64,000 nt of DNA from positions 42,240,527 through 42,304,526 of the forward strand of contig OX485808.1 in the NCBI GenBank assembly GCA_950295325.1, written 5' to 3'. Within the stretch, counting starts at the first letter, position 1, and each line of letters opens with the position of its first letter. This stretch comes from Polytrichum commune. Its lineage: Eukaryota > Streptophyta > Polytrichopsida > Polytrichales > Polytrichaceae. This document shows, in pieces, positions 1-64,000 of the stretch. The notes beneath the pieces are model-generated. The model did not search any database and was not told where the DNA came from. It saw only the letters and a program-made list of their open reading frames with translations. A program made the position numbers and the translations under genes.

Positions 1-9
1 ATAATGACC

Positions 10-150
10 TAATTTGTTTTTTTTACAAGGAATGACAAATGATGTTTAGTTTACATGCTAGTGTTAGTGGCACCACACGGGCGGTTTACAATTAGTATTG
101 TGCAGGACAAATAGAGTTGGTGACACTAAAATACAGTATGTAGTGAAGTG
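10..150 (-). repeat. Truncated copy of a dispersed CACTA-flanked repeat (family A)
   Basis: The stretch matches the ends of the copies at 14335-14712, 18045-18345 and 57597-57993. Shared features are an 'atgacaaatgatgtttag' type segment, then 'tagtgttagtggcacca', then a terminal 'gtgacactaaaata'. Only about 140 bp of the roughly 390-bp family is present, and the copy probably runs off the left edge. No coding potential is seen. Confidence 0.5.
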
Positions 151-211
151 ACCTCTGGATGCAACAGCAGGTGCCACCAAAAGATCAGATGATGTGGATA
201 ATTCATTCCAG

Positions 212-456
212 TGCAAGGCAGCCCAGTCTCACTACGTCTCCCTTCTGACCGATACCAACACATGAATGTGAGATTCCAGAATTACACCTTCAGAAGGATA
301 TTGAGATACGCAATAGGTGTGAGACGATCAGTGAATCCAAATCGTGTCCGTAGCCATTCGTCTGATAATTTTCAGAGCTCGTATGAATATCTTCTTCATT
401 ACCAAAGCGAAGATTCTCGTGCTCATGAAGTGGTCATACAAATCCCCCCAACGAAG
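212..456 (+). CDS. Possible isolated exon, product unknown
   Basis: An open frame of about 81 codons lies between an acceptor-like 'attcattccag' and a strong donor-like 'acgaag|gtgagt'. The phase is consistent (two leading bases, then whole codons). The peptide is basic and rich in Ser, Arg and Tyr, and I recognise no domain. No convincing partner exon is visible to either side. It could be one exon of a gene that begins left of the window, or a chance frame. Confidence 0.25.
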
Positions 457-971
457 GTGAGTATGGACCTAGAATGGTTTAGCATATTTTGAGCACGTAG
501 TCCAATCTTTTTTGAGCACCTGCCTTTTGGTGTCCATTCTTGGATCCACACCTAACCGCATACCACTCAAATATAGGTGTCCACATTCTTCCTAGGTCGG
601 AATTTGGTACGTCTGCCTTAGAGGAATTACCTGAAAGGTGACCAATACACTTGGATACTGCACTTTATGATCCAAAACATTATCCTAAGAAGTACCGTAC
701 TGGAAACTATCCTTGAAGTACCCTTACGTCCGGGTCAGTTTTGTAAATAATTGAGCAAGTTTTGAAGCACATCCAGATTTTGCTAGATTAGCAGACCGGT
801 ATCCATGTAACAAAAGAGAACTGTATTTTCACACAACAGGTCAATTTTCAAACTCCAAAAACTAAAAGATCAACATATCATACCGTCTGAACCTCAGAAG
901 TAGGTAAATTATTTCAGCACAACTGAAACTGTGTTGAAACTGACCTAATTGGGATACGGTTTTCAAATTAC

Positions 972-2945
972 CTGGGGGCTTGTGGACTTAAAGCTCCGTA
1001 CAATGGAGGCTCATTGAGCCCTGTATACATGTGCCGATCCTCTTCTTCTGATCTCGTCTTCTTGCCTCCATCAGTTGGAGAGAAACACCCATAGCGTCCG
1101 CAACCTGCCGCAAATTGTGGAAGAATGTCATAGACTTTATTGATTACTAGAAGAAGTGACCTAATCGCTGATCCATACATGCATGTAAAGCTTTTGATTG
1201 CACACAAGGCTGCTGTTATATATAACATACACAGCATACGCAATTCCTGACTCACTAACCGCTCACGTCAACTATGGACTTCAAATTAGCAATACATGGC
1301 ATAATCTCAAAGTAATAAAGAAGGGACAAGTGCTCCAGAGAGGAGCCTGACCCTCCCCACCCATCATTTCCTTGGGATACTAGCTGCCTCCTCCAATCTT
1401 CTATTCTCACTACGCTCAATAGTCCTATTAGTGTGGGTTACCGTTTGAAGTTCCAAGTTGCTATGAACTTTTATCGAGAATATAATCTTTTCACCAAGTT
1501 ATTTCATGTTCCTTGACGTTCATACTAATCCATTTATGATATTTAATGTCACATGTGTAATAGTGTCACTTACCCTATTTTTAGGCATATGCTAGGTTAC
1601 ATTGATGATTCACAACTTCACCATAAGTGTCACCTCACGACACTTGGCATTCAAGTGCGCTTTCTAATACCTTGGCATGAGTATGTTCAATAGTGTTATG
1701 AGGTGCACACCTATGTTACACAATGGTCTACAAGTTGACTAAAGTGTACACAAATGACACTTGCCATTAGTATGCTCAAGAATATCTTCCTCTTGCACTC
1801 TAAAGTGTAAACACACGACACTTGCCGTGAGTACGCTCAAAAACATCTTCCCCTTGCATATGAAAACGCAAGAGTATCATCTAAAGTATCCCAACGTGCT
1901 ACTCTAAATGTCATAATGTAGATATGTTTTCACTTGAAGAAGTTCCTTATGTCGATGAAGGGAATCATGTTGGCAATTAGCGGGCGTGACAGTTTGAGAC
2001 CTCTAGGCATCTAGTTTAGGCCCTTTGCAAATAGTGTACGTGACGCTAAATACCATAAGCGGTCTGTCTTATATGGTTAAGAAAATGTTAATCTCCATAG
2101 AAAATTATGGCAAAGGTGTAACTCCAAATAGTAACCCACACTAAAAGCATTAATTAGTGTACCTATCTCCCCTACTAGTGCTCGCCTTCTACACGCTCAT
2201 TTTTTACATAAAAAATCCCGAACATGTTGGGTCAACCCTTAAGATTCCATGCAAGATCCTAAACAGGACTGCCTGCAAGAATCCGCTCGGCCTTTGCTAA
2301 CCCAACTCGATCTGCTCTGTAGGGTTTGCATGGAAAGGTTGCAAACGACCTACTCAAGAAACGAAACGTGGAGAGAGATGCGTTTCCTGTGCAACACTCT
2401 ACCCGTGGAGACATTGGAGAAAAATGAAATGAATTTGTTATGATCTAGTATAACTGAACACATAACATTGCTAAGCTCCACCTACCACATACCCTAGGCA
2501 GGAAAAAAATTCGGCCATAGGACCGGGAATTAAACATCGCTAGGACTGATGCGGTTGTTTTAAAAATAAATGGATTGCAATTTATCAACTCTGCTGAATT
2601 TATCAACAAGTTGAATAAAAAAAAACTGATTTCACTTGCCTGCAAAGCTTTGTGACTGTTGAACTCTTCGTCGTGAATCCTCTGCACCTCGGCCAACAAT
2701 CGCACAGTGGAAAATAGATATGGAATTTGCAAAGCCTCTGCAGATTCTTGGATACCAATTCTGTTTGTTTGCGATAAATTAGCCCGGCCGATGCTGGACT
2801 TTACAATCTGGAGCAACACCGTCGACAGTGGGATTGGCTCCCTGCAGCTTGATGAAGAATCAACTGATTGCAACTCATCATCCTCACATTCCCAAAACCC
2901 CTCAGGCATTGGTTTCTTACATTGGCAACATACTGGATATGCCAT
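972..2945 (-). CDS. Possible two exons of an unrecognised minus-strand gene
   Basis: Exon A (2945-2640) starts at an ATG and encodes a Cys-rich start (VCCQCKKPMPEGFWEC, a CxxC-like pattern), then a mixed helical region. It ends at a strong non-canonical donor, CAG|GCAAGT. Exon B (1246-972) follows an acceptor 'gtgagtcag' in matching phase 0. It encodes a hydrophobic stretch, then a Cys/Gly segment (FAAGCGRYGCFSP) and an acidic tail, and ends at a good donor 'cccccag|gtaatt'. The 1.4-kb intron would hold the inverted-repeat element at 1411-2161. No stop-bearing last exon is identified, so the model is incomplete, and I recognise no family. Exon A could instead be the true start or an internal exon. 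Confidence 0.3.
1411..2161. mobile_element. TIR element with CACTA-like ends
   Basis: Imperfect terminal inverted repeats of about 40 bp bound the element. The left end reads 'tacgctcaatagtcctatta' then 'gtgtgggttac'. The reverse complement of the right end reads 'tacactaattaatgctttta' then 'gtgtgggttac'. The outer motif (TACACTAA.TA.TCCTATTAGTGTGGG) recurs at 9663 and 26875. No transposase frame is present, so the element is non-autonomous. The family assignment rests on the CACTA-like terminus alone. Confidence 0.6.
1740..1862. repeat. Two-copy tandem repeat, about 61 bp
   Basis: The copies at 1740-1800 and 1801-1862 share 'taaagtgta.acacacgacacttgcc', 'agtacgctcaa.aa.atctt' and 'cc.cttgca', with roughly 80-85% identity by eye. 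A weaker third relative lies near 1640-1690. All lie inside the TIR element at 1411-2161. Confidence 0.6.
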
Positions 2946-3827
2946 AATTTGGTGCAGAAACTCTTAAAAGTGTTGTGTCATCGGTGAGCGTAGCAAAGAA
3001 TTTTCTGACTCTTCTGCTGCCTTAGTGCTGCCTTGAGGGATGTTGCATCAAGAAGAACACGGTACCAAATTGCCTATTCCAAGAAAATTTCATTGAAACA
3101 AAAAGAATTGGCTAATCTTGGTGCTTGCGTCAAGAAGTGGAGAATAAAAGCTGGATGTATTTCATGGCCTTTTTGCAACCCACCTGTTTCTTTGTATGGT
3201 TCTGCATGTTGTTACTCTTTCAAGGTGTCTTCACCTGGCCTTGTAAATTTTAAACGTGGGTTGCTGACAAGAATTACCGCTTTTCTGGCAATGATATTAC
3301 ATGTAAAAAACTTCACCTCGAAAATGTTGTGCCCAATTGCCATTTGCTACACGATACCAATCCGTTTCTTTCATTTTGCTTCTTGGATGATTGAGAGAGT
3401 TTCCACTTCAATTATAAAGATAACGCGAACTTTTAATTCCAGGTTCTCGCAGTATACTTGGTGCTTCTTTCCTTTCAATCCTCTTTTGAGATCCTTGTAT
3501 CAGGCTTGGCAATCCTGAATTTGGATTCGTCACTGTTTGGATCTTGTGCGCTCTGTCCGCACCTCCAGCAATGGAAAGATTGTCCCCAAACAATAATTTT
3601 GGAGTGCGTTAATATTGTTCAATTGAAGGGTGCACCGCTGTAATCTGCTTCTTAAAGATTATAAGCTCATACTGAGAGCCCATTCTCCCTCGATAGCAAA
3701 TTGCAAGCAAATTTCACCTGAATCGCCTAACACAAAGCTCTGGCTAGGAAACGATAACATCATCTATTCGATTCCTTGGTGGTCAATGATCATGGCGGAT
3801 TGCAGAGGGATGAATGGCGGGCCTCAT

Positions 3828-4098
3828 GGTGGTATGGATCCCAGTTCATTGGCGGGCATAATTCTGATTGTCACCTCAATCTGTAGCTTAGTACTTGATT
3901 GGGAACCCATCAAAACTCCAGACCTCACCTCATTAGGATTTCTTGGGGTATTCCATATGCAAAAGGTGGTGGGCTTCAAGGTGGTCCGGATTCACTGGCA
4001 GGCACAACTCTGATTGTCAGCTCAATCTGTAGCTTAATTGATGGAGAACCCATCAAAACTCCACACCTCACCTCATTTGGATTTCTTAGAGTTTGGAG
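3828..4098. repeat. Direct repeat of about 138 bp spanning the WD40 gene stop
   Basis: Segments 3828-3955 and 3966-4098 are near copies. They share 'ctctgattgtcagctcaatc', 'tgtagctta', 'gaacccatcaaaactcca' and 'cctcacctcatttggatttc'. One copy is coding, forming the last codons of the WD40 gene on the minus strand. The other lies beyond the stop and is out of frame. A faint third relative occurs near 4189-4225. Confidence 0.65.
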
Positions 4099-7000
4099 AT
4101 TGTACCAGGCATTATCCTCACCTTGCCTACTTTGCCCATTCTCAGTGTTGGTGCTTGTGGAAGCATCGATGGATCGTTGCGGTGCTTGGGAATCCATCAA
4201 AGCCGCATTCCTTACATCAAAATCCTTTTTGATGGGTGGCATCTGGTACCAAGTACTACACTCATTGTGCCTAGTAAATTTCATAGTTTCAGTGCCTGTG
4301 CTTGTCATACCTCTTGGAGGACAATTTTTTCTCTGCATATCAGATAATATGTCTAATATTTTCTGGCAGTCTTCTTTCTCAAGCTGATGGTGCGGTTTGC
4401 TGCCTTCACCAGTGTAAGGGCTACTTGCCTGATTGCGTGTCCGTGTTTCTGGTGCACACTCGCCACAAACTTTGTGATATTTGTTTCCACTCGGTTGATT
4501 CTTTGGAAGTATTTCATGGTTATTAAAATTGGTTTCCTTGTTGCTCATGTTTGTCAATTGCTGGACTGTACACAGAGGGCTACTCGCCCGGTCACAGGTC
4601 TGACCTTGGTAAACTGCACACTCATCACAAACTTTGTTTTCATCACTTCTTCCTCTACTCTGTTTTTTCTTTGGTGAGGATCTCTTTGGGGGACTTCCGC
4701 CATATTTTTCATGGTCTTTCAGAGGGTGACCACAAACCGGGCATTGCTCATTGATGTCTCGTCCTTTGTTTCCTTCCCAAATAAGACAACATGGAATAGT
4801 CTGCTTTGATTTGCCCTTGTCTTTCATTCGAAAGCTCATGACAGGTTGCATGCTCTGCTGTCCATCCCCTTCGACTGATGTACCCAGTTGTGGAATGCTC
4901 TCTTTTTTATCCCCACCGCCAGGTTTAAAGTTGACACTGCACTTCCTTGGCACTACTTCTTTGCGGTCACGAGAAAGTATGCGAGTTCGGCATGCAGCAG
5001 ATTTTGAGACAACAGTGCTGGTGTTGTTTTTCTGTTGGCTCACTGTGCAAGTGCATTGACACAACTGATGGTGCTTGTCGACTGGGTCTGAGGAAGCCCT
5101 GCCATGAATTTTTTCAGGCAGTTTTTCAGGATTCTGACAAACTCTCTCTTCCTCCACCCTGCATATTTAGGTGGCAGGTTAGCATCTCCTGAGAAAGATT
5201 GATTTAACAAAGGTTGAACAACATCTGCAGACAAGGGAATATATAGTTAATGTTGATCCTACCTCAGGTCACTTGTCAGGTGAATTGCGGCGTCATCTGC
5301 AACCTCAAACAACACAGGGATTGGCATGTATTATTGCAATGTATATGACAATTGTCGAACCATACTCATGTCAAATGGAGAAAAGTGGTGTTCTTAACCT
5401 GGCTTCGCAGTCTACGTCTTCCCATTCCAGGCTCTTGATTGTGCTTCTCTTGGGGGACGGGCTCGTTCCTGTGAGTTCTGGTAGAATGTGTGCCTGCAAT
5501 CCATTACTTGTGCACACCAATAGAATGCGCCAAGCAGCCGTCACTTCCGTTCCGAGTCTTCTGCACAGGTCTATAGCCGGACAGTAGAACGAGCAACACC
5601 CCAACCATGATTTGAAGTTAAGACAACCCACACATCTCCATGTTGTAGTTTCGTAGAGAATCACTCGTTCCGATGTCCCGACCTGTTGCGAAGAAGAAGC
5701 AATGGTTGACCAGTCTGTTAGAAGTGAGGTCCCTGCTGCCAAAAGACCTCCGTCTGCACGAAAGCTCAAACACATTACGGGAACATCGCCACAATTGCCT
5801 GTCCAATATGCCGTCCACTTCTGGTGGCTGGAATATCGTATCCATACCCTAACGTTCCCCTCGCATGTCCCAACAGCCAAGTATTCTGGAGTTCGCAACA
5901 CTTCCAGTATGTTGCTTAAACCTGAAGAACAGAAACCCCTCCTGTTTGAAATTGTTTTGATACACTTGTTTGAACTTCAAACAGTAATTGAAGAAGACCT
6001 TTCAATATAGTAGTCTGTCTCAAATTGGATGGTTGATCATGCATGTGAAACCTTTAAAGACCTTGCACATTAGGGTTTCCTAATATCTGATGTGAGCAGA
6101 TCTAGTAATTTCCGTAAAGGATTCTCCTGTCGCAGTGAGCAGTGTACAACAAGGGTTGTGATCAGACCTAGTCTATTGCACTTGTTTGGACTTCAAATGG
6201 ATATGGAAGAAGACCGTCCCACATAGCCGTCACGAATTGAATCGTTGATCATGCATCCGAAACTTTTGAAGACCTCACATATTAGGTTTCCTAATACCTG
6301 ATGTGAGCGGATCTAGTAATGCTTCGGGAGCATTTTCGGAAATGTTTATCTTGTTCCATTTAGCAATGTACAGTAAGAGCTGTGATCGGGCCTAGTTTGA
6401 GACAGTTGTTGGACTGCAAATAGTAAAGGAAGAAGAGCTTCCAACATAGCAGTCTCAAATTGAATGGTTGATCATGCATCCAAAATCTTCGAAGACCTCA
6501 TCCATTAGGGTTTCTTCATACCTGATGTGAGCGGGTCCAGTAATGCTTCGTGAGCATTTTGCGAGAGGTTCTCTTCCCGCAGTGAGCAGTGGACAGCAAG
6601 AGCTGTGATTTCCCTCTCGCCTGTAGATAACAACGTCCTGGACCTCTTCCATGGCGAGTCCATGGAGATGTTGTTGCCATCGTCACCTTGTGCACCTCGC
6701 ATGGCCCAGAATCTCACCTTTCCATCTTGACAACCCGTGCCAATCTCCCATGACTCTCCGAGAAACTCCAAAATTCCGGCAGATGACCAGGAGCCCTGTA
6801 CAGCTTCAGAGCACAAAGGGCAGATTCCTGGCCCACCATCCCCTCGGAATGGGTTAGGCCCGAATGGTTGCTTGAGTTGCAAAGTGGCAACATTTGTCTC
6901 ACAAAGCATGGCTCCATCCGCAAGCCTCCAAACACGGATAGAGCCATCCATTGCCGCGGAAGCCATGGCCTGACCATCTGCTTTCACAGTGATGCAAACA

Positions 7001-7524
7001 ATGAACGCAGAGTGACGGCCAATGCAAAAGACTCTTGCTCTGTCAATGTCCACTTTATGCATACTGCTTGCTGCTGATCTCTTGCAATCATGGTGCAGTT
7101 GGAGAGGAGTGGCTCCCGGCAATTTTGTGAATAGAATCCTGCTTGACTGCACTTGATGAAAGACAATCTCGTTCGTTCTACCAGGGATAAACTCGAAACC
7201 TCCCCATTGAACGTTGACAGCCTCCAATGCCAGGTCTGCATGTGAAGTTCCGTTACTATGAGAGACATGGACTTGGAAGGCTGAAATGGGGACGAGCTCG
7301 GGAGCAATGTGACCTCCTCCCTTTTTAAAAATGTATGTGACCAGTAAACCCCCGGCTCTCAGAACTGCGAGGCAATACTCTTGATTTAGGTCCCAATGTG
7401 CTATTCCTGTAAAATCTGTGTTGCTGCAAAAATGAAGCGGAGAGCCGCATGACTTTCGAACGCTTGCTTGTGCCGGAGTCGCAGGAGGCAGAGGTACACG
7501 CACCAACACCAACTCCGGGTTCAT
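3976..7524 (-). CDS. WD40-repeat protein with Cys-rich C-terminal tail, 902 aa
   Basis: Three exons, 7524-6522, 5921-5399 and 5158-3976, join in phase (1, then 2) to give 2,709 nt with one stop. The donors are TCAG|GTATGA and CCAG|GTTAAG. The acceptors are TTCTTCAG and ATATGCAG, the latter preceded by a branch-like TGCTAAC. WD-type blades are clear near residues 178-203 (DGSIRVWRLADG), 250-276 (DGKVRFW) and 345-362 (EGNVRVW), with a weaker one at about 373-425. From about residue 510 the protein is a Lys/Ser/Gln-rich low-complexity region with CxC and CxxC pairs (QLCQCTC, CPVCGHPLKDHE near 648, CDEC, CGEC). WD40 propellers are generally binding scaffolds, and the Cys pairs could bind zinc. 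Both are inference. I do not recognise the family. The ATG chosen opens the long first-exon frame. Confidence 0.7.
5962..6609. repeat. Threefold tandem repeat of about 215 bp covering an exon end and intron
   Basis: Three units lie head to tail, at about 5962-6178, 6179-6402 and 6403-6609. Each carries 'gaatggttgatcatgcatcc', 'gaagacctca', 'ttagggtttc', 'ctgatgtgagcggatc' and 'gcagtgagcagtg'. The third unit contains the real 3' end of WD40 exon 1 and its donor. The other two now lie in intron 1. Confidence 0.85.
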
Positions 7525-9662
7525 ACTTCCATCATTCTCCTACGTACCTTGCTGTGGAAGCTTTATAAATTTTGTGTTTCCTTTTGCTTTTTTCATCCCT
7601 CTCACCTCTGTCAATCCCAAGCATTTCAACATTTCAAAGTCACCAATGCTTGCGGGTCGTGTACGCAGCTCATGGGCTGCATAACCCTGCGGAGATAATC
7701 CATCAATCGGTCAGGAATATCTACTATTAGATCAATTCAGATGAATAAAAGGAAACATTCAAGACTACTAAGGATTTCTCAGCATGTGATCATAATCACA
7801 TCCTTAGATGCGTTATTGTTGTATCACTCCAGGTTTCTCAGATCAACAATTTTGGGTTAAGCTGGAAAACCTAATTCAAAATGTCAAATCCAGATGCAAG
7901 AACTTCATAGGAAGCTCACCACTTAGAAGCTTTGTAGTCTTACCATCAAAGAAGACATCGCAGAAGGAAGTTCGCTCCGACGCAAAAAGTGCCACAGATT
8001 CGAATGAACACCGCGTTACTGAGGGACAAAATTACACATGATATTGCTGCAGTCGCAGAAGAGTCTGACTCCAATTTGTTGCGACGGATAAAAGTGCATG
8101 ATACTGCCGGCCACAAATGTGTACGTTTTCGAAAAAGAATGACATGTTATACCCTAAACCTCCCACACCAGTGCTTTGTCGTGAGAGAATACCTTAATGA
8201 CTTTAATTGGCAAATGCCCACAGTACCGAAGAAACGCAATGGAAAAGTCACTGCAGCGATTAATCGTCATGATCTCAGAGACAATAAAAATAATATGTAA
8301 CTTTCATCACATGCTCAAAAATTCATTGCAACTGCTTCCGACATGTGTGTGGATGACCTTGTACCCTTCTTTCATAGTAGACTGCCAGGTTTCGGCATCA
8401 CCTCTCAAGAACCAAATTACAATGGAAGTAACTACAATTTGTGGTTTAAACGGTGCAAAGATCTCTTCCAGAAGCTCAAGGCAAATTTTCCATGTCAACA
8501 CCCTCATCACGCTGTCATCAAACATGGCAACCGATACTTATTCAATGTCCGAACAAAATCCGGTGCAACAAACTGTTGAAACAAATTTCAGATAAATTCC
8601 AGGCACTGCTTGCTCCTAATTCATTCACCCCTTCAATCTCGTGTATCATCCTCATCATCATGAACCAAACCACCATAATCAGAACAAATTCAATTAGTCC
8701 TGCATAATTGTGGTGTCCACAATTTAGCACTACTTAAAGCTTGTCTGTAAGTAGCGACTCCAAATGCTTGCAGATCCTAGCCAACATTACCCACCGCACT
8801 CAGGCACTTAACCCTAAATTCAATAACCAGAAAAAGAAAAAAAGAAAAAAAGATCATCACAATCCTCAGAGAAAAACGGAGATGTCTAATTTCCACCACT
8901 TTCCTCTACTCTTGGTTCAACATCAAACCATATGGAGCTCATGAATACTCTTCGTCACCTTCCTGTGTCAAATCTGAAGCTATGTAACCTGTCTCTTCGA
9001 CGGCCATAGTGGCCACGGGAAATTGTCCCCATCACGTAGATATCTCTCCTGTAAATGTACGCATCGCGTACACGTTCATCTCCCCCGTGTGTGTCCCTTT
9101 TGAGGTGCGGCGGGGCGGCAGTTACGCTGCATGTAAAAGAGGCAGCCCAGGATGTTCATCACATGTACATACCAAGATCCCAAGGGATGTGGCTGCCCCA
9201 TTTTCCAAAACAATGTGTTGTAGATGACGTGGCAACCATTTCATGAGTTGTATATGATTTTGGAGAAAGTCTTATTGTACCACAATTTACCCTATGCACA
9301 TGGAAAATTAAGCACAAAATGAACTATTTTGGCCTAAACGTGCCACATGTCATCATGTGAGTGGTTGGAACATCTTCATAGATGACGTGGAATCAAATTT
9401 AGGTAGGGATGTGCCCGATCATACATGAACATATGATATTAAGGGCAAACTTCCGTGGGCACATTTGTGTGAGACTTATCATGGGTGAGGGTGAAAAACC
9501 AAAGAAACATTGTGTAGTCTAGGTATTTGTATTTTGGTCAACTTGACCCCTAGAGTCAAGGTGTCAAAGACCTCAATCTAGTCTAGTCGGGATCAATCAG
9601 AATGAATGAGGAAAGAATTAACGACAAACTTGAGAAGGCCACGTTCTAACTGCACCTTATGA
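7525..9662. other. Intergenic, no supported gene
   Basis: Several short open frames occur at 7800-8950, but none shows a recognisable motif or a consistent exon chain. The first few hundred bases should hold the promoter of the minus-strand WD40 gene. A short A-rich run lies near 8830-8850. Confidence 0.5.
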
Positions 9663-9944
9663 TACACTAAATAGTCCTATTACTCTTGGTGGAAAATGAA
9701 TGTGAGCCATTATAGTTGCCTAGTCATGGTGGAAATAATGTGGGCCCAAGACTCTAGGTCCTCCCCTAAGTCTTTTTGGAACCTACTTCTAATCAACACC
9801 TTACATAAAATACTAGCATAAAATAAAATAATCACCCACATCAATTTCCTAGAATAAGAATTAATGTGACCCACACAAATTTGAAATAGAGACTTGGCAT
9901 ATGTTGAAAATTGATGTGGGACTATACATGGGCTATATAGTGTA
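9663..9944. mobile_element. Short CACTA-end MITE-like element, 282 bp
   Basis: The ends are inverted: 'tacactaaatagtcc' at the left and 'ggctatatagtgta' at the right. The interior matches the element at 26875 (for example 'ctagtcatggtggaa', 'atgtgggcccaagac', 'ataaaataaaataatcacc'). No coding frame is present. It could be a deletion derivative of the longer element type at 1411. Confidence 0.65.
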
Positions 9945-12840
9945 GTGGTCATAAACCAAAATTTCACTTCCATGTGCTAGCCATCCCAGTGAAGGAAATT
10001 AGATTTTGTTGACAAAGTTTGGATGAGATCATGGAAGAATTAATCACCAAACACTTCCCATGTAGTGTAGAATGAATTATAGAAAAATAAAACTGATATA
10101 AATGACCTAGACTCAAGTACATACCACGAATCTTTATTAGTGTACACTTCACTCTTTTTTTTTGTCTTTTTTGTAACGGGTTGTGGAAAATATGGATTCC
10201 ATACTTTTACACCAAATAGTACATAATATCAATTCAACACTTGTTAAGGGTTTGTACAAATCATCATGTGTCATGTGTAAATAGACCCTCCCACCTTTTA
10301 AGTGTGCATATGTGGATTGATACCATCATCATATTATTCAACAACTATGTATTGTTCTATGTTTGTATATAAAAGTGTCATTCAATGATTCTTTCATGTT
10401 TATGAGGATCCATGCTAATAGAGGATCCAAGCATAGAGGAATCACTAATAGGATAGTAGGGTCAAGACAACCTCAAATCTGACTCCATTTTTATTTACTG
10501 AAAAGGCTAATCCAACTAGAGTCATTATAATAACTAGATTTGACACCTCCAATTAGACTTGTCTTTTGGGTCATATCACAATGACCACACTTTTTATGTG
10601 GTGAGTATATTATATTGCATAAATTATGACACCTTGTGCACGCCTCAGGACCTGCATCCTTTTTTATTATTAATTTTATATACATTACACATATTCCAAC
10701 AACCTGTGCCATGGGAACTGTTTTTATTTTTATTTTATTTAATTTAATTTTAGTAAGGTGAATTTTATTGTAAACTATTCAATATTTCAAAATACATACA
10801 TAGTAAGGTAGTCAAATCTACATGTAGGTATGTGAAGAACCTAGGGTGCTAAATGGATGTGCAAAATTTCCAAGCCATCTTACATCCCTAAAAGTTTGTC
10901 TCAAGCTTGTAGATCTCGTTACTATCTTAGGCTTTGCGGATTTGCCATGAATTTGGGCCAAACAACAAGGACTTTGCAAAGTGACCATATATGTGCATGA
11001 GTGGACAAAACTTTCTAAAACTGAGATGGTGGGTTCAAACACACACTTGCAATTGACATAATGGTCCTTTGGTGTAAAAGTGACCATTTGGCAAATGGTT
11101 ACTTTGACACAAAGGATTGTTATGTCAAATGCAAGTTTGTGGTAGTACCCACAATCCTAGTAGTGGATGTCTAGTCCCATTGGACCTCATCTCATAAGAC
11201 ATGTATTACAGTTCCAAAAAAGCTTGTCACAAATGTTATTTCATTCCAATATATTTTGATTCCTCGCCTATTACGACATAGCATGGACCCTGGGAGTCTA
11301 GTTGCCAAATTATGTCATGATGTTGCAAAGTATTTATGGAACCATCACAATCTTCTATCTCAAAGTTAATCAAAAGTACTCTAAGATAGATGAGGCTAAT
11401 GCAGACACCTCCAGTTCTGTGGAATCATCTAGCCGATGGATTCGAGCATCAGAAGCTTGAGCATGTTAGCAATTGCAAGTAGGGACCAAAGAATTTGAAA
11501 TCGTTGAAATTGGAGTTGAGGAAGGTGTTGATCTAGACTCTGGAATGAAAGATTCTCTACTTTCTAGTGTTGTGTTATAGGGATACTCTTTTATCATTCA
11601 ATGTTGTGTAAGTGGACAACATCAATAGCAGATTTACATGGGTCATTTGCCAATGAAAACCAAGTTGAATGCCAATACCGGTTGTGTCATGTCTCTAAAG
11701 TGCTCACATGTAAGATAAAATGTTGTTGGATTGTTTTTCAGTATAGAATACCACACTACAAGTTGGTTGGCACCTCACAACCACATGTTGCCTCCTAATT
11801 TGTCCACCTCGGGCACAAAAATCAAGCGTGTCATAGCTCAATGGATAGCACTCCTCATTTTAGAGGAGGGTGGGTGTAGTTTGACTTTTGCAAAGGTGAC
11901 TATTCCAAACATCATCAATATGGCAACTAAATCACCATATATTACTCACCCATGAAATTGAAACAATTGTACTATTGGTTAAGAGCCAAAATAGGTGTCC
12001 AATCAAGGAAGCTATTTGAATTAGCTTCATCTACCTTACACACTTAGGTTTAACCCTTTGTTGCCTTTGGGTGCAATGAAACTTGGAACTTTCATACCAC
12101 CCTTGATGTCAAGGGCAATTTAGCCCACTTTCATCAACATAGATGATGATCAATCATTTTTATGTGAAAACCAACTTACATTATAAAAATCTAGGAAGAA
12201 AAATCTTCTTGTTTCAGCAAAATGTGAGAAGATCCAACTATCGCAAAGTTGAAGTTCTCAACTTGGATGACATGATGGATGAGATCTTTCGAAAAAAATA
12301 GAGACCATTGTACATACACTCTAACCTCCCTAATATCATGCATGTGGCAACCAAAGTGCATGTTATATTAAGGAGGTTTCCAATGTTAAAATGGATGTGT
12401 GATAATTGAAAACTATTGTAGTATGTGACATTATGGAATAACATACATTCAACATTGCAATAATGACAACATGATGCATTTGAGCATGTGGTTTGAATTC
12501 TTTGGTGGATTACTTTAATGTCAAAACCCATGATATATGAGAAGGATATGTGACAACAAGGAGGAATATTCAAACTATGCACATCCAATCTCTTGGGTTT
12601 CAAGGTATAAGAGGGAGTGACATTATAGCGGTTGGCATTACAAAGGTTAAGTTGTATTTAAAATAAAATTTTGTGAAGACTTTCAAACTTTGAATTTGAA
12701 GTTTACTTGCCTATTTCAGAGGTGGTCAAAGTTTATTGACCAGTTGATGAGTGTCTCTCATAATGAACGTGAATGCCAATTTTGAGACATGTTTGGTTTG
12801 GTGTGTCGCCCAAAATACTAAAGATTGTTGATGCTTGGTA
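9945..12840. other. AT-rich intergenic DNA, nothing recognised
   Basis: Open frames are short and without motifs. No RNA gene or clear repeat was seen. Confidence 0.45.
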
Positions 12841-13761
12841 CTTGGGGAGGTCACTCCCTCTTATATTAATGCATACACGTGCACTCAAGACCTATTTATC
12901 GGGGGGCTATTTACCTTGCAGAAAATATTATAAGGTATGGTATTTTTCAAAATAAAGGTAAATGCTTGTATTTTAATACACCCTATCAGTCATTATAAAA
13001 TTGTGGTAGAATCATTTAAAAATACCCTATTTTATTTATACTGCATTCTTTTTCCTTATATTCCAAGTAACCAATTTCTTTGACTTTATCCCAATTTTTT
13101 TTTTCTCAGTGCCCAACTGTTGTCCATTTTTGTTGTAAACCGCATTTTATTTTGTACACCCCATTTTTTTTTGGGTTTCGTAAGCAACATATATATATAG
13201 TTTTCCATGTAGGACATTTCTCTTCTTACAACCATGAATTGTGAAGTTCAGTGACAATGCTAAACTCACATGAACTAAATCAAAATAATAAACCTAAGGC
13301 AAAGGCATGCAACTGAAGCATTGTCTTAGACTTTGAAATAAAGTCAAACAAATTAAAATGCGAAAATTTTCCCTTTTGGCACGTGGATAGAGACCATTAA
13401 CTCCACGTTGGAACCGTTGGTTCAGTAACGTTCAAGCAAGCTAGCGTGCGAAGTCATCCATCCAAGCATTTTCAATAGAAAATTACCTTTTTCTCATCCA
13501 CTAGCACATACCCTACCCTAGACCCACTACCCCTAGAATTGTTTCCACACTATTTTACATGTACTGACTAGATAAGACAGGCCATTATAAGTGATGGTAT
13601 TTTACATGTAAACATGTTTCATTATTTCAAAACCCCCTATATTATATGTACTTTTTTTCTTTTTTTCTTTTTTTTTTGCAAAATTTACCTACAATGAATA
13701 TGTTCGACCTTATTTTTTATCGCACGTTGTTGCTACGAATTTCGCCAGTGACCTCCCCGTG
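12841..13761. mobile_element. Long hAT-like element, 921 bp, with matching altered TIRs
   Basis: The element starts 'cttggggaggtcactccctc' and ends 'cgccagtgacctccccgtg'. Just inside both ends it matches the short copies at 14838 and 42149, including 'gcatacacgtgc', 'acctatttatcggggggcta', 'cctacaatgaatatgtt' and 'ttttttatcgcacgtt'. About 630 bp of extra AT-rich DNA separates two copies of a 'ttataaggt.atggtatttt' motif (near 12930 and 13585), which suggests an internal insertion. No transposase frame was found. The flanking 8-bp duplication, if present, is badly eroded. Confidence 0.6.
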
Positions 13762-14334
13762 AGGGGGTATAATAAAAAACTCATCCCAAAGGTTTGTGAG
13801 TTAAGTGGGTCCCTTGAAACTAATTCTTTGATGCTAATTACAAGATCAAGTAATCTTAGTCCTCCAGGCCATTAGGATCTAATGTAAAGTGAACTTGAAG
13901 TATCTCCGGCTTCTCAACCAATCACATAATTTGTATATCCTGGGTGAAGAGCCCTCAAACCCTAGTGTGAAACGAACTTGAAATATCTCCGGCTTCTCGC
14001 ACCAATCACATAATTTGTATATCATGGGTGAAGGGCCCTCAAGCTCTAGTGTACACTGTAAAGTGGCCCTAATAAGTTAGCCAAGTTACATGCACATTAA
14101 AATGTGGCTTTTTTCGAGAAGCTTGTTTGCCGGGCACAAAGAAGCATGCATTGCGATCCTTAAATTCTGGATCTATAAGTCGCCTAAAGTTTGCTTGCAA
14201 CCATCAAATTGACTTTGATTCAATAATCGGTATTTCCAGTCTCCTTTATTTTGGGAGGACGTGTCCATAAATAGATTTAAACAAATTCCATTTATTATAA
14301 AATTGGGTAGGAGGAATCCTTCCAAACGAAATAC

Positions 14335-14712
14335 TACACTAAATATTGTATTTAGTGTTGCCAAATCTATCTGTCTTTGCTCAATACTGATTGTAAACCA
14401 CCTGTGTAGTATCATTAACACTGAATATAAACCTAACATTCTTTGCCATTCCTTTGTGAAAAGTTTGGTGGCATTGAAGATTTGTAATGTTTGCAATTAC
14501 TGTCACTTACTAAGTGATTTTTCATCCAAATTTCAACCAATCATGACAAGATTTCATTACAGTGTGGTTAGGAGCAAGCAAGGTTTTGGGCAATGGATGA
14601 ATCAAAAGTGAGTCGGGATGAGAATACTTGTAAACTTGCTCATGAGAAGTGTCATTAGAAATTTACCACAATGACATAGAGTACCGGGAGGACATTAAAT
14701 ACAATACTTGTT
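14335..14712 (+). repeat. Dispersed family A repeat, full-length copy
   Basis: The copy starts 'acactaaatattgtatttag' and ends near 'gacattaaatacaatactt', so the ends are inverted. The interior motif 'tgtcacttactaagtgattt' then 'ttcatccaaatttcaa' is shared with 57597-57993 (same orientation) and 18045-18345 (opposite orientation). It is non-coding and probably a MITE. Confidence 0.65.
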
Positions 14713-14837
14713 GTACTGTTGGTTTCTTATCTATCTCCAAGGCACCTTATGTCATGGTGTCAACATTTCCCACATTCACATTTCTTCTTAGATTTTTTTT
14801 ATAAATATTGTTAATGGTATTGGCCTCTTACCGGCAA

Positions 14838-15082
14838 CTCGGGGGGTTCACTCCCTCTTATATTTTGCATACACGTGCGTTCGGGACCTATTTATTGGGG
14901 GGGTTATTTACCTTGCATGAAAGATTATAAGGTGATGGTATTTTACATGTAAACATGTTTCACTATTTTAAAATCCCCTATTTTACATGTACATTTTTTA
15001 CAAAATTTATCTACAATGAATATATTGGACCCTATTTTTTATCGCACGTTATTCTACGATTTTCGCCATTGAACCCCCCGAG
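14838..15082 (+). mobile_element. hAT-like MITE, 245 bp
   Basis: Terminal inverted repeats are CTCGGGGGGTTCACT at the left and the complement ATTGAACCCCCCGAG at the right. The flanks 'accggcaa' and 'actggtaa' agree at 6 of 8 positions, and both differences are C/T transitions. This fits an aged 8-bp target duplication, as made by hAT elements. It is nearly collinear with the copy at 42149-42417. It has no coding capacity. Confidence 0.75.
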
Positions 15083-15411
15083 ACTGGTAATCTTCTCCTA
15101 CATCACCCCAGCCTAGCTATCTAACCTTACCGACTCAGGGGTTGATCACACCAACCACTTTTGGCACGATCCGTGAGCATCTCGGGTTGTAATAGTGTGA
15201 AAAATGGTGGACCAACATTTATTTATGAACATAATCCCCAACAACTTCACAGTTAAAACCGGACGGGAAGTTTGGTGTGATCAGGGCGTGACTTTGCTCT
15301 TTATGGAACTATTTACTCTGCCCACGGTGATAACACTAGAAGATGTAACCCCTAAGACAGTCAATGATTAGGAGAGGAGAGACTGAATTATTGTGGAAAG
15401 GTGGTTTATGA

Positions 15412-15743
15412 CACTAGATTAAAAAGACTATTTAGTGTTTGATACACTAAATATGAACACATACACTAAATGTCAATAACACTATGAAAGTAAGTAACAT
15501 TAAATGTAAACTCAAACACTAAATATCAACTATGGTAATATGTGAAAGTTACATGTTTGAATTTAGTGTTAATAAGGATATGAAATCCATGCTTCAGAGG
15601 AAGGAAGGTGGCAGTAGGGAAGGTAGCGGCACATTTATGTCTAGCACTAATCGTCAAGAAATTGAAAATTAGTGTTGAGTAGGGTAGGGTGGTAACAACA
15701 TTAAACATAATCAAACACTAAATATCCTTTATAGTGTAGTGCT
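15412..15743. mobile_element. CACTA-end-like repeat with internal ACACTAAAT motifs
   Basis: The left end 'cactagattaaaaagactat' then 'ttagtgtttgat' is inverted relative to the right end 'atcaaacactaaatatcc' then 'tttatagtgtagtg'. At least four further ACACTAAAT-like motifs occur inside. It is non-coding. The superfamily is inferred from the termini only. Confidence 0.55.
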
Positions 15744-18044
15744 ACTACTGCCATAGATGTATACTATGTCTCTGGGTAATATTGACCCTAACCTTTGTAT
15801 CATTACGGGTACTAGACTTCCTACCACTTCTTTTGACACCATAGTGTCTATCAACAATACCAAGAGAAGTATAATATACAATGGAACGTTGGTAATACCC
15901 CTCCTTAGTATCTACCATGTGATGTGGAGCCTTCATATTACTTAGCCTTTCATACCACCATTTAGCCCTAGTAGGTTATCCATGTACAACTCTACCCTCT
16001 ATCCTTTGACTAAGTATCATTTCATATACTATCAAAACACATAAGTTCATTTAATATTGTTTACAATGCTAGAAAACAATCACATAATAACAATCCATCA
16101 ACTCCATCAACTCCTACAACGAATGGAACCCACAATATGTTGTTTCGCCTCTATTCTACTAGGGATTCTCTCTTATATCTCTTTTGCAAGATTAGGAGGG
16201 CATCACAACCTCCAAGCATGTTTCAGTGTACGTGTGTGAGAGAGAATTCTCCACATTCTATTCTATTTATCTCGGTGCTAGCCATTTGCCAAGGTACATC
16301 TTATATGTCCTACAAAAGTGGCAACAAACAATTACCTATTGCCTTATCCCTTACACCTAAGCCAATATAGCTCCAATGGTAGGCTGAGTCTTGTCACCCT
16401 ATCACTTTCCTATCCAGTTCTTACCTTGTAATAAGTCCGGGAACCTTTTGTTATTGTACATGCCACAACATGTGGTGTTTACTGTGCAATAGCTTTATGG
16501 AGCCTACTGTCACTACCATTGTTGGCGTATTTACCATGTGGGAAACTTCCTTAACACATATCATTAGAATAAATAGAAATGCATAGATAAATAAATTATA
16601 TATAGAGAGATCTTGACAAGAAGATTTGGATTACAATATCATACCACAAAGTCTAACTTCTAAGATTGTAGTTTTTCTATGTGGGTTTCTTAACTACTAC
16701 TAGATTCATACTTATTATATTATTTATCAATTTAAAATCTACACATAACATTTTCCACTTGAGTTTGTATGCTGGGTAGGACTGGAGATAAGTTGGATTC
16801 CATTCAAATTCATACTCTACTTATTCTCTTAGCAAAGCAGTGCACTTGCATATTCAACTTGATAAACCATGTGAAGCAATATCACTAATAATATTAGAAT
16901 GGAACGGTTGATAGTAGTTGAATAATGTTATGCATATTGCATAGATGAGATTTGGGAATGACGTGCTTGAGTAAGCTTCTCTAGAGCACGAACTATTGGT
17001 GATGACCAACACCCTTTGTATGGGCCCTCACTTCTCAATCCACTAGGAGAGCAAGCTCACAATAATTGAATTGGTCATTGCTTGGGCTTAGTGCAAAGAG
17101 GAAGAGAACCTTGACAATGATTTAATGATAAGTATCAAGAAGCAACTAGGATAGACTCTCAAATATCAAAACATACAGGTCTTCCATGTTTTCCGGCGAT
17201 CCCATGTTTTCTTTGAGGTGGACCTGACCGAAAATCTAGAAGACTATGGAACAAAATCAATTTGATGAGATATAGGAGCCATGTTTGTGGGGCGTTCTTG
17301 GCCACTTTAGATCTTTGGGTCCAATCTTAAGTCATTATAAAAGGATGGCATAATTTCATTTGTTCTAGGAAGAGAACCCCCCCAAAAAAAACAATGTCTT
17401 GTTCTCCAATCAATGTGGCAAATATTCAATGAGGCATGAACAAATGTCTGTCTTTGTCAAACTTTCAATTATATTCTTTTTATACAGTTGCCATGAGGTT
17501 TAGACAAGACTCTTCACCAATACCCAAATGTGCATTGCATGGCAAATGTATTCAATATCAACTTAGGGCCCATGGAATGAACCCACATTGCAAAGTAATG
17601 TTATGTAAAATGGATTAACAACTAAAATTGAACTCCAAATTCCATAACCTCCAACACCTTCATGCCAACAATTTCTTACCACAATATGACCAAGTTTCAG
17701 ATAGCCAAGTCTATCTTCATTATGTTGATATAAAGGAAAGTATTGTCTACATATTTCTTGGGGTTTCCTTTTTTTCTTCTTCTAATTTTTGTTTACTTTG
17801 AGGCAGTAATTGCAAGGGTGGCACAACTTGGTGAGTGCTTCTCATGGATTCTGACATGGTGGCTTCATTTTGCAATAAAGAAATGCACTTATATTGTATT
17901 CAAAGGACCAAATACAAACTAAGTTCATTGGTGGCAAATTGTAAAGAAAGAGGCAACAAACCAACACCTTCTAAAGACTATATACTATGGGTGTACTTAC
18001 TTGTTCATTGTGAGAATTGTAACCCTAGGAGATTTAAAAATTAG
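15744..18044. other. Intergenic, nothing recognised
   Basis: No exon chain, RNA gene or bounded repeat could be supported. Confidence 0.45.
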
Positions 18045-18345
18045 TACACTAAGTATTGTGTTTAGTGTCATATGGTATTTTATGTCATTGTGGTAACTTT
18101 TCTAATGACACTTCTAATAATACTATCATGGACAATAGATATTTGGATGAAATTCATGCCAATCATTGAAACAAAGTTTGGTGTATTTTGCATCCTAACA
18201 TTCTTGTATTGAAATATTGAGGTGGATGATTGAAATTTGGATGGAAAATCACTTAATAAGTGATAGTAATTTGCAACATTGTAAATCTATTTGCAACATG
18301 CCCAATTTTTTTTGACAATGAATGACACATAATGTTAGGTTTCAT
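18045..18345 (-). repeat. Dispersed family A repeat, inverted copy
   Basis: It begins 'tacactaagtattgtgttta' and then reads 'gtgtcatatgg'. This is the reverse of the right end of the 57597-57993 copy. It then carries 'ggatggaaaatcacttaata', the reverse complement of the shared core. The far end is not sharply defined. Confidence 0.55.
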
Positions 18346-18819
18346 AAGCACGTAGATTGAAGAGTAGCATCCTCCTCACATGTTTGCATATCATCTAGTA
18401 AAATGTTTAATATGCGAGCAAAATCGACTACTCATATAACAACAAAAAGTGTCCACTATGGAATAAAGATGGAATCATCAAAACTTGAGATGATTATGTT
18501 TAAGTTTGGATGAAATCTGAATATTATCATCCGTATGTGGCTCCATCACTCGAATGATTATCACTATCATTGTGGCTATCTCCCAAAGTGAATAAAAATC
18601 ACTAAGTAGGGTGGTCCTAACTTGGATCTGGGCGAACCAACCCATACATTGGTTCCTTGTTGGATGCCTAAACCCTTGCCTCCAAGGAACCGGTGTGTGG
18701 GTTGGTTCCCCCAAGCCTTAACTTGGACCTATGTAGCAATGACATCAAGGAGGGTTCACCAAGTTACCCTAACGTAAAATCCTGTGATGTTTGTTATAAT
18801 GTAATATGTGGGTTTGTAA

Positions 18820-19210
18820 TAATCTATAAGGTATGTGGGTGTTATGCGGTTTCTTTTCTCAAGAGAACCCCTAGTATTGATTGGTATGTGGTACGGTGAG
18901 GATCAAAGAGCAAACATCATAAAGACATGTGTTTAAAAGAGATGGACTATGTCTTCAAATATCAATTCCTAGTTACTCTACATTCAATAGTGAACACAAT
19001 TGGGAGGATCTATGTATTCAATTAAGAAATCAATACACATGCACTTCTGATAGCCATAACTAAAGCAGGGGAGGTCCGATTTTCAATCCGATTTTTACAC
19101 ATGTTTCATCATAGATTTGCTAATGCAACACAAGTTTTTGTTGTGTAAATCTAATCAGTAGAGGTTGGAGAACATGAAAAAGGAATCAAATAACACCCAC
19201 ATACCTTAAA
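18820..19210. repeat. Dispersed repeat R1, copy 1
   Basis: It is similar along about 370 bp to 50310-50700. Both share 'ttgattggtatgtgg', 'ggtgaggatcaaagag', 'acatcataaagacatgtgtt' and 'tagaggttggagaacatg'-type blocks in the same order, ending 'cacccacatacctta'. No inverted ends were seen. Confidence 0.65.
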
Positions 19211-19599
19211 GTCCCCGCTTGGAAATCTGGAGCATGTTTACGATTTACAATGGCCGACGCTGAAGCTGAAACTTTTGTGCTCGTTAAGACCTTGGCCCTT
19301 GGGCTCCACCCTCAGGAGGGACCCTTCTATGAAGAATGCCTTGTGGTTTGGGTCTCATACATCACTTCAAATTCACTCAATCAATAGATTCATTCTTACT
19401 TCTTGCCAATGATTCTTAATATGCTGATCTATCAATCACTAGATTATTTAACAATTGTGAAAATAACATTAGAATATATATTGTGTATTTTCCATGTTTT
19501 TGCATGGATGAAAGTGCCAAAAAATTCCCCCAAAAATTGTGGAAAGTGGATGGAATATCCAATTTAGGTTGTACATGTACACATTTGGATGTAATTTGG

Positions 19600-20631
19600 T
19601 GTTATAATCCATTTGTGGCTTCGTCGGTCTGATTGGTGAAGCCAGCGATCCTCTCTTGAAAAATTTGGAATAAAGAAATCATCGCTTCTTACCGACCTCT
19701 GGTTTCCAGGAAAAGTCGGTAGAGGCGGCTGGAGAATCTCTGTCGTTGGACGAACGTTGTTTTCGCTCCCGGACGGATTCCCCCATCCGAATCCGACGAG
19801 AGGTAGGCAGTGTGGACGAAATTTCTGGATGTCGTCTCTCGCTGGATTTGGTGACTTCGGACTCCCCGGGCGCTTTACTTTGTTCTTGTTGCCGTGCAAG
19901 GAATATGTCGATCGCAGCGAGCGTGTTTTACTGCGATTGTTTTGTTGACTGTAGCAGATGTGCATGTGCAAAATGTTCCACTCACACACAGAAGCCTCGA
20001 GTCAGTCTTGGCGATTGGCTTATTGGCCTTCTGTCTCCTTAAAAAAAAGGGGGAAATGAAGGGGGAAACAGAGACACAGACACACATACAAGCCTCGCTT
20101 GGTCCACCGGATTTTACCACCGGCTTACTTTTCTTGGAAGCTTGAAGTTGTCGCGTTGTGGCCACAAGAAGGTGCGCCTCCGCACAGGCCATGTTCGACG
20201 GTCGCCGGAGGAATGTTCAGAGTTGTAGATATTTCGGTGCTGAGCATATTCGCGTTGTTTCCGGTGGCGGGGGACCGCATTGCCGGCATCCAGTTGCTGT
20301 CGATGGAGGAGCTGGTCTCCGCCCGCGGTATGGGACCTAAGCAGGAAGACACCTGTGCATTATTAGGATCGGGCGTTGAGTTTAATGCAGATGCCTCCGA
20401 AAAAATCTTTCAGCACCGCAGCCAGCTGCTATATGAACACTAAGTGGCCTGATTTATCTTGGACATACTTTAAGAACTTTGCATACCTTAGTCGTTGCTA
20501 CCTAGTGCCCTCCTTGGCCAGCCGCTTCCACTTGTTTGTTTGCAATCGTGGAAGGCCGCCTGGTTTAAAGAGAAAACTTCTTGACACGTTTCTGGATTCC
20601 CCGCCAGCACTTGTAGGTGAGGAAAGTCACT
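19600..20631 (+). promoter_or_regulatory. Probable promoter and 5' leader region of the SPP gene
   Basis: Base composition shifts to a clearly higher GC content than the spacer to the left, and no coding exon can be joined to the ATG at 20632. Several short upstream open frames exist. The transcription start and any leader intron cannot be placed by eye. Confidence 0.4.
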
Positions 20632-23600
20632 ATGGAATTCAAGGGAGCTCCGCGGTTGATGATTGTGTCGGATCTCGACTACACCATGGTTTGTTTGTTT
20701 CCAATCCCTGCTCCGCTGTCCGTGGAGTTTCAAGAATTGCACAGATGTATTATAGACTTTACTGTGTCCTAGAGGTTGCATTCCTAGAAAGGGATGTAAC
20801 TCCTAATATGTTCTTTCGCAATTTTCTTGACCCTTGGGCGTGCGTTCGACTCGAACATTTAAATGGACGTGTCCTCATTGTTTCAGTTGAGCCATCGCGT
20901 GGCCTAGCTACTTCAGCTTGCTTCTTGAATTGCCCCTTCTTTTTTCAAGAATGCGCAATCAATAGATGTTTGAGGACTGGTTGGATCGCCTCTTCTCTTA
21001 TGTATCAGGTGTCTACAAGGAAGTTACTGCTCTTCTCTTTTCTTGTCGACGCTTGAGTGATAACCTTCACTTCAGATACGCCCTTCAACAAGGTATATGT
21101 TACATTACGGTGGAGAGATGTTTCTGTGTGGAATGAGCGACAATCACCGATTAGTCATAGAGACCTTATCTGACATCACGTCACATTGCAGGTGGATCAT
21201 GAAGATCATGACAACAAATCCTTATTGCGTTTCGGTGCACTCTGGGAAGCAGATTACAACCATGACTCCTTACTGGTGTATTCTACCGGAAGATCGCCGA
21301 GCATGTACTTCGACTTGAGACAGGAAGTACCTCTGTTGACACCAGGAATTGCAATTATGTCAGTGGGAACTGAGATCGTCTATGGGGACACGATGACCCC
21401 TGATCTTGGTTGGAAGAAGATTCTGAGTGCAGGCTGGGATCGTTCAGCTGTTGAGGCAGTTGCTAATGAAATGAACTTAAAATATCAGGTGTGGATCTAT
21501 CTGAATACTTGATTAAGTACTTGTCATTTTTACGAGTGCATGCAGCTGCATACATTTGACAGTTTGTCAGCGGAGATTTGCTAACATCACCTTTCATTTC
21601 AATGTCAGCTCAAATGGCATTCTGTTTATGATCATAGCAATCTCTCATTCCTGAACTAATTGATTTGTAAACGCGATCGATCGGGTCTCATGTGATGTGC
21701 ACTTTGTCATCATTCGGCAGTGTGGTTCAGAGCAAAGGCCTTTTAAAGTTAGCTTTCACGTACGGAAAGAGGAATCAACATACATTATGCCAATGCTCCT
21801 TGGAAAATTGAAACGTAAAGGGGTAAGTACAAATTTTTGATGACTGACTGATAGAGCTCTTGTTTTCGTGATTTCATTGCTTATAATCTCCTTGTACATT
21901 ATTCTTACGTGGGGCATGTAGCTGCTTCAACTCGAGTTCCTAGAACAAGGTGTTAAAATTTGTTCCTAACAGGTTCTTTCGAGTGTGTCTTGTAGCTTTT
22001 TCTTTCTGCTAGATTTTATCTGTTTTAATTGTTGCTATCAACCTGACGAAAATTCCTCCCAGGCCAACCTTAGTAATTACTATTTCTTTCGAAGTAAACG
22101 ATCAATAAACAGGTTCAAGGTGTTTGAAGCATTGGCTTGTCATTGACAGCTCAACATCAAGTTGATATACAGTGGAGGTTTGGATCTGGATGTTCTTCCC
22201 GAAGCAGCTGGTAAAGGTCAAGCGTTAGCATACCTCTTACGGAAGCTAAAAGCTGAGGGTCGAGCCCCTCAACAGACTTTAGTTTGTGGAGATTCAGGAA
22301 ATGATGCGGAGCTCTTCACCGTGGATGATGTTTGTGGCGTTATTGTGAGTGATCAACTCTCTCTAACCACAAGACTGGTTCCTTTTCTTGTATGTAGCAA
22401 GAGTTCGAATGTGTGTAATCTTTTAAATTTGGTCAAATGTTTCCTTATCGTCCAGTCCTACTATCCAGCAGCACCAGATAGCACTCGTTACAAGCTCGTC
22501 TGATTTGTCATTATGCCTTGAGCAGTGCCCCGTTAATCATTTGGTCTATCGGATCCTAACAGTTAAGTCAAATACCTGAATTCCTACAATTCATTGCAAT
22601 TGATTATTTTGCATAAATACGAAAACTAAGTGTAGCCAGCACATTTGAGTTTTTTTGTCACTTGCATTATTACAACCAACACGTTTGTAGAAGGTGAGTC
22701 AGCTGACAGTAATCGTGTATATCGTCTAATTGTGGTTCTGACACTAGCTTATTCCCACGGTAGAGTGCGTATAGAATCTAAAGTACTCAATTCAATTACT
22801 GTATTAAATTTCTCCTCGCCTTTTCTTTTGTAACCTTTTGCTGAGGGTGACAGGTGGAAAATGCCCAGGATGAGTTGCGCCAATGGCATGCACAGCAAGT
22901 CGGCGATAAGTCTCACATATTCTGTGCAACTGAAAGGTGTGCGGCAGGTATCATTCAAGCCATGCAGCACTTTGGTCTGCAGCCAAATGTATCCCCTAGG
23001 GATCGTGCTGTGCCAATTACTGTACACGACAAACTGGCACCAAAAATTGATGCTGTCGCTGTGGCTCACGAGGTGGTAGAATACCTTCTTCTTCTGGAGC
23101 AGTGGTTGCGAGGTGACATCGGTGGATCCTCTGAAGTATTCAGGCGCTTGAAGTTTGGCTTGGTGCGTATGACCTGCTGATTGCTCGAACTTGGTCTTCG
23201 TTACAAATCGTGGCTAACTCATCCTGTGAGATTTAGTAACATATTTTCTTTTTATATTCTGGTAGTTGAACAAGGAGATAACCCTGTCAGAGAATTCTAT
23301 GTGACATGTTCACCTAACTCACATTACATTCCAAGTCTCTGATTCCGTAAATATTGCAACCTGTGAGAGGAACGATTCTAATAGACCAGGATGTACAATG
23401 AAGAGCAGCAGGGGCGAGTCTTTACAACAATGTGACGTGGATGGCACAGGAAAAGGACACAAGCAGAGTTTGTCCATGGGGCATGATACAGAACCCACAT
23501 GAAGAAATTGAAAATCTTCGGCAGCAGTATGGGGCACAGAAAGGGAGAGTCTTCCACATTTGGGCTGACCGTGTCCGTTCTGTGAATCTAAGCAATGATT

Positions 23601-24516
23601 CTTGGATTGTTAGATTTGACAAATGGGAAAGATCTGGTCAGTTTCTCTTTCGTAGGAGATTCCATTTACAGGTTTAGCTTTAATCTGACAAAATTCTGTT
23701 TCTCTCCTATAACACTTTACAAAAAATCGGTACATATCCAACATTCCTGTGATTACTTACATATTAGAGTGTTGATCCTTGGTGTCGACAACTGGTTTTG
23801 AGCATAAGGAATATCTGGTTGATCACTTATATTCAGCGGTCATACTGATAAAACAAGAAACAAAGTTGCCAGTCTCTAGTTGCCAGTCTCTAGTGCCAGT
23901 CTCAATTTTCCTTTCTCATCCGTTTCATGCCAAGTGAATGGTATTGATGGGGTGAGATGGACTACTAGTCCACCAGAAATCATTTGTTGACTAAGTGCTG
24001 CAAGTGACCTCATATTTCAAAGAAATATAAATCTCTGGATCTGAACTGACAATCGTGTACACAATTTGTTAATAAAACATTTAAGCGTTATTTCTTCTTA
24101 TCACTACAAAGATTATCCAGCAGCAGAAGACAATGCTAATTAGGTGATTTTTTATATTGACTATGCAGACGAAGGTCTAACATGTACCCTGACTACTGCT
24201 CTACTACAACCTAACGTATGTTCCTCCACTCTTCATTCGTTATGATTTGGTCTGTTGCCAATTACTTATGTGCTGTGTAAACTAAACTATTTTGCAAAGA
24301 CTTTGCTGATGATTTCACTGTAGTATTTTATGAAAGTTTTTGTCCTTGATTCAAGAGTTCAAGAATGTATTAGGAAGGGGGTAAAGTTGGATAAGGTACT
24401 TAGAATCTGTTTGGAGTGTGTGTGCGCAGGTGGAATTTCCAAACGGAGTGTACTGGAGGATGATTCATGAAACATGGCTCAAAGGTTACGAGGGAGTTGC
24501 CCCTCCACGAAAGTGA
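20632..24516 (+). CDS. SPP: Sucrose-phosphate phosphatase (sucrose-6F-phosphate phosphohydrolase), 440 aa
   Basis: The enzyme removes phosphate from sucrose 6F-phosphate, the last step of cytosolic sucrose synthesis after sucrose-phosphate synthase. Eight exons join in phase: 20632-20688, 21192-21488, 21721-21822, 22150-22344, 22854-23166, 23412-23636, 24169-24215 and 24430-24516. HAD-superfamily motifs are all present: DLDYT (nucleophile Asp14, with Asp16), STGRSP at 50-55, GKG with Lys174, and CGDSGND with Asp200 and Asp204. The plant-type C-terminal domain follows, including PWGM, WADRV and IVRFDKWE. Length is close to the usual 420-425 aa. The exon 5/6 junction is the least sure: the donor at 23167 is chosen because it alone keeps phase with acceptors at 23404-23411. 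Residue 17 is Tyr where I recall His in many plant forms. Confidence 0.93.
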
Positions 24517-26874
24517 CAGTTCTGGGTTAGGTCCTTGTATCTACATTTACACATTCTCGCAGAACAGGTCATATACACAAGTGCTTACAGAGTTTGTCCT
24601 GTTTTGACCGCATATCCTGTATAGTCCATGTAGTGCAGCTCCGTCTTGTCATTTTCGGAAGCATTTATACATACATAGTTTTCTGTAGAAGTTAAATTTG
24701 TACATTCATAGTTTTCTTCAGAATTCATTTCCCTCATTATTGTTAGTATAGTTAGAATACTGGTTTCGCGATTGAATGGGAGTTCTCTTATAATTCGCAG
24801 GTATAGTCGAGTACACAGTGTCTGTACAAATTTCTACAGCCTTCAATCCCTTCCAACTGAGCATTTGTAAGTGCTGTCCATGTGCAGTCCCATGTAAGTC
24901 TATGATGCACTAGAAGTGCTGCTATGGCGCAATCTTGCTCATGGTTCAACTCTCTTTTAATTGATTCTCTCATCTTTTTACACCTTTCAACTTGTTCGAA
25001 AAGGGTCACCTCAGAGATGGAATTCTGGGACCACTGTGTGTGCCAGTCACCTTACATTCTACTCTTCATCTTTGAGAAATTATAGAGTAACTTACACCCC
25101 GAAACCTCCCTTTGACGACTTTAGTCACTATCCCAAGATCTATTGAGTGAACGAATGATTGGGCTGTGCTACTTTGCGGCCGAGTCAATCCACCTCCAAA
25201 ATTGTAAACTAATGAATCAAACTAAGCTTCAGTATATTTCCAAAGACAAGTTCCTCAAAGGTATATTTTTATATCATTTATTCAACTAAAATAAGTTGTT
25301 TTTGATGCAACTTTGTTCGTTCATCCACGCAGCACACCGTTCTATTTTGAGGCACTACAGTATCTCGCAAGAAAAGATGGCAACCTACAACGTGAACAAT
25401 GTGTCCAGGTACATCACTGAGATCGTCAGAAGTAACTTAACTGAACACAATTATCTGAATTCAGCGTGAATCCTTACAGAAAAGTGCTTCTCGTGAATCG
25501 CGCAGAACAATTTTTCGTAAAGACGAAGCAAAACCTGCCAGGAGGTTTTTCGGACTCCTGCGATGGAGAGAAAAGTCGGCAAACTGTCATCATGTGAGTT
25601 CCGTGATCATCGTGTCAGAGTACGGCACAGCCAAGCTTTCTCCTCATATCTTCAAAAAAGTTTATGTCCTTCCAGTAATCATTAAGTCGTACTCGAACGA
25701 TAATTCTTATACAGTCTTGCGATTGATACCATAAGATCAGGGATCTCACTATCTTATTGCTCTCTCTCTCTTGTTGTGCAAAGTTCTCAAATATTGATCT
25801 TCACACCTACAAAATTATATTTAATACAGGCTTAGAAATGGGAAATTATTCATTTACATGAGTTGATCGGCACCTCCAATGAACTTCTTGTATGTACATG
25901 GTGTAAATGGGGTGTGAATGTACCTCAACTTGGAAAGTAGCTAGAATCTGTAGACTGTACACTTCATGCCGTGTTTCGAAAATTGCTCTGTACATATTGG
26001 CTACTTCACTAACGAACCTGGCGATCCCGTGCATCATGCAAGGACACTGAAAGCATTTTGAGGAGTTCTTGTTTGATTGCCAGGTCTCAGTCCCTGCTAC
26101 TTTACATTTCGTGATTTTTTTTGCCCTTGAGACTCCCTGCAATGACACTACACCGGAGAGAGGGTCCCGCCTCAAGGTCAGACACAGCTCGGTCATGTAA
26201 TATGACTCCTGTATGACGTCAATTGACCGTCCATCGTGAATGAGATACTTCAACTAGTACACACAAGATACTTCCCCTCAAAATCCTTGTGTGATGATCT
26301 TGATATATGCAGATATTCACTTCTTCGTCGATCAGCCTAAGTTTCAGTGCAGTTGATGTGCTCGTCGGACTAACTTTGCCCTCAAATGTCCGCTTGACCT
26401 GGTAATGTTTCACCTTCCTCTACTTGAGAGAATTTTCCAAGTTGCTGGGGATCCCGGGGTGGCAATTCTAGGCCTTTATCATAAGTTATTAATATGAACT
26501 TATTATCATTATGTTGTAGCATGTTCACTTATGTTTGTGAGTACAAAGGTGCCTAGTAGTACTTATGGTGCATATTATTAGAATCATGATACATAACAAT
26601 CGTAATAAAGCCTTAATAAAGGATGAGGCCATATCCGTCATTGTGTACAAGCGATCTAAAGTACGCAACCCATGATCATAGGAAGATGCTCTTATTTTTT
26701 CAACTAGATTCCTGTAGAATATTATTAGAAGTTATATTGAGTAGCACTTTAGTAAGTCTATATTGACTTTAATTATGTTTCATACCCCTGCTCATGAGAA
26801 GTAATAACTGCTACCCTGGGCTCTCGATGTAATTTTCATGCCAGGGTAGCAATTACCATGGCTGGACTCTTCAC
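24517..26874. other. SPP 3' flank and intergenic DNA
   Basis: The first few hundred bases are probably SPP 3' untranslated sequence (AT-rich, with several AATAAA-like words). The rest holds only short frames without motifs. Confidence 0.4.
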
Positions 26875-27130
26875 TACACTAAAGAGTCCTATTAGTGTGG
26901 GTCGCACTAATTTTCTAGTCACGGTGGAATTCATGTGGGTGCAAGACCTTGAGTCTTCTCCTAGGTTTTCATAAAGACTTCTGACCAACACATTGAATAT
27001 TAAAAATATAGAACAAAAGTAGCACAAAATAAAATAATCACCTAAATTTATTTTTTTAGAAAACAATTATTATGGCCCACACTAATTTCCTAGTAAAAAT
27101 GAAGTGTGGGTTGAAAATTAATGTCCCCCA
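26875..27130. mobile_element. CACTA-end MITE-like element, right end unclear
   Basis: It starts 'tacactaaagagtcctatta' then 'gtgtggg', the same terminus as at 9663 and 1411. The interior parallels the 9663 copy ('ctagtcacggtggaa', 'ataaaataaaataatcacct'). The right terminus is not obvious, so the end is approximate. Confidence 0.5.
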
Positions 27131-27306
27131 CTTTAATTCTCATTATGAAAATTAACCTGAGCTCTAGAAAATAACTCTAGCCCACAAGAATAGGAAACAC
27201 GTTATTCAATATTTTGAGAGAGTGGGATCCTCTCATAATAATATTGGCCATTTGGACACCTAAAAGTCATGTTAGGTTGGTAAATACTAGATTATACTTC
27301 AGACGT

Positions 27307-28029
27307 GTAGTTTCCATTAAAATGAGAGTATGTTAAGCTACTCATTTAGGTTGAGTCGACCTAAATGAGGACAATATTTTGTTAATTTAGATTGAGTCGA
27401 CCTAAATGAGGACATTATGTTGTAAATTTAAGTTGAGTCGACCTAAATGAGGACAATATTTTGTCAATTTAGGTTGAGTCGACCTAAATGAGAACATTAT
27501 GTTGTCAATTTAGGTTGAGTCGACCTAAATGAGGACAATATTTTGTCAATTTAGGTTGAGTCGACCTAAATGAGGACATTATGTTGTCAATTTAGGTTGA
27601 GTCGACCTAAATGAGGACATTATGTTGTCAATTTAGGTTGAGTCGACCTAAATGAGGACATTATGTTGTCAATTTAAGTTGAGTCAACCTAAATGAGGAC
27701 ATTATGTTGTCAATTTAAGTTGAGTCAACCTAAATGAGGACATTATGTTGTCAAGTTAGGTTGAGTCGACCTAAATGAGGATAATATTTTGTCAATTTAA
27801 GTTAAGTCGACCTAAATGAGGACATTATGTTGTCAATTTGGGTTGAGTCGACCTAAATGAGGACATTATGTTGTCAATTTAGGTTGAGTCGACCTAAATG
27901 AGGACAATTATGTTAGTCAATTTAGGTTGAGTCGACCTAAATGAGGACAATATGTTGTCAATTTACGTTGAGTCGACCTAAATGAGTCGATTTCCCAGCT
28001 TATCATACTCTCATTTTAATGGAAACTAC
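27307..28029. mobile_element. TIR-bounded element, 723 bp, filled by a minisatellite
   Basis: A 33-bp near-perfect inverted pair bounds the element: 'gtagtttccattaaaatgag' then 'agtatgttaagct' at 27307-27339, and its complement at 27997-28029 with one mismatch. Nearly all the DNA between is the 41-bp array. There is no coding frame. A target duplication is not obvious. This is probably a non-autonomous transposon whose interior expanded, though it could also be a foldback-type structure. Confidence 0.75.
27345..27986. repeat. 41-bp minisatellite, 15 full units plus one partial
   Basis: Fourteen of the fifteen full units are 41 bp and one (near 27880) is 43 bp. Each unit has an imperfect palindrome, atttaggt-tgagtcg-acctaaat, around a SalI-type GTCGAC core, followed by 'gaggacattatgttgtca'. 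Two unit types alternate in the left part (acattatgttg against acaatattttg). Two units carry GAGTCAAC in place of GAGTCGAC. Confidence 0.95.
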
Positions 28030-29098
28030 GGCGGAATTTACGGCGGAAAATCAAATGTTATTTTTTTACTTGTTCTCTACAACTTCCAGTGGTTTTCATT
28101 TCATTCTTGGATTAATAGTTTGCTTTATGTACTCTCAATTCACTGGAAAACTCTCATTTTAATGAATATTGTGTTAGGACTATTTAACTAGTTTAGTTCT
28201 TGAAATTTTGATATTGATTTTCATTCTTCATGTCTAACTCTGCATATTACAATCTTTTTCTATGTCATATCAGTGTTATATTCATGTCATCAGTTACATC
28301 ACGTAATTTTTCACTCATACGTGTATCGTGTACCTAGCAAGTCTATTTGTCAGATTCTCTTGTTTGTTTCAAGGATTGCATTTGAAGTTACTTGTTCAAA
28401 TGTATGTGTATGATGGCGCAACAATGTGGAGTTAACTTATGAATTGGCCTTATTTGTCATCCACAAATAGTTTAAGTTCCCAAGCACTAAATTATTTGTG
28501 AGAGTGAGACAACTTTGGCCATAGGATTGGATCAAAATTTGTTCCAATTCACAAGGGGCTAAAATTAGGAATGAAATTATGTGAAAAGTCACAGAAAACC
28601 TCAAGTGGAAATTCTTTTACTTTATTAAATGATCACATATGCCCTCCCAATTGTGATGTTGACCATTAACTTCAAAAGGGTTTTTCTATTAAAAAAAAAT
28701 GGTACACAAATCTATACAATCGTTGCTTAGAATGAAGCTTACAATAATGTACTAGGTATCAAATGAAAATATCTCATAATTAGATTTTTGAGCATAATTT
28801 TGTTATACATAAAAGTATTAAAAATTGTCAAAAAATCAACATTTTATCACTTTAGCTCATTTTCATGGGGCTCACTTTGTATGACATAGTGTTTACTTTC
28901 CTTGGAATTTATTACACATTATAAGATGTCCAAATCTCCTGAAAGTAACCCTACTAAACTTGTCACAATTGTTTTTTGTAAATAAATGTCTGCCTTGAGG
29001 ATGAAATTTGTTTAGTGGTGGAAATGGCGAATCATCCACCAATTCAAGATGGTGATTGGTCATAGCCAATCAACTCATGAACAAAATTCAAAATTTAT
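28030..29098. other. Intergenic, nothing recognised
   Basis: AT-rich with no exon chain. A second 'ctctcattttaatg' word at 28149 echoes the element terminus at 28008. Confidence 0.4.
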
Positions 29099-29350
29099 GG
29101 ATGAAATCGCTCTTCTATGGATGAAAATTGGAATAAATTCTGATAACCCTTCTACTCTTGAATGAATGATTGGTTCTGGACTGAATAACCGACAACAGGA
29201 AACTAGATGAATAGCCACGGGTATCAATTCAAGGAAGTGGATGACTCGCCACTCAGACAATATCTGGGAACTATGGATGATATCACGCCTTCATGGATGA
29301 AAACTGTGACAAGTTCGGATAACCCTTCCTGGATGAGCAATCGGTGATGG
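29099..29350 (+). repeat. Two-copy diverged repeat
   Basis: Copies near 29099-29190 and 29277-29350 share 'gatgaaatc.c.ctt', 'tatggatgaaaa' and 'gataacccttc'. It directly precedes the threefold repeat upstream of the GDSL gene. Confidence 0.5.
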
Positions 29351-29448
29351 CTCCCTTTGCGGTGAAGTTTGTCTACACCACATTACTAGTTACGTTTGAA
29401 TTGGAAACCACAGTCGTCAGCGATGGTGGAGTCACTGGTGGCCTTTTA

Positions 29449-30085
29449 GGATGACAGCGGTAAGTTCCAAACAGATTGACCAGCGATGGATTTCTACGCT
29501 ATGCCTCTTTGTCTCCTGCATCGGTAAGTCGCAGCATTTGTATGATACAATATTGGCTCTGGCTTTGCGGACTTTCATCAGATCGAGTGCCGTTTCCATT
29601 ACGCAATTAACGAAGCAAACCATTACCTGTGAAATCTGTCTACACAACATTACAAGTTATGCATTCGAATCACTACTCGACGGCGATGCTGGGTGCCTTA
29701 GAGGATGACAGCGCCCCCAAACAAATTGACCAGCGATGGATCTCTACGCTACACCTCTTTTGTCTCTTGCATCGCTAAGTCGCAGCATTTATATAATACA
29801 ATCCTGGCTCTGGCTTTGCGGACATTCCTCAGAGTGCCGTTTCCATTACGCAATCAAAGGCGCAGCTCAAGACGGAAACTAATTACACGTCTGTAGTAAC
29901 ACAGGTGTACAAGTTTTGCATTCAAAAAGAGCTACCAAGGTTACCCAGCGATGGATCTCAATGCCATACCTCCGTTGTCTCTTGCATCGCTAACTGTATC
30001 GCATCATTTTGTATAATCAAGTCATGGCTGGCTTTGCGGACATTCATCAGAGTGTCGTTTCCGCTACGCAATTTCCCGCAGAAAA
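29449..30085 (+). repeat. Threefold tandem repeat of about 240 bp upstream of the GDSL gene
   Basis: Units start near 29449, 29703 and 29937. They share 'accagcgatggatctctacg', 'ttgtctcttgcatcgctaag', 'tcgcagcattt', 'ctggctttgcggacattc' and 'gccgtttccattacgcaat'. The third unit is the most diverged. No frame is conserved through all three, so coding is unlikely. Confidence 0.8.
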
Positions 30086-30961
30086 CGGAATCACACCATT
30101 ACTATGGGAGCTCAGTAGCGGCTCTGCGTCGACATGCATCGAACGTCAACGCCTGTCAAGCATTAACAGCTGCGATGATCGATTCCTTGCTGCAATTGCC
30201 TGCAGGGACGGCAGGAACTTACACGAGAATTTAGTCGATGCAGTGTGGGACCGAGAGCCATGGATTTCGTTTCTTGCAAAACTAATGCAGGCGTTATGGT
30301 GGACATGGCAAGCAATCGGAGTGAGGATAAATGTGAGTGTGTACTGGATGCGATTCAAAGCTTGATTTTCGGACGGGCAGATATCGATCGTGCAGAAGGT
30401 GCTAGAAGATTATCTTGTGAATTGGTCTGAGCGAGCTCATTGTCTGTCTCTTCAGATGCTTATATTTAAGGTATCCGGCCCTATAACGGAAACATCCAAC
30501 TCCACATACACGTCAAATAGAATCGCGAATTGTCTAATCTGGCTAGCAATTGTGAATCATGGAGATTGTCGTTTCGAATGTGTTATAAGAGGTGAAAGTG
30601 AAGATTCTTCTAAATTCTCTTTAAACGATCACATAGACAGTTCAGAATCTTGATGAGTGTTGTCCTTATTCTAAGCACACAGTTTAATCTCATCGTAAGA
30701 CATGTGTTTTTGGTGTCCGTTCATAACTACAAGCCTTGCCATATACCACTCCAAAGACTAGTGTTCGATTAAGGTCTGCATTCCTTAATTAGGCCGAATC
30801 CGAAAGTGCACGAGAAATAGGTAGCCACTGTGATATACATCAACCTGAAGGTCTCTGATGCATAGATTCTGTTCATGTTGAACTAGGGATAACTGTCGGA
30901 GGTACAAGATTGGCCCTCTCTAGGCACGCTCACATAGTAAGCTAGAACGTGAAATTATAAG

Positions 30962-33900
30962 ATGACAAGTGTCGCGGGTGTGAGTAAATGTCTTCAATAT
31001 GTGAGGCCATACATGATCATCGTCACAGTACTCCTTGCTGCTTTATCGGCGTTAATATTTGGGATAGCCCCGATATCGAGTCAAGAAGCATCAAAACCAC
31101 TTGTCCCTGCGCTTTTCATCTTCGGAGACTCACTTGCCGACCCTGGTAATAACAATCACCTCGCTTCTCTGGCCAAAGCAAACTTTCCACCATATGGAAA
31201 TCATTTTGACACTCAGAAACCGACAGGAAGGTTCTGCAACGGACGCACTGCTCTTGATGTCTTAGGTGAGTAATTAATTTGCATCACCATCGGACTCGGA
31301 ATCTAATTGATTGATGTTCTCGAGTTATGAATATAGGATGTCTGATCGCTTATACGTAGTTCGTCATTCACTTCCAACTTTATCGTGTATTGGAATCAGT
31401 TTAGGAAAGAATATGGAGGGAAGGGAGGGACGATGTTGTATCTGAGTTCTGCATCATTCTGACTTGGTGTTCCTATGACCATATTCGGTGTAGCTCGTAG
31501 ATGCAAAAGAAGTAAAGAAACCTCAATATTCCTCTAGCTTTTACTGAATAGTGAGGATGTGTTTACGGCAGTACTTCACTCTTAATATAATGACTTGTGC
31601 ATACTCCATAATGTGAAGAATTTGTGGCTTGCAGCATCCATAATAGGTTTGCCCCTGGTGCCGCCGTTCTTGGATCCCGCAACGAAGGGGACAAAAGTGC
31701 TGCAAGGAGTAAATTATGCATCGGCTGGTTCGGGAATTCTGAATAGCACCGGAGAATTCTTTGTAAGTACATTATTCTGGCTAATAAGCCTCTCTTTATC
31801 TCATGGAAGATTCACATCGTGTACATATATTTCTCCATTTTGACTGTTTTTTGCATTTCTGTGGGCCGTGCTCACGACAAATCTCTTCCTCTCACAGGGG
31901 CAGTTAATCACAACTTCAAAGCAGCTGGAGTACTTTCGAGATCAAACTCTACCTGAAATCTATGAACTGTTGGGGGAAGAGGCCGCGGATAAACTTATCC
32001 ACGAGTCAGTGTATTACTTAATTTCTGGAAGCAATGATTTTGTAAACGGTTACTACTTCTATATCCCGACCTCTCCACCGGAGATGTCGATTGACGACTT
32101 TATTCAGCTTGTCGTGGACACTTTATCTCAGCAACTAAAGGTACTGGCCTGCCATTTGATTTCGCCTTCCTACAGGTCTTGCGGTTCCCATTCTTTCCAG
32201 TATAATCAAAACTTTGTCGTGTAAGCAGTCAGAGGCTCTATCAGATCCAAATAGAATACAATTTGAACCTGAGGGACAATGTCATAAGCACTTCACCGAA
32301 AGAGAGAAGAAATTGGATAAGACACCAATGCAAACATCTGTTTTTTTGGTCTGTTTTCAAGAGCATTCCTCAATGTGCAGAGACGTCAAGCTTAGCAATG
32401 CTTGCCTCCTTTGCCTAAACAGATAACCTCCAAATAATCCACTCAAAGCCAACGAATCTGAAATAACACCCTTAATGTCTGAACTCGATTCCTCCTCTTA
32501 TAAGGTTCAACTTTGTTCGCCTTTCAGTTTTTGTACAATTTGGGAGCGCGCAAAGCGGGTGCTGCTGGACTGCCACCTTTGGGTTGCTGTCCTTCACAAA
32601 TCACAAGGTATAACTTGACGTCCAAGGGCTGCGTTGGTTTTCTAAACGAGGTCGGCAGCCAATATAACATAGCACTTCGAAAAATGCTCTCGGATTTGAG
32701 AGCGGAGCTGCCTGATTTCAATGTAATTTACAACAACATCTATGACCCTCTTGCCGATGCCATAAATAATCCAACCAAATACGGTGCGTGATCCAAAGCT
32801 CTATACCTAAGTACTTACATTTATGTATTACATAGGAGTACCGAATCAATTGATGGAACCATTGTGGGGCAATCGCGTAACTCTTATTTCCCTTGCACTT
32901 ATCTATCGGTCAGCGGCCACTGTCATGTACACAAGTGCACTTGATGTTTGATCGAAAGGAAAAAAAATATAACAAAACAAAAACAAACAAAAAACTGTGG
33001 GATTCTGTCAAGATAATTGACAGGATATGGTTAGGCCTCCTCACAAACGAAACAATGTAACAGTTGACCATCTTCTATCTTTCGTCCTTCAGTAAATTGC
33101 TTCTCAAGAATTTCTCAATACTGAAGCTTTAATTGAATCGGGAAACAACTCTTATGACCAAAGTATAGTCTAAGTCAGAGTTACAGCTAAGTATTCCATG
33201 ATATATTTGTGACCCAACCCCTAAGAATAATGCATTCTGAATTGAGGCAGTCAATCCGAACTTCCTTGTGCACAATTTCCGAGCATGAAAAATTTAACAC
33301 CAGAATATTAACCCCTAAGTTACGAGAAGGTCTAAAGTGAGCCTCGACATTTTTCTCAAGCTGGATATCACTTTTGTGTTTGAATTTCACCGATGTTGTC
33401 TTTGTTCTGGATTTGTATGCCTAATGGAATTACACATAGTTTAAGTTTGAGAACCCTATGTCATGTACCCAGAATTTTCAAACTCGATCTCCTTAATGAT
33501 ACATCATTTTTCTTTTGTTCCAAATTTATGATGAGGAAAGTACCAATCTTCTTGACATGATGATTTTTGTCAGATTCAAGCATGTTAGGCAACTACCATT
33601 TCTGACCATTCGAACCAAAGTACAAGTGATTCCAATATAGACTTGGAGTGAAAATGCTTTCAAAATAACTTGTGTAGATCGATGAGAATGCTCCTTGTTC
33701 GAACCACACAATTTATTACAAATATAATCCAGGAATCATCCTTCAGAGCTTAATTTGGTCACCTTCAAATTACTAGGTCTTCAAAACCTACTTTATGATA
33801 ACATCTTTTATTTGAGATGTGGGGTCAACACCCAATCAACTTTGGGGTTGTTACTCGGTCTAAATTCACTTACGGCTCCTGACCTAATCGGAATTTTTTC

Positions 33901-34150
33901 ATCTGATGCGTCACATGTACCAGGTTTCAAAATCGAGCATGCCGCATGCTGTGGAGTGGGTGAACTGAGCGGCAAGTTCTTGTGCCTGCCGTATTCTAAA
34001 CCTTGTGATAACCCCGACGATCACATTTTCTGGGACTATTACCATCCAACCGACAAGATGTACAAGCACATGCTAGAAACTCTTTACTACAATGGTCCAC
34101 CGTACAGCGAACCCTACAGTGGCCAACATTTGATCGAGATGCAGATATGA
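30962..34150 (+). CDS. GDSL esterase/lipase, secreted, 385 aa
   Basis: This is an SGNH-hydrolase of the plant GDSL family, likely acting on ester bonds in lipids or wall/cuticle components outside the cell. The substrate cannot be told from sequence. Five exons join in phase: 30962-31265, 31635-31762, 31898-32140, 32528-32783 and 33924-34150. An N-terminal hydrophobic stretch at about residues 17-36 fits a signal peptide or anchor. Block I is FGDSLADPGNNN with Ser57, block II has Gly133 in YASAGSG, block III is SGSNDF with Asn190, and block V is WDYYHPT with Asp348 and His351. The catalytic set is therefore complete. Five exons is the usual layout for this family. Length fits the family range of about 350-390. 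Intron 4 (1,140 bp) is the longest. Confidence 0.93.
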
Positions 34151-34715
34151 GACTGTCACTGCCAGTGGCTCCTCAACTTCTCCTTAATTGATTTCACTTT
34201 CTGAAATGGAGATCTTAACTGAATGGAGAGCGCTATTTACTTTACAGGCCCTGAAATGGTATCAGTAACTCGATATCATGATCGCTCACCACAACTTGTG
34301 GTAATCTGAAGCTGCATTATTTGAGTCCTGATGGATTTTCCTGAAGATGGAGGCATGTCCCATTTTCTAAAGTGCTTTCAAAATGTAGAGTCCTTAAATG
34401 TAAAGATGTTCTTCGATGTAAAGTCCTTGCGAAAATGTCATTCCATGGCCTCATGATTTATTTGGATTAATTTGCTGATTCCTTAAGCAACTTTACTTTC
34501 ACGTTAGACTGTAACGGAAGGCCGGATTCTGCCAGTTTGGATTCGGCCAGTGCTCTGTCAATAGACATTTCTTTTTGTCAAATGTAAATTGCATCATCAT
34601 GAGTTAAACAAATCAATCAATTGCATGATTGTATTGAAATGACCTTGGCAACAACTCGCCGCGAGAGTGTCTCCAAATTTCGCATCGTGATTAGAATTAA
34701 CATTTTTCCTTGATT
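34151..34715 (+). other. 3' flank of the GDSL gene
   Basis: Probably 3' untranslated sequence then spacer. No second gene is seen. Confidence 0.35.
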
Positions 34716-34860
34716 GTGTTAGACCCAGGTATCGATAAGAGTATGTGTGTCGGTATAGGATACCCAGTCGGGGATGATATCATATCCTTCAATACCATCA
34801 ATGTGGATATTCACTTGATATTTGCACATATACCATTGCAATATTTTATGGTATCAGGGC
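34716..34860 (+). mobile_element. Possible LTR-retroelement remnant (LTR end plus primer-binding site)
   Basis: A 'tggtatcagggc' at 34849-34860 resembles the initiator-Met tRNA primer-binding site TGGTATCAGAGC of plant Copia and TRIM elements. It follows about 130 bp starting 'tgttagaccc', as short LTRs often do. No second LTR, gag or pol was found. This may be chance. Confidence 0.2.
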
Positions 34861-35754
34861 ACAAGCATGGTCAAGTACCTCGGGGAGGTGATTATCGGAA
34901 TTTTAGAAACCACGTGAGATTAAAAATAAGGTCAATTTAATTCGTTGAGGGTAAATTTTATAAATTCGTTAGATCTACCATAGCATTGGAAATATGTCCC
35001 CTACATGATTATATGTAAAATAGGGTGGTGAATAATTCCTCCATTTTAGTAATCAGTGGAAGAAAAAAAATAGGGTCATAGATATTGGATCCCCCCAAAT
35101 GTGTGTAGTAGGATCAATAGAATAATTATGGAATTGACTGCTTGAATATATATTATGTACTAAATTCTATCCAAATTTGAATGAAACGCGTTAGTATGGT
35201 AGGAAATGTTATGGATTTTATTGGGGGAAGGAATGTTGTGACTTCTCAATAGCCCTTGGGCTTGCTTAGGATTTGGGCAAGCACAGTGGCGTGAAGGCGG
35301 TGAAGCGTTCAGGTAGGAGGTCTTGCGTTGGTAAAGCATGAAACAGTGAAGCAGCACAAAGGCGGTAGGTAAGACACATTTTTTGGAGCTTTCTTCTTTG
35401 CTTCATGGCATTCACACAGGGTGTTTCACGAGAGCCGCAGATTTGGCTTGCTCCGCTCTCATGTGGTAAGAGTCGATTTCAAACTCCAACTCCTTGATTT
35501 TCCCCTTCCACTAACCGTTTTTCAACGACATACTATTGATTTCCGACACCCTCCTAAATGTGAGATATAGAAAGATGAAGAGTTACAAGACTTGAATGTG
35601 AGTGTAGAAAGATGAGATGTTGATGATTACATCAATGCTTTATTTTCTACAAAATGAATGTTGTTGGGTCTTGGGATGGATTGTGGAGTATATTTTATGC
35701 AGAGAAATACGACAACTATCTCATCTATAATTAAATCAAATATTTGGTGTGCTA

Positions 35755-36071
35755 CTCCCTCTGTTTCACAATAAAACCATGGTTTCTGCATAAACTCCGT
35801 GCCAGAATAAAACCATGGTTTTGTTATTACCACTACTCATGCCTATCATTCACGGCTAACAATGGCAGTGCAGCTGGGCCTACTAATAAATATGGTATAT
35901 TTATCTAAGAAGCTACAGTAGCCTCGGTAAATACTGTATACTCCGTGCCAGCTTGCTAATTTTCGGCAGCTCCCAATTTTGGTTAAAAAACGCATTGTGG
36001 TTCAAAGTTGGTCACTGTTCTTAATCCCGCACTGAAATAGAAACCACGGTTTTATTTTGAAACAGAGGGAG
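35755..36071. mobile_element. Stowaway-like (Tc1/mariner) MITE, 317 bp
   Basis: The terminal inverted repeats are CTCCCTCTGTTTCA at the left and its exact complement at the right. Similarity continues inward ('caataaaaccatggttt' against 'aaaccacggttttatttt'). Both ends are flanked by TA (35753-35754 and 36072-36073), the Tc1/mariner target duplication. The terminus closely matches the CTCCCTCCGT type known from Stowaway MITEs. There is no coding frame. Confidence 0.88.
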
Positions 36072-39000
36072 TACAACATTTGGCAACCTCATCATGGTAG
36101 ACTCAGAGGATTGCGCTTTGCATTGGAGGAAGACGTGGTGAAGTGATGGAGACTTTGAAGGTTGTCCGCCTCATGCCAACAATTAGTTTTAATTATTCTT
36201 CATCATTGGTTTTAAATCTCTCGAATAATTTTTAGTCTAATCATGACATTGTAGAGGATATTGACATCTACCTTAACATGTATTGGAGGGTGCATAATTA
36301 TATCCTAACCCTTTACATTGTAAATATTTGGTACAAGGTTGAATGTGTTTGTGAACACAATTAATGTAAATGTTTTCAATTTTTGTATTTAGCATTTTTT
36401 TTCATTTGAATGCAATCTTTTATTTTTGGAGTAGTTAGTTGTGCAAAATGTCAAATCTTGTGACAATTGATTGTATTTCTTGTTTTTTTTCTATCCGTGT
36501 TTAGAACTTGTCTATGTTAGCTGGTACATTTTGTTATCTCCATGTTGATTGGTAACCTTTTAACTAGTATCCAAGTGCTATTGGTTGTGTCTTAAATGGC
36601 ACATTGAATGGTTTAGCATTAGTATCTCTAATTGAAACCGATTGAATGACAAGATGAATGATATGAAACATTTGTTGCTCACATAGTTGATTTTGCAATG
36701 CTATAGTATTCCGTTCATTATTTGATACTTGTACGATTTATGAAAAAAATATGGTGCCAAAAATTAACCTCTCTAAACAATAACAAATAAATATAGGGTG
36801 CTAAAAAAAGTCAAAGTAGCTTTATATCTACAAATAGGGAGGGAAAAAATATTGAAAGGTGGATAAATATCCCCCCATTAAATACCCCATTATCGCACAT
36901 GGTTACAAAATGTAATGGAGGTGTGATCCCCCCAAGTCAAGTACACAATTTCATTACCGTGCATAAATTTAAGTGAAAGTGATTCAAAAGTATATAACTT
37001 TGAGGGGAAAAATCATAAACATTTGAAAAACACATTGATCTACAAAGCCAAGCAATTTATGTTGACAAAGAAAATTTCAAGAAAAGTCTACATATTCTAG
37101 AAGACAATGAAAGTAGTGTGCAAGTAGGTATATTAAATACATAATCTAAAATTAGTTTAAATATGATAAAGTTATATTTAATTGATATTTCTCTATAAAC
37201 TTTTGTAATGGTGCCCTCAAGTTATAATAAATTCAAGGAATATAGGGGGAATATTCCAACTTCAAAATATTTAATGTCATGAAATCTACGTCCAAAATCA
37301 GATTTAGCCATTATCTTCTCAACAATACTTTTAATGATAAGTTTTGAAGATCTTATCTTGATATTCTATATTTGAGTACCTAACAAAACAATAAAGGGTA
37401 TAATGAAAACACATCCAATTTACACAACATTGTGTTACTACTTTTAGGCATTTGACCAAAAAGTTTATGGTTTTAGTATATTGGAGCATTTTGTTTTGTA
37501 TACTTGACCATACTTGCTCTCATCATTTATTTATCTTCACATGTGCATTCATGATTATTTTTGATATCATGATCTCATTGATTTGTCGGGTATCAAATTA
37601 TAAGTTCACCCATTGGTATGTCAATCCCATCCACTTTGGGTTTGCATAATGTATGCCAAAATTCCACTAGAAACATGTGTGAGATTAAAAATAGGATCTT
37701 ATTTAGAATTCTATAATTAATAGAAAATATAGGATATTGAAATTAAATTTGAGAATATAATAGGTAAAATATGAGAATATTTGTATAATATGCGAACTAT
37801 CCCATGAAAATGCACATTACTTCATATCCAAGGTGCATCTACACTTGATTTATGTATACACATGCGAAAACCCCCTATTTAATTTTGGTGGGGGGGGTAA
37901 TTTACCTTCTTTTGTTGAATATTTTCCACCTCATAAGTAGCTAAATTTCTATTAAAACGTATTTTCTAATATCCTATCCTTTTATATAAATTCCAGAGTT
38001 GCATAATTATAATCACCCTATGTTATTTACAAGTAGTAGAAATTTTGTGTGAACAATTTACACATACATTACGCATACAATACACTATACATACAAGCCC
38101 ATGCAAGCAAGCGCTCAGTCAAGAAAGACTGCAGCGGCCAGCTAGAGGAGAAAACAGAAACCTAAGGATGGAAATGAAAAGCTAAGCTCAACAACCCCCT
38201 TTCAAAACCCTCATATTGGCTCTTCTGTTCTTGTTTAATGCCTAATACTACCCTAATACCCTACAAATAATTCCTACTACCCTAGTACCTTGCATATGGT
38301 TCTTGAACCCCCTAGAAAACCCTAAATAAGCTAGCCAACCCTTCCATCACCAAATGACAATACTTTTCATCCAAAGGTGACCGTTTTAACAAATCCATTC
38401 ACATGTTCACATACATTTCGCCTATTTCGTATCCAATGCCATTAATGGCAGATGATTTCTGTTGAACCTATAAATAAATAAATTTATATATGCTACTTTA
38501 CATCTAAATTAGAAAAAAAATCCACATCTTAAACCACACTATACATTATATATGATTCCCAAATTCACATTTAAAAGATGCTATTGTATATCTAGAAAAA
38601 CGTAGAAATTATGTGTTTTGAATCAAATCCACCCTACATTTTCTCGCACGTGGTTTTCTACATTCTCACCAGTGCCCGCCCCTAGACTTCATACATCCCC
38701 ACCACCCCCCCCCCCCCCGGTGTTGTGCATGCCCTACTCATCCTCTCAGCCTCCCCAAAAAATCATTTTCATTGACCTTGCTACGAGGCTTCAACATTAT
38801 CATGCTCCATTGCCATTTTTGGGTTAGTTTTCACCCTTCTTTTATAATAAACAACCATATAGAGCTCATGAATATGCATATATCAAATTCCTATAGACTT
38901 TGGATTTTAATATAGGTCAACTAAAAAATGACCTTAGTTTATTTGAGACGATGTTTTGAAATCAAAGATTTCAACATTAGGGCCATTGTACGCTTATTTA

Positions 39001-40074
39001 AGGGTATAGTACTCGTCTTAAGGCATGCCGTCATAGCAATCACCTCACTCCCTCAAGGCCCATTGTCCCTCACCTTTAAAGGCTTTTCCATCAAATCGAC
39101 AAGGTAAGGGAGGCAAAATCCATGTGAGCCTTTGGCACACATGTGGCCATTTCAACTCAAGGCACTTTGTCATATAAGTTATATCAATCACCTTTTCTCA
39201 TAGCCTTTGACGTCGGACTTCCACAAGCTATGGTCATTTGGTAGCTTTGGTGAATTGGTAGTTGTGGTAAGTTATTATCACCTAATGGTTTCTCCGGGGA
39301 CCTCAAATGAAATTGTGGTTCGAATTATGTTTGAAGTTTAAGCCTAAAGGCTCAATTCTTTCTAGCTTTGTGAAAAGCGAGGCTTCCATCATTTCTTTGA
39401 CTTCTCAAATAGAATGTCATGCATTATTGTAGGATTATTATGGATTTTAAGTTTAGCCATTTATAAAGAATTATTGTATAAATTTTTAGAGGCTTAAGTG
39501 ACCACATTAATGTTTTCATTGACAATGTTTCACACAATGACTCATATTGAATCGATAAATGCTTATCATGATAGTACTTTTCACCAAAAGCTTGTGTCCA
39601 AAACTAGATAACCATGTTCATGTAGACACATACAGTATGAACTTTAACCACGATGGTACAATAATTCCATCACTTGTATCAGCGGTCCCACTCATGTTAA
39701 TGATTGTCTATACCTAGGAGTCAATTTAAGTCCAAAGAACAAACAATGAATATACAGAAATATGTAACATCATACAAACCAAGTTTCTTTTGACAAAACA
39801 ATTTGACTTGAATCTGAATTGACCAAAGTTTGAGCTTAGCAAACATGTATATGTATTTATTCTTTTCACATTATCCCCATTTGCAAAGTGTGCACATACA
39901 CCCTTTAATTGCTCACTACCATACACGTAGAGGCCCACGTTAAGCCCCTTGCTCATTTAAAAGGCTTCGCTTACAAGGAAGAAGATACAAAGTCTAACCC
40001 ATTCTTGTTTGCTCCCAATACCCAGGGAGATTAATTTTTGGACATAATCGGTCAAAATCCTAGTGTTTCCAAGT
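36072..40074. other. AT-rich intergenic DNA with scattered repeat fragments
   Basis: No gene was supported. Short pieces near 36860-36930 and 37860-37900 ('ccccccattaaataccccat', 'ggggggggtaatttacc') recall the hAT-like MITE interior. A 14-base C run lies at 38705-38718. Confidence 0.4.
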
Positions 40075-40255
40075 TCAACTACGTACATGTTGTGATCTTT
40101 GGATTTTTTCCTTATTAATTTGAGGTATATTCCATAGATTCCTCTAGAACGATCGATAATTATCCTGAAGTCTTGAAGTTCATCCGATTATTTCTCAAAC
40201 TCAACCGGTTTATCTGTAACAAGAGATCGGTTCTCCTTGTTCATCGTTTGCTCCC
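40075..40255 (-). repeat. Dispersed repeat R2, copy 1
   Basis: Its reverse complement aligns with 48250-48410. Shared blocks include 'ggagaaccga', 'gagtttgagaaataa', 'ttatggaatatacctcaaat' and 'gatgaacttcaag'. A related fragment beginning 'cataatttgtcaagatccta' lies at 55157-55220 and matches the bases just left of this copy. Confidence 0.6.
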
Positions 40256-41500
40256 CTTGTAAAAAAATAGTCATTTAACGAGTTCCCTTGACTCGCCAAT
40301 CCATGAGATCATTTTAGGGCAAAGAAAATCGTCAAAAAGAGCTTTTGTAATAATACGGCCACCACATAAGTAGCCTATCCTTCAATAGCTTCCACCAAAA
40401 TAATTTCTACATGATTCCTTACCACATATCTCGAGGCACGTGAAATCGAAGTTGTGATGGGCTACATGCTTCATACGATTGTGTGGACGTGGACACTCAT
40501 AATTTGTGTTGCATGTAGGGAAGCCATTTCTCTTCAAGGTAGACTAATTACAAGAGCCATTCTCTCCGATCTTGTTGAAAGTCGTTCAATTTGGGTATTG
40601 AATTACAATGTCACACTTCATGTAGCTTTTGGTAGGTTCGGAGGCAACTCGTCTTCTAAGATGTTTGCAATCACAATTTATCTTGAAATATTAACATGTT
40701 GGAATGAAATGCTCTTGAAGTTGTGCAGATGTGTTAGCCACTTCGTTCCAACGTTAACGCATGAATCGCACTTGTCAATCCCATCAATTGCACTTACCTT
40801 GAAAATTTTGGATAGATTTATGCATTAATTAAGCCAACATGGGATGTCAAAATGGGTTTGATCCTCAATGCGCCCAAAAAAAGTCGTTATTTGCTGAAAT
40901 TCAAACTTCCACCTCCAAGTATGCACGAGAAGTGGGGGATTTCTTATTAAATTTTTGTATTTAATGAAAACAGAGTGCCCCCAAAGCGACAACATGCCTT
41001 TCATAATAATAGTCAATTATTTTTGTTTATTATGTATATGGTTTTGTCACGAGTAAACCAACCTTACTTCACCAATGACCCCTGTTTATTATACAAGTGT
41101 TGCCGCCCGGGACCGAGTGAGAGGATCACTTATTCTTTTTTGAATGCACAACTTGATAATTCGTTTGTAACATGGAACCCATGTATACCTCTAAGATCTT
41201 GAATCAACCATTCGGATCGATTCAAGTTCATATGATCATGGTAAGCATTTTCATGAACAAAATTCGGCAACGTTAAAAACTCCATGGTATACAACAACAC
41301 ATGCCACGGTTCATCGGGAGGTTTAAAGACCTTTGAGTGAACGGTTATTACAAACATTGGGCAATCTCCTTAAGTGGAAGATTATCCCCAAAATTAACGA
41401 ACATCATCGGAATACGAAACTTGCCCGATATTTACCAACCATTCCAACAACTCACATCATCCAATTTTTTTTTACCAACATTCTTCGTTCACTCTTGTAG

Positions 41501-41754
41501 GTCGTGAGAAGGATGCTTGGCCGGAGCTTCTCAACTCCAAAATCCACGACGCCGTGTCCACTCTCAACAAAAGCGGATTGGTGAAGAACGTGCACATACA
41601 ATCACCAAGTGTGGGGACTCCACCGAGCAATCACGTCCGAGGCTCCAAAGCCGATGTTTGGCTCTACACCGATGTTTGGCTCTACACCGATGGCAATATC
41701 GTGACCGAAATCCCGCGTTGTGGTGAATGGCATCCAAATCGTAACACTTTATGA
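41501..41754 (+). CDS. Potato inhibitor I-like terminal exon (serine protease inhibitor)
   Basis: After an acceptor-like 'cactcttgtag' the frame reads GREKDAWPELLNS, then a helix-like stretch, a GTPP loop region, DVWLYTDGNIVTEIPRCG and a short tail to the stop at 41752. The WPEL start, the Gly-Thr before the reactive loop, the Arg after the loop, the D-GNIV strand and the terminal IP..G match the potato inhibitor I family, small secreted or vacuolar inhibitors of subtilisin and chymotrypsin. An 18-bp direct duplication repeats DVWLYT. The exon starts in phase 1, like its relative at 43527. The first exon with the start codon was not found, so this may be a pseudogene. Confidence 0.6.
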
Positions 41755-42148
41755 CTCAATTTAAGCTTTTAGGTCATTATAGTTTTTCGAGACTTGTACT
41801 TTAAATACTATAGAGGACTCTCTATTCTGACACAAAATTATTATTTTCCTCTTAGCTTTTGTCACGTGTCATGCTCAGATATACTAAGAGCCACTTGAAT
41901 CCCATGTGGAAACTACATTCCAACACAAATAAGGATGAAATAGAGAGTCTTCTACAGTATGTTAACATCAATGTCTTATTCAGAAGTATTTTGTGAGAGA
42001 GTCGTCAAGTATTCCTGGTGTTTGTGTAAACTCGTCCATTGAGAAAGTAAAAATGTAATGAACTAAATAGTATGTTACCTTCAATTAACTATTTTTATTT
42101 TCTTAGATTCTAAAAATGACATCAAGTCGGACCCATATTAGTCTAGTG

Positions 42149-42417
42149 CTCGGGGGGTTCACTGGCGAAAATCGTAGAACAACATGCCATTAAAAATAGG
42201 GTCTAATATATTCATTGTAGATCAATTTTGTAAAAAACTTACATATAATATAGGGGGGTTTTAAATAGTGATAAAGGATTTCATGTAAAATACCATCACA
42301 CCTTTATTTTGAAAAATACCATACATTATAATCTTTTGTGCAAGGTAAATAGCCCCCCAATAAATAGGTCCCGAACGCACGTGTATGCAAAATATAAGAG
42401 GGAGTGAACCCCCCGAG
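42149..42417 (-). mobile_element. hAT-like MITE, 269 bp, with perfect 8-bp target duplication
   Basis: Termini are CTCGGGGGGTTCACT and its complement. GTCTAGTG flanks both sides (42141-42148 and 42418-42425). It is inverted relative to 14838-15082 and nearly collinear with it. The perfect duplication suggests it moved more recently than that copy. It lies between the two inhibitor-like exons. Confidence 0.88.
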
Positions 42418-43526
42418 GTCTAGTGGGGCTTAATTGGGATGAATCATCCCTCAATGTAATAGAAACCTTGCCTTTACTAGAGTCCCTTCATCCATGATGG
42501 ATGAGTTTATTATCTCACTCCCACAACGTCCAGGCCGTACTTGGAATCTTGTACATGTACATCTTGTATAAATACAAGAATGTTTACATATTATTATTTA
42601 ATTAAAAAATAATTCTCATATAATTGAATTGCAAATCATCTAAATATTGAAAGAAGTTTATTGCATTATGATATCAATGTAGTTTCTATTGTTTTCAATG
42701 TAGTACATAATATTTGTCATATTTTTGTGCTCAAACATACATTTAGTGCACTCCAAGTGTGTTGAATACATGTATTCTCTATTTGGTGATTGAGCTTTGA
42801 GCTCAGTCATTTGCCGAAGGTGTTTCAACCTAAGAGCAATATTCTTTATTTTACTAACCTCTACTCTTGGCCTTGAATTGCATGTGTGCTCCTTAGAACT
42901 GTTAATGTAGGAAATGAAGTGATTGTCGTCATCTTGGATATGACTATAATCAAAATTGGAATAAATGCATTTTTAAGAGCACGTGTTCCTACATCGATGT
43001 GTGCCCCTACTACTAAATGTTCTGAATGTTCATTATTTTCACTTTAAAAAATTCAAGTTGCTTCATATACATTAGAAGAAAACTTTTCCATTACAATCAT
43101 TCATTGCGACGCATGGCGAGAAAATGCTTAAAAAAAATCATTTTGGTTGTCAACCAGAGGCTTTCGGCTGCAATTTTGGGAACAATGGGTGACCAAATCT
43201 TTTGGTTAACAACCAGAATGATTTCTTTATGCATTTGCTTATCTTAAGCCGTAATGGCCAATGGGTGATTGCAATGGACAAGTTTTCTTCTAATGATAAT
43301 ATCTTAATGACAAAATTTAACAGTGTTCAACTAGAGATACATTTTTTTGAATTTATGGCATAACTATAACCAACAATTCATATTGATCTAGTCATATCTT
43401 TGAGGTTCATGCACCTTAATGAAATTCTTTTCACCACAAGGCTCACACATTACAACACCATATGTTACCCAATTATTGATCTTTTTTCCACTTTTGATCA
43501 ATCCATACTTTAATCCGTTGTCACAG

Positions 43527-43729
43527 GTTTGAACCCAGGTTGGCCAGAGTTGGCGGGCGTCGATCATTTGACGGCCATCGACACAATAAAACATGAGATG
43601 TTGGGTGTAACTATCATATATGGAACCAAGGTATTCTCGAGAATAGTTGATCATCATAAGCGTGACATCGTATGGTTGGATGTGAATGTTGATGGACTTT
43701 TGTCCGGTATACCCACTCTAGGTGCATGA
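43527..43729 (+). CDS. Potato inhibitor I-like terminal exon, second copy
   Basis: The acceptor 'ccgttgtcacag' is followed by a frame reading NPGWPELAGVDHLTAIDTI, then a YGTKVFS loop region, an Arg, IVWLDVNVDG and GIPTLGA before the TGA. WPELxG, the A..I helix, GT.V, the hydrophobic W-containing strand and IP..G fit the family better than the first copy does. The exon opens in phase 1, as that one does. The upstream exon with the start codon was not identified in the AT-rich 500 bp before it. Reactive-site residues are hard to assign, so target protease is unknown. It may be functional or a relic. Confidence 0.65.
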
Positions 43730-45783
43730 CATAGTCACCAAAAATAGTTGAAGGTGCACTAATAAAACGATGTCTGCATAACATACATTTGGCTTACACA
43801 AATACTCGATTATTCTAGACCAAAATTTTGTTATTTAAATTTTGTTCAATTAAAAAAATTTATTATTGAAATAAGTATTATTATTAAAATTTAAAAAACA
43901 AAACAAAAGCTACCCTGCCCTAGCTTCATTGCTATGACTAACATAATTTTTGTTTCAATCCAAATGAGATATATTTAAGTTTATATTGGAGTTAGAAACA
44001 AGATTCAAACGAGTTTTCCTCAAGCACTTTCCATGGTTCCCATGCTAAGTGTTAGATGTAATGACATGCTCATCAAAGACATACACAATTGTATTGATGT
44101 ACATAAGATAAGGATTTGACGAACCCACCATCACTTCACCCTTGAATGCCTACCAAGACTCTATTGACATCCGAATGCTTGAAATTGTTGTGTGATAATT
44201 ATGTGGTGATAAATGTCAAATTTGACACTAATACCTATTGTGGAATTTGACTCTCTCTCTTCTTTATCCACAATATGTATTAGTGTTTAATTGCAAAAGT
44301 GTAGAATATATGTGTGCAATTGGTGAACACTTTCCACCCATTGGATGTAGTGAAAATCAAATCCTCTTTTTGAGAATAAGGATCAAGATGTAATGATGAT
44401 TTGAACTTCATAGCGTATGATCAATGTGTGTTATTATGAGAAAATGCTTGAGCCTTCATGGGGTTAAGAGGTCATCTTGAGTTCATTAGAATTTCCTTGG
44501 GTAATCTTTAAATGTAATCCAAATGTTTGGTGTCATTCAATTGAGCGTCAAAGAGGACTATTGAACAAGTGAAGTGATGTTAAAGTTTTGATCTGTGTGA
44601 CATAATGAAATAGAGAAAGGAACTTCACTGTTCGTTTTACACTGACATGCAATGTCTATTCATTGCCTTTGGCCCATGCCTGCATGGTCTTGAATTGTGT
44701 GACATAGTCTCTTGATTTGAATTTGAGCCCCTTTGCATGTTATGATCATAAAAGGTTTCTAAAATAAACGGCTTCTAGATCTCAAGGTATGAATGCTACA
44801 AGATGTAAAGAAACATAAACTCAAGTACCTACTGCACATGAATGTCATAAATTTCTTCATCACCTTGTACACAATCAATATATATTACAAAATTATGGAT
44901 AAGCTATAACATAAGAAAAATCAAACTTTCTTCGTGAGTGGGAGCCATGTGAGTTCAGGACCCCTAATGAAATCTCCCTACATACAAGATTTTCATAAAC
45001 AAAAAAAGACAATAGTACATACAACTCATGTAATAGTATCATATATGAATGCGACAATTTTAAATTCCTAATCAAAATGCCTCAATTATGTATTATGCAG
45101 AAAGTAATCAATGGAAGAAGAAGAAGAAAATGAATCTCCCTTCTAAAAATTTAGTCCAATCCTCCTTAACATATCAATAGTTAAACCAACTTTATGAATT
45201 TATGTAGGTTGCATGTGAATTTTGATTTATTTATTTTTGAATTTTTGAATTTTTGAACTTTTGGGTAAACTCTATATTGACTTGCTAATCTAGGGAACTT
45301 TTCAAAAATAAAATTCTAAGCTATCTAGTTTTCCTGAAATAGGAAAATAAAGTGACATCTTAGCACCTTAGGAATTTGAGTGATTATGCTCAAAATTCTC
45401 TTCGGGCACTCACATGTGAAGGGTATGAGACTAACACATCACCGTTTACTACAATGACTAGCTACATGAACTATCAAATATGTGGGCATCTTCACTTGTC
45501 AACACGAATAACAAACGAATCCAACTCTCCATAGGCGCATGTATATATTCAAATGTTCTCGATGGGTTATTTGGACCGTCCATTTCTCAAACTGCATGCA
45601 TGTCTTCCTCCTCCAAGCTCATTCGACATGAGTTTCTAAACTGTCATTTCTCGATGTCTTCTTCACACGGACGTAGAATGTCAAGAAATGATCTTGATAG
45701 ACGACCAAGTACCTCAGATGATACTATTTGGTGAGCTCATTCCCGTGCTCAATCGATCAATCTACGCTAACTTAGGGTTAGTT
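43730..45783. other. AT-rich intergenic DNA, nothing recognised
   Basis: Only short motif-less frames. Confidence 0.4.
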
Positions 45784-46165
45784 TAGACTACTATGGTGGA
45801 GAAGTGCACTGGTCAAGAATTTTAGGGGAATGGAGTAAATATGATTGGCTGGAAAAACGGGTTCGTCAACGACCAGGGTTTACACTACAGCCAAGGCTTC
45901 TCCAGTGGAGAACTTCGAGCATGGATGAAACAATGACATGGTTGTCAACATGGCGATATTTTTTTGCTAGGGGGGAGTTCTCTGGAGGTCAAGTTTTGTG
46001 GGCAACCTCAAATGCTCGGACAAGAAACTTGGCCTCCAGAGAACTCCAACTTAAGACAGTTTTTATTGTTTTTCCATCTTCTCCACCATATGAACGATTG
46101 CCTCAAATAACCTTGTGTTGGGTTGGAATTCTTGCTTGACTGGAGCACTCCTTCACCATAGTCTA
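45784..46165. mobile_element. Inverted-repeat element, 382 bp
   Basis: The left end 'tagactactatggtggagaa' then 'gtgcactggtcaagaattt' is inverted relative to the right end, whose complement reads 'tagactatggtgaaggagtg' then 'ctccagtcaagcaagaatt'. Internal inverted words also occur ('gttctctggagg' and 'cctccagagaac'). An open frame of about 110 codons crosses it without known motifs. A transposon is the simplest reading. Confidence 0.55.
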
Positions 46166-48249
46166 CATTGGCCCCTTAGCCTAGTATGAGAAAACAATCT
46201 TGAACATGTTTTGACTGATTTAGGTAATTTGAAACATGGTGGCCACACAATATCATGAGTCCTAGTGTAAAGCAAGTTTTAGGTCATCGCCTAGCTTGTT
46301 ATTCAACATACGTCCAAAAAATCTATACTTTTTTTCACCTTTTTTTATCCTACACTTATTATTGGCTTTACGAAGGACTTCACTTGTGGAAAATGTTAGC
46401 TTTCTAGGGGGCTTACCCGCTTTCTTTGCTTTGTGCAAAAGAAAAGTCCAAGTGAAAATTCTCGCCAAATTAAGGTACATCTACACGTTTTGTGGTCACT
46501 CTTCTTGGTTGGACACTTGTATTTGGGTGGTATATGACAAGCTTTGTAGTGGAGAATAGGCACCAAATGGAATAAACCTTGTGATGAGATTGGAATATGT
46601 GCTTCAAATTCATGCATTGTTTTAGGCTCAGCTATCAACAAAAACAAGCGACTTATGTGATCGCTTGAAGAGAAAAATAGTTCTCATTTTGATCTCCTAT
46701 AGCTTTTGTATCTCAATTCTCCACTTATATTCTGAAACTTCAACAACTAATCTACATGATTCATAGGTTCTAACATGATCAAAGAACCACCCAAACAACC
46801 CAACGATCAAAGTTTTGCGTGCAATTGGAAGTGTCATAAAAAAGGCCACATAACTTACAATAGTTTACAAGACATTCAATATTTGACCCTCAAAATTGAC
46901 CGAAAACCAATCACCACTTTGATTGAAAGACATCGGGCCTAGTGTTTCATTAGTGTTTGCAGATAATATTTTCAAGAGCTTTGCACTATGAGGTCCTAAA
47001 TTCTTCACTTGGACCTCATTCATACAACTTGGTAGCTTTACTAAAGAAGGATTCCTCCCATAATCAAGATTGAGGATGTAAGGAGTTAATGCTTTTATTA
47101 AATGCGGGTGCAATGGGGTTGTTTGCCATGACACACATTTTCATATGAGAATCTATGGCCAACCTTGGTAGATTTGATGAGACTTAACATCAAGGAGTTC
47201 ATGTGTTTATTGTGAAGTGAGCATCCAAATTTGCTTAATTTCAAGAAGATTCATAGTTTAGATCTCATCGATTTATTTGATGTTATGTGATTTGTCTTTG
47301 AATTGAGAGGATGGTATTGTAAATGATGTCAAATAGTTATATACCTACAATGCACAAAAATAGACATGTATTGTTGACCAGTTGAGTTTACAGCCATGTA
47401 ATTACAAAATCACAGTTCTTGTTTATTGTTGATAACATAGCAATGCTCTAACTTTTAGGCCTTAGAGAAACCTCATATTTTTCAATTTAATGTAGCATCA
47501 AAAGTAGTTTGCATCACGAAAATGAATTAGAAACTAGTTAGTATCTAGAATTCATGGTATCAAATATGTGTAAAATTGCATGACAAAGACCATTTGTGCA
47601 TTATTTATTTTACATCATAAAATTTGACATTTCATTAGGTTAAAACATGCCTTTCTACTACAAATTTGGTTGTACAAGTGGTTAGGAAACTAATGACATT
47701 TATATATAATAAAACTTGAAGTTCGTTTCTTTATATTTCATTGCACTTGTCCCTTGAGATCTGAAAGTGGTTTGATTAAGATTTGTTTCTTATCATAACA
47801 CTCAAATAACTAAGCACAAGGATTCATGTCTAGAATTCAAAATTTTAACATCACTTCACTAGTTTAATGTGTCTCCTTTCACAATCAATCAATATGACAC
47901 GTAAACAAATCACATATGAACATATCTACTCAAGGACATATCTTGGTCCAAGATGAAGAACCAATGGTCCTCATAAACGTAATTTTTAACAAGGTGCACT
48001 TTAAACATCTCTCAATTACAATGGCACCCTCATCACACCCTCCAAAACAACATAGACGAACATGAAGTTACACACACCATTAATTCATATTTGTGTCATG
48101 GACACCAACAAAGAAAATGGCATGTTTTAAAACCTCAAATTTAAAAATGTCACATATTGTTAGAATTAACACCATACTACACAACATGTTGCATTGTAAG
48201 CCAATGTTATCCTTACCATGTAGATGAGGTTTTTGGCTCGTGGTTAGGA
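46166..48249. other. AT-rich intergenic DNA, nothing recognised
   Basis: No supported gene, RNA or bounded repeat. Confidence 0.4.
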
Positions 48250-48410
48250 TGCAATGAACAGGAGAACCGACTGCTAGTTACATATGAACCGGTCGAGTTT
48301 GAGAAATAAACGGTTGAAGTTCAAGAATTCAAGAAAATTATTGGATCAATTTACAGGGTTATATGGAATATACCTCAAATTAGTAAAGAAAGAATGAAAG
48401 ATGTAACTAA
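48250..48410 (+). repeat. Dispersed repeat R2, copy 2
   Basis: Inverted relative to 40075-40255, with roughly 75% identity by eye. Confidence 0.6.
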
Positions 48411-49014
48411 ACCAAATGACAACCCTACCATCAAATGACTCTACAATATAAGTCAATGTAACTCTACCATCAAATGATTTGTTAAATCGTAGGTCCACAT
48501 TCACCCATTCTTAGTTTGATACCAACACAACCTTATTTCCATAATGGAAGGCTAGTTCTAAAGGTCAATTAGTTGTCAATATTCAATCCACATGTTGCCA
48601 ATTTTGTGGCTCATCTTATAAACCCTTCCCAAATACCAAGTCTTGGTGGTTAATGTTTTAGCCAACTTGCTTATCTTATCCTTTTTTTCACTCCTTCAAC
48701 TACTACTTGAGATACAAAGGATACCGCACAATCACAGTTCAATTTCAATGAGTAATCATTATCCCCAGCTCTATATAATCGAACTTGAGGTTTGACATAC
48801 AACATGCACGTGATTCTACTAAACCTATCCTTGGATAATGTGGGATTACCATTCAACACATTCAACTTTGTTGTTGACCATCCCGTCATTTTTTTTTAAA
48901 TCAATTGACTAGGAAATTTTACCAGTCGACCTAAAAAAATAGGTTGATTTTATTAAGAACATCAACTTCATGCAAGAGTTTACATGGTGACAAAATGGGA
49001 GAGCCCCATCCACG

Positions 49015-49225
49015 TTTGGATTCTATGTGCACCCATGGACTCCAACACTTACCTTGGCATTCCCAAATCTTGACCTAAACCTTACTTCAAAGGAGAATGT
49101 GATTTGGACCAAGCGGGCCAGAGGTTGGTAGAGAGATGATGAAATTTGGAACAAAGTCAAATATTGGATAAAAGCACAAGAGACCACATGGCATGGTATT
49201 GGTAACACGGTCATTTCCATTTGAA
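49015..49225 (+). pseudogene. Degenerate copy of the coding-like repeat R3
   Basis: With one stop and frame slips it reads MDSNTYL, then KGE, and later NKVKYWIKAQET followed by WHG. This matches MDSKTTF and NKVTYWMKAQET in the frame at 59992-60192. Conservation of the peptide at two sites suggests a shared former coding sequence. I do not recognise the protein. Confidence 0.4.
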
Positions 49226-50309
49226 CTAACTTAGCTTTAAAATTGTTCTTTAAATCCGACTTATAATAAAGTGTTGCAAATTTTGAAAACAACCTAATTT
49301 CTAAGACCATCCGATGCATGAGGATTTTTTTCAAGATGGAATCGTACCACCTATTCTCACCTTGCTTTCTTGATGTCCACCAGGAGCTTACAGCAACCTC
49401 AACCTAAGTTGTTAGGAGCTCATGTCCCTTTGGTTTGAAACTGTGGCAAAAGATGTGGTTGAAAACTCTTGGTATACTCTATTACATTTTAAACTAAAAT
49501 TCACCCCTAAAATCCAAAGAAAATTCTTCCCAAAATTACCTAAAACAATTCAATCCAATTCAATATCTTATGAAAGAAAATCAACACCTCTTAAATTTAA
49601 GAATGCAAATGAAATCTTTGTGTAATTAGGATTTGTCACACAAATTTTCAACCATCCACGTGTCCAAAATCAAAAGATTTTAATGTAAACGTGTATATGC
49701 TTTTGTCAAGCAAGGTTGAATGCCCAAACAAAAAAGTTTGCCTCAGCCTAAGCCTTTGGTGCACTTGATTTAGGTGGCGTTATTGACATCAAGCTTGTTA
49801 CTCGTGAATTCTAGAATGAAGAAATGGTAAATACTCAATGGTGATTGGATTTCATAACATCACATTCTCTACAATTACTTATAAAAGTCCTACACTCTTC
49901 ATTGCCCTCATAAGGTAGATGTGTCAAATATGGGGTTCTCACCTTAAACAGACATCAAAAGATATGTGTTGAAGAGAGATTGGACTAGACACTCAAAACT
50001 TGTTAACCATTCTAGACATAATTGTAAATACAATGGGGGGGGGAGGCTATATGATCATTTTTTAGCCAAGAGAATCTTCACTTTGACAATGAACATGGTA
50101 TTCATATGAGCTCCAGAAATTATGAGGAAAGTGACTACAACCACAATTTGGGTTTGCTAATCATCTTATACTAATTGGGTGTTTCATATGCTACGAGAAG
50201 TGAGTGACAAGAGAAAAATGTCCATTTAGGACCCAATTACATTATGACATCAACACATGAATCAACTAGGTGGAATTGCAAGGTATTGGATTGTTTCAAA
50301 CATGGACTA

Positions 50310-50700
50310 AGGTAGATGGGTCTTAAGTGGCTCGTTTTCTTAATCGGACCCCTAGATTTGATTGGTATGTGGTTCGGTGAGGATCAAAGAGAAACATCAT
50401 AGAGGCACATGTTTAAAGAGATTGGACTACATCTTCAAATATTAATAACTACTCTACACTCAATAATAAAACACAATTGAGAGTCCCCCTAACCTGCAGG
50501 CATTCAGCTAAGAAGTCAACAAACATGACCTTCCAATAATCATAACTAGATCAAGGGAGGTCCACTTTTTAGTCCAGTTTCTACAAAAGATTCATTGTAG
50601 ATTTGCTAATGCATCATGAGTTCTGTTGCATAAATTGAATCAGTAGAAGTTGGAGAACATGGAAAAAGAACCAAATAGCACCCACATACCTTAGAAGCAC
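50310..50700. repeat. Dispersed repeat R1, copy 2 (uninterrupted)
   Basis: It starts 'taagtggctcgttttcttaa' then 'tcggacccctagatttgatt', and continues in parallel with 18820-19210. It gives the empty-site version of the site occupied by the MITE at 55477. A short related fragment may lie at 49940-50040. Confidence 0.7.
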
Positions 50701-51372
50701 TTTTCACTTCTTTTCTTTGTGAATTACCCTATGGTAGAACTGGAAGTTCCTTTTTTTAAATAGATTAAAATAGCACTCCACAATGTCCAAAATTTATGGA
50801 ACCTTGACATTTACAAGAATCCACAATAGCCCAGCATACGTTACCTGCCGCAAGAGCTTCTCGAGTACAAACCATGTAATGAACATGTGCAAAGGAACAA
50901 CAAAAAGCAATGGGTGTGGGCTGTGATTTGGGTCATCAGAGAAATCGCACCTTCACTTTTAAAGGAGGAAAAATACAGACAAATTTGCCCAAGGGGACAC
51001 TAGCTTACTAACACATGCACAGTTACTTAATACGTGCAGGGTCACACTAATCTATACAAGGCTCTGGTAATCAAAAGCCACCAGGATCCCCCTAACCTGC
51101 AGCCATTCAGACATTGATGTCCAGAATGTTTATGAAACAGATGCCAGCCCAGGACCCATCATAAACTCCAACCTTGACCATACACTCTCTTGGGATCACT
51201 GCCCACTTCTGAAATTCTTGTTTGCCCCCTCACAAAACAATCCATGCTTGGCAACTGACAGTGTGCTGCAGTGCAGAAAGCAAGCACATCCATAACCCTT
51301 TTTCTCTTTCCAAAGATGTACCACTCCCAGGACACATATCTTGATGAACAGAAAATACAGTTAAACTGTTTT

Positions 51373-53422
51373 CTACATTATAGTGCAGCGACTCTGCTGC
51401 TCCTCAGCACCAGGTGTTTGATTTGGTTGTGAAAATCTCCTTGACTCAGATGCATTGGCACTGAACTCATTTGCATCCAGGCCATACTGCAAAAAGCCAA
51501 ACCCTACTTCTCAGCCTGCCAGGTTCTCCTGCACAAGAATATTCCCAAGATAGCCTGGGAAACTATCCCACACTAGAATCCGAAACAAAAAAAGGTTCTG
51601 GAAATAAACGTTGTGATAAAACTGTGCATCACCTAAGATTCAAAGCCCCCCAAGGCCAAATACATAAACACACTGCAACAGAAGATGAACAACGCTTAAA
51701 TACCTAGGGAAAGAATGATGGGAATATGAAAGACATCAAAATGCAGACTAAGATAGAGAAATATGTACCTTTTCCCTCATCCTTGTGCTCCAGGCGTCAT
51801 TTCGAAGAGCCCTCTTTGAAATACTGCCCTCTTCAAAATTAGCACCAGGTGCGGATGGAGGGTTAGTTTGATTTGCTTGCCGATTGCCTGCAGGCTGGCG
51901 GGGAGCTGACCTGGCTGGTAGATAGTCTTCATCACTATCATAGTCTCGCCTTGCATTAGCTGAGACAGCTCGAAGGACAAATGCAAAAAATAATCCAAGT
52001 ACCTGCCATGAACAAAACGATATTTTTATTTTTATTTTTATTTTTATTTTCTTAATAAAAAACTGTATACTTGCCAGAACCTGGGAGCATATTCCCCACA
52101 GATGCACATGGAATTTTTAATGCTGCAAAATGAGCTGCAGCAGAGCATTATCCTAGATAGCTTTTTGCATACAAGATATGCACTATTATGTCAAATGAAG
52201 GTCCCTGCTTGGGATTTTTCTTTTGCCCACCAAAACAGAGCATGGCCTCTGTTAGTAATTATCCGTATCTCAGTTGTAACTACTCAAAACAACCATGATT
52301 TCACAAGGTCTGGCTAGATCAGCACTCACTTCCAGGAGAACCACTCCCAAAGAAACCCATTTGCAGATGTCGAGATTGTCCAACACAAATTTTTGAACTT
52401 TGTCCAGCTCCCCTGTGGGATCCTCTGGAATATCCTGCATTCCAAAGACCACAAGGTGAAAACCAGGTCATAATGATAATATGGGGAATTACAACAATCA
52501 TATCATTACAACATTACAGTGACACCTGAGAAGGAGATATGTTGTTGCTCACCTCCCGCCAATGCCGGTCGAAGAAAAGGGCTCCAGCCACTGCAAATTG
52601 TGCTAGCAGTAGCAAAACTTGCAGCACCGAATACTGCACCAATGTTAAGGAAGAGCACTTTTCGCTGCACGCAATCATCCGGTACAACTCTAGACAAGGA
52701 AGAAGATTCTACCTTATGTTCCATTATAAGATTAATATCCAGCTTTGTTCAAAGTGCACAGTTACAAGTCCCCAAATCTACAAAACTCCCTTTCCTTTCA
52801 GCATTACAAGATGCATTGGACACATTTGAGTAGGATACACAAGAGAGACAGAAGCTATTGCTCAATTCAGCTGCAATATGGCCCGTCAAGGAGACGAAGC
52901 ATGTGATTGCACCAGCACCTAGAAATGCATAGATGAACCTGCATCCAACAGACCTCCACGTAAGTATATTTAGGTCAGACCAAGAACAAAAAGTCAAGAA
53001 TTGTGACCGTGTGAAGGTCATCTCTGATGGTATTATCACGTCACAAAGAGTAAGATAATTTTGACATTCCAAACATGGATAATCTTGTGGGTTACAGAGA
53101 GGTGAAAGTCTATGAATTACCATGGCGCAGGAATGTCTGACAACCCAAAAGTCTCTTTTAGGAAAGGCCTTGCAACTTGTTGCACTATAAGCTCTTCTGA
53201 ATTATGAAGCCCAGTGCCTATAATGCTCATGTCTGCGCCTACCATGGCGGGAAGGCCACTTGTAAATAGGGCGGGAGCAGGGGAAGGGGATCCATCATCA
53301 TGTGACATATCGCCCCATTCCTTGAGCATCCAGAGGGAATATACGATCATAAACGCCCCCACAAGTGTCACCAAGAAGTTAATGAGCTTCAGAATACACT
53401 GGAGGAACCCCTGGCAGGTCAT
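51373..53422 (-). CDS. TOM2A: TOM2A-type tetraspanin, 311 aa, paralogue 1
   Basis: Four-pass membrane protein of the plant TOM2A/tetraspanin-18 group, known as a partner of TOM1 at the vacuolar membrane. Six exons join in phase: 53422-53121, 52938-52839, 52633-52553, 52434-52330, 52002-51769 and 51486-51373. Membrane segments lie at about residues 11-33, 101-125, 137-156 and 188-209. Family landmarks are WFIYAFLGAG, FFDRHWRE, DPTGELD, DICKWV, YDSDEDYL and MREKYGLDANEF. The last four residues, CTIM with Cys308, are a CaaX box for prenylation, which the Arabidopsis protein is described as having. A leader intron (about 53518-54420, donor CGGAG|GTAAGA, acceptor GTGGTGCAG) precedes the coding part. 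Confidence 0.92.
52021..52050. repeat. (ATTTTT)n microsatellite in a TOM2A intron
   Basis: About five units of a six-base T-rich motif lie close upstream of the exon 5 acceptor on the minus strand, in the intron between exons 4 and 5. On the gene's strand it is A-rich. Confidence 0.8.
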
Positions 53423-53516
53423 CTTGCCCCAACCGGATGGGGTTAAAATTCAGCAGCACTACTGTACTAGTCCTTCATGAGAAAGAGTGCACCACTTAAC
53501 CCTCCAGCTCTCTGTC

Positions 53517-54646
53517 ACTGCACCACAAAAGATAAATTGAACTGCTTATGAACATACGGAAGATTTCTCTAGCGTTACAAATTTAACCTACACCCTTAAA
53601 ACACTTCCTTATGTTGCCATTGGTACCTTGACCATCCCATAATAAAACCTAATCCTTTCTATCACAACTTGAGAGACCAGGCAGCCTGACTTGATTCTGA
53701 ATTCCCAACCTAAGCTAACGTAGTAGGACAGCTCATAGAACAAATCCTTGCCAAAACCAGCAGATTAAAAAATAATAATGAAAATACTAAAAAAAAAGCC
53801 CCGAGTTCTGCTTTAGATTGTTAGAAATCCTAACACTCGAAAACAGACATCAACTTCACACACATCTGCACCACATAGTGGATTAGCAGAGGGCCCTCCA
53901 AAATAAACACGACATCCATTCCAAAGTAACACAACTCCTCTTCAAGCTAGGAGGAGCCGAACCGACACTACACCATCTTATCTCCACATGAAACCCCATA
54001 AACCTTCTCAAACATTCAATGCTTTAAACCATCCCATTCCATCCCATCCCATATCATCCCATCTCATCTCATCTCATATCACCCCATCCACAATCCACAT
54101 TGCGTCCAAGCCACTCAATCGATCCACAACATTCAATTCTTCTCCTAAAAAAATTCAAATCCCTCTCCATCCACCTCCACCTCAAACCCTACCAAACCTC
54201 AACCTCCCCCTGCTCCCAAACCTCAAACCTCAAACCTCGAACCTCAAACTTCACTCCCTCCATCTCCCTCCCCTCACCACAAACTCTCAACACAGAAGCC
54301 ACCCAAGTGGCGACCTCCAATTCGCCATCCGGAAGCAAGACACCGTTTCCATCCCACTTGTAAACCCGACACAGTGATTGTTGGACAAACAGGGGAGGGA
54401 GGGTGGTTTGGCGATCTTACCTCCGAGGTTTGTGAGATTTGTTGGTGCCACAGCCGCTTTTTTTGCATGTGGAGGAGGAAGGGCGATTTTGTAAGAGGGT
54501 GGTAGGTGTTGTGTAAGAGTTCAGAAAGGTAGCAAGGGTTGCGGTGGCGCACCGCGCACTGCGAAATTGCGAAACAGGGGTGCAGTGGAGGGAACATAAG
54601 TTAAGTTACTGGGCGAGGGAGGGAGGGAGCTGAGGGAGGAAGGAAA

Positions 54647-54650
<4 letters not shown>
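53517..54650 (-). promoter_or_regulatory. 5' leader, leader intron and proximal promoter of TOM2A paralogue 1
   Basis: The gene strand shows a leader exon ending at 54421 with a strong donor GTAAGA, and an acceptor at 53518. The + strand of the intron is C-rich, with 'catcccatctcatctc' runs (54030-54090) and 'cctcaaacctcaaacctc' runs (54215-54250). The leader exon itself is G-rich on the + strand. The transcription start cannot be set exactly. Confidence 0.5.

Positions 54651-54682
<32 letters not shown>
54649..54682. repeat. (GA)17 microsatellite
   Basis: A perfect GA run of 34 bases, CT on the strand of the TOM2A gene just upstream of its leader. CT tracts near plant start sites are common, so a promoter role is possible. 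Confidence 0.95.
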
Positions 54683-54686
<4 letters not shown>

Positions 54687-55429
54687 TTAACCGCGGTTAG
54701 TTATTGAGGTCAGTGGAGGGGTGGGTTACAGTAACTGGGGTTAGTTAGAAATTGGCCAAGTGGCCCTCATGTGCAGTGGTGATTTTTCACAAGGTCCCTA
54801 ACATGTCCAGGGACATGTACATAAAAAAAAACATTTCCAGTGGACGGGTTCTTAGAAAATGAACCAGTTTTTGGATGTGTCAAATTCACTTTGGACGGTT
54901 TCTAAAAATAACAATTTGTTTGATAAATTTTTCCAAAAAAAAAGAAATGGTACAAATATTAGTTACCCTTTGTCATATATGACATGTGAATATAAGCATA
55001 ATGCAATCAAACCACTTATACCCAATCAAAATATCAATCTTGAAGTGCTTGATTCACATGCATACATTAATTCATCAACCACAAAATTTAGAATGGGGTG
55101 TACTGGAAAGATGAGAATCAACAACAAAAGACAGATAATTGACGAACATTGAAGGCATAATTTGTCAAGATCCTATTGTTTCCAAGTGCAACCAGTCACA
55201 TGTCAACATCTTTCGGATTTTTTTTTCCTAATTTTTTTACCAACATTGTAAGAGACTTATTTATACCTCTTGCGGGACGGGTATTTTCATTTTCAAACCG
55301 GTTTTGGGAGGGGTTGCAATTTTTTTTGCCTTTCAATTCAAAGTTTGTGGACGTGGACAGGCAAAAACTTTGTGAAAAATCAGCCTTGCTCATGTGCTCC
55401 ATTCATAAGGTCCCATTAAGGTAATATAG

Positions 55430-56045
55430 ATGGATGGTGCATTTAAGTGGCTCATTTTCTTAATCAGATCCATATACCGTAGCTCTCTAGCAGCTTGGGC
55501 AGAAAATACTTGATTTTGAAGGTGCCTAAATTTTTGGGAAATTAATTTCGTTGAGTGTTCAAAAAAAAACAAACATTTAAAGAGTGCCTAAAATCACAAT
55601 AATACAAGTGACATAGTGTCTCACAAAGACCACTTTGTATAACTCTCACACAAAGCAAAACCATGACATACAAGTAACAAACTAACTTTTAGGTAAGGAA
55701 TGTTGGTTAAGTGTTTAGGTTAATCGTTGCCGCCATAGATGAAATTAGGAAAACTATCCATGAATTATAAAAAATAACTTAAATGAATGTCTAACTTATT
55801 TTAAATTACTTTCTGAATTTAACCAATTTTAGAATATTATTTTCTGGGCTGCTGAACTTACTTTCGCACTTTAATTAATTGTTAGGCATAAAGGTGCCCA
55901 AGCTGCTAGAGAGCTACAGTATTTGATTGGTGTGTGGTTCGGTGAGTATCAAAGAGAAGACATCAGAATCATACATGTTTCAAAGAGTTGCGTTCTCAAA
56001 TATCATTAACTACCCTACACTCAACAGTGAACACAATTGGGGGAC
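55430..56045. repeat. Dispersed repeat R1, copy 3, split by a MITE
   Basis: The left part 'taagtggctcattttcttaa' ends at 55476 and the right part 'tttgattggtgtgtggttcg' resumes at 55922. Removing 55477-55921 (the element and one TA) gives a sequence equal in length to the site in copy 2. Confidence 0.75.
55477..55919 (+). mobile_element. TA-inserting MITE, 443 bp, nested in repeat R1
   Basis: Termini are CCGTAGCTCTCTAGCAGCTT then GGGCA, and a right end whose complement starts CTGTAGCTCTCTAGCAGCTT. TA flanks both sides (55475-55476 and 55920-55921). The interior 'ggtgcctaaatttttgggaa' and 'agtgcctaaaatcacaataa' recurs inverted in the element at 56794. It has no coding frame. The TA target points to Tc1/mariner. 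Confidence 0.88.
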
Positions 56046-56793
56046 CTTGTATGTATTCATAACTTTTGCAGCCATATTGTCGCCACTTCCAACTCCACAA
56101 ACAAGTTTGGGTGTTGGATTGGATCAGGAATTGGGTCATGCACCTAGCAACTGCAAATCACGCAGATTGTCATTTCCAAGTTTTAGAATCGAGAGTTGAG
56201 ATGCAAAAGTCATGAAAGGTCGAAGTGGAGATTCTCTTTCTCTTTAAAGTTACAATCACATAGGTCAACTCCCTTGTGTTAAATACTAGACCCGTAAATG
56301 GTGTCTATATATTGAGCACATAACCCGATCTTATTGTAACATATGTTTTGTCAAGTTAGTGTCCGCTCTTAACTACAAACCCAGCCATATCACTCAAACA
56401 TAGGTGTTTAGTTAAGAAGAATGACCACATTAAAGGCACGCATGTCTCATGAGACCTAAAGTGTTAGTGTGTGTTGAAATGACTCGTGTGCTTCATCAAT
56501 ATTTGCAAACACTTTTTCCTTGTAAATAGACCGACATTTCAAACCAAAAAGATACCCTTAATAATTTTTAATGAAGTCATTCCTTACGGTGATAAAAATG
56601 TACATAGCTCAAGGAGTTGAACGACGCTCCAACCTACATTATACCTTCATGCACTTGACCCATAAATAAAACCCTAACTAACGGGTCCTTTGGTTCGTTT
56701 GGAAAAGCCAAACCTTCACCTCATTCACAATTTGAGTAATGTTATTTTATTTAAATAGATAAATAAATCACAGTTTTTAGGTTTCGCAAGGTA

Positions 56794-57220
56794 CTGTAGC
56801 TTTATAGCAACTTGGGCACCTTTTTGCCTAATAATTAATTAAATTGCAAAAATAAATTAGGCAACCCATAAAATAGCATTCTAAAATTGGGCATTTTTTT
56901 TAAAAATGTTAGTTATTCACTTCTGTTTTTTTGTCTCATTCCCATTTTTATGATAGTGTGTCAGCATGAGTTGTGGAGCAAGTTCATCCTTGTATTGTTT
57001 TTAGACCATGAGTGAGATTGATGCCGCGTAAACACATTGTTGAAGTTATTTGATGATGCTTTGTTGGATTCCAGTGAATGTCACTTGCATTATTGTGATT
57101 TTAGGCACTCTTTGAATGTTATTTCTATTTTGGGGTGGACACTCAACGAAATTAATTTCCCAAAAATTTAGGCACCTTTGAAATGAATTATTTTTTGCCC
57201 AAGTTGCTAGAGAGCTATGG
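56794..57220 (-). mobile_element. Second copy of the TA-inserting MITE, 427 bp, inverted
   Basis: Ends are CTGTAGCTTTATAGCAACTT at the left and, at the right, 'gcccaagttgctagagagct' then 'atgg'. TA flanks at 56792-56793 and 57221-57222. The interior is inverted relative to the first copy and more diverged at the ends, so it is probably the older insertion. Confidence 0.85.
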
Positions 57221-57596
57221 TATTCAATCTCATAGACCATGTGAAATTGGCTTGATTAATTGTCGGTGGCGTGTACAAAATTTGAGTCACGTACACGATG
57301 CAACGAAAGCTTGAAAGACATTTAGGGTTATGAAAGGTTAGGACTTGGTGTTGGAGCCAAGACTTGGACCTTATGCATTGCTTTCAAGTGTGGAATCCCA
57401 ACAAATGCCAAAATAAAATACACTCTAAACTTACATCTCCCAAGCTCTTTGGGTGTTTGGTATTTTGGGGACTTAGGATTCTTGGGATTGGGTCACCGCG
57501 TGAAGGAACCATCCAAGCTAGAACCTATTCTATTACGAACAAGTCATCGATCTTCATACAAAGATGAATAGGTAAGGAAGATGTATGTAATGGCAC

Positions 57597-57993
57597 GACA
57601 CTAAATATTTTGTATTTAGTGTCACCGTTCCTATTTGTCTTGCTCAATACTAATTGTGACAGCGCCCCATGTTGTCACCAACACTAAATGTAAACCTAAC
57701 ATCATTTTGTCATCCCTTGTTAAAAGAAATGTGGGCATTGTAGATTTACAATGTTCCAATTATTGTCACTTACTAAGTGAACTTTCATCCAACTTTCAAT
57801 CATCCATCTCAATATATTCATTACAAGAATGTAAGGATTCAAAATATACCAATCTTTGTTTCAGTACTTGGCATGAATTTCATCCAAATTTCAATCGTCG
57901 ATGATAGTTTTCGTGAATCTGTGCATAAGAAGTGTCATTGAAAAAGTTACCACAAATGACATGAAATGTCATATGACACTAAATAAAATACTT
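57597..57993 (+). repeat. Dispersed family A repeat, full-length copy
   Basis: Starts 'gacactaaatattttgtatt' then 'tagtgtcac' and ends 'gacactaaataaaatactt', so the ends are inverted. The core 'tgtcacttactaagtgaact' is shared with 14335-14712. Confidence 0.7.
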
Positions 57994-59783
57994 CATGTAG
58001 CTCTATTACTTCCATTGAACTAAAAACCCTTATCCTCAATTTTGTGGCGATTCTCATGAATATCATAATTTGGTAGTGAACACCGAGATCATTGGACTCT
58101 TAAGTAGTCCATTGCATTACCCATAGACCCACCATATACATCAACTTTCATTGGGGAAGAAAGGGCAAGTTGGGTCTTGAGTTGCCATGGAGAGTTTTTA
58201 CTAGGGAAGATGGGTATGTCTATGATTATAGTAGTTGTAGATTACTCCATGTTAATGCTTAAGCGAATCTTGTTTAATTGTAGCTCATGTGACTAAGTTG
58301 GGTCCAATTAGTCTTAAGCCCTATATTCAAAACGAGTAAGTAATTTAATGGCTCATAACAATGTTAGGTCGCCCTAATGTGAATGGGCATGTTGGTGTGG
58401 ATATACGTTGACCCGTGTTTTCGCATGATAAAACACGTGGTTCATTTGCTAATAATCGAGAGTTGCAAGGTCATTAAGTGAAATATTTGTGCAAAGAAAA
58501 GTTGTTGATGTTGAGTGTATTGGTTTTTATGTCACAAGCAAATGGTTGATGTCTTCAAATGATTTGTTGAAATTCATTTTAAAAAATTTAAGTTCAAAAT
58601 AAGATCAATAAATTGATAGTTAAAATTGCATACATTTGAATAAGATTTTCATATGTGTGGAACACATATATTACATAATACCTACATAAGTCATCTATCA
58701 GTATAGAATAATTTTAGACAAAAAAATATTTTATTTTATTTTCTATTTTTTGCATTACCAATGCTAGTCTTTCAAATTTTCTCATTTGGAAAAAAAAACA
58801 AAAAAAAACGTCCTCACAAGCTTTTAGTTGCACGGACAATATTTTTATTTATCTTATGATCGATAAATTCAAATTCAAATAATCTTCCTCCTAGATTCCA
58901 CTTATTAGAGAGGGTTTCCTTGTAACATTGTTGGGACCCTTCTTTCCATCAACAATTCACTACCTAACCATCCGATCTTAGAAGAAGTGAGAAATTACGA
59001 TCATGGACGGAAAAAATGAAAAAATGAAAAAATGAAATACATTTATAAATTGCAATTGTAAGGCCAACTCATGAGCATTTGCTAATCTTTAATTTACACT
59101 CTACATTTTGTTTTGTTCGAAAACCTATAAGTTTACGGTAACTTGTAATCTATCTCGGTGGTTCACTTCACTTTTCTTGCGACCCTTTTCAAATTCTTGA
59201 CATTTGTTTTATTTCATTTTATATTTAGGATTAAATGTTACATCTAGTGTTGAAAGACAATCATTCAAGATTTTGACTATACGAGCAACAAGACTTGCAC
59301 ATTTCTACGGCATTGTATGAAATCACATATCATGGCACACACACATGCCATCAATGTTAGCATATTGGGGTGGTCATGAAATATTTTTTGCACAAATGAT
59401 GCGCCACCAACCACAACTAAGTGTACTTTAAACATTTGTCGAACATAGTGACCCTTTCATTACAACCTCCAGAAATAGAGTCCAACACCAAATCACATAT
59501 GCCAATATCCCTCATGGACCACAGACGCTGATGAAGACAACAACCAATTGCATATTGTCAAACTCAACTCCATATTGCAGGGCACATTGTATCATTTGCT
59601 AACCCCAACGACCTCCTAGATGGGCCACACTAAGCACATGGTGTTATTGTATTCAGCATTCAAGCGTAGCAATCACAACGGTGCATGTGAGGTGTTTGGG
59701 TCTAGCCACCACAAAGTTCAGGTTTCCAGTTGTTCTCGAGATGTATAGCACTAAGTATTTGATGAATTTTCCCAGCTCCGTTC
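57994..59783. other. AT-rich intergenic DNA, nothing recognised
   Basis: Only short frames without motifs. Confidence 0.4.
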
Positions 59784-60192
59784 ATGGCGACTCGTATGGG
59801 TGAGCTATATAAGCTTAATGACATTGCCATGAAGCTCATCAACCTTGCACTCAGTGAGAATGACAAGTTGTTCATTTGGCACACGTACGTGGCAACATCC
59901 ATGGAATTTCAAAACGATCACATTGACAACGTGGTTTTAAACAATAGACAGTTGCTGGTGGAGAGTATTGTAACGAACCCAAGGTACACTCATGGACTCC
60001 AAGACTACCTTTGCTCCCCGATGTGAAATATACAACAAAGGAGAAAGTAGTCTTGTCAAATTGGCAAGAGGTCAACAACAAGGAGATGAATTCTACAACA
60101 AAGTGACATATTGGATGAAAGCACAAGAAACCTTACAATATGGCGCTATAATGATCATGTGGAAAATTGATGGCACAATTGAAAATGCATGA
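59784..60192 (+). pseudogene. Coding-like repeat R3, frame-shifted copy
   Basis: An open frame from 59784 starts MATRMGELYKLNDIAMKLIN and stops at 60026. An overlapping second frame from 59992 continues with MDSKTTFAPRCE to NKVTYWMKAQET and stops at 60192. The second part is matched by the degenerate copy at 49015-49225. A single frame change would explain the two-frame layout. The first part is helical and charged. The family is not recognised, and it could be a gene remnant carried by a transposon. Confidence 0.4.
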
Positions 60193-61480
60193 ATTTAAAT
60201 ATTTGTTGATTGGATCTAACATGTAAGTAATAAAGTGTCCAATACAACTTAATTATTGGAGAAAAATAGAATGTCAAAAATAATAAATTATAAAAATAAC
60301 ATCTACAATTTTGTATTCATATATGATGGGTTGCATTCATTATTATTTTCTTCTATTGTGTGCCCCAATCTATCTACAAAGAGAAATTGTTGCATTAGTA
60401 ACATAATAAATATATTGTATAATGTTTGGTTGTTTGCACAATATGATCCAATCAGTTTTGATAAATATGTTGGAGTGTAAAAAAACATTATTTAATTTTA
60501 AAAATATAATATACATGTCAAAACAATTTTTGTATTCATCAAAAGCAATGGATTAAAGGTAATCTAATTATATCAATTTAAGGGTAGTTGGATTTAATCA
60601 AGTTTTATTTAAAATTTAAATAAACCAAAAATCATGATTTTATTAAATAAGTAATAACTTTTCTGTGATAATATCATCCAAATATACTTTTATACTAATA
60701 AATTGGTATTAAACAAATTTTGGGTTGATGTATAAGACCTCAATAACAATTAGTTATACATATTGCAATGTGCCAAGATCCAATTGCATTGTACACGACC
60801 TTTTAAATTTTGTGATATTTTGACAGTACCTATCACAAAATCTCAGTCATTTGTATGAGCCTGAGTATTACATATATTCATCTTGTTAGAATTGTTATTT
60901 GATGGATTGATTAGTTGTAGATGTGGTCATCTTTGACATCAACTGTTTAAAAACGAAATTGCAACCTTAAAACACCTGATAGTTCTAAAATCATATGGTT
61001 GCTCCCTAATGCACTGAAAATCTATCGATTGAAACTGATCAATATCACTAATCATATTCATATTGTGAGAAATAATAAACAAATGGCACCAAACCATACA
61101 TCAAAATACTAAATGAGGAACATTCCATGATTGAGAGCACAAAGATTGAAAGCTGGAAGAAAGGAGTCTTCTCATTGACCCGGAACCTTTCAATCACACT
61201 TATTCACTAAAATCCACTTGACACTTGAGCTTCTAAATTGAGAGCTTGTACTAACACTGGGCTTCCACAAGTAGATGACACATTGTAAGATCCTACGAGG
61301 AACAACTATGACAAGCTCTCAAGCAATTTTGAAAATTTCTTAGTATCATCTTAAGCTACCTTATGCTCATGGTAGTCCCTTAGGAATGTCAAGAGTTCTA
61401 GCTCCTTACATATATGGGAAAAACTTCCTCGATTGAAGAGACAAACCCAGCCATCCCTTCAATTGAAATCAAATCCATAG
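60193..61480. other. AT-rich intergenic DNA, nothing recognised
   Basis: Strongly AT-rich, no supported feature. Confidence 0.4.
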
Positions 61481-62003
61481 TGGAACTCTTAAGTGAAAGT
61501 TCCAATTACCCTGAGATGGTAGTTGGAAGCACTGAATATACTAAAATAATCCCAAGCACAGGATGTACCTATGCACCCTGAAAGTACAGAGCTGACTTCC
61601 TTATCGATGCTTATAAAGCAAATCAGGCCATGAATTTCAGGTGAGAATGTCACCATTTCAAACTTACATATGCAATAACCATAATCTTCAGACCCAACTA
61701 ATCTTGCTAACAAATTTTCTGTACAAAGCATCAAAGAGCCTGCTGGAAAAAGTCATCTCAGATCTCTCACTGTGAAATCCGTTGCTGGAACCACTTCTGC
61801 CAGGGCGGCATCTGAGCAACGCTCCATGACCTAGAGGCAAAAGTGCTGCCTGCAAACATTTACATGCTAACATAGCATCGTCACTAACATATCTTGCCAC
61901 TCTTGACAGGTACAGCACTGATGGCCTGTGCATCCTGATGACTGAGTGGAGACACAAGCTGGAGCACCTCTTCTCTTCCTCAAAGAGAGAATCCAGTGAG
62001 CAA

Positions 62004-64000
62004 CTACATTATTGTGCACCGATTAGGCTTGTCCTCTGTACTAGGTGCTGCTTGATTCTGCTGTGCGGTTCGACGTGGCTCGCCTACGTTGTACGTGAAT
62101 TCTGTTGTGTCTAAGCCATACTGCACATACCAAGACCCACTTTCAGTAGCTGATCCACAAACCAAGTAACTTCTGAGGGTCTATCCAAGCTGACATGGCA
62201 GCTGAGACTTTCTGGCGTCTGGACACCAAGCGTCTTCATCAGACCAAGTTCATAGTAACAAAAGCTCACAGCAAAGTATCACCTCTCATGTGTCCTTGAA
62301 ACCTTCACATCTGCATCCTGCTTATTGCAGTTGTTCTCCTTGACCAGGAACTTCCTATGGCACAAGAAGTATGATCAAAACAGATTCAAAGCGTCCAGAC
62401 CGTTGCTGGAATTAACTGCAGCGGGTGACATGTCTCTGCCAGAATCTCAACATGATTGTTGGTTTCTCAATATCCAAGAAACCTTCTTAGACAGCTCCAT
62501 CATTACTCGAAACAACCACCTACTTGCAGATTTTGACATTCTAACTACATAGTAGGTGGTTGTTTCCAACATTGATCTTTGTACACCTCTCCCTTGATCA
62601 TTTTTCACCGTGGACACTAATATTTGAGAGGACCAACATGTTTAAAGAAGTAAGAATGTCCTTCAATTCAGATGTATGCATAGAAAGGAGGGAGTACCTT
62701 GTCTCGCATCCTTGCACTCCAAGCATCATTGCGTGCAGCACGAGCTTCAGAGGGAGCACCAGGAGTACCAGGGGCACCAGGAGGGGCTGCTTGATTGTTC
62801 TGGCGATTTAGCAATGGCTGTCTTACAGTAGACCTGGGAGCAAAATCCTCGTCACTATCATAGCCCGCACGTGTGTCAGCAGTGATAGCCTTCAGAGTAA
62901 ATGCAAAGAACAACCCCAAAGCCTGCAAAGCAAAGGTCACCAATGTCATACTTCAGCAAAGCAACCCTGCTTATAAAACAACAAACAGTTTTGAGTGCTA
63001 CCTTTTGCAACATTCTATGATGCAACTGAACCAAACTAATTAGCACCTGCTGACCCTTTCGCCTCCTGCTGGTACTTTCCAGATTTTATCGAAGAATGGC
63101 TAATCATAAGCATGTGTCCAGGATAGCAGGTATCAAAGTCATCTTTAAAATAGACTCCTGTTCTTTAAAAGCATTAGAACACATGATAATTGCAGAAGCA
63201 TGAAGTACTCACACCACTAAGCAGATTAAATACATTACAGAGCAGCTTCTTTGTAACTTCTTGGTGCCAGGATAATAGAAGTGCTTCACACAAGAATTAC
63301 CTCCACAATCACGACTCCCAATGCCACCCACTTGCAGATGTTAATATTATCTTTCACAAACTGCTCCACCTTATCCAATTGACCTGTTGGATCATCGGGA
63401 AGGTCCTGCATTCCAGCCATGACAATAACCAAGATATAGTTATGCATGCTTCTCCATATGAAGGTATTGCCTTGTCTTCACAAATAAGTGTGCCAATAAT
63501 TGCATGTGATAGTGGGTGTAACCAGTTGCCATTGTATTTGAAAGAGTGTTCATGTGGAACGTACCTCGTGCCAGTGCTTGTCAAAGAACAGATAACCAGC
63601 AAGCACAAATTGTGCTACGAGCAAGAGAATTTGCAGGCATGAGTACTACAATGATGTCAAGGTTGGACAGAGCTAAAAGGTTTACAATTCCAACAGTATT
63701 CGTAAACGACATCTTCAAGATTCCTTACATGTTAGACATAATACTGGATTACACACGAACAAGTAAATGACAACAGTTATTGCGTGTTAATGCTCTGAGT
63801 TGTTCTTATCAGAGCAAACAACACAACATTTGTACATGATTTTGTAATCTTCTGCTACTATGCAACATCATTAGTTGCATGGAACTCATTGCTGACACAC
63901 TTGAACGCCAATAGCTAAAACAGAAATGAGTAATAAGCAACAAATGCAAAAATATAACAGATTTGTTGGACAGGATACGCATGAGAGACAGAAATTGTGG
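62004..64000 (-). CDS. TOM2A: TOM2A-type tetraspanin, paralogue 2, 5' part outside the window
   Basis: Four complete exons plus one partial are visible: 64000-63979 (partial, encoding NFCLSC), 63645-63565, 63405-63301, 62922-62698 and 62120-62004. Junction phases, and the lengths of the two middle exons (81 and 105 nt), equal those of paralogue 1. Landmarks are FFDKHWHE, DLPDDPTGQLD, NICKWVALG, YDSDEDF, ARMRDKYGLDTTEFTYN and the terminal CaaX box CTIM. The proline- and alanine-rich loop (PGAPGTPGAP) differs from paralogue 1. The acceptor of the 81-nt exon is TAG. About 500 bp of likely 3' untranslated sequence with higher GC lies at 61490-62003. Both copies face the same way about 8.6 kb apart, which fits tandem duplication. 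Confidence 0.9.

Follow-up and report, generated by a model that had tools for sequence, protein, structure and literature searches.

Which unit is repeated at a locus where a tandem array of short palindromes lies between two inverted repeats, where does that unit end, and what might the palindromes be for? The locus belongs to a 64,000-nucleotide stretch of Polytrichum commune DNA, the whole of which we call the window. A first-pass annotation had described here a 41-bp palindromic minisatellite enclosed by a 33-bp inverted pair and read the whole as a possible mobile unit with the pair as its termini. It had also suggested that the palindromes could be a binding-site array, a source of hairpin RNA or a by-product of repair.

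The Array and the Ends of the Element

We recovered the repeats themselves as they had been described. The inverted pair, 33 nt in each arm, is nearly perfect (complementarity 97%), and the tandem array comprises 15.6 copies of the 41-bp unit with 93% matches (Table 1). We counted 16 palindromes with 8-bp arms (ATTTAGGT/ACCTAAAT, centre TGAGTCG), starting from position 27344 to position 27961. The suggested folding potential of the array was also upheld by single-stranded DNA prediction, with −171.7 kcal/mol vs −56.4 in shuffled sequences (z = −23.7; none of 20 shuffles as low). The claim that neighbouring units alternate between two variants held for the first six of the 15 spacers but not for the remainder (types FTFTFTTTTTFTTGa).

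The inverted pair does not form the ends of the repeated unit, as had been supposed, but is subterminal. The sequence beyond it is common to other copies, and comparison of six long-flank loci places the limits of the similarity at 27195/27196 on the left and at 28175/28176 on the right. The unit is thus 980 bp long; its termini are AACAC...GTGTT, with a 4-bp duplication at the ends. The two ends of the window copy agree at 19 of their first 26 bases. Identical 4-bp duplications were present in 42 of the 47 copies with readable flanks (at least four bases on each side, a condition under which 47 of 64 two-ended copies qualify), three of the others differing at one base and two at two. One variant copy, L030, has the end letters AACCTTATATTCA, altered alike at both ends, as expected for a transposon end.

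Table 1. Coordinates of the element in the window, and palindrome types of the group.
Feature	Coordinates in window	Strand	Sequence	Basis or remark
Whole element, non-autonomous DNA transposon, 980 bp	27196..28175	+		Extent common to six long-flank loci; both ends readable in 64 of 72 loci
Left target-site duplication	27192..27195	.	AGGA	Flank comparison
Right target-site duplication	28176..28179	.	AGGA	Flank comparison
Left terminal inverted repeat	27196..27220	+	AACACGTTATTCAATATTTTGAGAG	End comparison
Right terminal inverted repeat	28151..28175	-	AACACAATATTCATTAAAATGAGAG	End comparison
Inner (subterminal) inverted repeat, left arm	27307..27339	+		Core also about 125 bp inside the end of transposase-bearing relative E
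Inner (subterminal) inverted repeat, right arm	27997..28029	-		Inverted-pair detection
Tandem array, 41-bp unit	27344..27986	+	ATTTAGGTTGAGTCGACCTAAAT	16 copies of the palindrome, at most 3 mismatches
Palindrome type A			CCCACGGG(T/C)GNNC(A/G)CCCGTGGG	
Palindrome type B			GTTTGGGTCGNNCGACCCAAAC	
Palindrome type L106			GTTTCCTCTCGGCCGAGAGGAAAC	
Palindrome type L117			CATTTACGAACGTGCGTTCGTAAATG	
Palindrome type E and window			CATTTAGGTTGAGTCGACCTAAATG	

The insertion in the window sits within another dispersed repeat. That repeat, of about 307 bp, covers window positions 26896-27195 and 28180-28186, so that the element lies near its end. Searching the genome with the joined flanks of the window copy (40 best candidates scored) gave 42 rows, of which two were the locus itself, two were short partial matches and 38 were other places. 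The junction was crossed in 37 of these 38, by 21-24 bases in five cases and by only 5-8 bases in 32, since the flanking repeat seems to end there. For a second copy, L065, the same search returned 41 rows (again with the 40 best candidates scored), two of them self-matches; all 39 others crossed the junction, 38 by at least 222 bases and one by 163. The mobile-unit reading of the first-pass annotation is borne out by the 4-bp duplications and by these empty sites, which are uninterrupted in other copies of the flanking repeats. The identity and mobility of the element are well supported.

Copies in the Genome

The termini are not restricted to the window; their presence here alone had been named in advance as an argument against mobility. 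A 26-base stretch of the inner repeat was found 254 + 258 times in the 408-Mb genome with up to 3 mismatches (reversed control 0), giving a copy number by inner repeat of about 255, and a separate genome-wide search with the 41-bp unit gave 441 + 418 occurrences (reversed control 0). The converse situation, an array without termini, was not encountered either on contig C1, where all 21 unit places among the matches listed fall inside fetched element copies.

Our sample of 72 loci consisted of the window and of 71 loci fetched by the exact inner 26-mer from the first 100 places listed (contig C1 and part of C2), a selection in which diverged copies are under-sampled. Eight of the 72, in which one end was not found (L018, L023, L032, L038, L045, L058, L074, and L081), were excluded, including one with 23 unit matches (L032); L001 was also left out of the unit and end count. 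The 64 two-ended copies were 416-980 bp long, that of the window being the longest. All carry the exact 26-mer and, except for the window, were picked through the inner repeat, the array playing no part in the selection; each contains 2-16 palindromes, and none has 0 or 1.

We could type 300 of the 342 spacers between palindromes. If a type may recur, the typed spacers are arranged as F-T-G-H-a in 44 of the 64 copies, which do not include that of the window. Shuffling the spacer order produced this pattern in 11.6 copies on average and in at most 19 over 200 shuffles. The likely starting point is a founder with some five different units, after which the arrays would have grown and shrunk site by site. 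Within the MITE copies, the palindrome was hardly better conserved than the spacer: mean entropy was 0.144 vs 0.220 over 211 units of exact length 41, an excess that comes mainly from two variant positions and counts against the explanation favoured below.

Locus L001, whose inner repeats are 5.6 kb apart, was considered as an autonomous partner and rejected, the intervening sequence being a nested insertion (CAGCCC...GGGCTG) with an 8-bp duplication, ATGAGGAC. This insertion (L001:341-5549) lies inside a MITE array unit; we would call it hAT-like from its ends and from our own reading of its predicted protein, for which Pfam gave no family above cut-off.

Two further observations concern other parts of the window and genome. 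A 223-bp direct repeat (2.1 copies, window 6131-6609) partly overlaps an ORF with a WD40 match (6508-7539). Light-harvesting proteins gave 58 matches in the genome, which indicate a green plant, and 14 equal-score matches to chlorophyll a/b-binding protein are clustered in about 95 kb (G000:C5:1751760-1846160).

Relatives With Transposase Genes

Copy L023 (C1:46804k) leads into L068, a sequence with a transposase-like ORF. A search with the L068 protein yielded 227 matches from the best 150 of 1,690 candidates. The L068 ORF itself had no Pfam match; PF25273 (DUF7869) was matched by representatives of two classes, A (692 aa, E = 2.3e-46) and B (519 + 504 aa, E = 1.2e-40). In a genome search for DUF7869, the best 150 of 1,491 candidates were scored and all were over the cut-off, E (see below) and L068 both being absent among the 150 matches listed. 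The same family search gave 0 of 14 control genomes, and the A transposase had no match in viral contigs. The sole PDB match to the transposase (E = 0.92) provided no usable relative. Aspartates in HDKMD, DNCAKDNK, and GHTHxDxDA are common to A and B where the two could be aligned, at the level of sequence only. DUF7869 is not named in the open-access literature searched.

Class B includes two complete elements, B1 (18,773 bp; loci L085/L090/L094) and B2 (16,647 bp; loci L086/L091/L095). Both start and finish with AACACTATATTCG..., with ends AACACTATATTCGTTAAATTGAGACTTT on both sides, and are flanked by the target duplications TTAT (B1) and ATGT (B2). The two ends of B1 agree at 26 of 26 first bases, and its first 26 bases match the right end of the window element at 22 positions and the left end at 18. 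Genome-wide, the B end occurs 589 + 595 times with up to 2 mismatches (control 0); the 90 exact B ends listed on contig C1 include 35 adjacent facing pairs, 21 of them spaced 14-19 kb. B1 has four minus-strand ORFs of 257-474 aa besides smaller ones, one of them with a NIF-type (NIF/FCP1-like) phosphatase domain (PF03031, E = 1.6e-13); for the remaining ones of the four, Pfam gave no match. The B-element ORF g5 (L090:2817-4238), also without a Pfam match, contains the stretch FWLIDGQHS, which in our impression, and as an impression only, recalls ParB/DGQHR proteins.

The MITE is tied by one end only to another element, E (C5:42.23-42.25 Mb). The right end of E matches the left end of the window element in 131 of 154 columns (85%, 17 gaps), including the inner 26-mer exactly. 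E also has an array (155 bp × 5.2) upstream of its transposase, in which one palindrome equals that of the window over 25 bases exactly and the others differ by at least one base; the spacers of the two arrays did not align, and their periods differ. In L068, two similar palindromes (3 mismatches each) are located upstream of the N-terminal ORF. The transposases of E and L068, the only close relatives found for the window family, are both broken, with no ORF of at least 200 aa over the DUF7869 part in E and none of at least 90 aa in L068, which also counts against the explanation favoured below. Comparison of the window with the transposases of A, B and E gave nothing better than E = 0.54. The window family is short, numerous and without coding capacity, with inverted ends and target duplications, which are the features of MITEs. 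We consider it very likely that the element in the window is mobile and is a MITE belonging to the DUF7869 group.

Among known superfamilies, hAT is characterised by an 8-bp target duplication, with which the 4-bp duplication of the window element does not agree. Helitrons have neither terminal inverted repeats nor a target duplication, both of which are present here. The Sola superfamily, in the portion of its description available (PMC10741241), has 4-bp target duplications, variable termini, and some elements of more than 15 kb, and is reported from the moss Physcomitrella and as not common in flowering plants. The elements described here are alike in these respects. Their duplications are of 4 bp (42 of 47 MITE copies, as well as B1 and B2), and the agreement of their ends (26/26 in B1, 19/26 in the window) corresponds to the terminal inverted repeats of at least 11 bp by which Sola is also recognised. 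Sola is also defined by a DDD transposase, for which the aspartates common to A and B would at most be candidate residues. We call the group Sola-like, not Sola; the assignment is by description (duplication, ends, size) rather than by transposase sequence. Palindrome arrays before genes, present here in B, are unmentioned in the same portion of PMC10741241. The accessible parts of the open-access literature searched likewise contain no description of such arrays in Sola-like elements or before each gene of a DNA transposon.

Palindromes Upstream of Transposases and Other Genes

To describe the surroundings of the transposases, we used about 2.3 kb before the matched stretch in 20 loci, hand-picked to span the identity range and hence not random (19 from the L068-protein match list and one, L118, from the DUF7869 search). 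A family palindrome was present in 19 of these 20 regions, and two or more times in 18; controls shuffled in blocks, with 2-base blocks only kept, had 0-2 palindromes of whatever type. L118 had no family palindrome and two unrelated ones, and L099 had only one family palindrome; both count against the explanation favoured below.

The palindromes fall into five types (Table 1). On a transposase tree of 23 pieces, from which L118 was left out, the type changes four times, the minimum possible for five types, vs 10.2 times on average with shuffled labels (0 of 200 as low as 4). Near-copies make clustering easy, and this test thus draws its weight from the separation of five branches (A, B, E, L106, and L117), the last two consisting of one row each.

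B1 and B2 have five palindrome clusters each, and every cluster lies upstream of an ORF of its own, at a distance of no more than 1 kb. If clusters were placed at random, 0.80 (B1) and 0.86 (B2) of them on average would fall into such positions (P = 0.0002 and 0.00015, respectively). This test used stop-to-stop ORFs and was set up after the layout had been seen; g5 of B2, split by a stop (191 + 282 aa), was counted as one ORF, and the test covers in effect one family since B1 and B2 are near-copies. No family palindrome of B1 comes closer than 5.2 kb to its left end or 4.0 kb to its right end; for B2, these distances are 2.8 and 4.1 kb. As judged by eye, five palindrome groups are also enclosed by each of two other exact-end pairs on C1 (610757/628813 and 2112817/2129741).

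The 22-bp B palindrome (20 fixed bases, two central bases varying) has 9,231 exact occurrences in the genome (reversed control 0). Among the first 100 listed, 61 are within the two C1 pairs just mentioned and 16 follow an end without a listed partner. Another 23 lie outside the listed exact B-end pairs (G000:C1:438279-478028 and 2154319-2159887), some of them at 32-bp spacing; these perhaps belong to other subfamilies or their MITEs, and they too count against the explanation favoured below.

Discussion

We propose that the window element is a gene-less cut-and-paste DNA transposon (MITE) that would be moved in trans by a DUF7869-type transposase. From gene-bearing ancestors of type E it would have retained one terminal region or more, together with an array of the palindrome of the group. 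The large relatives have, before the transposase and in B before each of the five genes, arrays of a palindrome of about 22-26 bp that is specific to the family. A homodimeric DNA-binding protein of the element, either the transposase or a partner protein, would bind these palindromes and control the transcription of the element itself, the array in the MITE serving as a handle or decoy for this protein. It seems to us probable that the palindromes serve an element-encoded protein as its sites. Slightly less firmly, we expect the full reading to hold, that of a MITE with palindromes as sites for a dimeric element-encoded protein that probably controls the transcription of its own genes. For the narrower proposition that such a protein would mainly control transcription rather than end pairing, we see the chances as even. 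Among the roles suggested in the first-pass annotation, the binding-site array is the one that our analysis favours; binding, a regulatory role, and mobilisation in trans are what we infer for it.

In maize En/Spm, subterminal arrays of a short motif are bound by the element-encoded TNPA, which also regulates transcription. The elements described here would resemble it in having short-motif arrays and a putative element-encoded binder, whereas the En/Spm motifs are subterminal and do not form arrays of long palindromes, and in B the clusters are located before genes, at distances of kilobases from either end. For tandem repeats in a non-autonomous element, a precedent is found in Tetris, a foldback element of Drosophila virilis with internal tandem repeats and ends shared with a MITE; according to the part of the source that is accessible (PMC4079207), it is non-autonomous and combines inverted ends with tandem repeats, like the window element. 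The repeats of Tetris, of about 220 bp, are inside its terminal inverted repeats, whereas the 41-bp array is in the middle of the window element and its palindrome is shared with a transposase-bearing relative. The SIRC repeats of Arabidopsis are, in the available portion of PMC10342631, repeat cassettes for which an origin from the interior of MITEs is proposed; they are short interrupted direct repeats whose terminal inverted repeats are thought to be lost, whereas these are kept here.

The palindromes could instead be bound by the transposase purely for transposition, in synapsis or end bridging, more sites leading to better mobilisation and hence to array growth. The 2-16 sites kept in all 64 two-ended MITE loci, which were selected by the inner repeat (window apart), and the tracking of transposase clade by palindrome type would both agree with this, but the minimum of two sites may merely reflect the founder copy. 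In the B family, moreover, the palindromes are 2.8-5.2 kb from the ends, and their clusters sit before genes. We thus hold a purely transpositional role to be unlikely, while leaving it an appreciable chance.

We give distinctly less credit to the arrays being a neutral by-product, i.e., unstable tandem repeats without function, grown by slippage or unequal exchange. Such an origin would account for the variation from 2 to 16 units between copies, for local doublings of FT or T, and for the about equal conservation of palindrome and spacer within MITE copies. It agrees poorly with the comparison between families and clusters, in which periods and spacers change wholly (32 to 155 bp) but the palindrome stays, and with the occurrence of different palindromes at the same place in different clades.

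The idea that the array is a hairpin source, its transcripts feeding small-RNA silencing or its DNA acting as cruciforms, appears more doubtful still, despite the palindromic units and their strong predicted folding. The changes in the stems are mostly one-sided: 63 one-sided, 0 compensated, and 6 both-sided unpaired changes among 168 B sites, and 125, 1, and 1, respectively, among 408 MITE sites. The 68 type A sites show 42 one-sided, 1 both-sided unpaired, and 26 both-sided still paired changes; the latter would favour a hairpin, but 23 of the 26 are one and the same two-sided replacement of T by C at position 9, by which two subtypes differ. Rfam also gave no match in 26500-29000 at the gathering threshold. 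The hairpin-RNA reading of the first-pass annotation is thus not favoured, and the variation of the sites would be that of a site read by a homodimer, less so that of a required hairpin stem. Finally, a transposon ending at the 33-bp pair (27307-28029) has practically no chance of being correct, near-perfect as the pair is and although its core is found hundreds of times, because similarity extends further, by 111 bp on the left side and by 146 bp on the right, up to sharp ends with duplications; the first-pass annotation was wrong about the boundaries and about the role of the pair.

If the palindromes are sites of an element-encoded regulator, as we favour, a broader and more tentative picture can be drawn, to which we attach less than even expectation: that of transposons as self-contained regulons. 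An element of about 17 kb would put its own operator array before every gene, and a dimeric protein reading this operator would be among its products. The operator and its reader would co-evolve into a code private to each lineage. MITEs such as that of the window would be operator arrays on the move, competing for the reader or titrating it, and would spread thousands of potential control sites over the genome. Should the palindromes be operators, a single genome would hold a number of operator-protein pairs that are independent of each other but similarly placed, including one whose exact sites number 9,231. The co-evolution of protein and DNA, as well as the contest between a transposon and its non-autonomous parasite, would then be directly testable. 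DNA transposons of 14-19 kb with cargo genes would thereby be described as a family, and the DUF7869 proteins would be provided with a role and a regulatory grammar.
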